This document shows positions 1 to 64,000 of a stretch of 64,000 bases of DNA, piece after piece. The notes under the pieces were generated by a model. It was not told where the DNA came from. It made no database searches and saw only the letters and a program-made list of their open reading frames with translations. Origin of the DNA: Halobacterium sp. DL1. GTDB lineage: Archaea; Halobacteriota; Halobacteria; Halobacteriales; Halobacteriaceae. The position numbers and the translations under genes are program-made. How positions within the stretch are numbered: the first letter of the stretch is position 1; every line of letters starts with the position of its first letter. The stretch covers positions 2,424,216 to 2,488,215 of the forward strand of contig CP007060.1 in the NCBI GenBank assembly GCA_000230955.3. The letters run 5' to 3'.

Positions 1-821
1 TCGCTGCCACCGAACGCCGCGCCCGTCCACAGCGTCCCCGTGAGGTAGTCGATGGCGTCCTCGGCGGGATCGCGGTAATCCTCGCTGCCGGTGTGGAGGT
101 AGGCGTGGGCGAACGCCCGGAGGAGGCTGGCGTTCTCGGAGAGCACCTTCTCGCGCTGGGGGTCCGACCAGTCCCGGCCGTGGGCGAACCGGAAGAACCC
201 GCCGTCGACGTCGTCCGCGAGGTTCCGGGAGACGGCGTCGAGGGTCCGGAGCGCCTGCTCGCGCTCGCGCTTCAGCGCGAACTCGACGGTGCCCGGGAGC
301 GGGAACTTCTCGCTGGTCCCCCAACCGCCGTGCTCGGTGTCGTACTGGTCGCCGAGCTGTCCCGCGAGCAAACGCTCGATCTCGCCGTCGACCGGTCCGC
401 GGGGTGGTTCGCCGCCCCGCAGCGACCGGGGGACCTGGCCCGCGTCCTCCCCCTGCTCGTCCCAGGTCTCGCGGACGCGCTGGAGCACCTGCCGGAACCC
501 CTCGGGTTCGAGGAACGTCGCGCCCGCGATGTGGTTCCCCTCGGGCGTCACGAACACCGTCGACGGGAACCCACCCATGTTGTACCGCTCGCGGACCCGC
601 GGGTGGCGGTCGGCGTCCACGCGCACCGGCACGAAGTCGTCGTTGACGTTCGCCGCGATGCGTGGCTCCGCGTACGTCCGCTCGTCCATCTGCCGGCACC
701 AGTCGCTCCACGACGTGACCAGCGCCACCAGAAGCGGGACGTCCCGGTCGGCGGCCTCCGCGAACGCCGCTTCCCCCCACTCGCGCCACTCCACGCGCGT
801 CCGGTCCGCAGCGTCTTCCAT
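1..821 (-). CDS. DUF255 thioredoxin-like protein (YyaL/SPATA20 type), truncated by window edge
   Basis: The reading frame is open from an ATG at 821 to the window edge, giving 273 residues of the N-terminal part. It resembles the DUF255 family: a thioredoxin-like N-terminal domain (about residues 5-130) followed by the start of an alpha/alpha toroid. Family features seen are a WCRQM active-site region, the VRVDADRHP strand, a cis-Pro segment (GGFPSTVF) and later GGWGTSEKFPLPG. The usual CxxC of the family is reduced to a single Cys in SWSDWCRQM, so thiol-disulfide exchange by a dithiol centre is doubtful. Full-length members have roughly 600-700 residues, so more than half the gene lies outside the window. 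The substrate is unknown. Confidence 0.8.
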   Translation of the reverse strand, partial: MEDAADRTRVEWREWGEAAFAEAADRDVPLLVALVTSWSDWCRQMDERTYAEPRIAANVNDDFVPVRVDADRHPRVRERYNMGGFPSTVFVTPEGNHIAGATFLEPEGFRQVLQRVRETWDEQGEDAGQVPRSLRGGEPPRGPVDGEIERLLAGQLGDQYDTEHGGWGTSEKFPLPGTVEFALKREREQALRTLDAVSRNLADDVDGGFFRFAHGRDWSDPQREKVLSENASLLRAFAHAYLHTGSEDYRDPAEDAIDYLTGTLWTGAAFGGS

Positions 822-1060
822 ACCCGCTACTCGGCGGCACGCCCGGGAAACCGTTTCGACACGGGCAGCGCGAGGCCGACCGACGGGAGGCCTCGGACTA
901 CTCGAACGGGGAGCGAAGCGACCCGAGAGAGTCGCGGGGGTCGTCACCGCCGAGGGCTTTCAGATTCCCGTGGTAACACCTCCGACGTCAACCTATCACC
1001 TGCATACAGAACACGAACGGTAGCAGAAAAGCTATCAGGCGCGCAGAGCAACTTCGGGGC

Positions 1061-1642
1061 ATGCCTCGATTCCGGTGGCTGTTCCTGGCGCTGCTCATCG
1101 TCCCCCTCGCGGACGCGCTGTTCCTGGTGTTCGTCGCCAGCGAACTCGGCTGGAAGGTCACCGTCGCTATCGTCGTGCTCACCGCCCTGCTCGGCACGCT
1201 GTTCGTCCGCGCCGAGGGTCGCCACACCATCCGGCGCATCCAGCGCGCGCTGGCCACCGGCGAGTCCCCGGCCGACGAACTCATCGACGGCGCGTTCCTC
1301 ATCGCCGCCGGCGCGTTCCTCCTCACGCCCGGCCTGCTCACCGACGCCCTCGGCTTCCTGCTCGTCTTCCCGGTGACGCGCATCCCGTTCCGGTACGCAG
1401 TCAAGCGCTGGGTCATCATCCCGAAACTCGACGAGCGCACCGGCGGCTTCGCCACCGGCAACGTCTACACGTTCGGCTTCCCCGGTGACGGCGCCAACCC
1501 CTTCGGCGGCGACTCGGGGGGCTCGGGCGGCGGCGGCTTCGACCCCCGGGACTTCGACCAGACTGCCAGCAGCGAGGACACTGTCGACCTCGACGAGGAG
1601 TCCTACGACGTGGAGTTCGACGACGACGAAGAGCGCCAGTAA
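1061..1642 (+). CDS. FxsA family membrane protein
   Basis: This 193-residue protein matches the FxsA family in its first 120 residues. An N-terminal membrane segment (MPRFRWLFLALLIVPLADAL) is followed by a second one, a basic linker (RAEGRHTIRRIQRAL), and the family hallmark around LLTPGLLTDALGFLLVFP, ending in a basic RIPFRYAVKRW. The C-terminal 70 residues are Gly- and Asp-rich and probably cytoplasmic. FxsA is known in Escherichia coli for relieving F-plasmid exclusion of phage T7; its cellular role is unknown. An AAGCTATC TATA-like box about 27 bases upstream suggests a leaderless start at 1061. The gene stands alone, just before tRNA-Ile. Confidence 0.85.
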   Translation: MPRFRWLFLALLIVPLADALFLVFVASELGWKVTVAIVVLTALLGTLFVRAEGRHTIRRIQRALATGESPADELIDGAFLIAAGAFLLTPGLLTDALGFLLVFPVTRIPFRYAVKRWVIIPKLDERTGGFATGNVYTFGFPGDGANPFGGDSGGSGGGGFDPRDFDQTASSEDTVDLDEESYDVEFDDDEERQ

Positions 1643-1709
1643 CGCACGCAGGCGCCGGTGTCGAAAGGAAACCCTTAATTGTGGCACCGGCAAACGTTCG
1701 GTTGCGTTC

Positions 1710-1783
1710 GGGTCAGTAGCTCAACTAGGTAGAGCGCCACTCTGATAAGGTGGAAGTTTGCGGTTCAAATCCGCACTGACCCA
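1710..1783 (+). tRNA. tRNA-Ile (GAT anticodon)
   Basis: A 74-base cloverleaf. The acceptor stem pairs GGGTCAG (1710-1716) with CTGACCC (1776-1782), with discriminator A at 1783. The anticodon arm is CCACT-CTGATAA-GGTGG, reading GAT, and the T arm has TTCAAAT. No intron is seen and CCA is not encoded. Confidence 0.95.
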
Positions 1784-1892
1784 CTCAGTTTCCTCTCGTT
1801 CACTGACCGAGCAGCGTCCCGTCTGTCGCTTGCTCGAGACACGCTTCTTCGGACAAGTCAGTTCAACTCCCGAGCCACCGTGTACGAGACGA

Positions 1893-2120
1893 TTACTCGC
1901 GTTCTCGACTGTCGGCGATGCGCTGGAGAGCGCCGGCGATAGCCTCGACAGCGACGAGGAACCGCCAGAGGAGGTACAGCGACACAAACAGCATCCCGAA
2001 CCAGATCAAAATCAGTGGCTGATGGATGATGAGCACCGAGTAGCCCAGGAGGAGTACGTAGAGGAGGACTAGCAGGCCGAGCCAGCGGGAGGGAATCGAC
2101 GCGGGTGACCAATCCGACAT
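1893..2120 (-). CDS. small membrane protein, unknown
   Basis: A 75-residue protein starting MSDWSPASIPSRW, with two hydrophobic segments (about residues 13-33 and 35-58) and a charged tail (RIADSRERE). The ATG at 2120 is preferred over the longer upstream frame because a TTTTAA box lies about 25 bases before it, as expected for a leaderless haloarchaeal transcript. No family is recognised. The gene faces tRNA-Ile tail to tail. Confidence 0.6.
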   Translation of the reverse strand: MSDWSPASIPSRWLGLLVLLYVLLLGYSVLIIHQPLILIWFGMLFVSLYLLWRFLVAVEAIAGALQRIADSRERE

Positions 2121-2457
2121 GCGTCGCTCTACCCGGACAGTACACTTAAAATCGGCGTCGCTTTCGGTCTGTCCCACGCTGACCGCATTCGCACACTCTG
2201 CAACTCCGCGACGCCTTCAGTACCCACGCCACCGAACTCCCTGCTGGGTTCCGGACGCCCGGAATCCGTCCCTGTTCCCCGCCACGCCGAGGCCCACGGC
2301 CGTTGCCTGGCCGTTCCCTGCCACCCCGGGCCTCGGTTGGCGTTTCGAAGCCGAGTCGCGCAGCCGAGGAGTGCCGGACGGCAGCGATCCCGGATTCTGC
2401 CGTCACACCGCGTCTCGAAGCGGAGGATTCACGCACGCCGAGTGCCAACCCGACTCC
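2121..2457. other. 337-base intergenic stretch, no gene seen
   Basis: This stretch lies between the divergent starts of two small membrane-protein genes. It contains the TATA-like box for the minus-strand gene (near 2148-2153). The frames running through it on both strands are Pro/Arg-rich and look non-coding. No tRNA, repeat or hairpin family was recognised. Confidence 0.5.
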
Positions 2458-2664
2458 ATGAAGTCGCACGTGAAACTGGCGCTGGTGCTCGCCGCGGGTA
2501 TCGCGCTGCCGGGCGTGGCTGACTACGCGCTCAAGGAGGCGGGCGCGCCGACCGCCGGCGCCGTAGTGTGGGCGCTCGGCTACGCGACGATGGTGCTGGT
2601 CGTCTGGTACTACTGGATCCGGCCCCTCGACATCACTGGACCGCGCGGTGGAACGGAACCTTAA
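2458..2664 (+). CDS. small membrane protein, unknown
   Basis: A 68-residue protein, MKSHVKLALVLAAGIALPG..., with two predicted membrane helices (about residues 5-22 and 33-52) separated by a short polar loop. The last residues (ITGPRGGTEP) are polar. The longer frame upstream looks non-coding, so the ATG at 2458 is taken. It lies 30 bases before another small membrane gene on the same strand and may be co-transcribed with it. No family recognised. Confidence 0.6.
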   Translation: MKSHVKLALVLAAGIALPGVADYALKEAGAPTAGAVVWALGYATMVLVVWYYWIRPLDITGPRGGTEP

Positions 2665-2694
2665 AGGGGATTTCGCGGCGATTTCCGACCAACA

Positions 2695-2961
2695 ATGGCG
2701 TTCACACCGTTGCCCCTCATAGACGACTTCCTCGTCAACTACCACGTCGGGCACGCGCTCCTGCTGCTGTTCGTGCTGTCCGTCGTCGGGGTCATCCCGC
2801 TCGGGTCGCGGAAGATCGTCTCCATCAACGCCGTGACGTTCGGACTGCTCTTCCTCGTCATCCCGGGGTCGATGATCGGAGAGACCGCGTTCACGTACCG
2901 CTTCCTCGGCCTCGCGCTCGTCATCGTCGCGCCGCTGCTGTACGTCACCGCCCGACAGTAG
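2695..2961 (+). CDS. small three-helix membrane protein, unknown
   Basis: An 88-residue protein with three hydrophobic segments (about residues 18-36, 43-62 and 66-85) and almost no soluble part. A CCTTAAA box about 27 bases upstream supports its own leaderless promoter at 2695. It resembles unassigned haloarchaeal membrane proteins in size and composition, but no function can be read from it. Confidence 0.65.
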   Translation: MAFTPLPLIDDFLVNYHVGHALLLLFVLSVVGVIPLGSRKIVSINAVTFGLLFLVIPGSMIGETAFTYRFLGLALVIVAPLLYVTARQ

Positions 2962-3026
2962 TCCGGGGCCGCGGACGCCGCTTCTGTGCCAGCACCGCCC
3001 CGTCGCCGTTCTTCTACGCCCCCACG

Positions 3027-4058
3027 CTACTCGCCGACCAGTTCCTCGTAGCGTGCGCCGGTCTGCTTCAGCGTCGCCTCGCTGTACAGCCGCTCGTGGT
3101 CGAACGGCAGGTACTCCGCGGCGAGTTCGTCGATCTTCTCGTCGACGGCGTCGCCCTCGCGACCGTGGATCATCGTGAAGAGGTTGTACGGCCACTCCTG
3201 GTCGGGTCGCCGCGGCCGGTGGTAGCACAGCGTCACGTACGGCAGCGTCCCGACGTCGACGCCGCGCTCGTCGAGTTCGTCGTCGGGGACGTCCCAGACG
3301 ACCATGCAGTTGGCGTCGAATCCCGTGACGACGTGGTTGACGATGCAGCCGACGCGCTTGATGCAGCCGTCGGCGAGCAGCCGCTCGACGGCGGCGAGCA
3401 CCTCCTCGACGTCGGCGCCGATTTCGTCGGCGACGTCCCGATACGGCGTCAGAGACAGCGGGAAGCCGTCCTGAATGGCCAACAGCAGGTCGGCGTCCAG
3501 CGCAGCGAGGTCGCCGGTAGCGTTCTCGCTGATGCGCGTCGCGGAGACGTCCGTGCTCTCCAGGCTCTCCCGGGCAAATCTATCCGAATTTACCACCGGG
3601 AACTCCAGGTCGATGTAGTAGTCCGTCAGCATCGGGAGGTTCAGCACCTCGCAGCCCGTTCGCTCCTCGATGTCGGCGAGAATCTCGTCGCGCTTCTCGC
3701 GGCTACCCGCGGTGACGACGAACCACTGGTTGTACTCGTGGGCGCGCCGGTAGTTGTGGTTCACCTGCCGGTAGCCGTTGATGATCTCTGCTATCTCTTC
3801 GAAGCGGTCCTCGGGCGCCCGGACGGCGGCGAGCGTCGAGGAGCCAATGACTGGTGGGTTGAGCACGGCGCCGAACCGCCGGAAGACGCCCGCGTCACGG
3901 AGGCGCTGGACGCGTTCGACGACGTCCGCCTCGGTCGTCCCGAGGTCCGCCGCGACGACCTCGAAGGGGCGCTCGCGGACGGGGAAACCGCTCTGGTACT
4001 CGTCGACGAGGCGTGCGTCCGTGTCGTCGAGGCGTTCCCGCCAGTCCTCCGCAACCAT
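3027..4058 (-). CDS. fused siroheme decarboxylase AhbA-AhbB (Lrp/AsnC-like)
   Basis: This 343-residue protein has two tandem copies of the AhbA/AhbB (NirD/L/G/H) fold, each with an Asn-C-type helix-turn-helix followed by a ligand-binding domain. Copy one (about 1-165) has RLVDEYQSGFPVRERPFEVVA and RRFGAVLNPPVIGSS. Copy two (about 180-343) has LLLAIQDGFPLSLTPYRDVA and KRVGCIVNHVVTGF. In this family the heterodimer decarboxylates siroheme to 12,18-didecarboxysiroheme in the alternative heme pathway. Both halves in one chain suggests an intramolecular pair. The ATG at 4058 begins the conserved region; the longer frame upstream is not coding. It is often annotated as an Lrp regulator. It is divergent from the TrpD-like gene at 4153. 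Confidence 0.8.
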   Translation of the reverse strand: MVAEDWRERLDDTDARLVDEYQSGFPVRERPFEVVAADLGTTEADVVERVQRLRDAGVFRRFGAVLNPPVIGSSTLAAVRAPEDRFEEIAEIINGYRQVNHNYRRAHEYNQWFVVTAGSREKRDEILADIEERTGCEVLNLPMLTDYYIDLEFPVVNSDRFARESLESTDVSATRISENATGDLAALDADLLLAIQDGFPLSLTPYRDVADEIGADVEEVLAAVERLLADGCIKRVGCIVNHVVTGFDANCMVVWDVPDDELDERGVDVGTLPYVTLCYHRPRRPDQEWPYNLFTMIHGREGDAVDEKIDELAAEYLPFDHERLYSEATLKQTGARYEELVGE

Positions 4059-4152
4059 TGGTCGGGCGTAGGGAGCGGCGTGGTTACTGTCTACCGGTTC
4101 CGGCCCACCCGAACCGGGTGGATTTACCGTGGTGGGGTTCAAAGCCGCGGAC

Positions 4153-5211
4153 ATGAGCGATTCGTACGGCGAGTGGCCGCTACAGCGCCTGATGACCGAG
4201 GTCGTCGGTTCGGGGCCGAAGTCCGCCGCGGACATGTCCCGCGAGCAGGCCGCGGAGGCGTTCGAGCGCATCCTGGACCTCCACCCCGACCCAACGACGC
4301 TGGGCGCGTTCTGGCTGGCCAACCGCTGGAAGCGAAACAACGGCGAGGAACTCGGCGCGTACGTCGACGTGATGCGCGAGGAGAGCGTCGTCACCGCCGA
4401 ACCCGACGCCGACCCCGTGGACTGCGGCGCGAACTACGACGGCAAGCAGTCGAGCGCTCTGCTCGGCGTCGCCGCTGGCGTCGTCGCGGCCGCCGCTGGC
4501 ACGCCGGTCGTCGTCCACTCTGGTGACCGCGTGCCGACACAGCAGGGCGACGCGTACAAGCACGTCCTCGACGAACTCGGCGTCCGCACCGAGGTCTCCC
4601 CCGAGGAGAGCGCGCGGATGGTCGACGAGGTGGGCTTCGGCTTCTACTACCAGCCGAACTTCAACCCGGTCGTCGACGCGCTGTGGGACCGCCGCGAGAA
4701 GATGGGCGTCCGGACGTTCGTCAACACCGTCGAGACGCTCGGTAACCCCGCGAACGCCGACGTCCACCTCGGCTCGTTCTACCACCTCGCGTTCGCGAAA
4801 AAGATCGTCGAGACGGTACGCGAGAGCGAGGACGTTGGCTTCGACCGCGTCCTGATGTTCCAGGGGATGGAGGGGTACGACGACGTTCGCCCCGGCTCCA
4901 CGACCGTCGCGGAGTGGAGCGAGGGCGGCGACATCGAGGACTTCACCGTCGAGACGCCGGACTACGGGATGGACTTCGAGAGCGAGGACCTCAACGTCGA
5001 CGACGTGGCCGTCGACTCCGCGGAGATCACGCTCGACGTGCTGGCCGGCGAGGAACGCGGCCCGTTCGCGGACGCCGTGGCACTCAACGCCGCGCTCCGC
5101 ATGTACGCCGGCGAGGACGTCGACTCCATCGACGAGGGCGTCGACCGGGCCCGCGAGGTCGTCACCGACGGCCGCGCCGAGTCGCTGCTCGCCGACCTCT
5201 GTGCGTTCTGA
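4153..5211 (+). CDS. anthranilate phosphoribosyltransferase-like protein (TrpD2/YbiB type)
   Basis: A 352-residue member of the TrpD/glycosyltransferase-3 superfamily, with an N-terminal helical domain (MSREQAAEAFERILDLHPDPTTLGAFW) and an alpha/beta domain. The PRPP-binding glycine loop is degenerate (VDCGANYDGKQSSALLG instead of the GTGGD-type motif). True anthranilate binding is therefore unlikely and the protein is closer to TrpD2/YbiB-like paralogues. No other trp gene is nearby. A GATTTACC box about 27 bases upstream supports the leaderless ATG at 4153. The divergent partner is the siroheme decarboxylase gene. The actual substrate is unknown. Confidence 0.7.
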   Translation: MSDSYGEWPLQRLMTEVVGSGPKSAADMSREQAAEAFERILDLHPDPTTLGAFWLANRWKRNNGEELGAYVDVMREESVVTAEPDADPVDCGANYDGKQSSALLGVAAGVVAAAAGTPVVVHSGDRVPTQQGDAYKHVLDELGVRTEVSPEESARMVDEVGFGFYYQPNFNPVVDALWDRREKMGVRTFVNTVETLGNPANADVHLGSFYHLAFAKKIVETVRESEDVGFDRVLMFQGMEGYDDVRPGSTTVAEWSEGGDIEDFTVETPDYGMDFESEDLNVDDVAVDSAEITLDVLAGEERGPFADAVALNAALRMYAGEDVDSIDEGVDRAREVVTDGRAESLLADLCAF

Positions 5212-5286
5212 GCGGGTGCCGGCGCCCCCGGTCGAGCGGCGCGAGTAGGTAGGGTTATCCGCCCGGCGGGCGACCGTTCGGACTGT

Positions 5287-5829
5287 ATGACTATCCAGGC
5301 GACGCTCCACACGAGCGAAGGCGACATCGAGGTCGAACTGTACGACGACCGGGCCCCGCGGACGGTCGAGAACTTCGTCAACCTGGCGGAACACGACCCC
5401 GCAGCCGGCGACGACCCGGCCCCCGGCACGCCCACCTGGGAGGACCCAGAGAGCGGCGAGGTGCGGGGCGACGCCCTCTACAACGACGTGAAGTTCCACC
5501 GCGTCATCGAGGGGTTCATGATTCAGGGCGGCGACCCGACGGAGTCCGGTCGCGGCGGCCCTGGCTACGAGTTCGAGGACGAGTTCCACGAGGACCTCCG
5601 CCACGACGGCCCCGGCGTGCTCTCGATGGCGAACTCCGGCCCGGACACGAACGGCTCGCAGTTCTTCATCACGCTGGACGCCCAGCCACACCTCGACGAC
5701 CGCCACGCGGTCTTCGGGAAGGTCACCGACGGCATGGACGTCGTCGAGGCCATCGGCAACGTCGAGACGGGCCCCAACGACCAGCCACAGCGCGACGTCG
5801 TCCTCGAGTCCGTCGAAGTCCACGAGTAG
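5287..5829 (+). CDS. peptidyl-prolyl cis-trans isomerase, cyclophilin type
   Basis: A 180-residue cyclophilin catalysing proline cis-trans isomerisation in protein folding. Conserved motifs are present in order: ENFVNLAEH, FHRVIEGFMIQGGDPT (catalytic Arg and the Phe-Met-Gln set), GPGVLSMANSGPDTNGSQFFIT and HAVFGKV. The insert between the first two motifs (about residues 40-60) is acidic. No signal peptide or membrane anchor is seen, so it is cytoplasmic. A GGTTATCC box about 27 bases before the ATG supports a leaderless single-gene transcript. Confidence 0.93.
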   Translation: MTIQATLHTSEGDIEVELYDDRAPRTVENFVNLAEHDPAAGDDPAPGTPTWEDPESGEVRGDALYNDVKFHRVIEGFMIQGGDPTESGRGGPGYEFEDEFHEDLRHDGPGVLSMANSGPDTNGSQFFITLDAQPHLDDRHAVFGKVTDGMDVVEAIGNVETGPNDQPQRDVVLESVEVHE

Positions 5830-5948
5830 CGCGGCGCTACTGTCGCCGTCGACACTGAGTGGCCGTCTACTGGCCGCTTCCTCCTGGGTCCCCGCTCGGT
5901 AGCGGAGCGACCGAAAGCCGAAAGACCGGCGGCCCCCAACCCCCGCCA

Positions 5949-6290
5949 ATGAGCGACGCCGACACCGCCGTCGACCCCAGCGACATCGGGGAGGCGGACG
6001 CGCCGCCCGTCGAGGAGAAGCCGTACAAACTCGTCTACGAGGCCAACAAGTGCTTCGGCGCGGGCAAGTGCGCGGAGGTCTCCGCGAACTGGGAGATGGA
6101 CATCTCCACGGGCGTCGCGAAGCCGACGACCTACTTCTTCGACGAGGACGAACTCGACCACAACGTCGCCGCCGCCGAGGCCTGCCCCGCGAAGAAGGGC
6201 GACGGCGTCATCCACGTCGTGGACCGCCGCACCGGCGAGGAGATCGCACCCGACCCGCACGGCGACGGCACCCTCTCCGTCGACTGGTAG
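5949..6290 (+). CDS. single-cluster ferredoxin with three cysteines
   Basis: A 113-residue ferredoxin-like protein with an acidic N-terminal extension (about 25 residues) and a compact core. The cluster-binding residues are CFGAGKC (about residues 34-40) and a distal Cys-Pro (EACPAKK). The third Cys of the usual CxxCxxC is Gly/Ala, which is the pattern of [3Fe-4S] ferredoxins that donate electrons to cytochromes P450 and other oxidoreductases. The core VYEANKCFGAGKCAEVSANWEMD fits that family. The redox partner is not encoded next to it. The ATG at 5949 is the last plausible start before the core. Confidence 0.8.
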   Translation: MSDADTAVDPSDIGEADAPPVEEKPYKLVYEANKCFGAGKCAEVSANWEMDISTGVAKPTTYFFDEDELDHNVAAAEACPAKKGDGVIHVVDRRTGEEIAPDPHGDGTLSVDW

Positions 6291-6291
6291 C

Positions 6292-6474
6292 GTGCGCCCC
6301 CTCTACCGCGTCCTGCTCGCGACGAGCGTCGTCTACCCCGTCGCGCTCGTCGCCACCGCCATCGCGTTCGGGCTCGACTGGACGCTCGCCAACCGCGTCG
6401 TCCTGCTCGCCGCCAGCCTCGGCGTCGGCGCCGCCGTCCTCACGCAGGCCGCAGTCCGCCGCCGACTCGCGTGA
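6292..6474 (+). CDS. small two-helix membrane protein, unknown
   Basis: A 60-residue protein with a GTG start directly after the ferredoxin stop codon (1 base between), so the two are probably translated from one mRNA. It has two membrane helices (about residues 5-25 and 33-52) and a basic C-terminus (RRRLA). No family is recognised. It could anchor or simply accompany the ferredoxin; the sequence does not show which. Confidence 0.6.
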   Translation: MRPLYRVLLATSVVYPVALVATAIAFGLDWTLANRVVLLAASLGVGAAVLTQAAVRRRLA

Positions 6475-6525
6475 CCGCGTAGACCGACCGTAACCGACTT
6501 CTCCCCCCGGACCCCACGAACGGAC

Positions 6526-6608
6526 GCGAGGGTGGCCGAGCGGCCAAAGGCGGCGGGCTTAAGACCCGCTCCCGTAGGGGTTCGTGGGTTCGAATCCCAC
6601 CCCTCGCA
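6526..6608 (+). tRNA. tRNA-Leu (TAA anticodon)
   Basis: An 83-base type II tRNA. The acceptor GCGAGGG (6526-6532) pairs with CCCTCGC (6601-6607), with discriminator A at 6608. The anticodon loop CTTAAGA reads TAA. A long variable arm (about CTCCCGTAGGGG) precedes the T arm GTGGG-TTCGAAT-CCCAC. No intron. Its last 22 bases recur about 116 bases downstream. Confidence 0.95.
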
Positions 6609-6644
6609 CTCGTTCTTCGAGCGAACGCGAGCAGACGAGGAGAA

Positions 6645-6724
6645 GGTGGGATTCGAAGCACGGCAGACGCAGCGCGAACGTAGTGAGCGACCGTCTGCAT
6701 GCGGTTCGAATCCCACCCCTCGCA
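6645..6724 (+). repeat. duplicated tRNA-Leu 3' end forming a long hairpin
   Basis: The last 22 bases of tRNA-Leu (6587-6608) are repeated exactly at 6703-6724. In addition, an inverted copy of 13 bases of the same T-arm sequence (GGTGGGATTCGAA, 6645-6657) pairs with 6705-6717. GCAGACG (6663-6669) pairs with CGTCTGC (6692-6698) inside it. The result is one long interrupted hairpin whose outer arm is tRNA-derived. A repeated tRNA 3' end is the classic footprint of integrase attachment at tRNA genes. Only 94 bases lie between the copies and no integrase is seen, so this may be a scar or a chance palindrome. Confidence 0.6.
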
Positions 6725-6730
6725 TTGGAC

Positions 6731-6773
6731 CTTTTGCGCTGCGCGGCGGCCTCCGGCCGCCGCTCGGCAAAAG
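6731..6773. terminator. GC hairpin in convergent intergenic region, possible bidirectional terminator
   Basis: CTTTTGC and GCAAAAG flank a strong inner stem GCGGCGGCC-TCC-GGCCGCCGC. It lies between tRNA-Leu (plus) and the sugar dehydrogenase (minus), the expected place for a shared terminator or a REP-like element. Confidence 0.45.
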
Positions 6774-6873
6774 CTACGCTAAAAGCACTCCTCGCTCCCG
6801 ATGGTCGCTCGTCAGCCTCCGCTCACTCGCTTCGCTCGTTCGCGGAGAGAGCCAGCGCCCTCCCGAGGCCGGC

Positions 6874-8883
6874 TCAGGCCGACCCGTCGCCCTCCCCCGG
6901 GGGGACGAGTTCGAAGACCGCGCCGGTGTCACCCTCGGGGACGCCGCGCTGGCTGGCGAGGACGTACACCTCGCCGTTCGGTCCCTGGCCGAACATGCGG
7001 ACGAAGTAGTCGAATCCGCCCTGGACGACGAGTTCTTCCATATCCCAGAGCTGGTCCACTGGCACTGCCCCGGGGTCCGTGTCGTCCGTCCCTTCGGTCG
7101 TCGTGGTGGTTCCCGGCGTGGTAGTCGTTTCCGTCGTAGTTTCCGTCCCGTTGTCAGTCGTGGTGGTGGTCGTGGTTGCACCGCCGTCCTGCCCGAAGTC
7201 GGCTGGCGGCGTGGCCGCGAGGATGCGGCCCGCTGGCTCCTCGCGTGCGGTGTCGGTCGTCCAGGCGCCGAAGACGTACTTGCCCTGGAGGCCGGAGACC
7301 GCGTCGGCCTCGTAGCGGTGACCACCGACGACAGTGATGCCGACGCTCTCCCCCTGGTAGGTGTGGGGGAACTCGACCACGGGGTCGACGAGCGGACTGC
7401 CGTCGTAGGGGGCCTCGTTGGGCTCGTTCTGGGGACAGTCCGTGATAGCGGTCGGGTCGGCAGCACTCTCGGTGCTGAAGCAGTGCGTCCCTTCCTTGAC
7501 GTTCCAGCCGTAGTTCCCGCCCTTCTCGACGACGTCCACCTCCTCGAAGAGGTTCTGTCCCGCGTCGGCGACGAACAGGTTCCCCTGGCTGTCGAAGGAG
7601 ATGCCGAACGGGTTCCGGAACCCGTACGCGTAGATCTCGTCGAGGGCGTCCGTGCCGACGAACGGGTTGTCTTCGGGGATACCGTACGGCGTCCCGTCTC
7701 CCTGCGCGTCCACGTCGATGCGGTGGACGTCACCGAGGAGGTTCTCCGTGATGTCCTGGCCGTTGCCGCCGCTGTTGGCGTCGTACCAGTCCTCGACGTG
7801 GCCGTACAGGTTGTCGTTGGCGCCGCCACCGTCGCCCATCGGGACGTAGAGGTAGCCGTCTGGTCCGAACGCCATCGGGCCGCCGTCGTGGTTGTACTGG
7901 GGTTTCTGGAACTGCAGGAGGACGCGCTCAGACGCCGGGTCGCCATTGCTGCCGTCCTCGGTGGTCGTGAACTCGGAGACCACCTCGACGTGGTCCCAGC
8001 CCTCCGGGGTGGCCTCGTTCGGCGGCGCGCTGTAGTGGAGGTAGAACCGCCCGTTGTTCGCGAAGTCGGGGTGGAAGTCGATGCCGAGCAGACCGCGCTC
8101 GTCGTAGGCCTGGGTCTGGCTCGCGTACGAGCCGTTGAACTCGCCGAGCGTAACCAATCGGTCGGAGACGGTCATGAACGGCGTCTCCCGGCGGCCCTGG
8201 TCAGTGACGACCCACACCTCGCCAGTCTGGTCGGTGACGAACTGCCGGCCGCTCCCGTCGTCGGGGACCGCGTAGTCGGTCGGGGCGGTCATGCCGTCGG
8301 CGACCAGCCGCAGGCCGACCTCGGTTCCCTCCGTGAAGAATCCGGCCCGGCCAGGCTCCTGGGTCGTCGTGGTCGTTGTCGTCTGCTCTGCGTCAGTGAT
8401 GGAGAGGCTGCCGACCATGCTGGTCGGGTGGACCTCGCAGAGGTACTCCGTCATCTCGGCGGTCGCCGTGAACGTCACCGTCTGGGTCGCGCCCTGCTCG
8501 CTGATGATTTCGGAGCTCACGAGCCGGTTCCCGTCCCCGTCGACGATGGCGACGTTGTGGGGCTGTCCGTCGAGGTTCTCCCAGACGATGCTGTACTCCT
8601 GGCCGGTCTGCAGTTCCAGCGTCGGGTTCTCGACGCCTTCGATGGAGGCCGGGGCTTGCCCCTGCCACCCCGAGAGCTCGCCGCCGAGGCGGAACTCGGT
8701 CTGCTGTGCCGTCACGGTGGTACCGTACCCGAGTAGGCCGAACGCGACCCCGGCGCCGCCCACGCCCGCGAGGACGCGCCGCCGCGACACCGGCAGCGGT
8801 CGGTCAGCCCGACTCCCGTCCCCCGGAGTTTCGCCGTTCGGTTCAGCTCCGTCGGCCGCCGCGTCGGTGTGGTGGTCGTCCAT
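6874..8883 (-). CDS. exported cupredoxin - PQQ-type sugar dehydrogenase fusion
   Basis: A 669-residue protein with a Tat signal (SRRRVLAGVGG, residues 33-43) indicating folded export. It is followed by a cupredoxin domain (about 60-165) with type 1 copper ligands His109, Cys149, His152 and Met156 (QPHNVA, LCEVHPTSM). A Thr-rich linker leads into a six-bladed beta-propeller of the soluble glucose/aldose dehydrogenase (GSDH) family: RGLLGIDFHPDF, NHDGGPMAFGPDGYLYV, YGFRNPFGISFD, FVADAGQNLFEEVDVVEKGGNYGWN. A second Thr-rich tract sits inside the propeller near residues 560-600 and is likely glycosylated in the cell-surface environment. The enzyme probably oxidises sugars outside the cell and may pass electrons to the copper centre. 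Confidence 0.87.
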   Translation of the reverse strand: MDDHHTDAAADGAEPNGETPGDGSRADRPLPVSRRRVLAGVGGAGVAFGLLGYGTTVTAQQTEFRLGGELSGWQGQAPASIEGVENPTLELQTGQEYSIVWENLDGQPHNVAIVDGDGNRLVSSEIISEQGATQTVTFTATAEMTEYLCEVHPTSMVGSLSITDAEQTTTTTTTQEPGRAGFFTEGTEVGLRLVADGMTAPTDYAVPDDGSGRQFVTDQTGEVWVVTDQGRRETPFMTVSDRLVTLGEFNGSYASQTQAYDERGLLGIDFHPDFANNGRFYLHYSAPPNEATPEGWDHVEVVSEFTTTEDGSNGDPASERVLLQFQKPQYNHDGGPMAFGPDGYLYVPMGDGGGANDNLYGHVEDWYDANSGGNGQDITENLLGDVHRIDVDAQGDGTPYGIPEDNPFVGTDALDEIYAYGFRNPFGISFDSQGNLFVADAGQNLFEEVDVVEKGGNYGWNVKEGTHCFSTESAADPTAITDCPQNEPNEAPYDGSPLVDPVVEFPHTYQGESVGITVVGGHRYEADAVSGLQGKYVFGAWTTDTAREEPAGRILAATPPADFGQDGGATTTTTTTDNGTETTTETTTTPGTTTTTEGTDDTDPGAVPVDQLWDMEELVVQGGFDYFVRMFGQGPNGEVYVLASQRGVPEGDTGAVFELVPPGEGDGSA

Positions 8884-9066
8884 GGTCTACAGTCGGCTAA
8901 GCAGCCTCGCAATCTTTGTTATGCGCAAACGCCCGACAAGTAGGGGCGAAGGGTGTGCAGAAACATCGTATTACTCTCCCAGCGGACCCGGAACCGGTCA
9001 CCGTCCAGCAATCACCGGCAGTCGCGGCCGTCGAAGGTGAACCCGAGCGTCGCCCCTGGAACCAGG

Positions 9067-9426
9067 TCAGCCTACTATCGCCCAGGCCAACCCGATAGCG
9101 AGTCCGGCGCCGACGAGGTTCCCGACGGCGTGGAACGCGGCGGTGGCGTAGCGCTCGTTCTCGGCGAGGCCGACGACGTCGACGCTGAACGAGGAGAACG
9201 TCGTGAACGCGCCGCAGGCGCCCGTGCCGACGAGCAGGAGGACGTCGTCGGTGGCGCCAGCGAAGGTGATTGCCGCGAGGACGAAGGTCCCGAGGACGTT
9301 CACGGCCAGCGTGCTCGCGGGGTAGCCCTCGACCTGGACGAACTCGCCGACAGCGTGGCGGAGGACGGCGCCAACTGCGCCGCCGACGCCGACGAGGAGA
9401 ACAGGGGGAAGCGGGAGGACCGTCAC
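9067..9426 (-). CDS. crcB: fluoride channel subunit FluC/CrcB (second of pair)
   Basis: A 119-residue four-helix FluC/CrcB subunit that forms dual-topology dimeric fluoride exporters. Motifs seen: GGAVGAVLRHAVGE at the N-terminus, ASTLAVNVLGTFVLA, and the pore motif TGACGAFTTFSSFS. Its GTG start (9426) overlaps the TGA of the upstream paralogue (GTGA), so the two are translationally coupled. Paired genes usually encode oppositely oriented subunits of a heterodimer. Confidence 0.9.
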   Translation of the reverse strand: MTVLPLPPVLLVGVGGAVGAVLRHAVGEFVQVEGYPASTLAVNVLGTFVLAAITFAGATDDVLLLVGTGACGAFTTFSSFSVDVVGLAENERYATAAFHAVGNLVGAGLAIGLAWAIVG

Positions 9427-9803
9427 GCCCCACCTCCGTAGCGGACCGCCAACGAGCGCCCGACGAGGACGCCGAGGAAGCCCAACGCGTAGTTGGCGGC
9501 GACGTTCGCGACCAGCAGCGGCGGGGTGACGCTCGCGCTCTGGACGGCGAACGTGCTGTACGTCGTCAGCGAGGAGAGGAACCCGGTGGTGAGCAGCGTC
9601 CGGGACGCCTCGGAGAGGGCGCTGCGGCCGACGGCCTCGTAGACCAAGAAGCCCAGGGCGAGGCTGCCGACGGCGTTCACGGTGAGCGTGCCGAGGAGGC
9701 CCGGCGCGAGCAGCGAGACGGCGTAGCGGAGGGTCGCGCCAGCGAACCCGCCGACGGCGACGAGGAGTAGCGTCCGTAGCGTTCCGTGCGGGCGTCTCGA
9801 CAT
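9423..9803 (-). CDS. crcB: fluoride channel subunit FluC/CrcB (first of pair)
   Basis: A 126-residue FluC/CrcB subunit starting at the ATG at 9803. It carries GGFAGATLRYAVS, GTLTVNAVGSLALGF and TTGFLSSLTTYSTFAV, the fluoride-pore Phe/Ser/Thr motif. It lies directly upstream of, and overlapping with, the second copy. A GGCTATACG box upstream marks the likely promoter. The pair should export toxic fluoride across the cytoplasmic membrane. No fluoride riboswitch-like leader was recognised before it. Confidence 0.9.
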   Translation of the reverse strand: MSRRPHGTLRTLLLVAVGGFAGATLRYAVSLLAPGLLGTLTVNAVGSLALGFLVYEAVGRSALSEASRTLLTTGFLSSLTTYSTFAVQSASVTPPLLVANVAANYALGFLGVLVGRSLAVRYGGGA

Positions 9804-9909
9804 GGGTCTCGCGGGTTGCTCCGAGGTGGAGTGTGCCGGTACGTATAGCCAGCGGTACGGCCGGGGCCGAGCGCAACGCCCAACTGCTCGCGCTCCCTCT
9901 CGGCAAGTA

Positions 9910-10389
9910 ATGAGCGACATCGACGTCGAGTTCGTCGAACACGGGCGGTTCCGGGCGGTAGACGAGGAGAGCGAGGAAGCCGCGTTCGAACCCACGACGA
10001 ACGACTGGAGCGCACGCGCCGTCGTCGAGGCGGAGACGGTCGACATCACGGTGACGGTGCCGACGCTGTCGGCTGTCGTGAACGAACCCGTCGCGGACGT
10101 CGTCGAGGACGGCTGGTACGACACGTTCGAGCGCCGGGTTGTGGACGCCGACAGCGTCACACTCGCCGACGACGTGACCGTCACGGGCGTCTCGCGGGAG
10201 GAGGGCGACGTGGTCGTCGAACTGACGCTGACGCCCCGGAGCGGCAAGGCCGACGACGACGCGCTCGCGCTGGTCAACTACGTCGAGGGGACGTGGTTCG
10301 AGGGCGTCATCCCCGGCTACGACTACGTCGAGCAGGTCCAGTCGATGCGGGAGCAGGCCGCCCAGAACGGGCAGGGAAGTTCCATCTGA
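9910..10389 (+). CDS. uncharacterised haloarchaeal soluble protein (DUF5813-like)
   Basis: A 159-residue acidic soluble protein, MSDIDVEFVEHGRFRAVDEE.... It has regular beta-strand alternation (VVEAETVDITVTVPTLSAVV, DDVTVTGVSREEGDVVVELTLTP) and a conserved-looking end with ALVNYVEGTWFEGVIPGYDYVEQVQSMREQA. It looks like a conserved haloarchaeal protein (DUF5813 from memory); function unknown. It is divergent from the crcB pair. Confidence 0.65.
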   Translation: MSDIDVEFVEHGRFRAVDEESEEAAFEPTTNDWSARAVVEAETVDITVTVPTLSAVVNEPVADVVEDGWYDTFERRVVDADSVTLADDVTVTGVSREEGDVVVELTLTPRSGKADDDALALVNYVEGTWFEGVIPGYDYVEQVQSMREQAAQNGQGSSI

Positions 10390-10416
10390 GGAGGGGACGA
10401 ACGGCCGAGTCCGGGG

Positions 10417-10647
10417 TCAGCTCATCGAGATGTACGTCTCGGTGTCCTCGACGCCGGGCGTGCTCTGGATGCCGTTGGCGGCGATCTCCTTCACGTCGGC
10501 GGGCGAGTCGACGTCCACCCTGGCGATGAGGTCGACGTCGCCAGCGACGAGGTGGGCGTCGACCACGCCGTCGATGTCCGCCACCGCGTGGAGCAGGCGG
10601 TCGGCTTCCCCCGTGTTGGCCTTCACGAGGATGTAGGCGGTGACCAT
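10417..10647 (-). CDS. stand-alone Lrp/AsnC ligand-binding (RAM) domain protein
   Basis: A 76-residue protein made only of the Lrp/AsnC C-terminal RAM domain: MVTAYILVKANTGEADRLL, GVVDAHLVAGDVDLIARVDVDS and GVEDTETYISMS. There is no helix-turn-helix, so it does not bind DNA by itself. RAM domains form oligomers that bind amino acids or other small ligands. Its ATG directly follows the trkA stop codon, so it is an operon partner of TrkA and could be its regulatory ligand sensor. A paralogue lies on the other side of trkA at 11414. Confidence 0.85.
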   Translation of the reverse strand: MVTAYILVKANTGEADRLLHAVADIDGVVDAHLVAGDVDLIARVDVDSPADVKEIAANGIQSTPGVEDTETYISMS

Positions 10648-11325
10648 CTACCTCCCCCCCGCGACGGCCTCGCCGCCGACGAGTATCTGGCGCACGTCCT
10701 CGAGTGACTCGAACTCCGAGAGCACGGCGATGCGTGACCCCACCTCGAGGGTCTCGTCGGGGAACGGGAGCCCCAGGGGGGCGTCCTCCTTGCCGAAGGC
10801 CAGCAGGCGGGCGCCCGAGGGGAGTTCGAGTTCACTGAGCGTGTAGCCGTGCATCGGCGCGTCCCGGGTGACGGTGAACTGGACGATCTGGAGCTTCTCG
10901 GCGAGGTCCGCGATGGCGGTGACGTTGCCGCCGAGGAGCGCGTTCTTCGCACCGATGGCGCCGAGCCGTTCTGGGTAGACGATCTCGTCGACCTCGTCGG
11001 CGTACTTCTGGTAGATCTCCTCGCGGTAGTCCTCGTCGATGCGCATGACGGTCCGGCAGCCGTGGTACTTCCCGACCATGCAGCCCACGAAGTTCGTGTT
11101 GAGGTCGCCGGCGAGCGCGCCGAGCGCGTCCGCCGTGTCGAGGTCGGCCTCCATCAACACATCCTCGCTGGAGCCGTCGCCCTCGATGACGTCGAAGTCC
11201 TGCTTCCGTGCGCGTTCGGCCTTGTCGTAGTCGCGCTCGACGAGCGTCACGTCGTGTCCCTCGTTGGCGGTGATGCGGGCGGTGCGGAGGCCGACCCGCC
11301 CCGCGCCGATGATGACGATGCGCAT
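10648..11325 (-). CDS. trkA: TrkA family potassium uptake regulatory protein
   Basis: A 225-residue TrkA/RCK protein. An N-terminal Rossmann domain carries the NAD-binding GAGRVGLRTA motif (residues 7-16) with DVTLVERD closing strand 2 and DGSSEDVL following. A C-terminal TrkA_C domain (about 145-215) has the typical LSELELPSGARLLAF and GSRIAVLSEFESLEDVRQIL. It gates potassium channels or transporters in response to nucleotides on the cytoplasmic side. No TrkH membrane subunit is adjacent. The ATG at 11325 starts the Rossmann strand (MRIVIIGAGRVG), and CCTATTT about 30 bases upstream is a TATA candidate. Confidence 0.9.
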   Translation of the reverse strand: MRIVIIGAGRVGLRTARITANEGHDVTLVERDYDKAERARKQDFDVIEGDGSSEDVLMEADLDTADALGALAGDLNTNFVGCMVGKYHGCRTVMRIDEDYREEIYQKYADEVDEIVYPERLGAIGAKNALLGGNVTAIADLAEKLQIVQFTVTRDAPMHGYTLSELELPSGARLLAFGKEDAPLGLPFPDETLEVGSRIAVLSEFESLEDVRQILVGGEAVAGGR

Positions 11326-11413
11326 ACCCCTCGTAGGACGTGACACGCCAAATAGGTTTGCGCCGCGTTACCACGTAACAACGCTTTTCGTGTGGGGCGT
11401 CCAAGGTGATGCT

Positions 11414-11650
11414 ATGGTTCACGCGTTCATCATGGTGCGGGCCGGCGCGGGCGCAGCCAGCGACGTCCGCGACGTCGTGGCGGAACTGGAGGGCGTCGAG
11501 GCCGCCCACGTCGTCGCCGGGCAGTACGACATCATCGCGGAGGTCGGCGGCGGCGAGGTCCACGACGTCCTGGAGACGGTCTCCAGTCGCATCGGCACCG
11601 TCGACGGCGTCACGGATACGCGGACGTACATCTCGCTGTCGGCGGCGTAG
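11414..11650 (+). CDS. second stand-alone Lrp/AsnC ligand-binding (RAM) domain protein
   Basis: A 78-residue RAM-domain protein similar to the one at 10417: MVHAFIMVRAGAGAASDVRDVV, GVEAAHVVAGQYDIIAEVGGGE, GVTDTRTYISLSAA. It lacks a DNA-binding domain. It is divergently transcribed from trkA with about 88 bases between, so trkA is bracketed by two such proteins. A ligand-sensing role linked to potassium uptake is an inference from position only. Confidence 0.82.
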   Translation: MVHAFIMVRAGAGAASDVRDVVAELEGVEAAHVVAGQYDIIAEVGGGEVHDVLETVSSRIGTVDGVTDTRTYISLSAA

Positions 11651-11692
11651 CACTGAGTAGGTAGACGGGGAGAAACGAGGCGAGCAGCGCGC

Positions 11693-12757
11693 TCAGAACT
11701 CCTGTTCCTGGGGGTCGTGGTCCTCGAGCCACTCGTGGAGCCAGTCCCGCTGCTCGTCGATGCGGGGCGTGCGCTCCTCGTAGACGTAGTCGAACAGTTC
11801 GTCGACGTCCGGTTCCCCGACTGCTTCGGCGGTCTCGACGGCGTCGTCGAGTTCAGCCTCGGCGTCCTCGCGGCAGTCGGCGACGAACTCGTCGTCGACG
11901 ACGCCCTGCTCGCGGAGGTACGACTCGAAGCGCTCGACGGGGTCGGCGGTCCGCCACTCGGGGAGGTCCTCGTCTTCGGGGCGGTAGCGGTCCGGGTCGT
12001 CGCTCGTGGTGTGGGCGCCCTGGCGGTAGGTGAGGCTCTCGACGAGCACGGGGTCGCCGTCGCGGGCGGAGTCGAGCGCGTCGGCGACCGTCTCGTAGAC
12101 GGCGGCCGGGTCGTTGCCGTCGACCTGCACGCCCTCGAAGCCGTACGCCTCGGCCTTCACGGCGATGGAGTCGCTGGCGGTCTGCTTCTCGCGGGGTAGC
12201 GAGATGGCCCAGTTGTTGTTCTCGCAGAGGAAGACGACCGGCGCGTCGAAGACGCCCGCGAAGTTCATCCCGACGTGGAAGTCGCCCTCGCTGGTCGCGC
12301 CGTCACCGAGGTAGCAGACCGCGGCGTCCGTGACCGGGGTGTCGTCGCGGTCCGCCTCGTAGTTCATCGCCATCCCGGCGCCCGCCGCGTGGGGAATCTG
12401 GGAGGCGATGGGGATGGCCTGGGGGAAGATCGGCACGTCGTGGTCGGAGTGGAACTCGGCGTGGCCGCGCCGGAAGAGCAGGATGTCGCTGGCGGGGACG
12501 TCGCGGGCCAGCTGCATCGCGTTCGAGCGGTAGGTGGGGAACAGCCAGTCGTCGTCGGCCATCGCGTGGGCGGCGCCGACCTGCGACCCCTCCTGGCCAC
12601 TGTACGGCGGCCAGCCGCTCATCCACCCGCGACGCTGGAGCGCCAGCGCCCGCTCGTCGAAGTGCCGTGCCCGGATCATGTCTCGGAAGAGGGCGCGCGC
12701 CCCGTCCTCGTCCAGCGCGGTCTCCGAGAGGTCCGTTTCCCCGATGACGCGGTGCAT
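11693..12757 (-). CDS. thiamine-diphosphate dehydrogenase E1 component, alpha subunit (orphan)
   Basis: A 354-residue E1-alpha of the 2-oxoacid dehydrogenase family (pyruvate or branched-chain type). The thiamine diphosphate motif runs from GDGATSEGD (151-159) to ENNN (179-182). The PPYSGQEGSQVG and LFPTYRSNAM motifs and the phosphorylation-loop-like YRQGAHTTSDDPDRYR region are present. E1-alpha normally works as an alpha2-beta2 tetramer with E1-beta, E2 and E3, but no beta, E2 or E3 gene is adjacent. It therefore must pair with a subunit encoded elsewhere or act on an unknown substrate. Confidence 0.85.
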   Translation of the reverse strand: MHRVIGETDLSETALDEDGARALFRDMIRARHFDERALALQRRGWMSGWPPYSGQEGSQVGAAHAMADDDWLFPTYRSNAMQLARDVPASDILLFRRGHAEFHSDHDVPIFPQAIPIASQIPHAAGAGMAMNYEADRDDTPVTDAAVCYLGDGATSEGDFHVGMNFAGVFDAPVVFLCENNNWAISLPREKQTASDSIAVKAEAYGFEGVQVDGNDPAAVYETVADALDSARDGDPVLVESLTYRQGAHTTSDDPDRYRPEDEDLPEWRTADPVERFESYLREQGVVDDEFVADCREDAEAELDDAVETAEAVGEPDVDELFDYVYEERTPRIDEQRDWLHEWLEDHDPQEQEF

Positions 12758-12823
12758 ACCACCCGGGACAGGAGCCAGTCACTTACCGATAGCGAAAAGC
12801 CACCCGAGTCACAACGCCCGGGT

Positions 12824-13138
12824 ATGGTCTCGGCCGTCACCGCCGCGGGCGTCGGCGTCATCGTCCTCGTCCACACCGCCATCGCCGCCTTCGGCGCGCG
12901 GTTCTTCCGCATCACGCTGAAGACGCGGTGGGGGTCGATCCTCTACACGGCGCTGTTGATTCCGCTGGTCTACGCCGTCACGACGCTCGTGCTGGGCGCG
13001 ATCGGGCTGGGCGCGGGTGCCTTCGACTCCGCCGGCGAGTTGATCGTCGTCACGTGGGCGTTCCCCTTCTTCCTCGGGTGGTCCATCGACCTGTTCTGGC
13101 TGCCGTCGCCCGAGGAGCTCGAACAGCTACCGGAGTAG
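12824..13138 (+). CDS. small membrane protein, unknown
   Basis: A 104-residue protein with three or four hydrophobic segments (about 3-23, 38-58, 62-75 and 78-92) and an acidic C-terminus ([10 protein letters not shown]). The ATG at 12824 begins MVSAVTAAGVGVIVLVHTAIAAFGARFF. No family is recognised. Its 3' end overlaps by 12 bases the 3' end of the convergent membrane gene at 13127. Confidence 0.6.
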   Translation: MVSAVTAAGVGVIVLVHTAIAAFGARFFRITLKTRWGSILYTALLIPLVYAVTTLVLGAIGLGAGAFDSAGELIVVTWAFPFFLGWSIDLFWLPSPEELEQLPE

Positions 13139-13492
13139 GCGGACGGCGAGCAGCGCGCTCAGCGTCGGGAACGCCGTCAGCCAGCCGAACCCGAGCAGCG
13201 CCGCGACGACTTCGAGAACGTACGGAACGCCGAGCAGGCCGAACGTGGCGGCCGCGACGAGCGACCCACCCACCGTGCGGGCGACAGTGACGACCGTCGC
13301 GTCGACGGTCAGCGCGAGCACCGCGTCGACGACATCGAACGCGACGAGCGTCGCAGTGACGAGTCGGGCGGAGACGCGGCGGCGGGGCCCGTCGCCGCCG
13401 ACCGGCCACAGGATGCGGAACTCCTCGGGGAAGAACGGCGGGAGACTGATGGGCGGCAGCGACAGCGAGAACCCGTCCTCGTCGTCAGGCAT
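13127..13492 (-). CDS. membrane protein, unknown
   Basis: A 121-residue protein. It has a Pro/Asp-rich cytoplasmic N-terminus ([20 protein letters not shown]) and about three hydrophobic helices (residues 45-62, 68-85 and 88-116). Its start overlaps the end of the thymidylate kinase gene by 8 bases, so it is translationally coupled to tmk. No function is visible. Confidence 0.6.
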
Positions 13493-14075
13493 CGGCGAGC
13501 AGGCGGTCGAGCACGTCCTCGGCGTCCTCGAGCACCGCCTCCGGGGACTGTGTGGCGTCGATGCGGACGAAGCGCTCGGGGGCGTACTCGATCAGCTGCT
13601 CGTAGTTCGCCCGCACGTCCCGGAGGAACGCGGCCTGCTCGAACTTGTTTGTCGCACCGGCGCGGGCGGCGCCCGTCTCCGGGTCCACGTCGAAGTAGAG
13701 CGTGGCGTCCGGGGGGCGCGTCCACGGCTGGTGGACGCCCCGCACGTACTCCATCGGTCGCGGCACCTCGCCCTCGAGGGCGGCGCCCTGGTAGGCGTAC
13801 CGTGAGTCCGAGTAGCGATCCGAGACGACGACGTCGCCGCGTTCGAGGGCGGGTTCGACCACGCTGGAGAGGTGGTCGGCGTGGTCAGCGGTGAAGAGGA
13901 ACAGTTCCGCGAGCGGGTCGGCGTCGTCTTCCGCCTCCGAACGCCGGACGGCCTTGCCGTACCACGAGTCGGTGGGCTCGCGGGTGAACGTGTAGCCCTC
14001 CTCGCGGTCGGCCCGGAGCGCCTCCCACACCGTGGTCTTGCCGCTGCCGTCGATGCCCTCCAGCGTGACGAGCAT
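13485..14075 (-). CDS. tmk: thymidylate kinase
   Basis: A 196-residue dTMP kinase converting dTMP to dTDP for DNA synthesis. It has the P-loop GIDGSGKT (residues 7-14), [10 protein letters not shown] with the substrate-binding DR-type motif at [15 protein letters not shown], and the LID region ([16 protein letters not shown]). The ATG at 14075 begins [15 protein letters not shown]. The size is normal for the family. It is followed in the same operon by a small membrane protein. Confidence 0.93.
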
Positions 14076-14187
14076 ACGAGAGACACGGCGAGCGACGTAC
14101 AAACGGCTTCGGGTTCGCGGCGAATCTGGCGCTCCAGCGCCCGGTGGCGGGCCTAGCTTTAGGGCAGCGCCGTCCATGAGTGAGCGT

Positions 14188-15075
14188 ATGGACGTGCTGG
14201 TCACCGGCGGTACGGGATTCATCGGGACGCATCTGTGTCGTGAACTCGACGAGCGCGGCCACGAGGTGACCGCGCTCTCGCGGCATCCCGAGGGAGCCGG
14301 ATTGCCAGACAGCGTCGGGACAGCCGTCGGTGACGTGACGGCCTACGACGCGGTCGCCGAGGCGATGGAGGGCCACGACGCAGTGGTGAACCTGGTCGCG
14401 CTCTCCCCGCTGTTCAAGCCAAAACAGGGCGACGAGCGGCACTTCGACGTCCACCTCGGCGGCACCGAGAACGTCGTCCGGGCCGCCGAGGAGGCGGGCG
14501 CGGAGTACGTCCTCCAGATGTCCGCGCTCGGCGCCGACCCGAACGGCCCGACGGCGTACATCCGGTCGAAGGGCGCCGCCGAGGGCGTCGTCAGGGACAG
14601 CGACCTCGAACACACCATCGTGCGACCGTCGGTGGTGTTCGGCGACGGCGGCGAGTTCGTCACCTTCACGAAGAAGCTGACGACGCCGTACGTCACGGGT
14701 CTCCCGGGCGGCGGGAAGTCGCAGTTCCAGCCCATCTGGGTGGAGGACATCGTGCCCATGCTCGCCGACTGCGTCGGCGACGAGAGCCACTGGGGGGAGA
14801 CGTACGAACTCGGCGGCCCAGAGGTGTTGACGCTCGCGGACGTGGCCCGACTCGCCTACCGCGCGGAGGGGAAGTCCGTGCGCGTGCTCTCGATTCCGAT
14901 GCCCCTGGCGGGCATCGGGATGCGGCTCGCCGACCCCCTGCCGTTCGTGCCGTTCGGGACCGACCAGTACCGGTCGCTCCGGTTCGACAACACGGTCCGG
15001 GAGAACGACGTCTCGGCGTTCGGTGTCAGCGAGTCTGAGTTGACCACGCTGACCGACTATCTACGGTCGTCGTAA
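14188..15075 (+). CDS. NAD(P)-binding epimerase-like protein (complex I NDUFA9 type)
   Basis: A 295-residue atypical short-chain dehydrogenase. The N-terminal nucleotide loop [12 protein letters not shown] (residues 6-17), the GDVTAYDAV region and the [10 protein letters not shown] strand are present. The canonical YxxxK catalytic pair is replaced by Y-IRSKGAAE, as in NDUFA9-like atypical members. C-terminally it has [11 protein letters not shown] and the [14 protein letters not shown] domain. The reaction is unknown. An in-frame ATG 12 bases upstream (14176, MSER) is possible; a CTTTAG box at about 14156 fits 14188 better. Confidence 0.8.
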
Positions 15076-15131
15076 CCGTCCGTAAGCCACCCCTACTTCG
15101 ACTAGTCAACGGTCTGAACCTACCCGGGTAC

Positions 15132-15258
15132 TAATTTAAAAGGAACGGGTTGACCCTACTCGTGGCGGACGGCTATATATCTGTCCCGGGGTCGCTTTCC
15201 CGCGAAAAGCAACGTGTCCGCTCAGCGGAGGGAAACGGGCCTGCAAAAGGCTTATAGG
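15132..15258 (+). promoter_or_regulatory. cetZ upstream region with three TATA-like boxes
   Basis: The 218 bases before cetZ are much more AT-rich than the neighbours and hold three TATA candidates: TAATTTAAA (15132-15140), CTATATAT (15173-15180) and CTTATAGG (15251-15258). The last would give a leader of about 10-15 bases, the second a leader of about 90 bases. This suggests alternative promoters for the cell-shape gene. Confidence 0.5.
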
Positions 15259-15293
15259 CCCCATACTTCTCTAACTGTGCAAAGGGTTCCGTA

Positions 15294-16472
15294 ATGAAAC
15301 TGGCAATGATCGGGTTCGGTCAAGCGGGCGGGAAAATACTCGACAAATTCCTCGAGTACGACAAGCGGCACAATTCGAACATCGTGCGTGCCGCCGTCGC
15401 CGTCAACACCGCCAAGGCCGACCTCATGGGTCTCGAACACGTTCCACAGGAGAATCGCGTCCTCATCGGACAGTCCCGCGTCAAAGGGCACGGCGTCGGG
15501 GCGGACAACGAACTCGGCGCGGAGATCGCCGAGGAAGACATCGACGAGATCCAGGGTGCGATCGACAGCATCCCCGTCCACGAGGTCGACGCGTTCCTCG
15601 TCATCTCTGGTCTCGGCGGCGGTACCGGGTCGGGTGGCTCCCCGGTCATCGCGAAGCACCTCAAACGCATCTACACCGAACCCGTCTACGGTCTCGGCGT
15701 GCTCCCCGGCCGCGACGAGGGCGGCATCTACACGCTGAACGCGGCCCGGTCGTTCCAGACGTTCGTCCGCGAGGTGGACAACCTCCTCGTCTTCGACAAC
15801 GACGCCTGGCGCAAGTCCGGCGAATCCGTTCAGGGCGGCTACGACGAGATCAACGAGGAAATCGTCACCCGCTTCGGCATCCTCTTCGGCGCGGGCGAGG
15901 TCGAACAGGGCGGCGAAGTCGCGGAATCCGTCGTCGACTCCTCGGAGATCATCAACACGCTCGCCGGCGGCGGCGTCTCCACGGTCGGCTTCGCCACCGA
16001 GGGCGTCGACGACGACGGCGGCAGCAGCGGCCTTCTCTCCCGGTTCACGAGCAACGACAACCCGGTCGAGGACTCCGCGTCCACGACCAACCGCATCACG
16101 TCGCTGGTCCGGAAGGCCGCGCTCGGTCAGCTCACCCTCCCCTGCGAGATCGAGGGCACCGAGCGCGCGCTCCTGGTCACCGCCGGCCCGCCGAAGTACC
16201 TCAACCGGAAAGGGATAGAGCGCGGCCGGAAGTGGCTCGAAGAGCAGACCGGCTCGATGGAGGTCCGCGGCGGCGACTACCCCGTTCGGAACTCCAAGCA
16301 GGTGGCCTCGGTCGTCCTGCTGTCGGGCGTGAACAACGTCCCGCGCATCAAGGAGCTCCAGGAGGTCGCCATCGAGGCTCAGGAGAACATCGACGACATC
16401 CGCGACGAAAGCGAAGAGAACTTGGAGGAACTCGTCGAAGACGACGACGATGAACTTGAGCCGCTGTTCTAA
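15294..16472 (+). CDS. cetZ: CetZ tubulin-like GTPase
   Basis: A 392-residue member of the CetZ family, the archaeal FtsZ/tubulin-related cytoskeletal GTPases. It starts with the diagnostic MKLAMIGFGQAGGKILDKF. The tubulin signature GGGTGSGG is at 108-115 and a synergy-loop-like region follows near 215-230. A disordered acidic tail (NLEELVEDDDDELEPLF) closes the protein. In Haloferax, CetZ1 controls rod shape and motility rather than division. The whole protein fits the CetZ1-like class, but paralogue assignment would need a tree. A membrane protein gene overlaps its 3' end by 23 bases. Confidence 0.92.
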   Translation: MKLAMIGFGQAGGKILDKFLEYDKRHNSNIVRAAVAVNTAKADLMGLEHVPQENRVLIGQSRVKGHGVGADNELGAEIAEEDIDEIQGAIDSIPVHEVDAFLVISGLGGGTGSGGSPVIAKHLKRIYTEPVYGLGVLPGRDEGGIYTLNAARSFQTFVREVDNLLVFDNDAWRKSGESVQGGYDEINEEIVTRFGILFGAGEVEQGGEVAESVVDSSEIINTLAGGGVSTVGFATEGVDDDGGSSGLLSRFTSNDNPVEDSASTTNRITSLVRKAALGQLTLPCEIEGTERALLVTAGPPKYLNRKGIERGRKWLEEQTGSMEVRGGDYPVRNSKQVASVVLLSGVNNVPRIKELQEVAIEAQENIDDIRDESEENLEELVEDDDDELEPLF

Positions 16473-17229
16473 GCTCGCGGCTGCACTCGTCGTTCTCCTG
16501 CTCGCGGCCGCCGTGCCAGCGGCTGCGGTGTCCGTTAGTGGTGACGTTCCCGCGACCGCCGAGGTCGGCGAGAAGCAGACGACGACGTTCACCGTTACGG
16601 AACCGTTCGACGAGTACGAGCAGTGGACGCTGCAGGCCGAGACGCAACTGGAGGACGTCACCTGGCAGGTGACGACCTTCGACAACGCCGACAACCAGGT
16701 CGACGAACAGACCGTCACCGGCCAGTCGATGAGCTACGACCTGCAGGCGTCCAGCGGCGTGGTGCGCGTCGAGGTGAAACTCGTCGGCACGACGCCGTCG
16801 GTCAGCGAGTGGAGCTACGAGCCGCCCCAGCAGTTCACCTACGCGGAGTTCGTGCAGTCCCAGGAGGGCGGCGCCAGTGACACGCTCCAGAGCTACGAGA
16901 CGCGACCGTACACGACCGAGAGCGACGAAGCCCGGACGGCCATCGACGACGCCCAGTCGGCCATCGAGAGCGCGAAGAGCGCCGGCGGGGGCGTCGGCGA
17001 CGCCGAACGCGACCTGGAGGACGCCGTCGAGTTCTTCAACACCGGCAACTTCGAGCAGGCGACGAACAACGCCGAGGAGGCCCAGCAGACCGCGAACAAC
17101 GCGGCATCCTCCGCCCAGCAGACGGACATGCTCCTGCTGGTGGCTGCCGGCGTCGTCGTCCTCCTGCTGATTGCGGGCGGCGTCTACTGGTACCTCCAGC
17201 AGCGGGACACCTACGACAAACTCGGCTGA
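16450..17229 (+). CDS. exported C-terminally membrane-anchored protein, unknown
   Basis: A 259-residue protein with a Sec signal (MNLSRCSKLAAALVVLLLAAAVPAAAV) and a beta-rich extracellular domain (about 30-130). A helical, Ala/Asn-rich segment (155-220, EARTAIDDAQSAIESAKSAGG and EQATNNAEEAQQTANNAAS) looks like a short coiled coil. A C-terminal membrane helix (224-246, MLLLVAAGVVVLLLIAGGVYWYL) ends in a short cytoplasmic tail. The start lies within the last 23 bases of cetZ, so the two are tightly coupled. It could be a surface partner of the CetZ cytoskeleton, but this is inference from position. Confidence 0.75.
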   Translation: MNLSRCSKLAAALVVLLLAAAVPAAAVSVSGDVPATAEVGEKQTTTFTVTEPFDEYEQWTLQAETQLEDVTWQVTTFDNADNQVDEQTVTGQSMSYDLQASSGVVRVEVKLVGTTPSVSEWSYEPPQQFTYAEFVQSQEGGASDTLQSYETRPYTTESDEARTAIDDAQSAIESAKSAGGGVGDAERDLEDAVEFFNTGNFEQATNNAEEAQQTANNAASSAQQTDMLLLVAAGVVVLLLIAGGVYWYLQQRDTYDKLG

Positions 17230-17231
17230 CC

Positions 17232-17906
17232 GTGCGGGTCGTCGTTCCGTTCGACCCGACCGAGCCGAACACCCGACTCTCCTCCGTTCTCAGCCCCGAC
17301 GAGCGACGGGAGTTCGCCGACGCGATGCTCGACGACGTGCTAGACGCCGTCCGTGCGGCCGGGGGCAGCCCCGAGGTGCTGGCCAGCGCGCCAGTCGACG
17401 CCGACGCCCCGGTGACGGTCGACGCCCGGCCGCTGTCGGCCGCGGTGAACGACGCGCTCGCCGAGGTCCCTGTGAGTGATACGAGCAAGGGCTCGTCGGA
17501 CGAACGGAGCGAGTCCGACGGTGGACTGCCGGCGGCAGTCGTGATGGCGGACCTCGCGCTCGCCACGCCCGACGCGCTGACCAGGCTGTTCGACGCGGCC
17601 GGCGACGTGGTGGTCGCCCCCGGCAGGGGCGGCGGAACGAACGCGCTGGTCGTGCGCGACCCAGCGTTCCGCGTGGACTACCACGGCGTCTCTTACCGCG
17701 ACCACGTGGCGGCCGCCGAGGCCGTCGAGGCGAGCGTCGGGACCGTCGACTCGTTCCGACTCGCCGTCGACGTCGACGAGCGCGCCGACCTCGTCGACGT
17801 GCTGGTCCACGGCGACGGCGCGGCCGCGGCGTGGCTCCGGGACGCCGGCTTCCGCGTCGCAGTCCAGGGCGGACGACCGGTCGCCGTCCGCGAACCCAAC
17901 GACTAA
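17232..17906 (+). CDS. cofC: 2-phospho-L-lactate guanylyltransferase
   Basis: A 224-residue CofC nucleotidyltransferase that joins GTP to 2-phospho-L-lactate in coenzyme F420 synthesis. The N-terminal MRVVVPFDPTEPNTRLSSVLSPDERREFA, the VVMADLALATPDALTRL strand and APGRGGGTNALVVRDPAF (nucleotide/metal site) are family hallmarks. The start is GTG two bases after the preceding stop. A Ser/Asp/Glu-rich insert (VSDTSKGSSDERSESDGG, about residues 79-96) interrupts the domain and coincides with a DNA palindrome (17494-17520). The gene precedes cofG in the same run of genes. Confidence 0.88.
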   Translation: MRVVVPFDPTEPNTRLSSVLSPDERREFADAMLDDVLDAVRAAGGSPEVLASAPVDADAPVTVDARPLSAAVNDALAEVPVSDTSKGSSDERSESDGGLPAAVVMADLALATPDALTRLFDAAGDVVVAPGRGGGTNALVVRDPAFRVDYHGVSYRDHVAAAEAVEASVGTVDSFRLAVDVDERADLVDVLVHGDGAAAAWLRDAGFRVAVQGGRPVAVREPND

Positions 17907-17931
17907 GCGCGCGAGAGCCGACCGCACGGGT

Positions 17932-18372
17932 ATGCAACTGAGACGGCTCGCCCGCGCGGCGGTCGCGCTCGTCGGTCTGGCGCTGGTCGCCGCGGTGGTC
18001 TTCTCGGCGCTGGTCGCCGCGCTAGAAGCGGTCGGCGTCCCCCGGTCGACGGCCTCACCCGCCGCGCTGGGCGGCGTCGTGTCGGCGGCGCTGGCGGCCG
18101 CGGACGTCTACACGCCGCTGGGGAACAACAGCCGGACGGCGATGCTCCGCGAGAAGTCCCCGCGTGCCCTCGGTGTCGACTTTGCGGCCGCGTCGGCCGT
18201 CGGCTTCGTCGCCGGCGCCGTCGCCGGGATGCTCCTGCTGTCGCCGGGGACGGCCGGGTGGACGAGAATGGGCGTGGTCGTAGCGGCCGTCCTCCTGGGC
18301 TACGGGACGTTCGTCGCGCGCAACGTCGCGGTGTACAGCCCCGGCTACGGGGCCGATGGGTCCGAGCTATGA
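17932..18372 (+). CDS. membrane protein of the F420 gene cluster, unknown
   Basis: A 146-residue protein with four hydrophobic segments (about 10-32, 45-60, 83-105 and 110-128) and a short polar tail. A conserved-looking loop VYTPLGNNSRTAMLREKSPRALGVDF lies between helices. It sits between cofC and cofG; its stop overlaps the cofG start (ATGA), so translation is coupled. The position suggests involvement with F420 biology, but no motif shows a function. Confidence 0.65.
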   Translation: MQLRRLARAAVALVGLALVAAVVFSALVAALEAVGVPRSTASPAALGGVVSAALAAADVYTPLGNNSRTAMLREKSPRALGVDFAAASAVGFVAGAVAGMLLLSPGTAGWTRMGVVVAAVLLGYGTFVARNVAVYSPGYGADGSEL

Positions 18373-19493
18373 GTTCGATTCCGGGCGACGAGGCGTACGA
18401 CGTCGAGGTGGACGTCTCCGACGCGGACCGGGAGCGCGCGCTCGCCGTCCGTCCCAAGGACGTCGACCCGGCCGACGAACTGACGTTCGCGCGGAACGTC
18501 TTCGTCCCGCTGACCACCGCGTGTCGGTACACCTGCACGTACTGCACCTACTACGACGTCCCCGGCGAGGCGACGCTACTGAGCCCCGAGGACGTCCGCG
18601 AGACGTGTCGCACCGGCGCCGAGGCCGGCTGTACGGAGGCGCTGTTCACGTTCGGCGACGACCCCGACGACCGTTACACGGAGATTCACGACCAGCTAGC
18701 CGAGTGGGGCCACGACTCCATCCACGACTACCTCCGCGAGGTCTGCGAGATAGCCCTCGACGAGGGGTTGCTCCCGCACGCGAACCCCGGCGACCAGACC
18801 CGCGAGCAGATGGAACGGGTCGCGGACCTGAACGCCTCGATGGGCGTCATGCTGGAGACGACGGCCGACGTGCAGGCCCACGGCGGCCCCCGGGCGAAGA
18901 ACCCCGGCCAGCGACTCCACACCATCCGGACCGCGGGCGAACTCGGCGTCCCGTTCACCACCGGCATCCTCGTCGGCATCGGCGAGGACGTCGAGGACCG
19001 CGCCGAGAGCCTGCTCGCCATCCGTGACCTCCACGAGCGCTACGGGCACGTCCAGGAGGTCATCGTCCAGCCGGTCAGCCCGAACGAGCGCTGGCAGGCG
19101 GACCCGCCGAGCGAGGCGACGATGCGCCGGACGGTGGCGATGGCGCGAGCAGTGCTCCCGGAGGAGGTGGCCGTGCAGGTGCCGCCGAACCTCGCGGACG
19201 CCCGGGCGCTGCTGGACTGCGGGGTCGAGGACCTGGGTGGCGTCTCCCCAGTCACTGACGACTACATCAACCCGGACTACGCGTGGCCCGCGCTCCGCGA
19301 ACTCGCGGACATCGCGGAGCACGGCGGCGTCCCGCTGCGCGAGCGACTCCCCGTTTACGAGCGGTTCCTCCCCGACGGCGTGCGGGACGGCGACGGGAGC
19401 CTGGAGAACGAGTGGGTGGGCGAGCGCATCGGCCGCGCGCTGATTGCGGACGACGACGCGGGCCGGCGCTACCGCGCTGTCCTGGACGACTAG
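18369..19493 (+). CDS. cofG: FO synthase subunit CofG (7,8-didemethyl-8-hydroxy-5-deazariboflavin synthase)
   Basis: A 374-residue radical SAM enzyme. The [4Fe-4S] motif is C52-x3-C56-x2-C59 (CRYTCTYC), followed by FGDDPDDRYTEI, MLETTADVQAHGGP, GIGEDVEDR and VIVQPVSPNERW, all typical of CofG. With CofH it builds the deazaflavin FO of coenzyme F420 from tyrosine and a ribityl-diaminouracil. The ATG at 18369 overlaps the upstream stop. CofH is encoded close by on the opposite strand, separated by a DUF457-type gene. The 3' end overlaps that convergent gene by 4 bases. Confidence 0.93.
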   Translation: MSSIPGDEAYDVEVDVSDADRERALAVRPKDVDPADELTFARNVFVPLTTACRYTCTYCTYYDVPGEATLLSPEDVRETCRTGAEAGCTEALFTFGDDPDDRYTEIHDQLAEWGHDSIHDYLREVCEIALDEGLLPHANPGDQTREQMERVADLNASMGVMLETTADVQAHGGPRAKNPGQRLHTIRTAGELGVPFTTGILVGIGEDVEDRAESLLAIRDLHERYGHVQEVIVQPVSPNERWQADPPSEATMRRTVAMARAVLPEEVAVQVPPNLADARALLDCGVEDLGGVSPVTDDYINPDYAWPALRELADIAEHGGVPLRERLPVYERFLPDGVRDGDGSLENEWVGERIGRALIADDDAGRRYRAVLDD

Positions 19494-20047
19494 ACGTCGA
19501 GGCGCTCGCCGAGCCGCCCGATGGGTTTCCTGACGAGAACGTACACCGCCGACACCGACAGCATCGCCAGCGTGAGCCGACGGACCAGGTCGCCGTACAG
19601 CAGGAGGCCGGGCAGTGAGAACGCGGCGACGACGAGCAGGTCCTCCGGTGAGCCGTCGTAGCGGACCCAGCGCCGGGGCGCAATCCACCGGCCGCGGCGG
19701 TGAGCGTAGACGCCGCGCTGGTCGTCGTTGCTCCACGGCCGGGAGCCGAGGCCGCCGCCGAACATGTCTGTGACGGAGTGGACGGCGGCGGAGAGCAGGA
19801 AGAACGCGGCGCCGGCGGTGATCGGCGACGGCGCGAGCACGGCGACGACGAAGCCGACGGCGACGAACGGCCAGTACAGTTCGGGGTAGTGCAGCGTCTT
19901 GCGGTGGGCGACGTACGCGACGTCGAGGTCCGGGAAGATGCCGCCGGCCATCGCGCCGAGCGCCGCCGGAACGGCGAGTTCGGGGGCGACCCACAGCGTG
20001 CTCGCTGCGAGCGTGACGCCGATGGCGGCGTGGGTGGTGCTCATCAT
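19490..20047 (-). CDS. membrane-bound metal-dependent hydrolase-like protein (YbcI/DUF457 family)
   Basis: A 185-residue DUF457-type protein. The conserved histidine/aspartate set is present: [40 protein letters not shown] and [19 protein letters not shown]. Four or five membrane helices run through it. Family members are predicted metal-dependent membrane hydrolases with unknown substrates. Two ATGs (20047 and 20044) could start it. It lies 5 bases after the cofH stop on the same strand and is likely co-transcribed with it. Confidence 0.8.
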
Positions 20048-20052
20048 GGCGG

Positions 20053-21423
20053 TCAGTCGTCCGCGCTGGCCGTCCCGGAGGCGGCGTCGGCGTCGCGTTC
20101 GGGGACCAGCGGCGTGCCGTCCGCCTGCGGCCCGAGTCGGGGGCCGAGGGGGTCCTCGTCGGGGTCGACGACGCGGCGTTCAGTGTAGTCCGTCGAGCGC
20201 TCGACGGGCGTGCGGCCGATGGCCGATATCATCTCGGCGTAGTCACGGACGGAGCGGAACTCGCCGTGCTGGCCGCCCGCACGCTTCGTGATCTCCTCGG
20301 AGAGGATGGTGCCCATGAAGTCGTCGGCGCCGCAGTTGAGCAGTTTCAGGCCCTTCGCGTTCCCGAACTTCACCCACGACGACTGGATGTGTTCGACGTT
20401 GTCGAGGAAGAGCCGAGACACCGCGACCATCAGTTCGTCCTCGGCGTCGCTGGCGCCGCCGGTGACGACGCCGCGGTCGAACAGCGGCGTCTCCCGGTGG
20501 ACGAACGAGAGCGGAACGAACTCCGTGATGTTGTCCGTGCGGTCCTGCAGGCCCCGGATTACGTCGAGGTGGTGGACGCGGTGGGCGGCGTTGTCGACGT
20601 GACCGTACATGATGGTCGCGGTCATCGGGAGGCCGACGTCGGCGGCCGCCTCCATCGCAGCGACCCACTCGTCGGTCGATATCTTCCCTGGACAGATGAC
20701 GTCCCGGACCTCGTCGACGAGAATCTCGGCGGCGGTGCCCGGGACGGTGTCCAGGCCCGCGTCGGCGAGTTGCTGGTACACCTCGCGGTAGCCCCACTCG
20801 ACGCCGCGCTGGGCGTGTTCGGCTTCCTCCGGGGTGATCGAGTGGACGTGGGCGCCGGCCTCGCTCATCGCGCGTATCTGCTCGACGTACGTGTGCGGGT
20901 CCGTGTCGTAGCGCTCGGGGGGCTTGTAGTTGTGCTCCTGGTTCTGGGGGTCGAGGGCCTCGCGGTGTTCCTCGTTCAGGCCGAAGGCGGGGTGGAGCCC
21001 CGAGACGGACGTGACCTCGTAGACGCCGCGCTCGACAGCGTCGGCGACGGCGTCGTGGGACTCCTCGGGCGTCTTCGTGAAGCCGGCGTGGGCCTCGTCG
21101 TGGTCGGTCTCGAACCGGTGGGCGGTGTCCTTGAAGTTGCAGAACAGGCAGCCCGTGTTGCAGGCCGTCGTGACGTTGTTGTTCACGTTCGCGACGAACG
21201 TCACCTCGTCGCCGACCACCTCGGCGCGGCGGCGGTCGGCGGCCTCGAGGACGAGTTCCTTCCGCCGGGGGTCGATGCCCTCGACGTCCGTGCCGGTGGT
21301 GATGAGTTCGATGCCGTCGTCGACGGTGAGGCGGTCGCCGGCGCGCGCCTTCGACAGCGCGTTCTCGAACGACTGGTCGGTGTCGGGGACCACGTCGAAA
21401 TCGAACTCGCCGGCGTCGGTCAT
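20053..21423 (-). CDS. cofH: FO synthase subunit CofH (5-amino-6-(D-ribitylamino)uracil-tyrosine 4-hydroxyphenyl transferase)
   Basis: A 456-residue radical SAM enzyme with C88-x3-C92-x2-C95 (CNTGCLFC) preceded by [14 protein letters not shown]. Other family motifs are [55 protein letters not shown] and [14 protein letters not shown]. It forms the tyrosine-uracil adduct that CofG cyclises to FO. The C-terminal 50 residues are an acidic extension. The ATG at 21423 begins [21 protein letters not shown]. It is divergent from purC. Confidence 0.93.
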
Positions 21424-21573
21424 GTGCGATGGAACTGCGCGCACGGACAAAAAGCCTCTCACAGCGGCCACGTGCGCCACGCGTGCCACGAACGTGTACA
21501 ACTCCACTCGAAGCGAAGGGGTTGTGGGCACGAGAGTGAAAGATTCATGGTCGTCGGTCACCCCGGTACGCCC

Positions 21574-22593
21574 ATGACGAGCGTCAAGGACCTCCGGGTG
21601 GAGGAGCCACCGACCCGGGAGTCGCTGGGTCGCGGCGTCTTCGAGTTCAGCGACCGCTACTCCGTCTTCGACTGGGGGGAGATGCCCGACCTGATTCCGC
21701 GCAAGGGCGCCAGCCTCGCCACGATGGGCGCGTTCAACTTCGAACTCCTCGAGACCGAGGGGGTGCCGACGCACTACGAGGGTGTTCGGACAGACAGCGG
21801 TGACACGGTCGCGCTCGCGGACGCCCCCGAACCCCCGACCGAGATGGTCGTCGCGCTCACGCAGGTGCCCGACCTCCCGTTCGAGAACGGGAGCTACGAC
21901 TACGACGCCTACCACGAGGCCGCTGCCGGGAACTACCTCGTGCCCCTGGAGGTCGTCTTCCGGAACAGCGTCCCGGTGGGGTCGAGTCTCCGGAAGCGCC
22001 GCGACTCCGCGGACTTCGACCTCGACTTCGAGGAGTGGCCCGACGAGCGCGTCGACCTCCCGAGTCCGGTCGTGGAGTTCTCCACGAAGTACGAGGAGCA
22101 GGACCGCTACCTCACACGGGAGGAAGCCGACCACATCGCGGGCCGCGCGAGTATCGAGGACCTCGAAGCGCTTGCCCGCGAGGTGAACCGCGTCGTCACC
22201 GAGCGCGCCGAGCGCGCGGGCTTCGTCCACGAAGACGGGAAGATAGAGTGTCTCTACGTCGACGGCGAGGTCCGCGTCGCGGACGTCGTCGGCACGTTCG
22301 ACGAGAACCGCTTCGGGTTCGAGGGCCGCGAGGTCTCCAAGGAGGTCGTCAGGCAGTACTACAAGCGCGCCGACCCCGAGTGGGTCGAGGCCGTCGCGGC
22401 GGCCAAACAGGAGGCCGACGACCGCGGCGTCGCGGACTGGCGCGCGCTCTGCGAGGCGTCCCCGGACCCGCTTCCCGAGGAACTCGTGCAGGCCACCTCA
22501 GAGATGTACGCGGCGGGCGCGAACCGCTACACGGACCACGAGTGGTTCGACGCGCCGCCGCTCGGCGAGGCGCTCGCCGCGTTCGACCAGTGA
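21574..22593 (+). CDS. purC: phosphoribosylaminoimidazole-succinocarboxamide synthase (SAICAR synthetase)
   Basis: A 339-residue haloarchaeal PurC that ligates aspartate to CAIR in purine synthesis. Motifs: [96 protein letters not shown]. The ATG at 21574 is preferred over one 27 bases upstream because an AAAGATTC box sits about 30 bases before it. The downstream VanZ-like gene overlaps its stop (GTGA). The other purine genes of the window lie about 2.3-4 kb downstream. Confidence 0.92.
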
Positions 22594-22958
22594 GGTCGCC
22601 GCGGTGGGGCGCGGTCGCCGCCGCCGTCGGCCTGGTCGTCGTGGCGGCGTCGCTGGTCCCCGGCTCCACGGGTGCAGCCAGCGCTCTCCCCGCGAACGCG
22701 GACAAACTCCTCCACGCCGGGGGCTACGCGGCACTCTCGTTCTCCGTCGCCGCCGCAATGCGGGCCCGAACCGTCCGCACACTCGCGGTAGTCGTCCTCG
22801 CCGTCGCGGCTCTCGGCGGCGCCGTCGAACTCGTCCAGCCGGCAGTCGGCCGCACCCTCAGCCTCCTCGACGCCGCCGCGAACCTCGTGGGCGCTTCAGT
22901 CGGCGCCACCATCCGATGGCTCGTAACAGCCCGGACAGCCGACAGCCTGGCGGATTGA
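22590..22958 (+). CDS. VanZ-like membrane protein
   Basis: A 122-residue protein with a GTG start overlapping the purC stop. Four hydrophobic helices are present. The VanZ-like core is [22 protein letters not shown] (the DK-hH-y motif), followed by [29 protein letters not shown] (the E-Q--GR--s--D--AN--G motif). VanZ proteins are linked to glycopeptide resistance in bacteria; the role in archaea is unknown. Its stop codon lies in the first bases of a long hairpin element. Confidence 0.82.
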
Positions 22959-23069
22959 AATGGCGAGCGCGGCTCGCGGGCGAAGCCCGTTTGCGCCTCA
23001 GTGACCCCTATCGCGAACGCGGTGAGCGATATGTCACTGAGCGTGCGCGAGCCGCGCGAGGGCTTTCAG
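22951..23069 (+). repeat. long hairpin element, GAAA...GGCTTTC family, copy 1
   Basis: The element opens with ATTGAAATGGC (from 22954) and closes with GGGCTTTCAG (to 23069). CGCGGCTCGCG (22968-22978) pairs with CGCGAGCCGCG (23046-23056). Inside, CTCAGTGAC (22997-23005) pairs with GTCACTGAG (23033-23041), with the loop containing GAACGCGGTGAGCG. It is preceded by CAGCCTGGCGGATTGAAA, nearly the same as before copy 4 (61809-61825). It starts inside the VanZ-like gene's stop region and could act as its terminator. Confidence 0.7.
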
Positions 23070-23158
23070 AGTGGGTCTGCTACTGACGCACATCATACAG
23101 AGAACGCACGAGCGACTAGACGAAGCCGCTTTACGCCCGCGACAACTCCGAACGAGTA

Positions 23159-24259
23159 ATGAGCGAGCCGAGCGCGGAGGTCTACGAGCAGGGGCGGGGG
23201 ATGGACGCCCACAACAAGGTGATGCGGGAGCTGCGGGACGAGAAGGGGTCGAAGGACTACGCGCCGGACGAGCCGACGCGGGTCTGGCTGGACGAGGACA
23301 ACACGCCGGACGGCGTCTACCAGAGCCTCACCATCATCCTGAACACCGGCGGCTGTCGGTGGGCGCGGGCCGGCGGCTGCACGATGTGCGGCTACGTCGC
23401 GGAGTCCGTCGAGGGCGGGAGCGTCGCCCACGAGGATCTGATGAAGCAGGTCGACGCTTGCCTGGCCCACGAGCGCGAGGAGGCCGACGAGCAGAGCGGC
23501 CTGATCAAGATCTACACGAGCGGGTCGTTCCTCGACGAGCGGGAGGTGCCCGCGGAGACGCGACAGGCCATCGCCGAGACGTTCAGCGACCGCGAGCGCA
23601 TCGTCGTGGAGAGCCTGCCGGACTTCGTCGACCGGGAGAAGATCGCAGATTTCACCTCGGTGGGCCTGAAGACGGACGTCGCAGTGGGCCTCGAAACCGC
23701 CAACGACCGCGTGCGCCACGACTGCGTGAACAAGTACTTCGACTTCAGCGACTTCGAGGCGGCGTGCGCGGAGGCTCGCGAGGCCGACGCGGCCGCGGCG
23801 ACCGCGGGCGCCGGCGTGAAGGCGTACCTGCTGATGAAGCCGCCGTTCCTCGCGGAGTCCGAGGCCATCGCGGACATGGAGCAGTCCATCCGACGCTGTG
23901 CGGACGTCGAGGGCTGCCACACCGTCTCGATGAACCCGACGAACGTCCAGCGCTACACGATGGTCGACCAGCTGCACTTCCGGGGCGGCTACCGGCCGCC
24001 GTGGCTCTGGTCGGTCGCAGCGGTCCTCGAATCGACCGCAGACGCGGACGCCATCGTCGTCTCCGACCCCGTGGGTCACGGCAGCGACCGCGGGCCGCAC
24101 AACTGCGGCGAGTGCGACGACCTGGTCCAGGAGGCCATCAAGGACTTCGACCTCCGGCAGGACCCCTCCGTGTTCTCGGAGGTGTCCTGTGAGTGCGAGG
24201 CGACCCACGAGGCCGTCGTGGAGCGCGAGAAGAGCTACAACCTGCCGCTCGCGGAGTAG
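23159..24259 (+). CDS. archaeosine synthase radical SAM subunit RaSEA
   Basis: A 366-residue radical SAM protein with the unusual spacing C66-x7-C74-x2-C77 (CRWARAGGCTMC), as in the RaSEA/Elp3-like group. Other motifs are LIKIYTSGSFLDEREVP, VESLPDFV, VGLETANDRVRHDCVNKYF, KAYLLMKPPFLAESEA and a late Cys set (HNCGEC, SCECEATH). RaSEA acts with ArcS to turn the lysine adduct of preQ0 at tRNA position 15 into archaeosine. Both ArcS and TgtA are encoded in this window. The ATG at 23159 starts the acidic N-terminus. It stands alone on the plus strand. Confidence 0.88.
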   Translation: MSEPSAEVYEQGRGMDAHNKVMRELRDEKGSKDYAPDEPTRVWLDEDNTPDGVYQSLTIILNTGGCRWARAGGCTMCGYVAESVEGGSVAHEDLMKQVDACLAHEREEADEQSGLIKIYTSGSFLDEREVPAETRQAIAETFSDRERIVVESLPDFVDREKIADFTSVGLKTDVAVGLETANDRVRHDCVNKYFDFSDFEAACAEAREADAAAATAGAGVKAYLLMKPPFLAESEAIADMEQSIRRCADVEGCHTVSMNPTNVQRYTMVDQLHFRGGYRPPWLWSVAAVLESTADADAIVVSDPVGHGSDRGPHNCGECDDLVQEAIKDFDLRQDPSVFSEVSCECEATHEAVVEREKSYNLPLAE

Positions 24260-24278
24260 CGCGGCCCTCGCCGCCAGG

Positions 24279-24770
24279 TTAGTCGAGCGTCTCGATTCTG
24301 TCTCCGGGGCGAACTGTCCCGGTTTCGAGGACGTCCGCTCGAAGCCCGCCTCGGTGCGCCAGCGCGTCGAGGACGTTCTTCCCGGTGAGGTCCTGGAGGT
24401 AGCCACAGGGTTCACACAGCCGGTCGCCCCGGCAGACGACGTCGCCGACGCGGAACCGCGTGCCGACGAGGTGGTTGAGCGCGACGTCCCGCGTGACGAC
24501 GTTCCGTCGGTGCTCCCCCGGCGCGAGTTCGATGCCCGCCTCGCGTTCGATTGCCTCGATGGCTTCCTGCTCGATGAGCGTCAAATCGTAGCCGTCCCCG
24601 CGGTCGTCGTCCGCGTCCCAGGTGACGAACGTCCCCGTTTCGACGTCGCTGAAGTATCTGTCACCCCGGAGGCCGCGACCGGCCACGGCCTCGACGTCGC
24701 TGCGCTCGACCATCTCGACGCCGGCGTCCGGCGCAGTGAAGATTCGTTCGGCAGTCCCCATACCGTTCAT
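24279..24770 (-). CDS. MOSC domain protein
   Basis: A 163-residue single MOSC domain protein. The diagnostic region is CRGDRLCEPCGYLQDLTG (the MOSC cysteine segment), and GLRGDRYF, EHRRNVVTRDVALNHLVGTRFRVGD and HRGGLRADVLETG also fit. MOSC domains bind sulfur from molybdenum-cofactor sulfurases or modify molybdenum enzymes; the partner is not evident here. The ATG at 24770 is supported by a GTATTTC box about 28 bases upstream; an internal ATG at 24761 is an alternative. Confidence 0.88.
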   Translation of the reverse strand: MNGMGTAERIFTAPDAGVEMVERSDVEAVAGRGLRGDRYFSDVETGTFVTWDADDDRGDGYDLTLIEQEAIEAIEREAGIELAPGEHRRNVVTRDVALNHLVGTRFRVGDVVCRGDRLCEPCGYLQDLTGKNVLDALAHRGGLRADVLETGTVRPGDRIETLD

Positions 24771-24885
24771 ACGCGCCGAGTCGGCGTCCGAGAAGAAATA
24801 CGTTTGCCGCACTCGCTCGCTACGCGGGCGGTTGCTGCTGGATTCCCGTGCCGGCGGAGGGTCGAGCTCGCGCCGACAACTGCCG

Positions 24886-25560
24886 TCACGCGAACGCTTC
24901 GAGGACGCCGCGGCCGTCAGTGAGGCCGAGTTCGGGGAGCGCCGCGCGCTCGGGGTGGGGCATCATCACGGCGACCGTCTCTCGCTCGCCGAGAATGCCG
25001 GCGACGGCGCCCCGCGAGCCGTTGGGGTTCGCGGCGTCGGTGACGTTCCCGTCCTCGTCGCAGTAGCGGAGGAGGACGCGGTCCGCGTCGACGAGTTCGT
25101 CGTAGCGCTCCTCGGTAATCTCGAAGCGGCCCTCGCCGTGGGCGATTGGGAGCGTGACGACGTCGCCCTCGTCGTAGGCGGCCGTCCACGGCGTGTCGGC
25201 GTTCTCCACGCGGACGTGGACGTGCTCGCACTGGAAGCGCGCGCTGGCGTTGGTCGTGAACGCGCCGGGCGTGAGTTTCGCCTCGCAGCCGATCTGGGCG
25301 CCGTTGCAGACGCCGAGCACCGGCAGCCCCTCGCTGGCGCGCTCCCGCACGTCGTCGAGAATCGGGGACTGGGCGGCCATCGCGCCCGCTCGGAGGTAGT
25401 CGCCGTAGGAGAAGCCGCCGGGCAGAACGACGCCCGACGATTCGGCGGGGAGGCCGTCCTCGTGCCAGACGAGTTCGGCGTCGACGCCGACGTCCTCGAG
25501 GGCGCGGACGGCGTCGCGGTCGCAGTTCGACCCGCCGAAGCGGACGACCGAGACCGTCAT
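24886..25560 (-). CDS. purQ: phosphoribosylformylglycinamidine synthase subunit PurQ
   Basis: A 224-residue glutamine amidotransferase (class I). The start MTVSVVRFGGSNCDRD is typical. The nucleophile elbow is GVCNGAQIG, the oxyanion region LPGGFSYGDYLRAGAMA, and the His-Glu pair lies in MMPHPERA. It supplies ammonia to PurL for formylglycinamidine ribotide synthesis. The start overlaps the purS stop (ATGA), so PurS and PurQ are made in a coupled way. PurL is not in the window. Confidence 0.93.
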   Translation of the reverse strand: MTVSVVRFGGSNCDRDAVRALEDVGVDAELVWHEDGLPAESSGVVLPGGFSYGDYLRAGAMAAQSPILDDVRERASEGLPVLGVCNGAQIGCEAKLTPGAFTTNASARFQCEHVHVRVENADTPWTAAYDEGDVVTLPIAHGEGRFEITEERYDELVDADRVLLRYCDEDGNVTDAANPNGSRGAVAGILGERETVAVMMPHPERAALPELGLTDGRGVLEAFA

Positions 25561-25811
25561 TCGCGTTCCTCGACGGCCACGTCGTAGTCGTGGATGGTCG
25601 GGTTCGCGAGCAGGCGCTCGGCCATCTCGCCCGCGCGGTCGGCGGCCGTCTCCTCGTCGGCGACGTCGAGGTCGATCTCGAAGCGGTCCGTCGAGCGCAG
25701 GTCCGCGAGTTCGAAGCCCAGGCGTTCGAGCGCGCGCTGCGTGGTCTCGGCCTCCGGGTCGAGGACGCCACGCTTCAGCCGGACCGTCACCGTCGCGGTG
25801 TACGCGGTCAT
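25557..25811 (-). CDS. purS: phosphoribosylformylglycinamidine synthase subunit PurS
   Basis: An 84-residue PurS, the small bridging subunit of the PurSLQ complex. It begins MTAYTATVTVRLKRGVLDPEAETTQRALERLGF and contains the R--DRFEIDLDVADEE segment and a C-terminal LLANPTIHDYDVAVEE, all typical. It overlaps purQ by 4 bases. An alternative start 9 bases upstream (MHAMTAY) is possible. Confidence 0.92.
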   Translation of the reverse strand: MTAYTATVTVRLKRGVLDPEAETTQRALERLGFELADLRSTDRFEIDLDVADEETAADRAGEMAERLLANPTIHDYDVAVEERE

Positions 25812-25934
25812 CGCGTGGATGTGGGCGTCCGTGGTCAAAGACTCTTTTGGAACGCGGGGAAGTTGCACGAACGTGCATCGGCAAGCTCTGCGACCACGTA
25901 GTGGCTTATCAGCGTCGAGCGACTGTGTTCTACC

Positions 25935-26882
25935 ATGCCGACACCGAACGGCAGTCCGGAGGTGGCGCCGCTGCGAACCGACCTGACCGAGATAACGGTC
26001 GTCGGAGCCGACCGCACGGGTATCGTCGCCGGAGTCACCGGACTGCTGTTCGAGCGCGGAGTGAACATCGAGGACATCGAGCAGACCGTCCGGGACGGCG
26101 TGTTCCGGATGACACTCCACTGCGACACCGACCCAGTCGAGAGTCGCGAGGCGCTCCGCGACGAACTCGCCGAGACCGGCGACGACCTCGACGTCGACAT
26201 CCGCACGCGGTTCCCCGACGAGCGCGACGAGGGTATCGCGGTGCTCGTCACGAAGGAGGACCACTGCCTGCGCGCGCTCTGCGAGGCCGACCTCTCCGCG
26301 GACGTACGGGTCGTGATCGGGAACCACTCCGGTCTCGAATCGGTCGCCGAGGAGTACGGCGTGCCGTTCCACGACGTCGGCGACGGGTCCGGCGTCCCCG
26401 ACGAGGACCGCCTGCTCGAACTCCTCGACGAGTACGACGTCGACGTCGTCGTGCTCGCGCGCTACATGCGCATCCTCAGCCCGGACGTCGTGTTCCGCTA
26501 CCCCGGGCGCATCATCAACGTCCACCCGAGTCTGCTGCCCGCGTTCCCCGGCGCGCAGGCCTACCGGCAAGCCGTCGAGGCGGGCGTCCGCGTCGCGGGC
26601 GTCACGGCCCACTACGTCACCACCGACCTCGACCAGGGCCCCATCCTCACCCAGCGCGCCTTCGACCTCCCGCCGGACGCGAGCGTCGAGGACGTGAAGG
26701 CACGCGGCCAGCCACTGGAGGCCGACGCGCTCGTGACCGCCGTCCGCGCGCACCTCGCCGGCGACGTGACTGTCCAGCGTGGCTCCGTCCAGGTGACCGG
26801 CGACCACCAGTTCGGGATGCCCGACGCCGCCTCGGAGGCCAATCCCGAACGGCCACTCGACGTCGAACCCGTCGACGACTGA
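25935..26882 (+). CDS. purU: formyltetrahydrofolate deformylase
   Basis: A 315-residue PurU that hydrolyses 10-formyl-tetrahydrofolate to formate and tetrahydrofolate. An N-terminal ACT domain (about 18-95, ITVVGADRTGIVAGVTGLLFERGVNI) is followed by the formyltransferase fold. The catalytic triad is visible: Asn195 and His197 in INVHPSLLPAF and Asp233 in TDLDQGPIL. The acidic C-terminus is haloarchaeal. It is divergent from the purS-purQ pair, linking one-carbon and purine metabolism in this stretch. Confidence 0.9.
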   Translation: MPTPNGSPEVAPLRTDLTEITVVGADRTGIVAGVTGLLFERGVNIEDIEQTVRDGVFRMTLHCDTDPVESREALRDELAETGDDLDVDIRTRFPDERDEGIAVLVTKEDHCLRALCEADLSADVRVVIGNHSGLESVAEEYGVPFHDVGDGSGVPDEDRLLELLDEYDVDVVVLARYMRILSPDVVFRYPGRIINVHPSLLPAFPGAQAYRQAVEAGVRVAGVTAHYVTTDLDQGPILTQRAFDLPPDASVEDVKARGQPLEADALVTAVRAHLAGDVTVQRGSVQVTGDHQFGMPDAASEANPERPLDVEPVDD

Positions 26883-26998
26883 CGGGGGCGAGCAGTTCTG
26901 GCGCGGTCCGGGACCGGCGAGCGGGGAAGCGCAGCAGTAATGTAGCTCTGCGTCGTTTCCCGCCGCGTGAACGACGGAGTACCGCACGTAATCCGACG

Positions 26999-27922
26999 AT
27001 GAGTTCTCCACTCACTGACGCCGTCCGGAGCCTCCGACACGCCGGTCTCGACGCGGTCCGGGAGTTCGTCAACCGGACGTATTTCTCCGTCCGCCCGGCG
27101 ACCCCGGACCCGGACCCGGTGCTCGACGCCGACTGGGACCTTTTGGTCGTCCTCGACGCCTGCCGCGCGGACCTCTTCGCGGACGTCGTGGGGGCGGGCG
27201 ACTACAACTTCCCGGCCACCGGCACCGCCATCTCGCCGGGGAGTACCTCGAAGGAGTGGCTGTCGGCCGTCTTCGGGAGCGCCGACGACGACGCGCTCGC
27301 CGAGGTGGCCTACGTCACGGGCAACCCCTACTCGACGAAGATGCTGGACCTCTCGCGATTCGGCCACGTCGACGAGGTGTGGCGCACCGGCTGGGACGAC
27401 GACCGCGGGACGATACCGCCCCGTCCCATCACGAACGCCGCCATCGAGGCGGGCCGCGAGCGGGACACCGACCGAATGGTCGTCCACTACATGCAGCCCC
27501 ACTTCCCGTCCATCGTGGACGACGATGACGACGGCATCGCGCTCGACGACTGGGGGACCCAGCCGATGTCCGTCTGGGAGGAACTCCGGTTCGGCCAGCG
27601 CACCGAGGCCGACGTCTGGGAGAGCTACCGGAAGAACCTGGAGGCGGTCCTCGCGGACGTCGAACTGCTGCTGTCGAACGTGGACGCCGAGCGTGCGGTG
27701 ATTACCGCCGACCACGGCAACGCCGTCGGCGAGCACCACATCTACGGCCACCCGGGAGGCGTGGGCATCCCCGCGCTTCGCGAGGTTCCCTGGAGCGTGA
27801 CGTCGGCAACCGACGGGGGCAGCCACGACCCGGCCGACGACGCGACCAGTATCGAGTCGAACGACGAAGGAGACGACAGCACCGTCGAGGACCGACTGGA
27901 GAGCCTCGGCTACAGGACCTGA
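26999..27922 (+). CDS. alkaline phosphatase/sulfatase superfamily protein
   Basis: A 307-residue protein of the alkaline phosphatase-like superfamily: DLLVVLDACRADLFADVVG (metal-binding Asp and family start), SPGSTSKEWLSAVF in place of the nucleophile motif, DRMVVHYMQPHFPSI, and a second metal site AVITADHGNAVGEHH with GHPGG. The nucleophile would be Ser/Thr in GSTSKEW rather than the Cys/Ser of sulfatases. It has no signal peptide, so it acts inside the cell or on the membrane surface. It sits 2 bases before a paralogous gene and probably forms an operon with it. The substrate is unknown. Confidence 0.8.
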   Translation: MSSPLTDAVRSLRHAGLDAVREFVNRTYFSVRPATPDPDPVLDADWDLLVVLDACRADLFADVVGAGDYNFPATGTAISPGSTSKEWLSAVFGSADDDALAEVAYVTGNPYSTKMLDLSRFGHVDEVWRTGWDDDRGTIPPRPITNAAIEAGRERDTDRMVVHYMQPHFPSIVDDDDDGIALDDWGTQPMSVWEELRFGQRTEADVWESYRKNLEAVLADVELLLSNVDAERAVITADHGNAVGEHHIYGHPGGVGIPALREVPWSVTSATDGGSHDPADDATSIESNDEGDDSTVEDRLESLGYRT

Positions 27923-27924
27923 CC

Positions 27925-29184
27925 ATGAGCGAGAACACCACCCAATCGAGCGAGGAGCCTAACCTGCTGGTCGTCTGCGTCGACTGCCTGCGGGACGACT
28001 TCGTTCGCTCCGACCGGACGGACACGCCGTTCCTCGACGACCTGCGGGCCAGCGGGCTGGACTGCTCGAACCTCTACTCGACGACGACCACGACGACGCC
28101 CGCCATCGCGAGCCTGCTCACCGGGACGTACTCCGAGCGCAACGGCGTCCAGTCGCTCCAGCACGGAACGCTGTCGCCGGACGTCGACTCCCTGGCCGGG
28201 GTCATGGGCGACGCCGGCTACCACACGGAGGCGCTGGTCACCGGCCCGCTGCTCCCGGAGACGGGCCTCGACCGCGACTTCGACCGCTACGACCACCGGC
28301 CAGAGGACGCCGACATGTTCTCGGAGTGGCGCGAAGAGGGCCTCGACCGCGTCGCCTCACTCCCCGAACCGTTCGCGGCGTTCGTCCACCTCTGGGAGAT
28401 CCACGAGGACGTCCGCGTGCCCGCCGAGTTCGACAGCCCGGAGTACGGCGAGACACCGTACGGCCGCGCGTTCTCCGCGCTCGACCGCGAGATCGAGGCG
28501 CTCGTCGACGCCGCCCCCGACAACACCGTCGTCGCGTTCGTCGGCGACCACGGCGAGAGCATCACCCACCGCCACAGCCCCCTGCGACTCCTCCTGAAGT
28601 CCCTCCGGGACGCGCTGCGCTACTACGGCGGCGTGGACACCCGCGACGTCGTCGGGCGCCTCAACCGCGCGTTCGAGGACCGCGGCCCCGACATCGACGA
28701 CCACTACATCGAGAAGGGGCACGGCGAGAACGTCTTCGACTTCACCACGAACGTCCCGTTCGTGCTCGCGGGCCCCGGCATCGAGCCAGCGAGCGTCGAC
28801 GCGCAGGTCCGCCAGGTGGACGTCCTGCCGACGATTCTCGAAAGGTTCGGACTCTCCGTCGACGCCGACGGCGAGCCGATTCGTCCCGGCGAAGGCGTCG
28901 AGGACCGGCCCGCGTATATGCGGGCCTGCGGCGCGTCGCTCCACCGCGAGCAGAACTGGGGCCGGGCCATCCGCGCCGACGGCGCGAAGTACGTCGAGTA
29001 CCCGGACCGCGACTGGGAGCCGGAGCTGTACGACCTTGGGTCCGACCCCCGGGAACTCCGCCGCATCGAGGACCCGGAGCTCGAGGCGCGGCTCCAGCGG
29101 CTCATGCCCGAGCGCGGCCAGCCACTGGACGAAGCCGAACGGCTGGACATCGACGACCACCTTGAGGACCTCGGCTACCTCTGA
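27925..29184 (+). CDS. sulfatase-like hydrolase/transferase
   Basis: A 419-residue member of the sulfatase/alkaline phosphatase superfamily. It has LLVVCVDCLRDDF (metal Asp pair), TTTTTTPAIASLLTG at the nucleophile site, VVAFVGDHGESITHRHS (second metal site), and NVPFVLAGPGIEP followed by RQVDVLPTILERFGL. At the motif position corresponding to C/S-x-P-S-R the sequence is T-T-P-A-I. The formylglycine Cys/Ser and the Arg are therefore lost, which argues against true sulfatase activity and for a Thr-based phosphotransferase. It follows the gene at 26999 and faces a UPF0104 membrane gene; surface glycan or lipid-head-group work is an inference. Confidence 0.82.
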   Translation: MSENTTQSSEEPNLLVVCVDCLRDDFVRSDRTDTPFLDDLRASGLDCSNLYSTTTTTTPAIASLLTGTYSERNGVQSLQHGTLSPDVDSLAGVMGDAGYHTEALVTGPLLPETGLDRDFDRYDHRPEDADMFSEWREEGLDRVASLPEPFAAFVHLWEIHEDVRVPAEFDSPEYGETPYGRAFSALDREIEALVDAAPDNTVVAFVGDHGESITHRHSPLRLLLKSLRDALRYYGGVDTRDVVGRLNRAFEDRGPDIDDHYIEKGHGENVFDFTTNVPFVLAGPGIEPASVDAQVRQVDVLPTILERFGLSVDADGEPIRPGEGVEDRPAYMRACGASLHREQNWGRAIRADGAKYVEYPDRDWEPELYDLGSDPRELRRIEDPELEARLQRLMPERGQPLDEAERLDIDDHLEDLGYL

Positions 29185-29323
29185 GCACTCGCGACCAACG
29201 GCGGTTCGCTCCCTGTGAGTCGGTTTCTGACCATCAGGAGCGCCCTGTACGTCCAAGCGCCGCGGCCACCCGCAGGTGGTGCTATCGGGGAGTGAGCGCC
29301 GGAGAGAATCGGCTCCAGTCGGC

Positions 29324-30346
29324 CTACGGTTCGACGGCGCCGCGCACGCCGAGCACGCTGGCGGCCGCCGCGCCCACGCTCGTCGTCAGCAGGTAGCCAC
29401 CGACGCTGTGCAGTGTCACCGCCGCCGCGATGGTTGGCGCCGCGACGGACGTGACGACGGTCAACACGGTGATGTTGATGGCCTCCGTGCCGCCGAGGCC
29501 GCCGGGCGTCGGCACCACCGACCCCATCGTCCCGAGCGGGAGGACGAACAGCGGGACGTAGACGGGGATGTGCTCGCCGAGCGCGAGGAACGTCACCCAG
29601 AGGCCGACGGCCTGGAAAACCCAGCCGAGCGCCGAGAGGCCGATGGCGCCCGCGAGCCGCGGTCGGTCGTTGCCCACGCGCCTGATGGCGCCGACGAAGC
29701 TCGCGATGCGTGCCTTCAGCGACTCTCGCGACGGCGGCTGGACGCGCGGCACGCGCGCCGTCACCGCGTGCACGACCCGGTAGACGGCGCCCCCAGCGTA
29801 CTGGCGGACGCGGTCCCGTAACAACCACGCGAGGACGGCGACGACGGCGACCGCGGCGACGACCCAGAGCACGCTCCGCGGCACCATGCCGACGCTGAGG
29901 TCCGTCGTCGAGACGAAGTAGAGGCCGCCGACCACCGCGAACGACAGCGACGGCACGACGTTGATGGCGTCGAGACTGGCGATGGACGCGAGGCCCACCT
30001 CGTAGTCGGTCTCCGTCGACTGGGTGATGAGCCACGCCGTGACTGGTTCGCCGCCGGCCTGCCCGAACGGCGTGACGTGGTTGGCGAAGCCGCTGGCCGC
30101 GTTCACGAGCAGCGCCGTGTGAATCGGCGTGTGCACGTCTAGCGTGCGCAGGACCGTCCACAGCTCCAGGCCCCACGCGACGTTCCACAGCAGGATGGTC
30201 GCCGCGACGACCCCCAGGAGCAGGAGGTCGGCCTGCCGGCCGGCCGCCAGCACGGCCTCGGCGTCGATGACCCAGAACATGACCGCGAAGACGGCTGCGG
30301 CTACGAGAAAGCCGCCCACGGTCGCTACTAGGTGGTCTCGGTCCAC
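29324..30346 (-). CDS. UPF0104 / lysylphosphatidylglycerol synthase-like membrane protein
   Basis: A 340-residue polytopic protein with about eight membrane helices, resembling the flippase-like (LPG synthase TM, UPF0104, AglD-associated) family. The diagnostic segment is NAASGFANHVTPFGQAGGEPVTAWLI near residue 85, and LPLGTMGSVVPTPGGLGGTEAIN near residue 275. Family members are thought to move lipids or lipid-linked sugars. It is the last gene of a minus-strand run (arcS, CBS protein, this gene) and converges with the two sulfatase-like genes. Confidence 0.85.
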   Translation of the reverse strand: MDRDHLVATVGGFLVAAAVFAVMFWVIDAEAVLAAGRQADLLLLGVVAATILLWNVAWGLELWTVLRTLDVHTPIHTALLVNAASGFANHVTPFGQAGGEPVTAWLITQSTETDYEVGLASIASLDAINVVPSLSFAVVGGLYFVSTTDLSVGMVPRSVLWVVAAVAVVAVLAWLLRDRVRQYAGGAVYRVVHAVTARVPRVQPPSRESLKARIASFVGAIRRVGNDRPRLAGAIGLSALGWVFQAVGLWVTFLALGEHIPVYVPLFVLPLGTMGSVVPTPGGLGGTEAINITVLTVVTSVAAPTIAAAVTLHSVGGYLLTTSVGAAAASVLGVRGAVEP

Positions 30347-30394
30347 GGCGAACCTCCCACGCCCGCGTGAATCAATCCTCCGGAATCGAAGGGG

Positions 30395-30820
30395 TTAGTC
30401 GACCGTCCACTCCTCGCGCTCGCGAAGGTAGCGCCGGGTCTCGGCGTCGAGGTCGGCCTGGGCGGCCAGGAGGTCGGTCGCGGTGACGATGCCGACGAGG
30501 TCGATGCCCTCGGACACCGGGAGGCGCTTGATGCGCTCTTCGGTCATCTTCGCCGCGGCCGACCGCAAGGTGGCGGTCGGCTGGATGGTGACGAGCGGAC
30601 TGGACGCCGCGGCGTACACCGGAATCTCGCTGAACGGGCGGTCGTACTCGTGGCCCGCGACGACGAAGTCCGACTCGGTGAGGATGCCCGCCGGGTTCCC
30701 ATCGCGCGTGACGACGACGCTGCCAACGCACTCCGAGAGCATCAGGTCCGCGGCGTCGTGCAGGGAGACCTCCGCGTCCACCGTCACGACCCGTTTGGTC
30801 ATCGCATCGGCGACCTGCAT
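30395..30820 (-). CDS. tandem CBS domain protein
   Basis: A 141-residue protein consisting of two CBS motifs: MTKRVVTVDAEVSLHDAADLMLSECVGSVVV... and VTIQPTATLRSAAAKMTEERIKRLPVSEG..., each closed by GIVTATDLL or GILTESDFV strands. Such Bateman modules bind adenine nucleotides and regulate partners. It lies 28 bases after arcS and 48 bases before the UPF0104 gene, all on the minus strand. The regulated partner is unknown. Confidence 0.88.
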   Translation of the reverse strand: MQVADAMTKRVVTVDAEVSLHDAADLMLSECVGSVVVTRDGNPAGILTESDFVVAGHEYDRPFSEIPVYAAASSPLVTIQPTATLRSAAAKMTEERIKRLPVSEGIDLVGIVTATDLLAAQADLDAETRRYLREREEWTVD

Positions 30821-30848
30821 GTGTCTGACTACGGAGCGGGGCGTCTTG

Positions 30849-32603
30849 TTACTTCTCCCGGGAGTGGCGCACGTGGATCGCGATGCCGCGGGTGGCGTCG
30901 GCCATCGCGGGACCCGGCATCGTCGCGCGCCCGACGGCGAACGCCCGCGGCCCCTCGACGACGACCTCGTCGCCGACGCGGATGTCGTCGCTGGCGTCGA
31001 GGATGCCGGGCGCGAGCACGCTCCCCTCGGGGACGAAGCCGTCTATCTCCACGCGCTTCGTCGGCGCGTCGCTGTCGACCCAGCGGTCCGCGCCGGCGAG
31101 CGTGAACGACAGCGAGCCGTACTGCGGGACGAGCGCGGCGAGCTGCTCGCCGTCGGCGTCGAGGGCCTGCAGTTTCGGGTAGCGGCCCTGCACCTCGATG
31201 TCCGCGAATAGCTCGTCGCCCGCGCCGTCACCGATGTAGTAGTCCGCGACCGCGCGGAGCGTGGCCTCCTCACGTTCGGAGACCCAGATCTTGTCCTCGC
31301 CCGCGAGCGCGGCGTTCAGTTCCCCGAGGCTCTCGTCTGTCGTCGGGTGGTCGTCGACCGTGAACTCGAAGGGGACGTCCACCTCGCTGGCGACCCGCTC
31401 GCAGACGTCGCGGTAGCCCTCGGGCGGGATGTGCGCGATGACGCGGGAGTAGTCGGTGCGTTCGAGATAGCGCCGCAACACGTTCGCGACGAACTCCTTC
31501 TCCTCGGCGCTCCAGCGCCCCGTCACCACGGAGTCGTACTGCTGGGCGGGGTAGGTGAGTTCGAGTTCCTGGGGGACGACGCCGATTGGCGACGTCATCG
31601 ACACCATGTGCGCGCGGTAGCTGGCGGCGTCCTGGAACTGGCGGTGGCTCTGGCTCTCGCTGTACGGCTTCGCCGCCGAACAGGGAACCAGGAGGAGAGG
31701 GTGGCCGTCGAGGCGCTTCCGGTAGCGCGTGGTGACGCGCTCGGCGAAGCGCTGGATCTCCACGCGCCGGAGCGTGTCCTCCGTCGCGGAGAGCAGCAGG
31801 TCGTCCCGGAAGACGGGCGTGCGCTCCTCTATGTAGCCGTACTGCTGGTCGAACTCCCGGAACGCCGCGGTCGTCCACGCGGCGTGGCGGGCCTGCCCCT
31901 CCACGTAATCCCGGAGGCGGCCGTCGCGAATCCGGCGGCGCACCCGCGCGAGTTCCGCCCGCAGGACGTTGACGTTGTGCTCGACGCAGTCCTCGCGGTC
32001 GAAGGACTCCGCTGGCTGCTGGCAGGCCCCACACGAACACGGGAGTTCGTCGAGGTCAGCGAGGTCGTAGGCGCCCTCCGTCGTGAGGTAGCGGCCCTGC
32101 GTCCCGCGCACGACTGCGCGGTCGGCGTCCACGAGGTCGACGCCCGCGTAGACGAGGACGGCGACGTTCCGCGGCGTCGCCACTCCCGAGAGGTAGAGCG
32201 CGGTGTCGTCGGGAATCGCCTCACGGGTCTGCACGATTGCGTCCCGGAACGCCGACCCGTGGCCGACGAACCCGGGCGCCCCCGAGAGGACGTATGCGTC
32301 CGCGCCGAAGTCCTCGGCGGTCCCGGGGGAGACGACGGCGGCGCTCGGGAACTCCACGTCCGGGTAGTCGGGCGCGAACGACTCCTGGACCTCGGCGGCG
32401 GTCCCGGAGGGGAACCCGCGGTGGGGCAGCACGGTCAGCGCCGACTCGTCGCCCTCGGGGCGGTCCTGGCGCTGGAACCACTCGCTGCCCGCGTCCCGTA
32501 TCACGTCGTCCGCGAGCGCCGGTGTCGTCACGGACTCCGCGAGGCGGAGTTCGCCCACGCGCGCCGCGGCGTCGCGCTCGTGGACCTCGAAGTAGTCGGT
32601 CAT
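30849..32603 (-). CDS. arcS: archaeosine synthase ArcS
   Basis: A 584-residue TGT-like protein. The TIM-barrel part keeps the zinc site C189-x-C191-x2-C194 with His209 (CSCGAC, EHN). Next comes the ArcS-specific motif PCSAAKPYSESQSH (307-320). The C-terminus is a PUA domain (about 505-584, KRVEIDGFVPEGSVLAPGI, DEVVVEGPRAFAVGRA). The TGT active-site Asp context is altered, as expected for ArcS. ArcS attaches lysine to preQ0 in position 15 of tRNA, and RaSEA (23159) completes archaeosine. The ATG at 32603 begins the conserved MTDYFEVHERDAAARVGEL. It is divergent from the beta-propeller gene at 32684. Confidence 0.93.
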   Translation of the reverse strand: MTDYFEVHERDAAARVGELRLAESVTTPALADDVIRDAGSEWFQRQDRPEGDESALTVLPHRGFPSGTAAEVQESFAPDYPDVEFPSAAVVSPGTAEDFGADAYVLSGAPGFVGHGSAFRDAIVQTREAIPDDTALYLSGVATPRNVAVLVYAGVDLVDADRAVVRGTQGRYLTTEGAYDLADLDELPCSCGACQQPAESFDREDCVEHNVNVLRAELARVRRRIRDGRLRDYVEGQARHAAWTTAAFREFDQQYGYIEERTPVFRDDLLLSATEDTLRRVEIQRFAERVTTRYRKRLDGHPLLLVPCSAAKPYSESQSHRQFQDAASYRAHMVSMTSPIGVVPQELELTYPAQQYDSVVTGRWSAEEKEFVANVLRRYLERTDYSRVIAHIPPEGYRDVCERVASEVDVPFEFTVDDHPTTDESLGELNAALAGEDKIWVSEREEATLRAVADYYIGDGAGDELFADIEVQGRYPKLQALDADGEQLAALVPQYGSLSFTLAGADRWVDSDAPTKRVEIDGFVPEGSVLAPGILDASDDIRVGDEVVVEGPRAFAVGRATMPGPAMADATRGIAIHVRHSREK

Positions 32604-32683
32604 GCACGCCTCTCCGCGGCGAGCGCCCAATTGCCTTGTCTTTTCACCGAAGACACTTGCCGGCCCGTCGTGAACGCCAACCG

Positions 32684-33952
32684 ATGACCGACGCGCCCTC
32701 CAGACGCGAGGTGCTGGCGGCCTGTGCCGGCGGCCTCGCCGGCGCCGCTGGCGGCTACGCCGCGGCCCCGCTGCTCGACGCCGACGCGACGTCCGAACAG
32801 TCCCCCGACCCCGTCTCGCTCGCGTGGAGCGACACCGAGTGGCCGTACCCGGACTACGATCCGGCGTGCACCCGCAACCCACCGGCCACCAGTGCGCCCG
32901 GCGACGACCTCGAGGTCCACTGGCGGCGGGACCTGGGAACAGCACACGCTCACACACCGCCGGTCGTGGCGAACGGCCGGGTCGCGTCAGCGAGCCTGGA
33001 GTCCCGGGGCACGACGGTCCGGAGCCTCGCGTTCGACAGCGGCGACACCGCGTGGGAGCACCCGTTCCTCGGGGGAGAGACGAACGTCGTCCCCGACCTG
33101 CTGGCGCCCGGTGACGGCGTCTACTACCGGGTGGACGAGTACGAGCGCGGCCCGCTGGGGATGTTCGGCGCGGCGACCGGCGAGCACGCGTGGGGCGCCC
33201 CCGAACCGCCGCGGGGCGAGTGGACGGTCGGCGCTGGCCGACTCTACTACGGGAGTCGCGTCACCGGCGACCTGCACGCCTACGACGCGCGCTCGGGGAC
33301 AGAGCTGTGGGTCGGGAACGTCGACGACGACCGCCTCGTCGTGCAGTCGTTCCACCCCGACCACGGAGTGTTCGCCACCTCGCGGGGCACCCTGTACGCC
33401 CTCGACCCCGTAGACGGCAGCGTGCTGTGGGAGTCGGCCGTCGAACCGTACGTCAGAAGCGGGCCGGTTCTCGCTGGTGGGCTGGCGTTCGTCTCGAAGT
33501 GGACCGGTGGGATGGACCTCGTCGCGTTCGACGCCGCGACCGGCGACGAGCGGTGGACGCACCCGCTGGCCACGACCGAGGTGACGGCAGACGGGGCGAC
33601 GCTCCGGCGGTGGTACGAGGTCGGTGCGGTGGACGGGGACGTCGTGGTCGTCCGGGAGCGGCGTGCGGACCCGTCACCGCAACCGCTCCACGCCGTCGAC
33701 GCGGTCTCGGGGGACCGCCTGTGGCGCGTCGACCCGCCCGAGGGCGCCACGGTGTTCTCGAAGCCGACGGTCGTGGACGGTGACGTGTTCGTCTGTGTCG
33801 GCGGCGACGCGCGGACCGAGTTGCTGCGGCTGGACCTCGCCGACGGCTCGACGACCGGGTCGTGGACGCTCCCCGACCACGGTGGCGGACCCGTCGTCAC
33901 GGACGGCCACGTGCTCGTCCAGACTGGGAACGAACTACTCGCCTTCCGGTGA
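32684..33952 (+). CDS. exported PQQ-binding-like beta-propeller protein
   Basis: A 422-residue protein with an N-terminal RR signal ([19 protein letters not shown]) that suggests Tat export. The rest is WD/PQQ-like blades with repeated motifs such as [59 protein letters not shown] and [15 protein letters not shown]. This is the outer-membrane-assembly BamB/PQQ fold type, often used for binding rather than catalysis in haloarchaea. The LAAC sequence near the signal is too close to the RR to be a clear lipobox. The 3' end overlaps the end of tgtA by 18 bases. Confidence 0.82.
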
Positions 33953-35407
33953 GATGTCCACCAGTTCGACGCGTTCTGGAACCAGCGCGAGCGCCGAGTC
34001 GGGCCAGCCGCGGTGGCCGAGCGTGAACGACGCCTTCGGGTTCGCCTCGGCGAGTCGGCGGACGCCCTCGGCGGCGGCCTCGAAGCCGGCGCGGTCCATC
34101 CGGTCGGGCGTCTCCGCGGTCAGGGGGTAGGTCGTCGACAGCGCGCGGGGGTACGGGCCGAACGGCGGGTCGACGTTCCACCACTCGTCGAAGCGGTTGC
34201 TGCCCGAGCCCTCCGTGAGGAGGACGTCGCCGGAGACGTCGAGGCGTTCGAGGCGGCGGTGGTGGCGCAGCACCTCTGGGCGGCGCGCGCTGTCCGCGGA
34301 GGTGTACCGGAAGGCGTCCTTGCTCGCGGGGTCCGAGGCCTCCAGCTGGTCGGCGTGGTCGAGGAGCGCGCGGTAGCCGTCGAGGGAGTCGGGGTGGGCG
34401 TGCGCGCGGGATTCGACGAGTTCCATGAGGTTCCCGGACTTGATGGCCTGCTTGACGCGGCGGATCTCCCCGAAGGAGACGTAGAGGTTGTGCTCGGCGA
34501 GCAACTGCTCTCGGTCGACGGCGCTCATCCCCTGGACCTCCGGGGGCGTGTGGTCGGCGCAGACCGGGCAGTCACAGGGGAAGTAGTGGAGATCGTCGAG
34601 GTGCTCCGTGCCGTCCACCGTGAGGTAGCGGTCGTCGCGGGCGTAGATGGCGTACGCCGCGGAGTCGAAGAGGTCACAGCCCAGCGCGGCGGCGAGCGCG
34701 AACATCATCGGGTGACCGGCGCCGAACAGGTGGACGGGCGCGTCCCGGCCGAGGCCGCGTTTCGCCGCGAGGACGGCCTCGGTCATGTCGTCGTAGCGGT
34801 ACTGGTTCATCAGCGGCACGACCGCGCCGACCGGGAACAGGTCGAGGCCGGTGCCGTAGGCGTGTCGGCCGGCCTCCTCACGGAGTTCCGGGTACGTCGA
34901 CCCCTGGACGGGCGCGTTGACGAGCATATCGCCGACGTCGACGGTCGCCGCGAGTTCGAGGCGCTCCTGCGTGGTGGCGAGTTCCGTCTCGGCCTGCTCG
35001 CGGTCGGCGTCCGGCGGCGTCGGGATGTCGACGGGCGTCCCGACGTCGCTCCCGATGTCGTACTGGAACTGGAGAATCTCCTCGGTGTGAGTGTCTATCT
35101 CGCCGTACTCCGCGAGCTGGAAGCTCCCGGAGTCAGTCATGATGGCGCCGTCGAAGCCCAGCATCTCGTGGAGCCCCTCGTCGAGCGCGCGCTCGTTCAG
35201 CTCGGGGTCGTTCTTCACGATGTAGGAGTTCGTGATGAGCATCTCCGCGCCGAAGTCGGGGAACCGCGAGGGCTCGACGGTGATCAGGTTCGGGTTGACG
35301 ACGGGCATCAGCGTCGGCGTCTCCACGGTCACGCCGGCCCGCGGAATCTCGAGTTCGCCGATGCGGCCGGCGCCGTCCTGGGCGCCGACCTCGAATACCG
35401 CTCTCAT
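33935..35407 (-). CDS. tgtA: tRNA-guanine(15) transglycosylase (archaeosine TGT)
   Basis: A 490-residue archaeal TGT that replaces guanine-15 by preQ0 in tRNA. The nucleophile Asp92 is in IMTDSGSFQ. The zinc ligands are C278, C280, C283 and H306 ([20 protein letters not shown]). The [16 protein letters not shown] and [15 protein letters not shown] substrate-site segments are complete. The C-terminal domain ends without a PUA of the ArcS type. This is the first enzyme of the archaeosine route completed by ArcS and RaSEA in this window. A 61-residue gene lies just upstream on the same strand. Confidence 0.94.
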
Positions 35408-35440
35408 TGCACCGGGCTACCCGCCCACCGCGCGTAAGGG

Positions 35441-35626
35441 TTACTGTCCGCGCTCCCCGGCCGTCTCCACGTAGAAGACGCGCTCCCGGGGGATGCGGCG
35501 CACCGTGTCGCCGTCCCCCGCCCGGATGAGCCAGTGGTCCGTGTCCTCGTCGAAACGGAGGTTCGCGTCCGCCGTCTGCCAGTCCGTCACGCCGCCCTGC
35601 GGGTCCTCGTAGACGATGACGCCCAT
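35441..35626 (-). CDS. small conserved soluble protein upstream of tgtA, unknown
   Basis: A 61-residue acidic protein, MGVIVYEDPQGGVTDWQTADANL..., with predicted beta strands around WLIRAGDGDTVRRIPRERVFYVE. The start lies on the ATG at 35626. It is 33 bases upstream of tgtA and may be co-transcribed with it. The small size and mixed strand pattern suggest a compact beta domain. No family is recognised. Confidence 0.65.
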   Translation of the reverse strand: MGVIVYEDPQGGVTDWQTADANLRFDEDTDHWLIRAGDGDTVRRIPRERVFYVETAGERGQ

Positions 35627-35705
35627 GTTCGTTCGGGTGTCTCACTTCTCTGTGTTAAGTGTCGCCGTCGGATTCTCACGAGAACTGCTTCGGCGTGAAC
35701 ACCTC

Positions 35706-35810
35706 GAAAGCCCCGAGGCTGTGAACTCGGGGGACTCGCTGCGCTCCTCAGTCACTTCGTTCCCTGCGGTGCTTGCGTCATCCGCCTTCGTTCACAGCCT
35801 CGCCCCTTTC
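35706..35810 (-). repeat. long hairpin element, GAAAGGGGC...GGGGCTTTC family, copy 2a
   Basis: Read on the minus strand: GAAAGGGGC (35810-35802), stem GAGGCTGTGAAC (35801-35790), a 63-base loop, stem GTTCACAGCCTC (35726-35715), GGGGCTTTC (35714-35706). The two stem arms are perfectly complementary over 12 bases. The loop carries GACGCAAGCACCGCA and GAGGAGCGCAGCGAGTCCC, which recur in the copy at 57504. It lies head to head with copy 2b, separated by 42 bases containing ATTGACCAGCCGG. No protein-coding frame is supported here. Confidence 0.8.
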
Positions 35811-35852
35811 GGTCCGCCCGTCGCCTATTGACCAGCCGGTCACGGGTGGACT

Positions 35853-35952
35853 GAAAGGGGCTGGTAGCTGGACCCGGCCCCGACGACGCAAGCACTCGAC
35901 CGTAGGGAGAGCGCGCAGCGAGTCGCGGACGGTCCAGCTACCAGGGGCTTTC
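35853..35952 (+). repeat. long hairpin element, GAAAGGGGC...GGGGCTTTC family, copy 2b
   Basis: GAAAGGGGC (35853-35861), stem TGGTAGCTGGAC (35862-35873), a 58-base loop, stem GTCCAGCTACCA (35932-35943), GGGGCTTTC (35944-35952). The stem is a perfect 12 bp but unrelated in sequence to that of copy 2a. The loop keeps GACGACGCAAGCAC and GCGCAGCGAGTC. Together with copy 2a it fills the intergenic region between the small gene at 35441 and the NUDIX gene at 36005. The remaining bases of that region (35627-35705, 35953-36004) show nothing else recognisable. Confidence 0.8.
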
Positions 35953-36004
35953 GAAGAGTTCCCCAAGGAGGCTGCATCGCTCGAAAACAAGTCGGAGACG
36001 AAAA

Positions 36005-36544
36005 CTAGCCCAGTTCGTACTGCAGCACGCCGAGCGCCGTCCGACCGTCCAGCAGGTCACCGTCACGGACGGCCGTGAGCAGGTCGTCGTAGGACTCCGT
36101 CGTCACGCGAATCGCCTCGTTGAAGTCGAGGTCCTGCTCCGCTGTTGGTTCACAACCCCGTGCGACGAAGTAGTGGTGAACGGCGTTCGAGATGCCGTTG
36201 GCGGGTTCGTAGGTGGCGAAGCGCTCGACGGTGTCGGCCTCGTAGCCCGTCTCCTCGCGGAGTTCGCGCCGGGCCGCGACGGCGAGCTCCTCGTCGCCCT
36301 CGACGCCGCCAGCGGGGAGCGCGCGGTTGACGCGTTCGACTGCCTGGCGCCACTCCTCGACGAGCACGACGTCGCCGTCCGGCGTGAACGCCAGCAGGAC
36401 GACAGCGGGGTCGTCGACGAGGTAGTCGAAGTCCGTCTCCGTGCCGTCCGGCAGGCGGACGTCCTCGGTGACGATGTCGAAGCCCGGGCACTCGTAGGCG
36501 ACCTGGCGGTTCGTCGTCTCCCACGCGAGCGGGTCGTCGGTCAT
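36005..36544 (-). CDS. NUDIX hydrolase (ADP-ribose pyrophosphatase-like)
   Basis: A 179-residue NUDIX protein. The full NUDIX box GX5EX7REUXEEXGU is visible as GGVEGDEELAVAARRELREETGY. The N-terminal ECPGFDIVTEDVRLPDGTETDFDYLV and the VVLLAFTPDGDVVLVEEWRQAVERV segment, ending in LPAGG, resemble ADP-sugar pyrophosphatases. It hydrolyses a nucleoside diphosphate linked to another moiety; the exact substrate cannot be read. It lies 51 bases downstream of a P-loop kinase gene on the same strand. Confidence 0.88.
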   Translation of the reverse strand: MTDDPLAWETTNRQVAYECPGFDIVTEDVRLPDGTETDFDYLVDDPAVVLLAFTPDGDVVLVEEWRQAVERVNRALPAGGVEGDEELAVAARRELREETGYEADTVERFATYEPANGISNAVHHYFVARGCEPTAEQDLDFNEAIRVTTESYDDLLTAVRDGDLLDGRTALGVLQYELG

Positions 36545-36595
36545 GCGCGAGCGTTCGCCGGGGTGCGAGAAAAGCGTGGCGCGACGGCGTGGCGT

Positions 36596-37132
36596 CTACA
36601 GCAGCGCCTCAACCTGCGCGAGCGTCTCGTCGAGGCGACCCGAGTTGTCGACGCGTGCGAACGGGCCGGCGATGGGTTCGAACTCCTCGCGGTACTGCTG
36701 GTGGATCTCGAAGTCGGCGTCGCTGGCGTCGCCGGTTCGCGCGCGGATGCGCTCGCGGACGACGTTCTCCTCGCAGGTGACCCTGACGAGTGAGAGCGGG
36801 ACACCGACCTCCTGGGCGGTGCGGCGGGCGTCGCCGCGGTGCTCGCGGTACGTGAACGTCCCGTCGAGGACCACGGAGCGGCGCTGACGGAGCGTCTCTT
36901 TCGCGCGGGCGAACAGTTCGTCGTAGACGGCCTCGCGCTCCTCGGGGGTGTAGTCGGGGTCCGGGAACAGTTCCTTGCGGACGACGTCCGTGCGGAGCAG
37001 GCGGCCGTCGAGGGCGTCGGCGGCGTGCTCGGAGACGGTCGTCTTCCCGACGCCCGGGAGCCCGCACACCACGAGGAGGTACGGGCCACGGCGCGTGGTC
37101 GCTGCGTCCCTGGCGGCGCGCTCTCCGCTCAC
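36596..37132 (-). CDS. P-loop kinase-like ATPase (AAA_33 type)
   Basis: A 178-residue single-domain P-loop protein. Walker A is GLPGVGKTT (residues 24-32). RLLRTDVVRKELFPD (the RTD/R-K motif) and SVVLDGTFTYREHRGDARR follow, then the LID-like CEENVVRERIRART. This pattern is of the small-molecule or nucleic-acid-end kinases annotated as AAA_33 or adenylylsulfate-kinase-like. The phosphate acceptor is unknown. It is part of a minus-strand run with the duplicated protein (37211) and NUDIX. Confidence 0.8.
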   Translation of the reverse strand: MSGERAARDAATTRRGPYLLVVCGLPGVGKTTVSEHAADALDGRLLRTDVVRKELFPDPDYTPEEREAVYDELFARAKETLRQRRSVVLDGTFTYREHRGDARRTAQEVGVPLSLVRVTCEENVVRERIRARTGDASDADFEIHQQYREEFEPIAGPFARVDNSGRLDETLAQVEALL

Positions 37133-37210
37133 GGTAATCGAGTGGGAAACGGCACGCCCGGAATATGAAACTGTGGAATCGCGGTGCCGCGTGGGACGCC
37201 GGAACGCCCC

Positions 37211-37933
37211 CTACAGCGTGACGGCGTCGAGGTCCTCGCCCAGTTCGGCGACGTCCTCGTTGAACGCCGCGACGAACCCGCCGAACGACTCGGCATACGC
37301 CCGCACGTCCCGGGCCGAGGGGGCGCCGTACTGCGAGACAACGTAGACGCCGCCCTCGCCACCGACGCGCACGTAGGAGGCGCGGTCCGCCTCCCGTTTC
37401 AGCTCCCAGCGCGTCCCGTCCACGGACGCCGCGAACGACCCGTACTCCGAGTTCTCGACGCGGTAGAGCGTGCCCGCCATCTGGTTGGCGGCCTCCCGAA
37501 TCCGCGTGACGATGGCGTCCCGGGCCTCCACGACGGACTCCCCCGTCTCCACGTCCGGGAAGTCGGTCGGGACGTCGTCGAGGACGCCGTCGAGACCGCG
37601 CACGTAGTCGTTGAACGCCGCGACGAAGTCGGCGTAGTGTGCCATCGCCGTCGCCAGCGGCTCTGGCTCCGGCGGTTGCTGCGTGGAGATGACGTAGACG
37701 TCGACGCCGGCCCGCCCCTCGAAGCGGAGGAACTCGATGTCGCCGGCCTCGTACTTCAGCGTCCACTCGCCGCCGTCGGTGTTGAACGACTCTCGACCGT
37801 AGTCCCCGCCACGCAGGCGCGCGAGTTCACGGGCGGCCTGCCCCGCGTGCTGACGCACCCGTTCGACAACCTCGTCGCGGTGCTCGCGGACCGCCTCGGT
37901 CTCCGTCAGGTCCGCGTCCAGTCCCTCTATCAT
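37211..37933 (-). CDS. internally duplicated protein, unknown
   Basis: A 240-residue soluble acidic protein composed of two similar halves (about 13-115 and 132-238). Paired segments: DEVVERVRQHAGQAARELARL vs DAIVTRIREAANQMAGTLYRV; GGEWTLKYEAGDIEFLRFEG vs GTRWELKREADRASYVRVGG; GVDVYVISTQQPPEPEPLA vs GVYVVSQYGAPSARDVRA; YADFVAAFNDYVRGLDGVLD vs FGGFVAAFNEDVAELGEDLD. Each half has a helix, three or four strands and a helix. No known domain is recognised. It lies downstream of the frameshifted histidine kinase gene and upstream of the P-loop kinase. Confidence 0.7.
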   Translation of the reverse strand: MIEGLDADLTETEAVREHRDEVVERVRQHAGQAARELARLRGGDYGRESFNTDGGEWTLKYEAGDIEFLRFEGRAGVDVYVISTQQPPEPEPLATAMAHYADFVAAFNDYVRGLDGVLDDVPTDFPDVETGESVVEARDAIVTRIREAANQMAGTLYRVENSEYGSFAASVDGTRWELKREADRASYVRVGGEGGVYVVSQYGAPSARDVRAYAESFGGFVAAFNEDVAELGEDLDAVTL

Positions 37934-37995
37934 CGCTCGGAGGGAGGGGCGGCAGGCGGATAACGACGTTGGACGCGGCCCCGTCGCCCTCCCAG

Positions 37996-40331
37996 CTAGG
38001 CGGTCGGCTCGTGGTCGGGGAGCGTCACGACGAACGTCGACCCCTCGCCGGGTTCCGAGTCGACCCGGATGTCGCCGTCGTGGTTCTCGACGATCTCCTG
38101 GCAGAGCGAGAGCCCGATGCCCGTCCCGGAGTACTCGTCGCTGTGGTGGAGCCGCTTGAACACCTCGAAGATGCGGTCGTTGTACTCGGGGTCGATGCCG
38201 ATGCCGTCGTCGGCGACCGAGAGCGCCCAGGCGTCCTGGCAGCGCTCGGCGGTGACCTCGACGCGGGGCGGGTCGTCCCCGCTGTACTTCACGGCGTTCG
38301 AGACGAGGTTGCGGAACAGCTGTTCGAGCTGGTCGGGGTCGGCCTGCACGGTCGGCAGGTCCGCGACGTCGACGTCGGCGTCAGTCTCCTCGACCTGCAC
38401 CTGGAGGTCCCCGACGACCCGGTCGAGGACGGCCCCGCAGTCCACCGACTCGAAGGTCCCGTCGGACTGCTCGACCCGCGAGTACGCGAGGAGGTCGTCG
38501 ACCATATCGCGCATCCGGTCGGCGCCGTCGACGGCGAAGTCGATGTACTCCCCGGCCTCCTCGTCGAGTTCGTCGGCGTAGCGGTCCTCGAGCAAGCGGA
38601 CGTAACTGGAGACCATCCGCAGGGGCTCCTGGAGGTCGTGGGAGGCGGCGTAGGCGAACTGTGTGAGGCGGTCGTTGGACTGCTGGAGCTGGTCGACCGT
38701 CTTCTCGAGGACGACTCCGCGTTCCTTCTGCTCGGTGACGTCGCGGGTCAGCGCCACGTGTGAGGTCGAGCCGTCGGGGTGGCACAGCGGCGCCGCGTGC
38801 GTCTCCATGTTGCGGCGCGTTCCCTCCAGGCCGACGACGTCGTACTCGAAGGTCCCGCTCTCACCGCTACAGATCCGCTCGTTGAACTGGCGGAACGACT
38901 CCCGATGTTCGGAGGCGACGAAGTCGTAGATGGACGTGCCGACCACGTCGGCTTCCGCGTCGGCTTCCAGCAACTGCACGCCGGCGGGGTTCACCTGTAG
39001 CATGGTGCCGTCCTCGTCGAGGGTCTTGATGCACTCGGGCGCCGTCTCGACGAGCGCGCTCATGTACTGTTCGCGCTCGCGGAGTTCCTGCTCGTGGCGC
39101 TTGCGTTCGAGTTCGTACTGCACCACTGGCCCATCAGGTGGTGGAACGTGCGCTCGTCCTCGGAGAAGGGCTCCGCCTTCGGCTCCGAGGAGACGAAGAA
39201 CAGCGACCGGTCGTGGTCGTCGGCGAGGCCGATGCGGGTGCCGAGGTAGGCGTTCACCTCGAACTCCTCGTAGGCGCGCGCGTCGCCGAAGCCGTCCTCG
39301 ACGGGGTCCGTGACGCTCGCCGTCTCCCCCTCGTCGGTGAGCACCCGGCAGTACGTCTCCGAGAGGTCGGCTCTGGCGCCGGGTTGGAGGTGATCGTGGT
39401 CCCCGCTGACGGCCTCCACCTCGAAGAAGTCGGTGTCGGTATCGATGCCCGCGAGGCCACCGAGTTCGAGGTCGAAGCGCTCGCAGCCCAGTTCGAACAC
39501 GTCCTGGAGTTTCTCCTCGAACGAGCGGTCCGTGTCGGCGGCGAGTTCGTAGAGGGTCCGCTGGTAGCGCTCGCGCTCCTGGAGTTCCGCCTTCGCCGCC
39601 GAGCGCTCTCGCAGCGTCCGCAGCATGCGGTCGGTCTCGTTGGCGGGTTGCTCCGGGCCGAAGAACTCCTCTGGCGGCGAGTAGTAGACGTTTTGGGAGA
39701 CGACGGTGCCGTGGACGAGGTAAGGGTGCGTGCGGACGATGTCCCGGACGACCTCCGGGGAGAACCGCTCGCGGTTGTACTGGCAGAGCGCCATACCGTC
39801 CGCCTCGGGGAGTAGCTGGTTGAGTTTCGCCTCGTACTCGACGAGGTCCTCCACGTCCGGTTCGTCGCCGAACACCCACGTCATCTCGCCGGTCACACGT
39901 AGCGCCTCGAACTCCTCGGTGGCGTCCGCGATGGTCGCCTCGAGGAACGCGAGCATGTCGTCCGGGTGGAAACTGCCGTCCCGGAGGTAGGTCTCCTCCT
40001 TGGTGAGCACGGAGAGCGCGCCCGAGTCGAGGGCGGCGTCGACGTCGATGCCGCGGGCCGACATCTCCGCCAGCACGTCGGCCCGGGAGTGCTCGTCGGC
40101 GATGTAGAGACACTGCTCGTCGGCGTCGAGACCTTGCTGCACGAACGGGACGGCGGCGTCGAACTGCTCCCCGCGGCCCTCGTAGATGAGCGCGAGGTGG
40201 TCGTTCGAACAGCCGCCCTCCGGGAGTGGCTCGACCGGCCCCTGGAACGCCGGACTCTGGCGAAGCGCCTCCAGCCCGCTCCGGGGACCGACGCCTCCCC
40301 CCTCGGTACGGCGGTCGACCTGGTGACTCAT
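37996..40331 (-). pseudogene. MEDS-GAF-PAS histidine kinase gene with a single frameshift
   Basis: Two overlapping frames together encode one kinase of about 778 residues. The 5' part (from ATG 40331) holds a MEDS domain (NDHLALIYEGRGEQFDAAVPFV...) and a GAF-like domain up to EDERTFHHLMGQW. The 3' part resumes at VQYELERKRHEQELREREQYMS with PAS (ALVETAPECIKTLDEDG), HisKA (AASHDLQEPLRMVSSYVRLL) and HATPase (NLVSNAVKYSGDD, DDGIGI, GTGIGLSL). The frame break is near 39121-39127, where CAGTGGTGCAG reads as QW-VQ only if one G is added. Either a real inactivation or a sequencing error. MEDS domains are sensory modules of haloarchaeal and methanogen kinases. Confidence 0.85.
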
Positions 40332-40509
40332 TAAATCGCTTAGTTGCGTGAACTGGTTAAGTTTGACCGTCGGTGTGGAAGTGTCCCACACCGAGGTGGT
40401 CGCTCCCGCCGGGCCGCCGTCCGCGGTAGTCTCTCGTGTCGGCTTCGCCCCCGCGTTCCACCGGCCACCTGTCAGAAGGTTCTTTGTCCGGACCGATGAA
40501 TCTGGCAGT

Positions 40510-40989
40510 ATGAGTACAGCGGAACTGGACGCGGTCGACCGCGGAATCCTCCACCACTTGCAGGAAGACGCGCGGAACCTGACGCCCGTCGACATCGCGA
40601 GGGAACTCCCCGTCTCTGAGGGGACGGTCCGCAACCGAATCAAGCGCATGGAGGAAGCCGGCGTCATCCGAGGGTACGTCCCGCACCTCGACTACGAGGC
40701 GGCGGGGTTCCCGCTGAAGGTCGCGTTCACCTGTACGGCCCCCGTCTCGGACCAGGAACTCCTGGCGGAGGCGGCCCTCGACACCCACCGCGTCGTCAAC
40801 GTCCAGGAGATGGTGTCGAGTCGGGGCAACGTCCGCGTCGTCGGCGTCGCCGCCGACCTCGGCGAACTGATGGAACTCGCGGAGGACCTCATCGAAGCGG
40901 GACTGGAGATCGAGGAGCAGACGCTCATGCGCCACGAACACGTCCAGCCGTTCAACCACTTCGGCGAGAACGCAGCGGAGCAGAACTGA
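40510..40989 (+). CDS. Lrp/AsnC family transcriptional regulator
   Basis: A 159-residue Lrp/AsnC protein. An N-terminal winged helix-turn-helix (about 3-60: LDAVDRGILHHLQEDARNLTPVDIARELPVSEGTVRNRIKRMEEAGVI) is followed by a RAM-type effector domain (GFPLKVAFTCTAPVSDQELL, VVNVQEMVSSRGNVRVVGVA). The acidic C-terminus is unremarkable. It is divergent from the frameshifted histidine kinase with 178 bases between, and may share a control region with it. The target genes are unknown. Confidence 0.9.
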   Translation: MSTAELDAVDRGILHHLQEDARNLTPVDIARELPVSEGTVRNRIKRMEEAGVIRGYVPHLDYEAAGFPLKVAFTCTAPVSDQELLAEAALDTHRVVNVQEMVSSRGNVRVVGVAADLGELMELAEDLIEAGLEIEEQTLMRHEHVQPFNHFGENAAEQN

Positions 40990-41070
40990 GTCGTATATTT
41001 CGATATAATACTTTCGGAATATTCAATCAGGGTACGAAACACTGCATCTGGTCGTAAATACCACAGTGTG

Positions 41071-41077
41071 TTTATAC
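41071..41077 (+). promoter_or_regulatory. TATA box of the HalOD1 gene
   Basis: TTTATAC lies 27 bases before the ATG at 41104, the spacing expected for a leaderless haloarchaeal transcript. The 80 bases further upstream (40990-41070) are unusually AT-rich, with several more TATA-like stretches such as TATAATAC. Confidence 0.6.
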
Positions 41078-41103
41078 GTACCCGTGTCGTGGGTGCTGAT
41101 ATA

Positions 41104-41667
41104 ATGACGAGGGAAGGCGTAGTCGGTCCACCCAGACGGGCAACAGACCGCGCCAGTGACACGGTCGTCAATGCTGTCGCCAGACGGGACGGCACCGACC
41201 CGACGGCACTACCGCCGCTGTTCGACGCCATCGAACCGGACAGTCTGGACGCGCTCACTTCGAGGGCCGACGAAAGCGACGTCCTCGTCTCCTTCCAGTA
41301 CGCTGGCTACGACGTCCGCGTGACCGGCCCGACAGACGTCACTGTCTCAGTCATCGATGACTGGGGCGACGGACAGTTCGGCGCTGGTCTGTGCCAACTG
41401 CGGAGCGTCACTCCAGTTCGACGTCACGTACCCCGTCGTCGCCCAGAAACGCAACGGCGACATCCAGTACCACTCGTTCTGCGACGACGACTGCCGCGAG
41501 GAGTGGCGCGGCGGCCGGTAGCCGAGGCGGAACCTACGGTCGGAACTCCCCGTCGACGAGGTTCCTGGCAGTCTTCGTCACGTAGTCGACCAGCGGCGGG
41601 AACCCGGAGTCGTCGCCCGCCTCGACTCGGCTCCGGTGGAGGTCCTCCCAGACCGTCGCGAGCATGA
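41104..41667 (+). CDS. HalOD1 output-domain protein, 3' end doubtful
   Basis: The frame encodes 187 residues. Residues about 20-85 form a HalOD1 domain (TVVNAVARRDGTDPTALPPLFDAIEPDSLDALTS... VLVSFQYAGYDVRVTGPTDVTVS), a haloarchaeal output domain of two-component signalling. After VIDDWGDG (41360) the frame turns into an Arg/Pro-rich tail (VRRHVPRRRPETQRRHPVPL...) that overlaps a different real gene (41357-41521) and the antisense end of the kinase at 41534. The natural stop was probably lost by a frameshift near 41350; the ATGA at 41357 is where a coupled stop would be expected. The N-terminal domain is solid, the tail is not. Confidence 0.7.
   Translation: MTREGVVGPPRRATDRASDTVVNAVARRDGTDPTALPPLFDAIEPDSLDALTSRADESDVLVSFQYAGYDVRVTGPTDVTVSVIDDWGDGQFGAGLCQLRSVTPVRRHVPRRRPETQRRHPVPLVLRRRLPRGVARRPVAEAEPTVGTPRRRGSWQSSSRSRPAAGTRSRRPPRLGSGGGPPRPSRA
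41357..41521 (+). CDS. 54-residue zinc-knuckle protein
   Basis: A short gene starting MTGATDSSALVCANCGASLQ and ending ...FCDDDCREEWRGGR. It has four cysteines in two knuckles, CANC (about 12-15) and CDDDC (about 42-46), separated by a beta-rich segment (FDVTYPVVAQKRNGDIQYHSF). This is the treble-clef/zinc-ribbon pattern common in small haloarchaeal zinc proteins. It starts inside the HalOD1 frame and stops 13 bases before the convergent APH-like gene. The Cys spacing is what shows this frame to be real rather than the HalOD1 tail. Confidence 0.75.
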   Translation: MTGATDSSALVCANCGASLQFDVTYPVVAQKRNGDIQYHSFCDDDCREEWRGGR

Positions 41668-42616
41668 ACGCCGCGTGCGCGAGGTAGTAGTCCACGTCCT
41701 CGACGTCGAACCCCGTCGCCGCCTCGTAGCGAGCGACCAGTTCCCGCCTGCTCGGCGTCCCGGGGTCGCTCGTGAACGGCGCCAACCCGTTCTCCTCGAC
41801 GTCCCGCAACTGTTCGAGCGCCTCCTCGTCCGGATGGCGTGCCCCGAGTTCGTCCAGCGACGGCGTCGTGTCGCCCTCGTCGCGCCACCGCAACAGCAGG
41901 TAGCCGAGTTCCGTCAGCGGGTCGCCGAGCATCGCCGTCTCCCAGTCGAGCACGCCCGCTATCTCGGGGTCGTCGTCGCCCGCGAAGAGGACGTTCCCCG
42001 GGCGGTAGTCGCCGTGGACGAGCGTCGGCCCCGACCTGGGGGACGCGTGCTCCCGGAGCCACTCGCCCACGGACCGGAGTTCCGGAACCTCCCGGCCCGT
42101 CGCGCTCGTCGCGGCGTCGAGGCGCGCCATCGCCCGGTCAACCATCTCCGTCGGCGTCTGGCGCTCGCAGACGTCAGCGAACGGCCCGGGGTCCAGCGAG
42201 TGGATCTCCGCGAGCGTGTCTATCAGCCCCTCGGCGAGTCGCCGCCGCGACCCGGGGGTCCGGAACCGCTCGGGCAGGTCCGACCCCAGCGGCACCGCCT
42301 CGCCATCGAGGAACGTCGTCACGACGAACTCGTCGCCGAACACCGACTCGTCCTCGCAGTGCAACACGGGTTCCGGCGCGGGAACGTCGGTGTCCGCAAG
42401 GCGTTCGAGTACCCGGTACTCCGCGTCCAGGTCGACGACCAGGTCCGTCTCCCGTAGATTCCGCGGTCGCCGGAGGACGTACGCCCGCTCCTCCTCGGCT
42501 GTCGATACCGCGAGCGAGAGGTTCAGCGCCTCGTGGAGCACCTCGATGTCTACTACGTCGTCGTCGAGTTCCGCGGAGAGGTAGGATTGCAGGGCGGCAG
42601 TGTCGAGGGCAGACAT
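41534..42616 (-). CDS. aminoglycoside phosphotransferase-like (APH) kinase family protein
   Basis: A 360-residue APH/choline-kinase-fold protein. Visible motifs are the N-lobe (AYVLRRPRNLRETDLVVDLDAEYRVLERL), the catalytic loop LVHGDYRPGNVLFAG and the metal site VLDWETAMLGDPLTELGYLL. Close relatives include acyl-CoA-dehydrogenase-associated (ACAD10-like) kinases. The substrate is unknown. The ATG at 42616 is 29 bases after a TTTTACC box. It converges with the zinc-knuckle gene. Confidence 0.87.
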   Translation of the reverse strand: MSALDTAALQSYLSAELDDDVVDIEVLHEALNLSLAVSTAEEERAYVLRRPRNLRETDLVVDLDAEYRVLERLADTDVPAPEPVLHCEDESVFGDEFVVTTFLDGEAVPLGSDLPERFRTPGSRRRLAEGLIDTLAEIHSLDPGPFADVCERQTPTEMVDRAMARLDAATSATGREVPELRSVGEWLREHASPRSGPTLVHGDYRPGNVLFAGDDDPEIAGVLDWETAMLGDPLTELGYLLLRWRDEGDTTPSLDELGARHPDEEALEQLRDVEENGLAPFTSDPGTPSRRELVARYEAATGFDVEDVDYYLAHAAFMLATVWEDLHRSRVEAGDDSGFPPLVDYVTKTARNLVDGEFRP

Positions 42617-43056
42617 GTTCGGAGAGAAACTGGGTGATGGTAAAAGTCTCGTCGTGGTGTGAGAAGTGTTTACAGATAGGAATCGAGCCATACCATTAAA
42701 AACCGACCCCGTAACTGTAAATTCAGTAGTATAATCTATCTTCCAGACGGTGGCCCTGATAATATGCCAGAATTAAGCGAACCGGCACTGAACCGCCAAG
42801 AACGACTCACCAGAGATTACATTCTCCCCGCTCTGCCAAGCGAATTCAGGGAGCCTGATGGATTAAACGAGAAGGAAGTACAGATTGTGAAGTCGGTTCT
42901 CGCCAAACAGTATGTCGAGCACGCGAATTTAGGAGTTATTGGGAAAACAGCGACAATACTGATAGCGTATGATTTCTTATTCGTTTTCCAAGCCCAGATC
43001 TACGGTTTAGTTCTTAGCATGTTAGGTAGTCTTGCTTTGGCACTACCAGCGCTACA

Positions 43057-43064
43057 TACACCTG
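43057..43064. repeat. 8-bp target-site duplication, left copy
   Basis: TACACCTG lies directly before the left end of the insertion element and is repeated at 43991-43998 directly after the right end. An 8-bp duplication is typical of the ISH1 group of the IS5 family. Confidence 0.92.
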
Positions 43065-43990
43065 GGCTCTGTAGTTTCGCTAGACGGAGACGCCGCGACT
43101 GCGTTATTGCTGTAGAAAGCGAAGAGACAGAACGTTTTGGTATCGGAATTCCGCCTCCTCACGCGTGTTACGGTCGCTAAGGCTAAATCTGTTGTCGCTA
43201 CCCCGGACGAACCCGCCGACCCCGAAGGGGGTCGCGGGTTCGCCGAGTGGGCGATGCTCACGCTGCATGCACTCCGCATCGAGCTGGGAAAATCCTACCG
43301 CGTCGCGGTGGATTTGCTCAGCGAAATGCCTGGCGTCCTCGAAGAGATTGGCCTCACGCGTCTCCCGCACTATACCGTTCTCCGCACGTGGTTCGCACGG
43401 ATTCCGACCAAGACGTGGCGTGCGTTCCTCGACGCGTCGGTCGAGGAACGCACTGGCCACGCGGCTATCGATTCGACAGGCTTCGACCGCGACCAGCCCA
43501 GCCGCCACTACGCTAACCGCACTAACTACCGCGTCCGAGCGCTCAAAGTCACTGCACTCGTGGATGTCGAAACGCTGTACATCACCGACATCCACTCGAC
43601 CACTTCGAAGAAACACGATGCGAAGATCGGCCCGCAGGTCGCCCGGCGGAACGCCGGCGACCTGCGAAGCCTCGCCGCCGACCGAGGCTATGACGCGAAA
43701 GCCTTCCGCGACGAACTCCGCGAAAACGGCATCAGACCGCTGATCAAGCACAGGATCATGAATCCACTCGATCACGCTCACAACGCCCGCATGGACGGTG
43801 ATCGGTACCACCAGCGCTCCATGTCAGAAACCGTCTTCTCGTCAATCAAGCGCACGCTCGGCGCCGCCGTGCGTGCGCGTAGCTGGTGGCTGGAGTTCCG
43901 TGAAATGCTGCTGAAAGCGACCGTCTACAACCTCCGGCGGAGCGTGAGATATCCGTGAAATCAACCGCAGTATACCGAAACTACAGAGCC
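43065..43990 (+). mobile_element. complete ISH1-like insertion sequence (IS5 family), 926 bp
   Basis: The terminal inverted repeat is GGCTCTGTAGTTTCG, 15 perfect bases at the left end (43065-43079) and right end (43976-43990), with further partial pairing inward. It is flanked by the 8-bp direct repeat TACACCTG (43057-43064 and 43991-43998). It carries one transposase frame on the plus strand. It is structurally complete and its insertion is recent enough that the target gene can be restored exactly in frame. Confidence 0.95.
43137..43958 (+). CDS. IS5-family (ISH1 group) DDE transposase
   Basis: A 273-residue DDE transposase. The catalytic residues lie in AIDSTGFDRD (first Asp), LAADRGYDAKAF (second Asp) and HQRSMSETVFSSIKR (Glu). 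The typical Y-(2)-R-(3)-E-(6)-K element is seen as the RSMSE...IKR stretch, and the protein ends LLKATVYNLRRSVRYP. The start is uncertain: no ATG exists between the in-frame stop at 43113 and 43137, where a TTG would give VSEFRLLTR. The frame is intact, so the element may be active. Confidence 0.9.
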   Translation: MVSEFRLLTRVTVAKAKSVVATPDEPADPEGGRGFAEWAMLTLHALRIELGKSYRVAVDLLSEMPGVLEEIGLTRLPHYTVLRTWFARIPTKTWRAFLDASVEERTGHAAIDSTGFDRDQPSRHYANRTNYRVRALKVTALVDVETLYITDIHSTTSKKHDAKIGPQVARRNAGDLRSLAADRGYDAKAFRDELRENGIRPLIKHRIMNPLDHAHNARMDGDRYHQRSMSETVFSSIKRTLGAAVRARSWWLEFREMLLKATVYNLRRSVRYP

Positions 43991-43998
43991 TACACCTG
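43991..43998. repeat. 8-bp target-site duplication, right copy
   Basis: TACACCTG directly after the right end of the insertion element; matches 43057-43064. Confidence 0.92.
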
Positions 43999-44358
43999 AA
44001 ACATTAACAGAGGACACAATCGGCAGGTCGGGCAGTATGATGGAGGAGGTGAAATCGAAGGCGAGGCAGTCCGTGAAAACTAATGTCGGTGTATTTGGAT
44101 TGGTCCTTGGATTTTTGTGGCAAATCTGCTCGCTTTCAGGAATCATCTCTCTTGAGCTTCTCGGGCATAACTATCTCCAAGGAGAGTTCCCGAATTGGGC
44201 CGGGTTTATTGGTGTCCTCAGTTTGGGGATTCTAATCCTTGGTGGCTGGCTGGGGGAGTTCCTAGGGAGCGTCAAGAACTAGTCCGCCTTCACTCGCATA
44301 CTTCTCGACGAATACAAAACCCAGAGCAACCGCTAAGAAGCGTTAAATGCGGGAGAAG

Positions 44359-44431
44359 TGGGCCGGCGCGAATTCGAATCGCGGTTACGGCCACCCGAAG
44401 GCCGAAGGATACCAAGCTACCCCACCGGCCC
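44359..44431 (-). tRNA. tRNA-Pro (CGG anticodon)
   Basis: Read on the minus strand: acceptor GGGCCGG (44431-44425) pairs with CCGGCCC (44366-44360), discriminator A at 44359. The anticodon arm CGGCC-TTCGGGT-GGCCG reads CGG, and the T loop is TTCGAAT. A GTTAAACC box about 25 bases upstream is the likely promoter. There is no intron and no encoded CCA. It sits at the edge of the acquired AT-rich segment. Confidence 0.93.
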
Positions 44432-46952
<2,521 letters not shown>

Positions 46953-47014
46953 CGCCTCGCGTCTCTCTCTTTGCAGTTCTCCGTTCTTCAGGACAGAAGC
47001 GACGGCCTCCCCCG

Positions 47015-47461
47015 TCAGCAGTCGGCGTTGTCCTCGACGTACGCGACGGCCGCAGCGGGCGTCTCCACGTCCGCAACGTGGGGCGCGTCGGGCGCGCCGA
47101 TACCCGCGATTGGTCGGTCGTAGACGGACGCGAAGCCGACCTCCGAGAGCGTGCCGCCGGACCCCGAGACGGCGATGGCGGCGTCCCCGTTCATCACGAC
47201 GAGCGCGTTCCGGGCGTGCCCGAGTCCCGTGGCGATAGCGGTGTCGACGTAGTCGTTCGCGGCGCTGTGATGTTCGCCGGGGAGGATGCCGACTGTGTGG
47301 CCGCCGGCCTCGCTCGCGCCGCGGCAGGCCGCCTCCATCACACCGCCGAGACCGCCGCAGACGACGGTGTGCCCCCGCTCGGCGAGCAACCGACCGACGG
47401 CCTGTGCGTCCTCGAGTGCGGCGTCCGAGGGTGCGCTCGCGCCGATGACACTCACGCGCAT
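47015..47461 (-). CDS. TIGR00725 / LOG-like Rossmann nucleotide-binding protein
   Basis: A 148-residue Rossmann protein of the TIGR00725 (SLOG/LOG-related) family. Motifs: [49 protein letters not shown] (split nucleotide-binding loop), GHTVGILPG, ATGLGHARNALVVMNGDAAIAVSGSGGTLSEVGFA. The PGGxGTxxE motif of true LOG cytokinin hydrolases is changed to SGSGGTLSE. The substrate is unknown. It overlaps the trmY stop by one base and is translationally coupled to it. Confidence 0.85.
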   Translation of the reverse strand: MRVSVIGASAPSDAALEDAQAVGRLLAERGHTVVCGGLGGVMEAACRGASEAGGHTVGILPGEHHSAANDYVDTAIATGLGHARNALVVMNGDAAIAVSGSGGTLSEVGFASVYDRPIAGIGAPDAPHVADVETPAAAVAYVEDNADC

Positions 47462-48051
47462 CAGTAGTCGGTGAAGCCGTCGGTGTCGAGATAGTTGTGC
47501 GTGACGGTGACGGTGTGGTCGGCGTGGAGCACCTCGGGGCCGACGCGAACCCGCCGGTCGCTCGCCTCGGCGAGCAGCGCGGCCTCGCGCTCGGTGAAGT
47601 CGTTGTGGTCCGAGAGCACGAAGACGGGGTCCGCGGGCGGTTCGAGGTCCGCGAGCGGCGTGCCGTCCTCGTGGAGTTCGACGACAGTGCCGTCGACGTC
47701 GTCGAGGACGGCCTCGAAGCCGCGCGTCGAGACGTGGATGCCGGGCGTCGACTCGGCCTCGCGGTGGCCGATGGCCCGGTCTTTGGCCTCGATGGCCTGC
47801 TGGAGGAGGCTGGCGACGTTGCGCTCGTCGGGACTCATGTACCGCAACTCGCTGCCGTCGATGCGCACGGTCACCTCGTCGGACAGCACGAGCCACACCT
47901 GCACGTCCTCGCGGATGCCGTGGGAGAGGAACAGCGCCGCGCTCACGCAGCGGCAGAGCACGTCGAGTCGGCCCGCGCCGCCCGAGAGGTCGTCGAGCGG
48001 GAACTCTGGGTCGGTGGGCGCGTCGTGCCCGAGGACGACGAACTGGCGCAT
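47461..48051 (-). CDS. trmY: tRNA (pseudouridine(54)-N1)-methyltransferase TrmY
   Basis: A 196-residue SPOUT methyltransferase that makes N1-methylpseudouridine at tRNA position 54. The start [34 protein letters not shown] is diagnostic. [36 protein letters not shown] and the knotted cofactor site [18 protein letters not shown] follow. The Pus10 that creates pseudouridine 54 is encoded 1.6 kb away (49669). The ATG at 48051 begins the conserved domain. Confidence 0.94.
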
Positions 48052-48185
48052 GGGTGGTCTGTCGGCTGGGCGTGGCTTACGTGCATCGGGTTCATGAAGA
48101 GAGATGGAAGTGTCTCGAAGAAAAGGGAAATCCGGGACGGCAATCAGTGGCTTGGCTTTCACCCACCATGATTTCCACCGCGAAA

Positions 48186-48452
48186 TTAAGAAGCGCGTCC
48201 TTCGGGCCACTGATTGCGTTTACGTTCTGTCTGGCCACCATTCAGACGGTCGTATATGTCTGTTCCAACTTCTTCAGCTCCGTCAAGTCCCCAATAAAAC
48301 AGTGCGACAAGAGTAACCATTAGAAACGCTGCAATTGTCATTCCCGATGTAGCTGGTATTCCGCTTGCTTGCACCGATTGGTACGATAGAATGCCGCCAA
48401 TTCCGCCACTCAGTACGTCTTTTGCTGCTTCGTTGAATCGTCGCTGTGTCAT
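48186..48452 (-). CDS. small membrane protein of AT-rich pair, unknown
   Basis: An 88-residue protein, [20 protein letters not shown]..., with two hydrophobic segments (about 13-30 and 36-54) and a charged C-terminus ([20 protein letters not shown]). It starts 3 bases after the stop of the TraB-like gene, so the two form an operon. Both are far more AT-rich than the flanking genes, suggesting joint acquisition. No family is recognised. Confidence 0.7.
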
Positions 48453-48455
48453 TTC

Positions 48456-49082
48456 CTATTCGGAATTTGGATTCAGCACGTCAATAGACTGGCTGCTTGA
48501 CAGATTTTCCGCGATCCCCTCGTGGTGTTGAGACCCGGTGATGAGGCACGCCTTTTGATACTCTTTGGAATGGTTGGCGATTTTCTCAGAAATGAATTTG
48601 TCCCGTAGCGATGCCGTAGCGGCCACGTAGACTATGAATATTAGGACTGCTTGAAAGGCCAACATGAGTAAATACGTTGTTGATAATGCCGGAAAGTCCG
48701 GAATTCCCCAAGAAAAGGGCCAAGTGATCGCCAACCAGTTCGCCAACCCCCAGAGTTTGCGGTTTTCATAGATCTGGACCGAGTGTGGGATATCAACCGA
48801 GATACGGTCTGTGTCATATTTCTCAATCAATTCTTTGCCGACATTTCTATCGCTCCCAAAGAATCGCTGAAGACCGGCCACAATCACGTACTCCCAGAGA
48901 ATCATCATGACACTCAGGATGGGCGCGTAGAGAAAGAGAAACGCCTCTTCTCGGAGTTCAATCGTCTCGTTTGGCTCCTCAATAAACACGACATCTGGAC
49001 TACCAAGTTCAGATTCAGCCTGGCTGACCCGCCCCGCCGGGTCAGTTACTGCATGACTACCAGAGTCAATATACAAATCCAT
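48456..49082 (-). CDS. TraB/GumN-like membrane protein, unknown
   Basis: A 208-residue protein with two hallmarks of the TraB/PrgY/GumN fold: an N-terminal MDLYIDSGSHAV followed by SPDVVFIEEP (the GTxH and E-E-P type motifs), and a C-terminal ACLITGSQHHEGIAENL (the GxxHxxGI motif). About three membrane helices lie in between (approximately 44-66, 105-125 and 132-155). The ATG at 49082 is chosen because a TTATTATCC box lies about 25 bases upstream and the conserved motif begins here. Longer frames overlap the divergent gene. TraB/GumN proteins are putative metal-dependent peptidase-like enzymes. The AT-rich composition indicates transfer. Confidence 0.65.
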   Translation of the reverse strand: MDLYIDSGSHAVTDPAGRVSQAESELGSPDVVFIEEPNETIELREEAFLFLYAPILSVMMILWEYVIVAGLQRFFGSDRNVGKELIEKYDTDRISVDIPHSVQIYENRKLWGLANWLAITWPFSWGIPDFPALSTTYLLMLAFQAVLIFIVYVAATASLRDKFISEKIANHSKEYQKACLITGSQHHEGIAENLSSSQSIDVLNPNSE

Positions 49083-49263
49083 GTCATCTCTGCTGAGATG
49101 ACGGATAATAATTGTACTGCCGGTTTTCCGAGTGGACTTCGATTTCTCCTTGACACCGGAACCAACAGTAGAGAATTTCCCGGCGCTTTCCAACCCGAGT
49201 GTGGAAAAACACCCCGAGAACCAGGCCGCTACTTTTTTCACGACTACCTTTCGAGTATAGAAC

Positions 49264-49593
49264 ATGAATCTCCGAATCCTCGTCGCGCCCGCGCTGTACG
49301 GCGGCGTCGCGGCCGCCGTCGTCGCCGCTGCCGGGTACGCGGTCGCCGACTGGCAGTCTGTCACGCTGTTCCTTCCGGCGGTCGTCTACGCGTTCGTCGG
49401 CATCACGGCCGTCGGGCTGCTCGCCGGCTCCGCGAGCTTCAACGAAGCCGCCGAGGACACCGAGACGCACGTCGACCAGGACTCAGTGTTCTCCGCACCG
49501 ACCGAGGCCGGAGGTCCGCGGCGCCTGCTGTTCATCTGCTTCTTCCTCGCGCTCACGCTCGCCGGCATCGTCGGCGGCGTGCTCCTCGGGTAG
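49264..49593 (+). CDS. small membrane protein, unknown
   Basis: A 109-residue protein with three hydrophobic segments (about 5-25, 33-55 and 87-108) and a polar, acidic loop between (SASFNEAAEDTETHVDQDSVFSAPTEAGG). It lies 75 bases upstream of pus10 on the same strand. The high-GC composition shows that the acquired AT-rich segment ends before this gene. No family is recognised. Confidence 0.65.
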   Translation: MNLRILVAPALYGGVAAAVVAAAGYAVADWQSVTLFLPAVVYAFVGITAVGLLAGSASFNEAAEDTETHVDQDSVFSAPTEAGGPRRLLFICFFLALTLAGIVGGVLLG

Positions 49594-49668
49594 CCCGGCG
49601 CGGGCGAGCGCCGGGGTCGCCGCCAGCGGACCGAAGAGTACGTACCACCACGCAACGACACCACCCAC

Positions 49669-50949
49669 ATGACCATCCTGGAGGACGCGCGGCGGGTGCT
49701 GGCGGAGGACCCCATCTGCGACGCCTGCGTCGGGCGGTGTTTCGCGGACCGGAGTTTCGGGCTGACGAACGCCGAGCGCGGGCGGGCGCTCCGGACGACC
49801 GTCGCGCTGGAGGAGGACGAGCCCTACGAATCCCCTGACACCGCGGACTGCTGGGTCTGCGAAGGGGCCTCTGGGCGCTTCGAGGCGTTCGCCGAGTTAG
49901 TCGCCGAGGCCCTCAAGGACGAGGAGTTCGACACCTACCAGGTGGGGACACGGGCGCCCCCATTAGTCGAGGAGAACGAGACGATGCTGCGGGACCTCGC
50001 GGGCCTCCCCGAGGACGCGGGCGAGCAGTTCAAGTCCGAGTGCAACCGGGAGGTCGGCAAGCGCGTCGGGCAGGCGACGGGCGCGGAGGTGGACTTCGGG
50101 CGGCCGGACGTCCTCGCGATTCTGGACGTCGAGGACGAGACGGTCGACGTGACCGTGAACTCGACGTTCGTCTACGGGCGCTACCGGAAACTCGAGCGCG
50201 GCATCCCGCAGACGAAGTGGCCCTGCAGCGACTGCAACGGGACCGGGACGCTCGTGGACTCGCCGTGTCCGCACTGCGACGCCACGGGGTTCCTCTACCC
50301 GGAGAGCGTCGAGCAGTTGACCGCGCCGCCCGTCGTCGAGGCGATGGACGGCGGGGAGGCGTCGTTCCACGGCGCGGGCCGCGAGGACATCGACGCGCTG
50401 ATGCTCGGCACGGGGCGGCCGTTCGTCGTGGAGGTCCAGCGCCCGCAGGACCGCCACCCGGACGCCGAGGCCCTGGAGGAAGCCATCAACGAGTACGCGG
50501 AGGGGAAAGTCGAGGTGGAGGGCGTCCGCCTCGCCGCCTACGACATGGTCGAGCGCGTGAAGGAACTCGACGCGAAGAAGCGCTACCGCGCGCAGGTGGA
50601 GTTCGATGCCCCCGTGAGCGAGGACGACTTCGAGGCGGCGCTTGCCGAACTCGACGGTGCAACCATCGAGCAGGAGACGCCACAGCGCGTGAGCCACCGG
50701 CGCGCTGAACTCGTTCGCACGCGCGAGGTGTACGACATCGACGGCGAACAGACGGACGACACCCACGCAATCGTCGAGATAGAGGGCGAGGGCGGCCTCT
50801 ACATCAAGGAACTCGTCTCAAGCGACGACGGCCGCACTGTCCCGAGTCTCGCGGGCCTGCTCGGCGTCGAGGCGACGGTCACGGCGCTCGACGTGGTCGC
50901 CGTCGAGGGCGAGGCTGAGGCCTTCGAGGACGAGGACTTCTTCCGCTGA
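49669..50949 (+). CDS. pus10: tRNA pseudouridine(54/55) synthase Pus10
   Basis: A 426-residue archaeal Pus10 making pseudouridine 54 and 55 in tRNA. An N-terminal zinc/THUMP-like part has CDAC (17-20) and CWVC (61-64). The catalytic domain holds the active Asp near 242 in GREDIDALMLGTGRPF. FVYGRYRKLERGIPQTKW and the C-terminal YIKELVSSDDGRTVPSLAGLL are typical. The extra knuckle pair CSDC (186-189) and CPHC (200-203) is a known archaeal Pus10 insert. It overlaps rnhB by one base and pairs functionally with TrmY at 47461. Confidence 0.94.
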   Translation: MTILEDARRVLAEDPICDACVGRCFADRSFGLTNAERGRALRTTVALEEDEPYESPDTADCWVCEGASGRFEAFAELVAEALKDEEFDTYQVGTRAPPLVEENETMLRDLAGLPEDAGEQFKSECNREVGKRVGQATGAEVDFGRPDVLAILDVEDETVDVTVNSTFVYGRYRKLERGIPQTKWPCSDCNGTGTLVDSPCPHCDATGFLYPESVEQLTAPPVVEAMDGGEASFHGAGREDIDALMLGTGRPFVVEVQRPQDRHPDAEALEEAINEYAEGKVEVEGVRLAAYDMVERVKELDAKKRYRAQVEFDAPVSEDDFEAALAELDGATIEQETPQRVSHRRAELVRTREVYDIDGEQTDDTHAIVEIEGEGGLYIKELVSSDDGRTVPSLAGLLGVEATVTALDVVAVEGEAEAFEDEDFFR

Positions 50950-51581
50950 TGGCCTTCGGCGTCGACGAGGCGGGGAAGGGACCGGTGCTCGGGTCGATGT
51001 TCGCGGCGGCCGTCGCGGGCGACCCCGCGGACCTCCCCGACGGCGTCGCGGACTCCAAGCGCCTCGCGCCCGAGCGCCGCGACGAACTCGACGAGCGAAT
51101 CCGGGCGCGCTGCGCGGTCGGCGTCGCCGAGATTCCGGTCGCGCGCATCGACGACCCGGAGACGGACATGAACGCGCTCACCGTCGCCGCACAGGCCGAC
51201 GCGCTCTCGCAGGTCGCCAGCGACGGCCTCGCGGGCCACGTCGACGCCGGCGACGTCGACGCCGAGCGCTTCGGCCGCAGGGTCGCAGACGCCGTCACCG
51301 CGGACGTCGACATCACGGCCGAGCACGGCGCCGACGACGAGTACGACTTCGTCGCGGCGGCGAGCATCGTGGCGAAGGTCGCCCGCGACAGCCACGTCGC
51401 GGAGCTCGCTACCGGCCACGGGGACGTCGGGTCGGGCTACCCCAGCGACCCCACCACCCGAGAGTTCCTGAGCGAGTACGTCCGCGAGCACGGCTGTCTA
51501 CCGGACTGCGCCCGGGAGTCCTGGCAGACGAGTCGGGACGCGCTGGCGGCCGCCGAGCAGTCTGGGCTCGACGAGTTCTGA
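50949..51581 (+). CDS. rnhB: ribonuclease HII
   Basis: A 210-residue RNase HII that cleaves RNA in RNA-DNA hybrids, for example single ribonucleotides in DNA. The active-site motif FGVDEAGKGPVLG opens the protein (Asp6, Glu7). DSKRLAPERRDEL, AEHGADDEYDFVAAASIVAKVARD (third carboxylate) and GSGYPSDPTTREFL follow. Its ATG overlaps the pus10 TGA (TGATG). Size and motifs are normal. Confidence 0.95.
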   Translation: MAFGVDEAGKGPVLGSMFAAAVAGDPADLPDGVADSKRLAPERRDELDERIRARCAVGVAEIPVARIDDPETDMNALTVAAQADALSQVASDGLAGHVDAGDVDAERFGRRVADAVTADVDITAEHGADDEYDFVAAASIVAKVARDSHVAELATGHGDVGSGYPSDPTTREFLSEYVREHGCLPDCARESWQTSRDALAAAEQSGLDEF

Positions 51582-51584
51582 ACG

Positions 51585-52049
51585 TCAGTAGCGCCCCCGG
51601 AGGACGTAGTACGCCGCGCCGAGGACGAACAGGACGCCGAAGCCGACGACGAGCAGGGGTTTGTCGCTCTGCTCGTGCTCGAGGAACGCGTTCCCGGGGG
51701 CGTCGGTCGGGACGTACGCGGTGACGGTGTCCCCGGGCCCGCCGTCGATCTGGTCGCGGGCCTTCTCCCTGCTCCCGAACTCCCGCGGGAGCGTCCCGGG
51801 GTAGACGTTCGAGGAGGTGAACGTCTCCCCCTCGTAGGTGTAGTTGTACGTCGCCACTGGGCTGTACGTATCGCCCTTCCCGCTGTGTTTTTCTACGGAG
51901 ACGTCGAGGAGCGTCGCATCCACCATCGTCGTGTCGTCAAGTGCCGACGTCTGGGCCTGGTAGCTGTACGCGCCGTACCCGATAGTGGCGAGACCGAGGA
52001 GGACCGCGAGGGCGACCTGGAGTCTGCTGGAGGGACCGCTGAGTTCCAT
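51585..52049 (-). CDS. DUF3592 membrane protein
   Basis: A 154-residue protein with an N-terminal membrane helix (about 10-30), an extracytoplasmic beta domain (about 38-120: VDATLLDVSVEKHSGKGDTYSPVATYNYTYEGETFTSSNVYPG) and a second helix near the C-terminus (about 131-150). The Y-P-V-x-Y-x-Y-x-x-x-G-x-x-y-x-S pattern matches DUF3592. Function unknown. It converges with rnhB. Confidence 0.8.
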   Translation of the reverse strand: MELSGPSSRLQVALAVLLGLATIGYGAYSYQAQTSALDDTTMVDATLLDVSVEKHSGKGDTYSPVATYNYTYEGETFTSSNVYPGTLPREFGSREKARDQIDGGPGDTVTAYVPTDAPGNAFLEHEQSDKPLLVVGFGVLFVLGAAYYVLRGRY

Positions 52050-52144
52050 GACCGATGGCTCACGACGCCCCCGGAAAAATCTGGTCGAGTAGACGAGCCC
52101 AATGCACACCCTTTTCGTCGCCAGCGTGCAACCGTGCGAGAACG

Positions 52145-52897
52145 ATGGCAGTACAGCGTTTCGACGCGCCGACCCCGACCGAGTTCGTCGACGCGGCGAA
52201 GGCGGCGTTCCGGGACGGCGCGGTGTTGACGGTGCAGGGCCGCTGCGAGGTGGAGTACGAGGGCCGGACGAGCGGCTACCTCGGGGACGGCGACCGCCTG
52301 CTCGTGGCCAAACCAGACGGCACGTTCCTCGTCCACCAGCCGACCGGGCACAAGCCCGTCAACTGGATGCCGGGCGGCGGGACGGTCGAGGCTCGTGAGA
52401 GCGACGGCGACGTCGTGCTGCTCGCGCGGCGCACGAACCCCAGCGAGCGCGTCGAGGCCCGCATCCGGGAGGTGTACGGTGTCACGCGCTACGACGCGGA
52501 GGACGGCGCGACGTACGAGGAGTCCGGCACGGAGGCCGAGATGCACGAGTACATCGAGGCGAACCCCGACGTGCTCGAGGAGGACCTCCGCATCGTCGAA
52601 CACGAGCGCGAGACGAAGTACGGCTTCGTCGACTTCTACGCGGTCGACCGCGACGGCACGCCCGTGGTCGTGGAGGTCAAGCGTATCCAGGCGACGCTGA
52701 ACCACTTCGACCAGTTGCAGCGCTACGTCGACCTCTACGAGGGAACGAACGACTCGGTTCGGGGGATGCTAGTCGCGCCGTCGGCCTCCGAGCGCGTCCA
52801 GCGCGCGCTCCGGGACAACGACCTGGAGTTCGTCGAACTCGCGGAGTTCGGCCTCGACGCGAAGGGCGCGATGGAGGCCAAGCTCACGGACTTCTGA
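52145..52897 (+). CDS. nucS: endonuclease NucS
   Basis: A 250-residue NucS/EndoMS, a mismatch-directed or ssDNA-flap nuclease that binds PCNA. The N-terminal DNA-binding domain has GRCEVEYEGRTSGYLGDGDRLLVAKPDGTFLVHQPTGHKPVNWMP. The catalytic domain shows EAEMHEYIEANPDVLE, the RecB-like GFVDFYAVDRDGTPVVVEVKR (Asp, Glu, Lys catalytic set) and QLQRYVDLYEG. The end is acidic without a clear PIP box. The ATG at 52145 starts MAVQRFDAPT. Confidence 0.93.
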   Translation: MAVQRFDAPTPTEFVDAAKAAFRDGAVLTVQGRCEVEYEGRTSGYLGDGDRLLVAKPDGTFLVHQPTGHKPVNWMPGGGTVEARESDGDVVLLARRTNPSERVEARIREVYGVTRYDAEDGATYEESGTEAEMHEYIEANPDVLEEDLRIVEHERETKYGFVDFYAVDRDGTPVVVEVKRIQATLNHFDQLQRYVDLYEGTNDSVRGMLVAPSASERVQRALRDNDLEFVELAEFGLDAKGAMEAKLTDF

Positions 52898-52903
52898 GCC
52901 GCG

Positions 52904-53956
52904 TCAGGCCGCGCGGAGCCGCATCGTTACCCGGCTGCCGCCCTCGTCGCCGTCGTCGAACAAGAGGTCGCCGCCGTAGCTGTCGAGGGTCCACTTCACG
53001 AGCCACAGCCCCAGCCCGCTGCCGTGGTCGAGCTGCGTGAGTTCACGCTCGCCGAGCACCGCTTCCCGCTCGACGGCCGGAATGCCGGGGCCGTCGTCGC
53101 GGACGGCGACGTCGACGTGGTCGCCGTCCCGGGCCGCCGCCACTTCGACGTGCGGGTCCGCGCTGTCGTTGTGCTCGACGGCGTTCTCGACAAGTTCCTC
53201 GACGGCGTCCCCGAGGCGGTCGCCCGCCACGGCGGTCACGCCGTCGGCGACGTCGGTTTCGATGGTCGCGTCCGGGGTGGCCTCGCATTGGGCAGCCACG
53301 ACGTCGTCGATGGTCGCCGCGAGGTCGACGTCGCGGTTCCCGGCGGACCCGTCCTCGAAGAGGTCAGTGATCGACGTGATGGTCTCGTACATCTCCGCGA
53401 GGTCCCCGCCCGCGTCGTGGATGTCGTCGGCGGTCGTCTCCGGGTCGTCGCCGTCCCGCACCCGGCTGGCGTAGCTGTAGAGGTACTGGGCCTTCGTGCG
53501 GAGGTTGTGGCGCACGAGTCGGGTGAGCACGGCGAGCTTCTGGCGCTCCCTGGCCAGCGCGGCGGCGCGGACGCGGCGCGCGTCGTTGACGCCGATGAGG
53601 AGGTGTGCGACCGCGCTCACGCCGACGACGACGGCCCCGGAGAACAGCGGCGCCGGCGGTACGGCTGCGACCGCCGCCTGGTAGACGTACAGCAGGCCGA
53701 CGGCGGCGCTGGTGACGAAGACGCCGAGCGTGGTCCACCCCCCGATGCGGAGCGTCTGCGTGGTCGTGAACGACGACCGGTAGACGCCGACGCTGCCGGC
53801 CGCGAGTGCGGCCCCGACCAGCGCCCCGAACCCCGCGAGCAGGAGGCCCGACAGCGGCGGAGTCTCGGTAACGGCGTGTTCGAGAACGATACCCGCGACG
53901 GCGAGTCCGGTAGCACCGACGACCGCTGAGGCGACCGCTCGGCGAACATCGACCAT
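52904..53956 (-). CDS. membrane sensor histidine kinase
   Basis: A 350-residue histidine kinase with four N-terminal membrane helices (about 5-120). A HisKA-type region follows, with its phosphoacceptor His in LTRLVRHNLRTKAQYLYSYASRV. The ATPase domain has the N box VEELVENAVEHNDSADPHVEV, the G1 box VRDDGPGIP, and the G2 box GSGLGLWLVKWTLDSYGG. No response regulator is adjacent. The ATG at 53956 is preferred over a GTG nine bases upstream. It converges with nucS. Confidence 0.88.
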   Translation of the reverse strand: MVDVRRAVASAVVGATGLAVAGIVLEHAVTETPPLSGLLLAGFGALVGAALAAGSVGVYRSSFTTTQTLRIGGWTTLGVFVTSAAVGLLYVYQAAVAAVPPAPLFSGAVVVGVSAVAHLLIGVNDARRVRAAALARERQKLAVLTRLVRHNLRTKAQYLYSYASRVRDGDDPETTADDIHDAGGDLAEMYETITSITDLFEDGSAGNRDVDLAATIDDVVAAQCEATPDATIETDVADGVTAVAGDRLGDAVEELVENAVEHNDSADPHVEVAAARDGDHVDVAVRDDGPGIPAVEREAVLGERELTQLDHGSGLGLWLVKWTLDSYGGDLLFDDGDEGGSRVTMRLRAA

Positions 53957-54058
53957 GGCCCACACCGAGTACGAACGACGTTAAACGTACTGCTCCCGGC
54001 GAGTGCTTGCTGCTCTCGGAGAAGTGACGGGCGGTAGAACGACGGCGGTCCCGGTGCG

Positions 54059-55591
54059 CTACCGGTTGTCCGTCAGCAGGCGACGGAGGATGTCGCCGTA
54101 CGCCGGTCGCGTGATGATGACCCCGATGAGCACGCCGAGGATGGTGACGATGGCGAACCCGCGGAGGTCACCCAGCGAGAGCACGGCCAGCGGCGACATC
54201 GCGATGATGGTGGTCACCGCGGCCGCGCCGATGATCCACAGCGCCTTCCGGAAGCGGCTCTGGAAGACGCGGCTGGAGGACACCTCCTCGGTCATCACCT
54301 CGTCGGCGATGATGACGAGGTCGTCCACCCCTGTCCCGATGACCGCGATGAGCCCCGCGATGTGCGAGAGGTCGAGCGCGAGCCCGGAGACCGCCGCGAA
54401 CCCGAGCAGGATGACCACCTCAGAGAGCGCGGTGAACACCATCGGGATGGCGACCTTCGCCTCGCCGTAGCGGGCGAAGACGGTGAGCGCGACGGCGATC
54501 GCGGCCGCGATGCCGGTCACGAGCGACAGCGGCTTGTACCGCTCGGCGAAGCTCGGCGCGACGTAGTAGGAGTCCTCGAAGTCGAGTTCGGCCGGGAGCG
54601 CGCCGGCACGGAGGTTCACCTGCAGTTCGCGGGCCTCCTCCATGGAGTTCGCCGTGACGACGAACGTCGGGTTGCTCTCGAACTCGCCGCTCTCGATGAG
54701 GTTGGCGAGTCCGGGCCCCATGTTCGCGGAGTAGACGACCTCGCCGTCGAGCACCGTCAGCAGACAGTGACTGGTCCCCTCCTCGGCGGGGAACTGGCAG
54801 TTGCGGATGCCCTGGCTCGACGTGAACCCGTACTGCTGCATCTGGTTGGCGAACCGTTCGGCCGCCTGCGGGGTGAGCTCGACCGGGACCTGCGGCTGGC
54901 CGGTCTGGGGGTTAGTCGTCGGCGGGTCGACCTGCGCGAGGTCCTCGCTACCGAGCACCGTCGCGTTCGTCTGGTTGCCGTTCTGCGGGTAGTACGCCCA
55001 CATCTCGACCTCGCCGCGGCCCTCGATGAGCCGCTGGACCTGGGAGGCGTTGCGGCCCGGCACCTCGACGACGATGTACTGCTCGCCGCCCCCGCGCGGG
55101 TTGACGTCGTAGACGGACGCGCCGGAGAAGCCGGTCTGGTCGACCTTGCTCGAGATGGTGCTGACGATGGTGTCCCGTGTCGCCTCGGTCACGCCCTGGC
55201 GGACCTGCCGTGGCTGGTAGCCGAGTTCGGTGAGCGCGGTGCGGACCTCCGCGACCGAGTTGTTCGAGTACACCTCGACGACGTCCTGGAGGGGGCGGGC
55301 GCGGACGCTACTGTTGTCCAGGGAGAGCGCCGCCGCGACCTCCTGTTCGATGGCCCGCTCGTTGTCCTCCGTGACGGTCACGTTCTCGGCGGTGACGCCG
55401 ACGACGGACGCCCGCAGGCGGACGCCGCCGGAGAGTTCGAGCCCGTAGTTGAGATTCGTGGGCCGGTCGACGCTCTCGCCGTCGGCGTTCGTGCCGCTCG
55501 CGCCGATGCCGGGCGCGAACAACGCGACCGAACTGGCGAGCAGCAGGACCACGAGGAAGCTGACGCGCCAGTTCTCGCGGAGCCAGCTCAT
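54059..55591 (-). CDS. secD: protein translocase subunit SecD
   Basis: A 510-residue SecD that works with SecF to aid Sec-dependent export at the membrane. It has an N-terminal helix (about 8-30), then NYGLELSGGVRLRASVVG (the D1 family motif), a large extracytoplasmic P1 domain, and five C-terminal helices including GLALDLSHIAGLIAVIGTGVDDLVIIADE. The sequence is the archaeal SecD type. It overlaps secF by four bases, so the two are coupled. Confidence 0.95.
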   Translation of the reverse strand: MSWLRENWRVSFLVVLLLASSVALFAPGIGASGTNADGESVDRPTNLNYGLELSGGVRLRASVVGVTAENVTVTEDNERAIEQEVAAALSLDNSSVRARPLQDVVEVYSNNSVAEVRTALTELGYQPRQVRQGVTEATRDTIVSTISSKVDQTGFSGASVYDVNPRGGGEQYIVVEVPGRNASQVQRLIEGRGEVEMWAYYPQNGNQTNATVLGSEDLAQVDPPTTNPQTGQPQVPVELTPQAAERFANQMQQYGFTSSQGIRNCQFPAEEGTSHCLLTVLDGEVVYSANMGPGLANLIESGEFESNPTFVVTANSMEEARELQVNLRAGALPAELDFEDSYYVAPSFAERYKPLSLVTGIAAAIAVALTVFARYGEAKVAIPMVFTALSEVVILLGFAAVSGLALDLSHIAGLIAVIGTGVDDLVIIADEVMTEEVSSSRVFQSRFRKALWIIGAAAVTTIIAMSPLAVLSLGDLRGFAIVTILGVLIGVIITRPAYGDILRRLLTDNR

Positions 55592-56466
55592 CGTGCCACC
55601 CCCTCGAATTTGTACCACCGCAGCAGCGTGACGTTCATGAGATATGTGTTCATCAGGTCAGCGGTCAGGCCGAACACGAGCACGATGCCGATGTCCGTGA
55701 GCAACTGGATGCCGAAGATGTAGGAGACGACGGACATCACGGCCATCGCGATGATGGACGTGACCGTCATCGTGACGCCGGTGCGCATCGCCCGCTCGAC
55801 GCTCTCCCAGAAGCTCCCCGAGCGGCGCAGCACCTGGTTGTTGAGGAGAATGTCGGAGTCGACGCTGTAACCGATGAGCATCAGCAGCGCGGCGACGGTC
55901 CCCAGGGAGAGCTCGATGCCGAAGACGTTCATCAGCGCGAGCGGGATGACGATGTCGCTGAACGCCGAGAGCACGACGGCGATGCTCGGCACGAACGTTC
56001 GGAACAGGAGGAAGACGACGACGCTCATCCCGACGAACGCGCCCGCGACGCCGAGCAGGGCGAGCTCCTGGGTCGACTTGCCGAACGTGGCGGTGCTGCT
56101 CTGGGACTGGACGACCTCGTAGCCGGCGTCGGTGGCGGCGTTAGTGATGTCGTTCTGGACCGCCTCGTCGGTGGTCTGGAACTCGAGGAGGTAGCTGTTG
56201 CCGTCGGTACCGATGGGGCGGATGGAGGTGACGTCGTGGCCTCGGTCCGCGAACGCGGAGACGACCTCGGACTGCGAGGCGCCGGTCTCGACGACGATCT
56301 CCGTCCCACCCGTGAACTCGATACCGAGGGCGACCGGTGACCCCGTGAGGGCGAACGTCGCGCCGAGGATGGCGAGCGCGACGACCAGGACGGCCAGCGG
56401 GGGGGCGACGAGTTCCCGCATGGAGTACTGGCTGAGGTCGACCTCCGGGACCTCGAAACTGGGCAT
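55588..56466 (-). CDS. secF: protein translocase subunit SecF
   Basis: A 292-residue SecF: N-terminal helix (about 18-38), GIEFTGGTEIVVET motif, small P1 domain, and C-terminal helices with IELSLGTVAALLMLIGYSVDSDILLNNQVLR. secF is first and secD second in the operon, as in other haloarchaea. A CTATAAGAAGCCTTATCC region lies 25-40 bases upstream, giving the promoter. It is divergent from the small cysteine-containing gene at 56587. Confidence 0.95.
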   Translation of the reverse strand: MPSFEVPEVDLSQYSMRELVAPPLAVLVVALAILGATFALTGSPVALGIEFTGGTEIVVETGASQSEVVSAFADRGHDVTSIRPIGTDGNSYLLEFQTTDEAVQNDITNAATDAGYEVVQSQSSTATFGKSTQELALLGVAGAFVGMSVVVFLLFRTFVPSIAVVLSAFSDIVIPLALMNVFGIELSLGTVAALLMLIGYSVDSDILLNNQVLRRSGSFWESVERAMRTGVTMTVTSIIAMAVMSVVSYIFGIQLLTDIGIVLVFGLTADLMNTYLMNVTLLRWYKFEGVAR

Positions 56467-56586
56467 GGCTTCCGGTCGGGAGCCACGCAGGATAAGGCTT
56501 CTTATAGCCGACCGGCGAACTGGCCGACAGAGCGACCCGAGCCATTCGGCAGCAGGCACAAGAGCGTGGCAGTCCTACACGGCTGC

Positions 56587-56904
56587 ATGACCACGAAGCA
56601 CGTCACGCTCGCCTACCCGTCCGACGTGAGCAACTGGGGCCGCGACCAGTTGACGACGGACCACATGCGGGCGTACCTCAAGCGCACCCAGGGACCGGCC
56701 CGCGAGGGCGACGTCTGGGAGGTGTTCCTCGACGTCGGCTGCTGTGGGGACAGCCCGGACGTCCCCCTCCGCGTCGTAGCGATAGACGGCGACGGGGAGC
56801 TGGACGAGGAGACGGAGATCGAGTTCGTCGAGGGAGAGGCCTGTGGCGTCAAGTCGGGCTGGGAAGTGCAGAGCCAGGCGGGGCCGCAGGCAGACGAAGT
56901 TTAG
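56587..56904 (+). CDS. small conserved cysteine-containing protein, unknown
   Basis: A 105-residue soluble acidic protein, MTTKHVTLAYPSDVSNWGRDQLTTDHMRAYLKRTQGP.... It has a VFLDVGCCGDSPDVPLRVVAID segment and a second Cys in VEGEACGVKSGWEV. The three cysteines (about 52, 53 and 85) could bind a metal. Its place divergent from secF suggests a conserved haloarchaeal neighbourhood. No family or function is recognised. Confidence 0.65.
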   Translation: MTTKHVTLAYPSDVSNWGRDQLTTDHMRAYLKRTQGPAREGDVWEVFLDVGCCGDSPDVPLRVVAIDGDGELDEETEIEFVEGEACGVKSGWEVQSQAGPQADEV

Positions 56905-56935
56905 CGGGCACAGAGAACGGGCAGCGGCCCACTGA

Positions 56936-57403
56936 CTACGGCAGGTAACGCACGCTGAGGAAGTCCTCGCCGGAGCGGATTTCGACGCGCTCGATGCCGA
57001 TTCTCGCGGCCCGGGCGACCGTCTGGTCGTCGATTCGGACGTCCTCGACGGCCTCTTCCACCGAGTCAGTTGGCACCGAGAGTACGTGGACCTCGCCGAC
57101 GCCCGCGCGCTCCGTGGTCGTGAGTTCGCCCTCGCCGAGGTCGGCGGCCATCGTCTCGACCTGGCGCGTGGGCGCCTCCTCGCTCACCTCGACGGGGATG
57201 CGCTTGCGCTCTTCGACGTCAACGACGCTGTACGTGACGCCCATCGGGGGGTCTGGTGCGACGGTCGCCGTCAGCACCTCGCCGGCCTCGACGCCCGGGT
57301 TCTCCGAGAGCGTGTGCACCTGCGCGTCCGACACGTCGGAGAGAATCGCGGAGTCGTCGTCGGCTTCCGCGACGAAGAACGTCGCTGTCTTCTCGTCGGT
57401 CAT
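56936..57403 (-). CDS. conserved haloarchaeal protein (DUF5812-like), unknown
   Basis: A 155-residue soluble acidic protein with an N-terminal beta-rich TATFFVAEADDDSAILSDVSDAQVHTLSENPGVEAGEVLTAT (OB-like pattern), a linker, and a second part (GVGEVHVLSVPTDSVEEAVEDV, RAARIGIERVEIRSGEDFLSVRYLP). It resembles DUF5812 from memory. The ATG at 57403 starts the conserved part. It converges with the gene at 56587 and is followed upstream by the large hairpin composite. Confidence 0.68.
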   Translation of the reverse strand: MTDEKTATFFVAEADDDSAILSDVSDAQVHTLSENPGVEAGEVLTATVAPDPPMGVTYSVVDVEERKRIPVEVSEEAPTRQVETMAADLGEGELTTTERAGVGEVHVLSVPTDSVEEAVEDVRIDDQTVARAARIGIERVEIRSGEDFLSVRYLP

Positions 57404-57503
57404 TGTGGCTCGGTTGGCGGCCTCGCTGTTTCCCTGTTTCGACGTAAGATTGTGATACTGTGTCATACGCGGGAAGAACTGAACTCAGCATCAACGTCGT
57501 CCA

Positions 57504-57600
57504 GAACGCCCCGGCCATCTCGACTCCCGGGACTCGCTGTGCTCCTCACTACGTTGCGGTGCTTGCATCGTCCGGGTTCGTCGAGATGGCCGGGGCGTTC
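57504..57600 (-). repeat. long hairpin element, GAAC/GGGGCGTTC variant, copy 3a
   Basis: Read on the minus strand: GAACGCCCC (57600-57592), stem GGCCATCTCGAC (57591-57580), a 55-base loop, stem GTCGAGATGGCC (57524-57513), GGGGCGTTC (57512-57504). Unlike the other copies the outer 9-mers are themselves fully complementary, extending the stem to 21 bp. The loop matches that of copy 2a closely (GCAAGCACCGCA, then GAGGAGC and CAGCGAGTCCC). It lies head to head with copy 3b around ATTGACCAGCCGG (57618-57630). Confidence 0.8.
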
Positions 57601-57644
57601 AGTCCCACCTCTTGCCAATTGACCAGCCGGAATCGGGCAGGGTT

Positions 57645-57807
57645 GAAAGGGGCGGTCGGCTACGGGAAGCCCGGCGAAGCAAGCAACGCAGACCGAAGGT
57701 CGAGGAGCGTGGTTCGAGAGAGCTAGGCTCTCTCGTCATCACGAAAGACGGCTGCGCCGTCTTTCGAACGACAGCGAGCCGCGCGACCGTAGCCGGCCGG
57801 GGCTTTC
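57645..57807 (+). repeat. long hairpin element, GAAAGGGGC...GGGGCTTTC family, copy 3b
   Basis: GAAAGGGGC (57645-57653), stem GGTCGGCTACGG (57654-57665), a 121-base loop, stem CCGTAGCCGGCC (57787-57798, 11 pairs plus one T-G), GGGGCTTTC (57799-57807). The loop starts like the other copies (GGCGAAGCAAGCA, GAGGAGC) and ends CAGCGAG. Between these it has an extra segment with two nested hairpins, AGAGAGCTAGGCTCTCT and GAAAGACGGC-TGC-GCCGTCTTTC. The region 57404-57853 otherwise contains no gene. Confidence 0.8.
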
Positions 57808-57853
57808 GAGGTAGTAGTCTCACTACCTCTCGCGGACACAGAGTCCCCGAATC

Positions 57854-58399
57854 TCACTGCGAGCCATAGCGGCGGTGGACGGCGTAGACGACCAGCGCGC
57901 CGACGAGCGGCACCACCGGGGAGGCCAGGCCCGGAATCGCGTAGAGGAACTCGACGACTGGCGCGAACAGCCCCGTGGGCTCCGGTCGCGCCACCAGTTC
58001 GCCGTTCGTCCGGAACTGCGGGGGCATCGACGCGACCACGCCGAAGTAGACCGAGAGGACGAACGCGTAGCCCGCGGCCCCGAGCGCGGCGTCGTACCGC
58101 GGCGCGACCGGCGTCTCGCGGCGGTGGCGCCGGGCGACCAGCAGGACGGGGCCGACCAGCGGCGCGAACACGAACAGGCCGACGACCACGTAGAACGTCC
58201 GAGAGAGCGTCAGCGACCCGCCGCGGGCGCCCGCCGTGTTGCCGACGAGCACGACCAGCGCGCCAGCCATCAGGAACGCGAAGAGGGCGCCGAGCAGACC
58301 GCTCACGACGACGTAGCTCCGGAACAGCCGGGAGTCCGACTGGCGGAACGCGTACGGGTACGCCGTGAGCAGGCCGGAGTAGCTGTCGAAGCGCCCCAT
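57854..58399 (-). CDS. membrane protein, unknown
   Basis: A 181-residue protein with about four membrane helices (approximately 28-52, 68-88, 104-124 and 155-174). The N-terminus MGRFDSYSGLLTAYPYAFRQSDSRLFRSYVVVS and the loop VARRHRRETPVAPRYDAALG are soluble. The start at 58399 is divergent from pgi with 69 bases between. No family is recognised, and no enzyme motif is seen. Confidence 0.65.
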   Translation of the reverse strand: MGRFDSYSGLLTAYPYAFRQSDSRLFRSYVVVSGLLGALFAFLMAGALVVLVGNTAGARGGSLTLSRTFYVVVGLFVFAPLVGPVLLVARRHRRETPVAPRYDAALGAAGYAFVLSVYFGVVASMPPQFRTNGELVARPEPTGLFAPVVEFLYAIPGLASPVVPLVGALVVYAVHRRYGSQ

Positions 58400-58468
58400 C
58401 GACAGTGGGTCGGCGCCCACGGAGCAAAAGCACGGCGACTTAAGCCAACGGCTCCCCGCATAGGTCGT

Positions 58469-59746
58469 ATGCACGTAGACCTGGGGAACGCGCTCGCCGA
58501 GACGGCGACGCCGGGGGTCCCCGAGGACGCGCTCACTCGCCTCGACGAGCGCGTCGCCGACGCACACGACCGCATCGCAGCGGGGATGGCCGACGACAAG
58601 TTCGGCTACGCCGCGCTGAACCTCCCGGAGACCGCCGACGCCGACGCCGTCCGCGAGGCCGTCGAGCCGTTCGCCGACAGCGAGACGCTGCTGACCGTGG
58701 GCATCGGCGGCAGCGCGCTCGGCGCGGCGACGCTCGTCGACGCCCTCGACTCGGACCTCGACTGCCACTTCCTCGACAACGTCGACCCCGAACACGTCAC
58801 CGGCCTGCTCAACGACGTCGACCTCTCAGAGACGGCAGTCCACGTCGTCTCGCGCTCCGGGACGACCGCGGAGACGCTCGCGAACTTCCTCGTCGTCCGC
58901 GAGGCGATGGCCGACGCGGGCGTCGACTGGACCGAGCGCACGTTCGTCACCACCGGCCTCGACGGCAACCTCCGGGACCTCGCCGACGAACACGACCTCC
59001 CAGCGCTGGCAGTCCCCGAGGGCGTGCCCGGCCGGTTCTCCGCGCTCTCGACGGTCGGCCTCCCCGCGGCGGCGCTCGCCGGCCACGACGTCGAGGCGAT
59101 TCTCGCGGGCGGCCGGGACGGGATGGACGCGCTCGCCGACTCGCTGTTCGACTGCCCCGCGTACGCCTACGGCGCGGTCGCGTACGCCCTCGACCAGCGC
59201 GGCGCGAGCACCAACGCGATGATGCCGTACGCGGAGGGCCTAGAGACGTTCGCGGAGTGGTTCGCACAGCTCTGGGCGGAGAGCCTCGGGAAGGACGGCC
59301 TCGGCCAGACGCCCGCGCGGGCGCTCGGCGCCACCGACCAGCACAGCCAGCTCCAGCTCTACCGCGCGGGGCCCCGGGACAAACTCGTCACGCTCGTGCG
59401 GCCCACAGAGCGCGCGGACCGCGACATCCCCGAAACCGAACTCGAGGGCCTCGACTACCTCGCGGGCCACAGCCTCGGCGACCTGCTCGACGCGGAGTTC
59501 GAGGCCACCGAGGCGAGCCTCGCCGAGTCGGGCGTGCCCAACGTCCGCGTCGAGATAGACGCCGTCGACGAGCGCTCGCTCGGCCGCCTGCTGTACGACA
59601 TGGAGGCCGCCTGCATGCTCGCCGGCGAACTGTACGGCGTGGAGACGTTCACCCAGCCCGCCGTCGAGTGGGGGAAGGAGGCAGCCCGCGGCCTGCTGAG
59701 GGGGGAGGAGTGGCTGCCGGAGAAACGCCACCTCGGCGTCGAGTAG
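58469..59746 (+). CDS. pgi: glucose-6-phosphate isomerase
   Basis: A 425-residue phosphoglucose isomerase of the SIS-domain superfamily. LLTVGIGGSALGAATLVDAL (SIS loop), VVSRSGTTAETLANFLVVRE, the active-site stretch AEWFAQLWAESLGKDGLGQTPARALGATDQHSQLQLY (Lys/Arg/His) and FTQPAVEWGKEAARG are the family motifs in order. It interconverts glucose-6-phosphate and fructose-6-phosphate. An ACTTAAGCC box (58438-58446) about 27 bases before the ATG gives a leaderless start. Confidence 0.95.
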   Translation: MHVDLGNALAETATPGVPEDALTRLDERVADAHDRIAAGMADDKFGYAALNLPETADADAVREAVEPFADSETLLTVGIGGSALGAATLVDALDSDLDCHFLDNVDPEHVTGLLNDVDLSETAVHVVSRSGTTAETLANFLVVREAMADAGVDWTERTFVTTGLDGNLRDLADEHDLPALAVPEGVPGRFSALSTVGLPAAALAGHDVEAILAGGRDGMDALADSLFDCPAYAYGAVAYALDQRGASTNAMMPYAEGLETFAEWFAQLWAESLGKDGLGQTPARALGATDQHSQLQLYRAGPRDKLVTLVRPTERADRDIPETELEGLDYLAGHSLGDLLDAEFEATEASLAESGVPNVRVEIDAVDERSLGRLLYDMEAACMLAGELYGVETFTQPAVEWGKEAARGLLRGEEWLPEKRHLGVE

Positions 59747-59794
59747 CGCGCCGCGAGCGGCACGCCTAAGCAGGCGGGGCCCGCAGCGCCGGAC

Positions 59795-60829
59795 GTGAAC
59801 GACCGGTACGCGCAGACCGTCGGGTTCGTCGTCGCGGGCGTCGGCCTCGCCGCCACCTTCCTCGACTGGGCGCCCGTCGCGGAACTCGTGACGCTGACTG
59901 CCGGCGGATTCGCGGGCCTCGCCGCGCTCGCGTTCGCGCTCCGCCGCCACGGCTCCGGCCCCGACTGGCTCGACGCCGTCGCCGCCGTCGCCGGCGGCGG
60001 CCTCGTCCTCGCGTCGGCGTACGCGATTCTGGGCATCACCGGGACCCTCCCGCGCGGCCCCCTGCTCGCACTGCTCGCCGGTCTCGCTGCCGTGAGCGCG
60101 GGCGCCGCCGCCGTCGCGGGTCTCGAGAAGGCGGGCGTCCACGAGCGCGAGCGCCGGACGTTCGTGGCGGTGGTCGTCTCCATCGCGGCGCTGCTGTTCG
60201 GCGGCCTGCTCGCGGCCGTCGTCGTCGCCTTCCTCCCGGCGAATCCGCTCGTCCAGGTGCCCGTGAACACCACCATCGCGAGCGTCGGGTACGGCATCGC
60301 GGGAATCGTGTTCGTGCGCTCGTTCGACGGCGGCATCGACGTGAGCCGCCCGGACCGGCGGGACCTGCTCGTCGCCGGCGTCGGCGTCGTCGCCATCTTC
60401 GCGGTCCACGTGCTCCTGAACGTGGTCGTATCGACGTTCTCGCTCCCCCAGAGCACCCACAGCCTCGTCGAGACGGCGAAGGCCCACCCCGAGATTCTGC
60501 CGCCGCTCGTCGTGGTGTCGCTGGTCGCCATCGGTCCGGGGGAGGAGCTGCTCGCGCGCAACGGCGTCCAGAAGTACCTCGACGGGGCGTACTCCGGGCG
60601 CGCGGCCATCGTCGCCGCGTCGCTCGTGTTCACGGGGAGCCACCTGCTGGCGTACACCGGGGCTGGCGCGCCACCGGGCGCGGTGCTCGTGACGCTCTCC
60701 CGGCTCTTCCTCGTCTCGCTGGTCCTCGGCGTGGCCTACGCGCGAACCGACGACCTGTTCGCGCCGGTCGTCGTCCACGGCGTCTACGACGCCGTCCAGT
60801 TCGGGCTCGCCTACGTCGCGTTCACGTAG
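59795..60829 (+). CDS. CPBP family intramembrane glutamic protease
   Basis: A 344-residue protein with about nine membrane helices. The CPBP (Abi) active-site motifs lie at the C-terminal end: GPGEELLARNGVQKYL (EExxxR), FTGSHLLAYTGAG (second His motif) and VVHGVYDAVQFGLAYV (third His motif). Such proteases cut membrane substrates in processing or immunity; the substrate here is unknown. The start is GTG at 59795, 48 bases after pgi, so it may be co-transcribed with it. Confidence 0.85.
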   Translation: MNDRYAQTVGFVVAGVGLAATFLDWAPVAELVTLTAGGFAGLAALAFALRRHGSGPDWLDAVAAVAGGGLVLASAYAILGITGTLPRGPLLALLAGLAAVSAGAAAVAGLEKAGVHERERRTFVAVVVSIAALLFGGLLAAVVVAFLPANPLVQVPVNTTIASVGYGIAGIVFVRSFDGGIDVSRPDRRDLLVAGVGVVAIFAVHVLLNVVVSTFSLPQSTHSLVETAKAHPEILPPLVVVSLVAIGPGEELLARNGVQKYLDGAYSGRAAIVAASLVFTGSHLLAYTGAGAPPGAVLVTLSRLFLVSLVLGVAYARTDDLFAPVVVHGVYDAVQFGLAYVAFT

Positions 60830-60884
60830 CGTCTGACGCCGGGCTGACTAAGTATTACGTAGCAGTGTCGTGAATGGAAAGAGC

Positions 60885-61019
60885 GTGCCCCAGAAGTTCT
60901 CCGTCGTCTGTGACGATTCGCTCTCGGCGGACATCGAGGAGCTGGCCCGGGAGTACGACCTCTCGGAGCAGGAGGTGCTCCGCCAGCTCATCGAGAACGG
61001 GCTCGATGAGGTCAGCTAG
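60885..61019 (+). CDS. 44-residue small protein with ribbon-helix-helix-like pattern
   Basis: A short gene with GTG start: VPQKFSVVCDDSLSADIEEL, AREYDLSEQEVLRQLIENGL and DEVS. The strand-helix-helix arrangement resembles a ribbon-helix-helix DNA-binding subunit, which would act as a dimer. An AGTATTAC box about 28 bases upstream supports this start; a GTG at 60870 is an alternative. Its 3' end overlaps the convergent NOB1 gene by four bases. Confidence 0.65.
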   Translation: MPQKFSVVCDDSLSADIEELAREYDLSEQEVLRQLIENGLDEVS

Positions 61020-61474
61020 CGGGGGCGTTTCCGTGAGAGGTCGCTCCCGCAGACCGGACAGCGGTCCTTCGACTCGTCGAACTCGCGGCCGCAGCCCGCA
61101 CACTGGAAGTTCCAGTCGCGGCGCTCGTCGATGCCTTCCTGGGCGATGACGTCGACAGTGACGCCGAGTTCGTCGGCCACGTTCTGCATCGCGTAGTCGT
61201 CGGTGACCAGCGTCCCCCCAAGTTCGTGGGCTACCGCGAGCAGGCGCCGGTCCGTCTCGGAGAGTTCCCTGTCGTCGCCCGTCCGCTTGGCGGCGTTCCT
61301 GACCGCGCGGAGCGCCGCCTCCCCGGGCACCTGCACCTGCATCCCGCTGCCCGAGGCGGCGTCGAAGCGGAAGCCAGCGGAGTCCGTCAACTCCTCGCGG
61401 ACCTCCGGCACCGACGCCGTCGGTCCGTCCACGTCGTACTCGTGGATGAACGCCGACGAGTCGAGAACGTGCAC
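61016..61474 (-). CDS. rRNA-processing endonuclease NOB1
   Basis: A 152-residue archaeal NOB1 that matures the 3' end of 16S rRNA. The PIN domain has catalytic Asp residues in VHVLDSSAFI, SETDRRLLAVAHEL and GTLVTDDYAMQNVADELG. The C-terminal zinc ribbon is CAGC-x11-CPVC (FQCAGCGREFDESKDRCPVCGSDL). The GTG start at 61474 overlaps the stop of the PRC-barrel gene (TAGTG), so the two are coupled. Confidence 0.93.
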   Translation of the reverse strand: MHVLDSSAFIHEYDVDGPTASVPEVREELTDSAGFRFDAASGSGMQVQVPGEAALRAVRNAAKRTGDDRELSETDRRLLAVAHELGGTLVTDDYAMQNVADELGVTVDVIAQEGIDERRDWNFQCAGCGREFDESKDRCPVCGSDLSRKRPR

Positions 61475-61716
61475 TATCGCTCGACGACGATGTAGTCCTT
61501 CACCGCCTGCACGCGTCCGACCGGTACCCGGTAGCGCCCCTGTTCGTCGGTCGGGAAGTCGATGTTCACCGTCGAGTCCTCGTGCTCCTCCACGAGGAGG
61601 TGTTCGAGTTTCCCGCTCTTCAGGTCCATCGTGATGTTGTACAGCATCCCGAGTTCGGTGCCGTCCGACCCCATCACGGCCTTCCCGGAGAGGTTCTCGG
61701 CGAGGATGTCGGCCAT
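61474..61716 (-). CDS. PRC-barrel domain protein
   Basis: An 80-residue single PRC-barrel domain: MADILAENLSGKAVMGSDGTELGMLYNITMDLKSGKLEHLLV... with FPTDEQGRYRVPVGRVQAVKDYIVVER. PRC barrels in archaea are found in RNA-processing (RimM-like) and in CdpB cell-division proteins, so the role is open; coupling with NOB1 favours ribosome maturation. A GGTTTATG box about 25 bases before the ATG supports the start at 61716. Confidence 0.85.
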   Translation of the reverse strand: MADILAENLSGKAVMGSDGTELGMLYNITMDLKSGKLEHLLVEEHEDSTVNIDFPTDEQGRYRVPVGRVQAVKDYIVVER

Positions 61717-61821
61717 ATCCGCTTCCACTGCCGGGATTCACATAAACCCCGCGGGGTCGTCGGACGGGCGTACGACGACTAGGGTAGTCTGCTGAGTACC
61801 CAACCGGCAGCCTGGTGGATC

Positions 61822-61874
61822 GAAAGGGCGAGGGTGGCTCGCGGACGAAGTGCGCGATCCGCGCGAGGGCTTTC
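61822..61874 (+). repeat. short hairpin element, GAAAGGGC...GGGCTTTC family, copy 4
   Basis: GAAAGGGC (61822-61829) and GGGCTTTC (61867-61874) flank a small stem (CGCGGA 61840-61845 with TCCGCG 61858-61863, extended by slipped GC pairs) and the loop CGAAGTGCGCGA. It is preceded by CAGCCTGGTGGATC, as copy 1 is preceded by CAGCCTGGCGGATT. It lies between the divergent PRC-barrel gene and infB. Confidence 0.65.
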
Positions 61875-61967
61875 TGGCGTTCACCGCCTACCGCTACGGT
61901 ATTCAGCTGCCCAGTCACACCCATCCAGCGCATGGAACAACCCGGGTACTCGCCTGCGTTACGATGG

Positions 61968-62018
61968 AATTATACGATACCGCGCGCTCTGTTCGGGTAA
62001 CGACCGTTCTCTCGGAGG
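61968..62018 (+). promoter_or_regulatory. infB promoter and Shine-Dalgarno sequence
   Basis: AATTATACG (61968-61976) is a TATA-like box, and GGAGG (62014-62018) lies 8 bases before the ATG at 62027. The predicted start of transcription near 62000 leaves a leader of about 25-30 bases. Unlike most genes in the window this one is therefore expected to use a ribosome-binding site. Confidence 0.6.
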
Positions 62019-62026
62019 ATTCTACT

Positions 62027-63829
62027 ATGTCCGACGCAGACACCACGGAAACCACCGGGGACCTCCGCACGCCAATCGTGGCGGTCCTCGGCCACGTCGA
62101 CCACGGGAAGACCAGCCTCCTGGACAAGATACGCGGCTCCGCCGTCATCGAGGGCGAGGCCGGCGCCATCACCCAGCACATCGGCGCGACAGCCGTGCCG
62201 CTGGACGTGGTGTCGGAGGTCGCGGGCAGCCTCGTCGACCCGACGGAGTTCGACCTGCCGGGCCTGCTGTTCATCGACACGCCCGGCCACCACTCGTTCT
62301 CGACGCTGCGCTCGCGGGGCGGCGCGCTCGCGGACATCGCCATCCTCGTCGTGGACGTCAACGACGGCTTCCAGCCCCAGACCGAGGAGGCCATCCGCAT
62401 CCTCAAGGACACGGGGACGCCGTTCGTCGTCGCGGCGAACAAGATAGACACCGTGCCGGGGTGGAACCCCAACGAGGACTCGCCGGTCCAGCAGACCTAC
62501 GAGGCCCAGTCCGACCGCGTCAGGTCGGACCTCGACGAGAAACTGTACGAACTCATCGGCGAACTCTCCGACGCGGACTTCTCATCGGACCTCTACTGGC
62601 GCGTCCAGGACTTCCAGTCGAACATCGGCGTCATCCCGGTGTCCGCGGAGACCGGCGAGGGCGTCCCCGACCTCCTCACGGTGCTGATGGGGCTCGCACA
62701 GCGCTACATGAAGGCCGAGATGGAGGTCAACATCGACGGGCCGGGCGCCGGGACGGTCCTCGAGGTGAAAGACGAACAGGGGTTCGGGACGACCCTCGAC
62801 GTCATCCTCTACGACGGCACCGTCCGGCAGGGCGACCAGATCGTCGTCGGCGGGAAGAACGACCCCATCGTGACGGAGGTGCGCGCGCTCCTGAAGCCAC
62901 GCGAACTCGCCGAGATCCGGACGGAGAAGCGCTTCGACGACGTACCCGAGATGCAGGCCGCGGCCGGCCTGAAGATAGCGGCGCCCGACCTCGACGACGC
63001 GATGGCGGGCGCGCCGGTACGCGCCGTCGGCGACCGAGACGTCGAGACCGTCGTCGAGGAGGTGGAGGCCGAACTCGCGGAGGTCGCCGTCGAGACGGAG
63101 GAGGAAGGCGTCGTCGTGAAGGCCGACACGCTCGGCAGCCTCGAGGCGCTCGTCAACGCCCTCGAGGAGGCCGAGATTCCCGTGATGTCCGCGGAGGTCG
63201 GCGACGTCGCGCCCCGCGACGTGGCGATGGCGACCACCGTCGACGAGGAGAAACACCGCGTCCTCCTCGGGTTCAACGTCGAGGTGCTCGCGGCGGCCGA
63301 GCAGAAGGCCGAGAACGAGGACGTCAGACTGTTCGAGAGCGACGTCATCTACCAGCTCGTCGAGGAGTACGAGACGTTCGTCGACGAGCGCGAGCGCGAG
63401 CAGAAGGAGGCCATCTTCGAGAACATCGTGCGGCCCGCGCGGTTCCGCATCCTGAAGGACCACACGTTCCGCCAGAGCGACCCCGCCGTCGTCGGCGTCG
63501 AAGTGGTCTCCGGGACGCTGAAGCGCAACACGCCGGTCGGCCGCATCGAGGGCAACGAACTCGACCGCGTCGGCGTCGTGAAGGGCATCCAGGACCAGGG
63601 AGAGGACGTCGACGAAGCGCGGGCTGGCAACCGCGTCAGCGTCTCCATCGACGGGCCGACGGTCGGCCGCGACATCGAGGAGGGCGACGAACTGTGGGTC
63701 GACCTCCCGGAGAAACACGCGAAGGTCCTCGAGCAGGAACTCGCCGAGGAGATTCCCGCCGACGAGCGCGAGGCACTGAAGGCCTACCTCGAGATTCAGC
63801 GCAAGCGCGACCCCTTCTGGGGGAAGTGA
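62027..63829 (+). CDS. infB: translation initiation factor IF-2 / aIF5B
   Basis: A 600-residue archaeal aIF5B, the GTPase that promotes subunit joining and initiator tRNA positioning. G1 is GHVDHGKTS (22-30), G3 DTPGHHSF (84-91) and G4 NKID (138-141). Domain II contains [23 protein letters not shown], domain III lies near 340-440 and domain IV follows from about 470, ending [17 protein letters not shown]. It lacks an intein. An upstream in-frame ATG at 61964 overlaps the TATA box, so 62027 with its Shine-Dalgarno is preferred. Confidence 0.95.
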
Positions 63830-63906
63830 GGCCCGGAGACTGACACGCGGCGGAGAGTAGAATGTTAGTCTCCAGCGGTCCTACGCCCCACTGCGAGGTG
63901 GATTGT

Positions 63907-64000
63907 ATGCGAGCCGACCAGCCAATCGACAGTCGAATCGCACGTGAGCTGGGCGACTCCGTCGCGCCGACTCCCGACTACCGCAAAGAACTGCAGAACT
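63907..64000 (+). CDS. start of an unidentified gene, cut by window edge
   Basis: An ATG at 63907, preceded by GAGGTGG six bases upstream, opens a frame MRADQPIDSRIARELGDSVA... that runs to the window edge (31 residues). The sequence is polar and not enough to name a family. The Shine-Dalgarno-like element and the continuing frame support a real gene. Confidence 0.5.
   Translation, partial: MRADQPIDSRIARELGDSVAPTPDYRKELQN

Follow-up and report, generated by a model that had tools for sequence, protein, structure and literature searches.

The element described here lies between genes in Halobacterium sp. DL1, within a window of 64,000 nucleotides of contig CP007060.1 (the whole stretch of DNA that was analysed). 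It has a NUDIX gene on one side and, on the other, a 61-aa gene beyond which lies a TGT gene. A purpose-made codon-based caller placed no gene between 35626 and 36005, in agreement with the first-pass annotation, for which no gene explained the region. That annotation described two facing hairpins at 35706-35952 and located both correctly. The left unit (35706-35810) reads, in plus-strand order, GAAAGCCCC, GAGGCTGTGAAC, loop, GTTCACAGCCTC, GCCCCTTTC, and the right unit (35853-35952) reads GAAAGGGGC, TGGTAGCTGGAC, loop, GTCCAGCTACCA, GGGGCTTTC. Pairing is perfect in each of the 12-bp stems, and loop pieces common to the two units stand in inverted orientation, again as first reported. The units are real, yet they do not form an independent pair: the facing hairpins are halves of a single four-armed palindrome of ~260 bases, which is laid out as follows.

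35698..35705, plus strand: outer flank AACACCTC, the 5' side of the outer stem, consisting of AACA and a lineage-specific tetramer
35706..35714, plus strand: frame nine-mer GAAAGCCCC, whose partner in the four-way junction is 35944-35952
35715..35726, plus strand: left arm stem, 5' strand GAGGCTGTGAAC (inverted repeat)
35727..35789, plus strand: left arm interior, a type A module with GACTCGCTGCGC at 35733-35744 and GTGCTTGCGTC at 35769-35779
35790..35801, plus strand: left arm stem, 3' strand GTTCACAGCCTC (inverted repeat)
35802..35810, plus strand: frame nine-mer GCCCCTTTC, whose partner is 35853-35861 (inverted repeat and fold)
35811..35852, no strand: linker, which is the central arm GGTCCGCCCGT...ACGGGTGGACT, a hairpin around ATTGACCAGCCGG
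35853..35861, minus strand: frame nine-mer, GAAAGGGGC on the plus strand (fold)
35862..35873, minus strand: right arm stem strand, TGGTAGCTGGAC on the plus strand (inverted repeat)
35874..35931, minus strand: right arm interior, a type A module inverted relative to the left unit
35932..35943, minus strand: right arm stem strand, GTCCAGCTACCA on the plus strand (inverted repeat)
35944..35952, minus strand: frame nine-mer, GGGGCTTTC on the plus strand, closing the outer stem (fold)
35953..35960, no strand: outer flank GAAGAGTT, the 3' side of the outer stem, complementary to 35698-35705 at 6/8 positions

The two halves are joined by pairing at both their inner and their outer ends. The inner ends with the linker (35802-35861) form an inverted repeat of 20 nt with 90% pairing, and the outer ends (35697-35714 against 35944-35961) form another of 18 nt with 89%. 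Because the linker ends pair with each other and the outer ends do the same, 35698-35960 is one palindrome with arms, and two independent hairpins are ruled out. Fold prediction for DNA and for RNA gives this element a perfect four-way junction of outer stem, left arm, central arm and right arm; when 35696-35962 is folded, both return the same single cloverleaf, with a branch point free of unpaired bases. The DNA fold reaches -86.9 kcal/mol (z -8.76) and the RNA fold -161.1 (z -9.18), each against 200 shuffles, none of which was equally good. In the cloverleaf, the CCC bases of each hairpin pair with GGGG of the opposite half. The CCC/CCC 'mismatch' within each lone hairpin is thereby explained, since the GAAAGCCCC/GCCCCTTTC nine-mers build the junction. 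Covariance model R1 scores the right unit at 89.8 bits on the minus strand.

Distribution of the family across Halobacteria

Further copies, anticipated by the first-pass annotation in haloarchaeal genomes, were sought by frame search and exist throughout the class. The genome that contains the window has 22 exact frame-bounded units against 0 for the reversed control, and a DNA search of it with the window element returns 47 matches, overlapping and opposite-strand ones counted. The exact frame pattern is present in 12 of the 13 genomes of the genus. Exact-frame units are found in 218/391 Halobacteria genomes and 67/86 genera, with three reversed-control matches among those listed. Single units measure ~95-118 bp and composites, such as the window element, ~260 bp; the central-arm pattern, a proxy for composites, occurs in 76/382 genomes and 29/85 genera. 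A covariance model of one unit, for which up to 20 candidates were scored per genome, finds matches in 163/194 class genomes and 57/65 genera. The family occurs in most haloarchaeal genera and between core genes, and the richest genome, G303, has 69 exact units. Beyond the class, 5/241 genomes of the phylum yield one chance-like match each, with unlike content, and the controls gave 4.

The element is also carried by 11 haloarchaeal plasmids, where 10 of the 11 matches coincide with no annotated feature. Neither the phage records searched nor the viral contigs searched with a strict central-arm pattern gave a match, and a viral or phage origin is ruled out on these grounds. A known Rfam family is likewise ruled out, as the element has no Rfam match (only tRNAs reach the gathering score).

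The family varies in its modules and its arrangement. The same GAAAGCCCC/GCCCCTTTC frame can enclose another loop module, type B (containing ATATC...GATAG), which prevails in family f6 (e.g. L068-L073). Genus g9 has nearly no exact matches and is found by the covariance model; in its frame, CAAAGCCCC/GCCCCTTTG, both members of the outer pair have changed. The g9 form (L388-L403, e.g. L391, L398 and L399) is a related single-unit element of ~330 bp with a distinct downstream module containing CCTCCCCAGCC, and it reaches ~20 model matches per genome, the largest number of candidates scored. Two copies of this single-unit element in G175 share 96% identity along 340 bp and have different surroundings, which suggests that a relative of the family has spread recently. 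In G169 (L408-L410), single units stand back to back, the opposite of the head-to-head layout in the window, with a AGTCCCACCC...CCCCAGCCG module after each; as these are two single units, circular permutation is ruled out. An autonomous element spanning distant units (L198-L200) is also ruled out, since the intervening genes are ordinary and each end is a separate half-element or composite.

Covarying arms and their history at fixed loci

Pairing of the arms is maintained across the class while their sequences differ. The arms of 165/181 units pair at ≥8/12 positions; the 16 units below this threshold were dropped from the arm-pairing test, and the same filter applies to the counts of module orientation and of strand pairs given below. 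Within the 165 units, with 142 distinct 5' arms, own arms pair at 94.4% and arms from different units at 47.6%, so that stems keep their pairing despite differing between units. Composites behave in the same manner. In a set of 57 (64 minus 4 with poor arm pairing or a short flank, minus 3 near-duplicates), the arms pair at 0.892 and 0.883 versus 0.440 and 0.446 with shuffled partners, and the outer flanks at 0.789 versus 0.548. The central arm pairs at 0.823 versus 0.768 when shuffled, a small gain because its sequence is conserved. The 23 column pairs that covary most strongly among these 57 elements, by corrected mutual information, are all predicted pairs, and an alignment of 30 unit sequences has double-sided changes at 18/30 pairs. 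The outer flanks vary by lineage and keep their complementarity, as in AACAGCCA/TGGCTGTT, AACAGCGT/ACGCTGTT and AACAGCAA/TTGCTGTT.

Partner shuffles, mutual information, alignment and covariance model bear out, class-wide, the initial proposal that the stems truly covary inside a frame that is conserved along with pieces of the loop. A chance origin is ruled out by the reversed-pattern controls, the fold shuffles and the arm-partner shuffles. We show, by prediction and covariation, that one strand folds into a fully paired four-way junction in which the nine-mers of the junction, like the base of the central arm, stay constant, and the arms drift so long as each pairs with itself.

In sets collected by searching for the frame, its conservation arises by construction, and only orthologue sets anchored on neighbouring genes (with anchors tolerating 1-2 mismatches) can therefore test it. 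At the HisA-HisB locus, a half-element occurs in 7 of the 12 congeners examined. Its 18 frame bases are identical in 21/21 comparisons, where identity is 61% in the adjoining flank and 56% in the arm. The loop module in G009 is of another type, and that of G002 is inverted with respect to G008. The arms share a conserved outer mismatch in 7/7, and as such single-sided, uncompensated differences persist in orthologues, arms are not always simply copied from each other.

The window locus itself carries the element in G000 and G012 and in 0/11 other congeners. The right arm of G000 is closest to the left arm of G012 (87%, versus 69% between right arms and 75% between left arms), so that between these sister species either one arm or the element as a whole has switched sides. 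At a locus in genus g11, the element is present in 6 of the 16 species listed; we call this genus Haloarcula-like from named contigs with matching elements, among listed matches that include chance bacterial ones. Here G089 (L340) is nearly identical to G343 (L330) along the locus except that its left arm has collapsed to GGCC, removed precisely at the base of the hairpin, a neat instance of palindrome deletion, and G120 and G158 hold additional nested hairpins. Across units, the loop module is inverted in 8 and direct in 190. The swap, inversion and deletion of arms at fixed loci are DNA-level events. These orthologue comparisons show that the presence of the family between core-genome genes is lineage-specific, and that its arms are exchanged, inverted and deleted as units. 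Orthologous copies with swapped, inverted or deleted arms provide a natural test of how palindrome pairing is kept up, whether by selection, repair or recombination.

Genomic context and strand bias

Composites with 900 bp on each side (37/64, two loci being counted twice as the orthologues L001/L219 and L004/L049) were used to examine the surroundings, with genes placed by the same codon-based caller. None of the 37 overlaps a gene. The neighbouring genes are in tandem for 24 of them, divergent for 9 and convergent for 4, and the elements lie at a median of 92 bp from the start codon and 51 bp from the stop codon. Among 20 flanking proteins from 11 loci, 17 match Pfam domains of known kind, including eRF1, NFACT, helicase/ERCC4, TatC, class I and II tRNA synthetase cores and eIF2-alpha; of the remaining three, two match families with function unknown and one matches none. 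A promoter-like motif is present in only 5/42 of the spacers between element and gene. A rise in AT at -21 to -30, in bins reliable only to ~50 bp, suggests at most a promoter between element and gene.

One rival reading is a DNA site maintained by the host: a cruciform, or a palindrome bound by protein, which would lie between transcription units and serve chromosome topology or insulation, its copies being kept by selection. The position between genes, the mostly housekeeping neighbours, the frame unchanged in seven orthologues whose flank and arm have diverged, and a family lacking a model match in only 31/194 genomes are all consistent with such a role. We nevertheless judge it improbable, given that presence at any one locus is lineage-specific, that arms have been deleted without visible consequence and that some genomes, e.g. 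G007, do without the family.

The first-pass annotation left the choice between a structured RNA and a DNA hairpin recognised by a protein. Of the two, DNA is favoured, because 9/37 composites stand between divergent genes, modules are inverted within stems and an arm of the window element switched sides. There is also evidence of strandedness. Non-Watson-Crick stem pairs on the CCCC strand of 117 representative units comprise 35 A.C versus 14 G.T, which means more G.U on the complementary GGGG strand. Folded as RNA, the GGGG strand is more stable than its complement in 48/60 units, and the related single-unit element of g9 folds better on that strand as well (-112.7 vs -91.6). In composites with tandem neighbours the G.U bias follows the unit rather than the gene direction, in very small numbers.

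Together with the pairs changed on both sides, this bias speaks for a family of structured non-coding RNAs or UTR elements, in which the GAAAGGGGC...GGGGCTTTC strand would be the functional RNA and the covariation would come from RNA folding. We keep this reading mainly because a pure DNA model leaves the G.U strand bias unexplained, and consider it unlikely. The units of a composite lie on opposite strands, so that one transcript would contain one unit in each sense; the loop helix of type A has an invariant G.U at its inner pair on the other, CCCC strand (30/30 units); and composition alone is expected to give some strand bias. The divergent neighbours, the inverted modules and the missing Rfam match also count against it.

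Mobility and comparison with known repeats

For the two composites used as queries, the best other copy is 80% identical in the same genome and 85% in G303, which gives no sign of a recent burst. No target duplication is seen by eye in the flanks, and neither orthologue set resolves a target duplication or an exact empty site, with ~50 bp on each side also differing. None of the 20 flanking proteins is a transposase. Furthermore, PF01797 (Y1/RAYT) was not found in G004, G034, G010 or G009, which contain 22, 37, 14 and 12 exact units, respectively (the G009 genome is 87% complete); a Y1 transposase therefore seems not to be required.

These results bear on a derivation from known insertion sequences, either as a MITE or as a palindrome-associated transposable element (PATE) of the IS200/IS605 type. 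The first-pass annotation had named a known repeat or MITE family as the alternative to its proposal; the element is a dispersed repeat, which comes near to that alternative, and no known family matched. Its terminal inverted repeats, which it shares with MITEs, and a length too short to code would suit a non-autonomous derivative, and haloarchaea are described as rich in PATEs, MITEs and small mobile repeats (PMC3119063). PATEs in particular are, like the present element, haloarchaeal, non-coding and palindromic, with heterogeneous copies and core deletions in the account of PMC3119063. They are described there as lacking terminal inverted repeats and as having near-terminal palindromes and ends resembling IS605 (PMC3119063). 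Our element, with its covarying inverted terminal repeats, does not fit this description. The copies are not near-identical, and in view of the transposase-free flanks and of the four element-rich genomes in which PF01797 was not found we regard derivation from a known insertion sequence as highly improbable.

The small mobile repeats SMR-A and SMR-B of Haloquadratum walsbyi come closer. They are described as short and non-coding, with terminal inverted repeats and no target duplication seen, SMR-A being ~110 bp (PMC3119063). The present family is similarly haloarchaeal, with terminal inverted repeats and no room for a transposase, and its single unit is about the size of SMR-A. In contrast, copies of one SMR type commonly show >95% identity and often lie within PATEs or IS605 elements (PMC3119063), whereas here different copies have unrelated arms, which pair or match about as often as by chance, and occupy places between genes of the core genome. 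Compared by description only, the element fits the account of SMRs except in copy identity and site preference.

A second likeness is to the REPINs or BIMEs (REP doublets) of bacteria, which are described as extragenic and multi-copy, with two inverted motif copies around a spacer, folding as single-stranded DNA, and compensatory changes (PMC3116915). The haloarchaeal element has a conserved motif in two inverted copies separated by a spacer and a predicted single-stranded fold, is extragenic and dispersed, and has compensatory changes in its paired part. The type case of a REPIN is one hairpin of ~70-110 bp, with ~71 bp between the end motifs, for which its authors also draw an alternative 'clover' fold (PMC3116915). 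Our element differs in its ~260 bp, four-way core and two long modular arms, in being archaeal, with many copies between divergent genes, and in having several element-rich genomes in which Y1/RAYT was not found. It would work like a REPIN and fails two defining features, namely the RAYT association and the single short hairpin.

Our preferred reading, in which we have slightly more than even confidence, is a class-wide Halobacteria family of non-coding palindromic interspersed DNA repeats, similar to REPINs/BIMEs or 'small mobile repeats' and acting at the DNA level. As to function, we infer that the element would act on DNA much like a REPIN or BIME. It may extrude as a cruciform, or its single strands may fold during replication. 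The junction could then be read by an enzyme of the host or of a mobile element, which need not be a Y1 transposase and which would copy, flip or resolve the element. Most copies would be selfish or neutral, and would be tolerated nowhere but between transcription units. Several observations count against this reading: no recent copies are seen for the two composites used as queries, the orthologue sets resolve neither a target duplication nor an exact empty site, the 20 flanking proteins include no transposase, and several genomes rich in the element gave no PF01797 match. The conservation of the frame across so great a distance looks like functional selection rather than neutral drift, and the G.U bias on one strand is unaccounted for.

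A more far-reaching form of this repeat-family reading, which we put forward tentatively as possible rather than probable, is a class-wide mobile or maintained DNA element that is recognised through its shape. It would encode a perfect four-way junction of the Holliday type, whose core is fixed and whose self-pairing arms can be exchanged, and a junction-reading enzyme other than Y1/RAYT would copy and flip it. If it is true that such an enzyme spreads the family, REPIN-like repeats would have a non-Y1/HUH route.

The family appears to be undescribed; no earlier account of it was found in the open-licence literature searched. Double-hairpin elements of fungal mitochondrial DNA look mobile and insert into each other. 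They are organellar, shorter and without a four-way core, unlike the element described here. In the haloarchaeal family, small perfect hairpins with common loop motifs are nested in elements at six loci (L014, L252, L254, L329, L332 and L404), as if hairpins had been inserted or copied into other hairpins.

Follow-up and report, generated by a model that had tools for sequence, protein, structure and literature searches.

A putative non-autonomous mobile element with a cloverleaf core, dispersed through haloarchaeal intergenic gaps

Anatomy of the locus

The window, a 64,000-nucleotide stretch of the 3.16 Mb genome of the haloarchaeon Halobacterium sp. DL1 (G000), carries copies 2 and 3 of a composite repeat, of which copy 3 is referred to here as the window copy. 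Their features are given below.

57444–57859, no strand assigned: entire insertion of about 416 bp; its borders come from comparison with the empty site, the right one being exact to ±3 bp
57444–57503, plus strand: left arm with the weak terminal inverted repeat AGATT..G..ACT.TGTGTC..CGCG; missing at empty sites
57504–57600, plus strand: hairpin A (3a in the original prediction) with boxes GAACGCCCC/GGGGCGTTC, 12-bp stem and conserved loop; match to covariance model R1, E 4.5e-21
57592–57653, plus strand: central hairpin region with boxes GGGGCGTTCAGTCCCACC ... GGTTGAAAGGGGC; pairing partly lost in the window copy
57618–57630, plus strand: 13-mer ATTGACCAGCCGG, tip of the central hairpin
57645–57807, minus strand: hairpin B (3b in the original prediction) with standard boxes GAAAGGGGC/GGGGCTTTC; R1 match at 57625–57807, minus strand, E 7e-14
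57712–57769, no strand assigned: unrelated twin-hairpin repeat of about 58 bp, lying inside the hairpin B loop
57808–57859, minus strand: right arm, which provides the stop codon of the shortened neighbour gene
35706–35952, no strand assigned: copy 2, complete cloverleaf core (A 35706–35810, central 35802–35861, B 35853–35952)

The original prediction described two facing hairpins at 57504–57807, whose coordinates and letters both check out and which belong to a large dispersed family. Hairpin A has a perfect stem of 21 bp, in which 57504–57524 pairs with 57580–57600, and the single T-G pair that had been predicted for hairpin B (57645–57807) is present at 57656/57796. When reverse-complemented, the right arm resembles the left arm (57444–57503), and the 415-nt window element folds 7 SD better than its dinucleotide shuffles (z = −7). 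The insertion shortened the neighbouring gene, whose end reads HRRYGSQ-stop in place of HRRYGSKHGNGERA-stop. A gene at 56939–57403 is DUF5812, with orthologs in 13 of 13 congeners. The repeat nested in hairpin B (window 57712–57769) belongs to a second repeat family, a twin hairpin of about 58 bp of the form GTTCGA..TCTCTCGTCATCACGAAAG..TCGAAC, which is nested in the hairpin loops of three composites (window, L056 and L047) and stands solitary at L049 and L051.

A four-way cloverleaf as the conserved core

The correct fold of the core is a four-way cloverleaf, not two independent hairpins. Four arms meet in it: GAAAGCCCC pairs with GGGGCTTTC in the outer stem, CCCCTTTCAGTCC with GGACTGAAAGGGG in the central hairpin, and hairpins A and B lie on either side of the latter. 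The copies of the G000 genome were read locus by locus, and the common plan, as seen in about 25 copies read, runs GAAAGCCCC – stem A (12 bp) – loop – A' – GCCCCTTTCAGTCCCACCC – CTACCGGCTGG/CCAACCGGTAG – GGGTGGGACTGAAAGGGGC – B – loop – B' – GGGGCTTTC. The fold of copy 2 beats dinucleotide shuffles by 9 SD (z = −9.2), and the lowest-energy folds of copy 2 and of the copy at L058 form a four-way junction with zero unpaired bases at its centre. About 250 of 272 hairpins keep the boxes GAAAGCCCC/GCCCCTTTC, whose middle three bases are unpaired within the hairpin, and since all four boxes pair in the cloverleaf, we take the cloverleaf to be the maintained form.

This bears on the outer 9-mers of hairpin A, whose joint change had been read as a paired compensation, a view at odds with the mid-unpaired boxes kept by nearly all hairpins. 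'Corrected' boxes with 9/9 pairing occur in only about 5–6 of the 272, and hairpins of this type are also seen at L052, L061, L149 and L272. As GAACGCCCC and GGGGCGTTC are now perfect complements, their pairing with the other boxes is broken, and the change resembles one arm copied onto the other, presumably by template switching, and not a functional compensation. The 13-mer ATTGACCAGCCGG is indeed exact at both window loci (57618–57630 and 35827–35839), with no third exact copy in the window; its proposed role as a special core did not hold up, as it forms the apex of the central hairpin, is found three times in the whole genome and is replaced in other copies by variants such as TTGGTCAGCCGG or CTGGCCAACCGG.

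Stem pairing is kept while stem sequence changes. Among 23 halves of G000, 95.3% of cells pair compared to 72.2% after shuffling, and the stem covariation score is 0.554 against 0.134, with 19 of 28 pairs changing on both sides, in shuffles that leave relatedness between copies uncontrolled; sliding the partner strand abolishes the stem covariation. Watson-Crick pairs fill 92% of cells in the set of 269 distinct stems, while G-T makes up 1.1% and A-C 3.3% of cells when read in the GAAAGCCCC orientation. This asymmetry hints at selection on the opposite-strand RNA and becomes weak without the two innermost pairs (p = 0.006).

Distribution and insertion history

Covariance model R1 was applied to G000, 13 congeners and 242 genomes of the class, with a threshold of E ≤ 0.01 for the halves in G000. 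It returned 42 half-units in G000 at this threshold, matches in 12 of the 13 congeners, and matches in 204 of the 242 class genomes, representing 64 of 74 genera. BLAST with the window locus gave 33 matches in G000, and the central-hairpin pattern was found in at least 120 stretches of named haloarchaeal genomes. This pattern was absent from IMG/VR viral contigs, and a search of annotated phages for the element gave zero matches; with both searches empty, no viral link is drawn. Haloarchaeal plasmids contributed 11 weak matches, almost all of them unannotated. Between genera the outer ends vary and the core is conserved, which is the reverse of an ordinary MITE.

The original prediction had proposed a search for empty sites and borders, and comparison with relatives supplied both (borders 57444–57859). 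Alignment to the empty site of G012 (L258) and of nine other congeners places the junction at window 57443 to about 57872, and the gap upstream of the DUF5812 gene is empty in the ten congeners read, the closest relative G012 included and G006 left out. G012 is collinear with the window at a four-fold-site identity of 81%. Copy 2 is likewise a lineage-specific insertion, its site being filled only in G000 and G012 and empty in the ten other congeners read (G008 left out). In the more distant species G009, a half-element with a similar left end (L247) lies at the exact junction of window 57443, 43 bp upstream of a start codon, and the sister species is empty at that site; L247 would reflect either a preferred target, a shared old insertion or a transfer.

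Losses are visible as well. L012 in G000 holds the left half only, while the same site in the sister species G012 (L260) holds a full composite; L012 is a deletion remnant of the composite retained in G012. Moreover, the outer flanks on the two sides of a given composite covary at positions −1, −2 and −4 (0 of 300 shuffles as high), which makes the composite one unit. The idea of one unit copied or maintained as a pair is therefore upheld by class-wide composites, flank covariation, empty sites and the L012/L260 comparison. Another deletion remnant of the element was seen at L234 (G243:C7:1459893), where GGTAGTGTTTAGATAAG...GAAAGCCCC is joined to the other end with TGTGACAGC on both sides.

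IS6-type ends and target duplications in relatives

Near-identical composites occur at unrelated loci of G243 within an element that measures about 380 bp, has the termini GGTACTGTTTAGATTAGC / AGTAGTGTTTAGATAAGC and is accompanied by the 8-bp target duplications TCAGCGAC at L232 and CGGTTCGA at L216; an exact 8-bp target duplication is also found at L310. The ends of the G243 element match those of IS6-family transposase genes (PF13610) of the same or related genomes. In relatives, intact IS6 transposases accompany the core. A half-core in three congener elements (L298, L299 and L310) is framed by GGCAGTGTTCAGATAAGC and GGCGGTGTTCAGATAAGGAT, which reproduce both differing ends of the complete IS6 elements (PF13610) of the window's genus, which end in GGTAGTGTTCAGATAAGCTG and GGCGGTGTTCAGATAAGGAT and show 8-bp duplications. 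IS6-like tips (GG...TGTTYAGA) were found at a fixed distance in 36 of 326 outer flanks compared to 1 in the reversed control, the window copies not being among them. IS6 mobilisation is thereby supported in relatives. A single core in G243 (L213–L216, L232) is bordered by either of two outer arms, TTTAGATAAGCCTGTG and TTTAGATTAGCGTACT, which are combined in several ways, a pattern that points to recombination among copies.

At the borders of the window copy itself we observed weak inverted ends and a possible target duplication of only 3–4 bp, CGA[CG], with no recognisable IS6 end and no 8-bp target duplication. IS6 transposase was detected in G005, G008, G236 and G243, and PF13610 was undetected in G000, G003, G004 and G012, although G000, G004 and G012 hold 34–42 copies. 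Because the transposase is undetected in G000, we do not file the window copy as an IS6 MITE; it may have been mobilised by IS6 or by another mover in its place. Target duplications and a transposase acting in trans, a link raised in the original prediction, were found in relatives and not for the window copy in G000.

Genomic context

None of 98 classified composites lies inside a gene as called by our own simple gene caller. The genes around them are arranged in tandem in 55 cases, divergently in 33 and convergently in 10, no different from background gaps (Fisher p = 0.2 and 0.5), and a terminator or promoter role deduced from gene orientation was rejected, orientation being unbiased. The distance from the composite edge peaks at 80–110 bp to the start codon and at 40–80 bp to the gene end, which fits a picture in which copies survive only away from core promoters. 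Targeted insertion was also considered for the 80–110 bp peak and dismissed, as arms of 40–60 bp, compact gaps and core-promoter selection suffice; with the peak otherwise explained, we make no targeting claim. The left flank of L115 in Haloarcula rara contains three identical 45-bp units GTGAGCGATTGCTGCATAGTAGACCGCAAACAGCCAGAAAGCCCC in head-to-tail order upstream of the composite at about 1683, and scars ACAGCCAGAAAGCCCCGCTAGCA lie close to other Haloarcula copies.

Turnover of the hairpins

When 43 hairpins at orthologous sites were compared between species, the best match lay at another locus for 31, in the ortholog for 10 and on the ortholog's opposite side for 2, counts that ignore phylogeny and include around five hairpins whose calls are weak or spurious. 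Between L308 and L313, hairpin A is 97% identical and hairpin B 68%, and stems such as GGCTGGCTTCGG, GAGGCTGTRGAC and GGGCCGCTCGGT recur at different loci of different species. We infer that hairpins are swapped between copies as blocks, besides point changes, and in-situ flipping of composites is possible. A further-reaching proposal, which we hold only tentatively and regard as somewhat doubtful, is that whole hairpin cassettes between fixed boxes would be swapped or flipped among loci throughout the class, that DNA-level copying and not base-by-base selection would keep the stems complementary, and that the perfect four-way junction would be the functional form, in protein binding or recombination, whichever transposase moves the element.

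A separate observation concerns L263 (1900–2340): relative to L057, the loop of one hairpin is turned around inside its arms, with the boxes in the same orientation.

Interpretation

The locus is very probably a non-autonomous mobile element (MITE) in whose core four boxes and two hairpin cassettes form one cloverleaf unit: it is dispersed, multicopy, shorter than about 600 bp (about 416 bp), lacks a transposase gene and has filled as well as empty sites. The element, having no gene of its own, would be moved by transposases of other elements acting on its ends, which in several genera are of the IS6 type, and it survives for the most part in short gaps between genes, away from the core promoter. 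The window copy was presumably moved by a transposase that is different or has since been lost. Complementary stems may last through whole-hairpin exchange or template-switch correction, together with selection for the folded four-way junction.

A conserved internal loop with strong covariation, and the many copies that directly follow stop codons, could also be expected of a structured RNA, be it a 3'-UTR or a bidirectional terminator or insulator, whose transcript is selected and whose mobility is incidental. On the strand GGACTGAAAGGGGC...GGGGCTTTC, wobble-compatible pairs outnumber A-C mismatches by 107 to 35, and by 55 to 29 without stem pairs 11–12 (p = 0.006); even on this strand, however, wobble pairs make up just 3% of cells. 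Both orientations are present in every composite, so that no single transcript is favoured, the surrounding gene arrangement equals background, and an Rfam search of the locus returned no family match. We consider an RNA function unlikely to be what maintains the core. The head-to-head pairs might also be independent REP-like hairpins, two insertions having landed together, as single halves exist in both orientations and some have IS6 ends of their own (L298, L299, L310). The covarying outer ends of one composite, the central boxes that pair perfectly across both halves in the fold, and the remnant L012 with its intact counterpart in G012 all speak against this origin, to which we give very little credence.

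Several alignments would fit an invertible switch (inverton), in which recombination of the outer inverted repeats flips the composite and regulates its neighbours. Copy 2 aligns better with its ortholog when inverted (score 125 vs 77.5), as do L042/L264 (131 vs 84.5) and L314 with L303/L309 (97.5/94.5 vs 64.5/70.5), and the L057/L263 pair shows its one reversed loop. A single pair gave the clear impression that copy 2 had inverted in situ; this was abandoned, because paralogs score as high, reaching similar best-orientation scores of up to 191.5 within G000; inversion accordingly stays a rival only. Replacement by another copy accounts equally for most cases, the neighbourhoods of the copies read showed no invertase gene, and the element is nearly symmetric, so a flip alters little. 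A regulatory switch is quite improbable.

Relation to known elements and significance

Two IS6 MITEs, 227 and 336 bp long, are recorded in a review of the IS6 family (PMC7986276). Haloarchaeal IS6-family MITEs resemble the present element in size, lack of genes, the GG-tip TGTT ends of full IS6 elements and, in relatives, 8-bp duplications. In contrast, the cloverleaf core conserved here is not seen in IS6 elements and is also present in copies without IS6 ends, such as the window copy and Haloarcula copies, and its stems diverge between copies yet stay paired, a comparison in which the 227- and 336-bp MITEs are known by description and not by their letters. REPIN/BIME elements, in which REP hairpins paired in inverted order are mobilised by RAYT (Y1) transposases, likewise have two imperfect inverted hairpins as the mobile unit. 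They differ in hairpin size (20–40 bp, compared to about 95–180 nt here) and in their GTAG/CGTC tag, which is missing here, where nearly all hairpins have the base GAAAG/CTTTC; the ends and duplications in relatives indicate a DDE transposase. Bacterial MITEs of the Correia/ERIC/BOX type are similarly intergenic, structured and dispersed, but retain their stem sequence, whereas here it turns over and complementarity stays. Transposase-free small mobile repeats are known from Haloquadratum walsbyi as SMR and PATE (PMC3119063). SMRs have inverted ends without target duplication, which the window copy may share, while SMR-A is about 110 bp long and highly uniform, and PATEs are IS605-derived and without inverted ends (PMC3119063). 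The element is undescribed in the literature searched, with ISfinder and subscription journals outside that search. Mobile elements of this kind are already known; judged by the literature that could be searched, the variant with its unusual conserved cloverleaf core is new.

The family offers a countable case of long hairpins that change their sequence at orthologous sites with pairing kept, and allows selection, template-switch correction and between-copy exchange to be tested against one another as the cause. It is a widespread unannotated intergenic feature of haloarchaea that adjoins promoters, truncates genes, as in the window, and confounds intergenic annotation. MC1 and Hjc are binders of four-way junctions known from archaea (PMC6776556), and the conserved perfect four-way junction makes an inviting test case for both.
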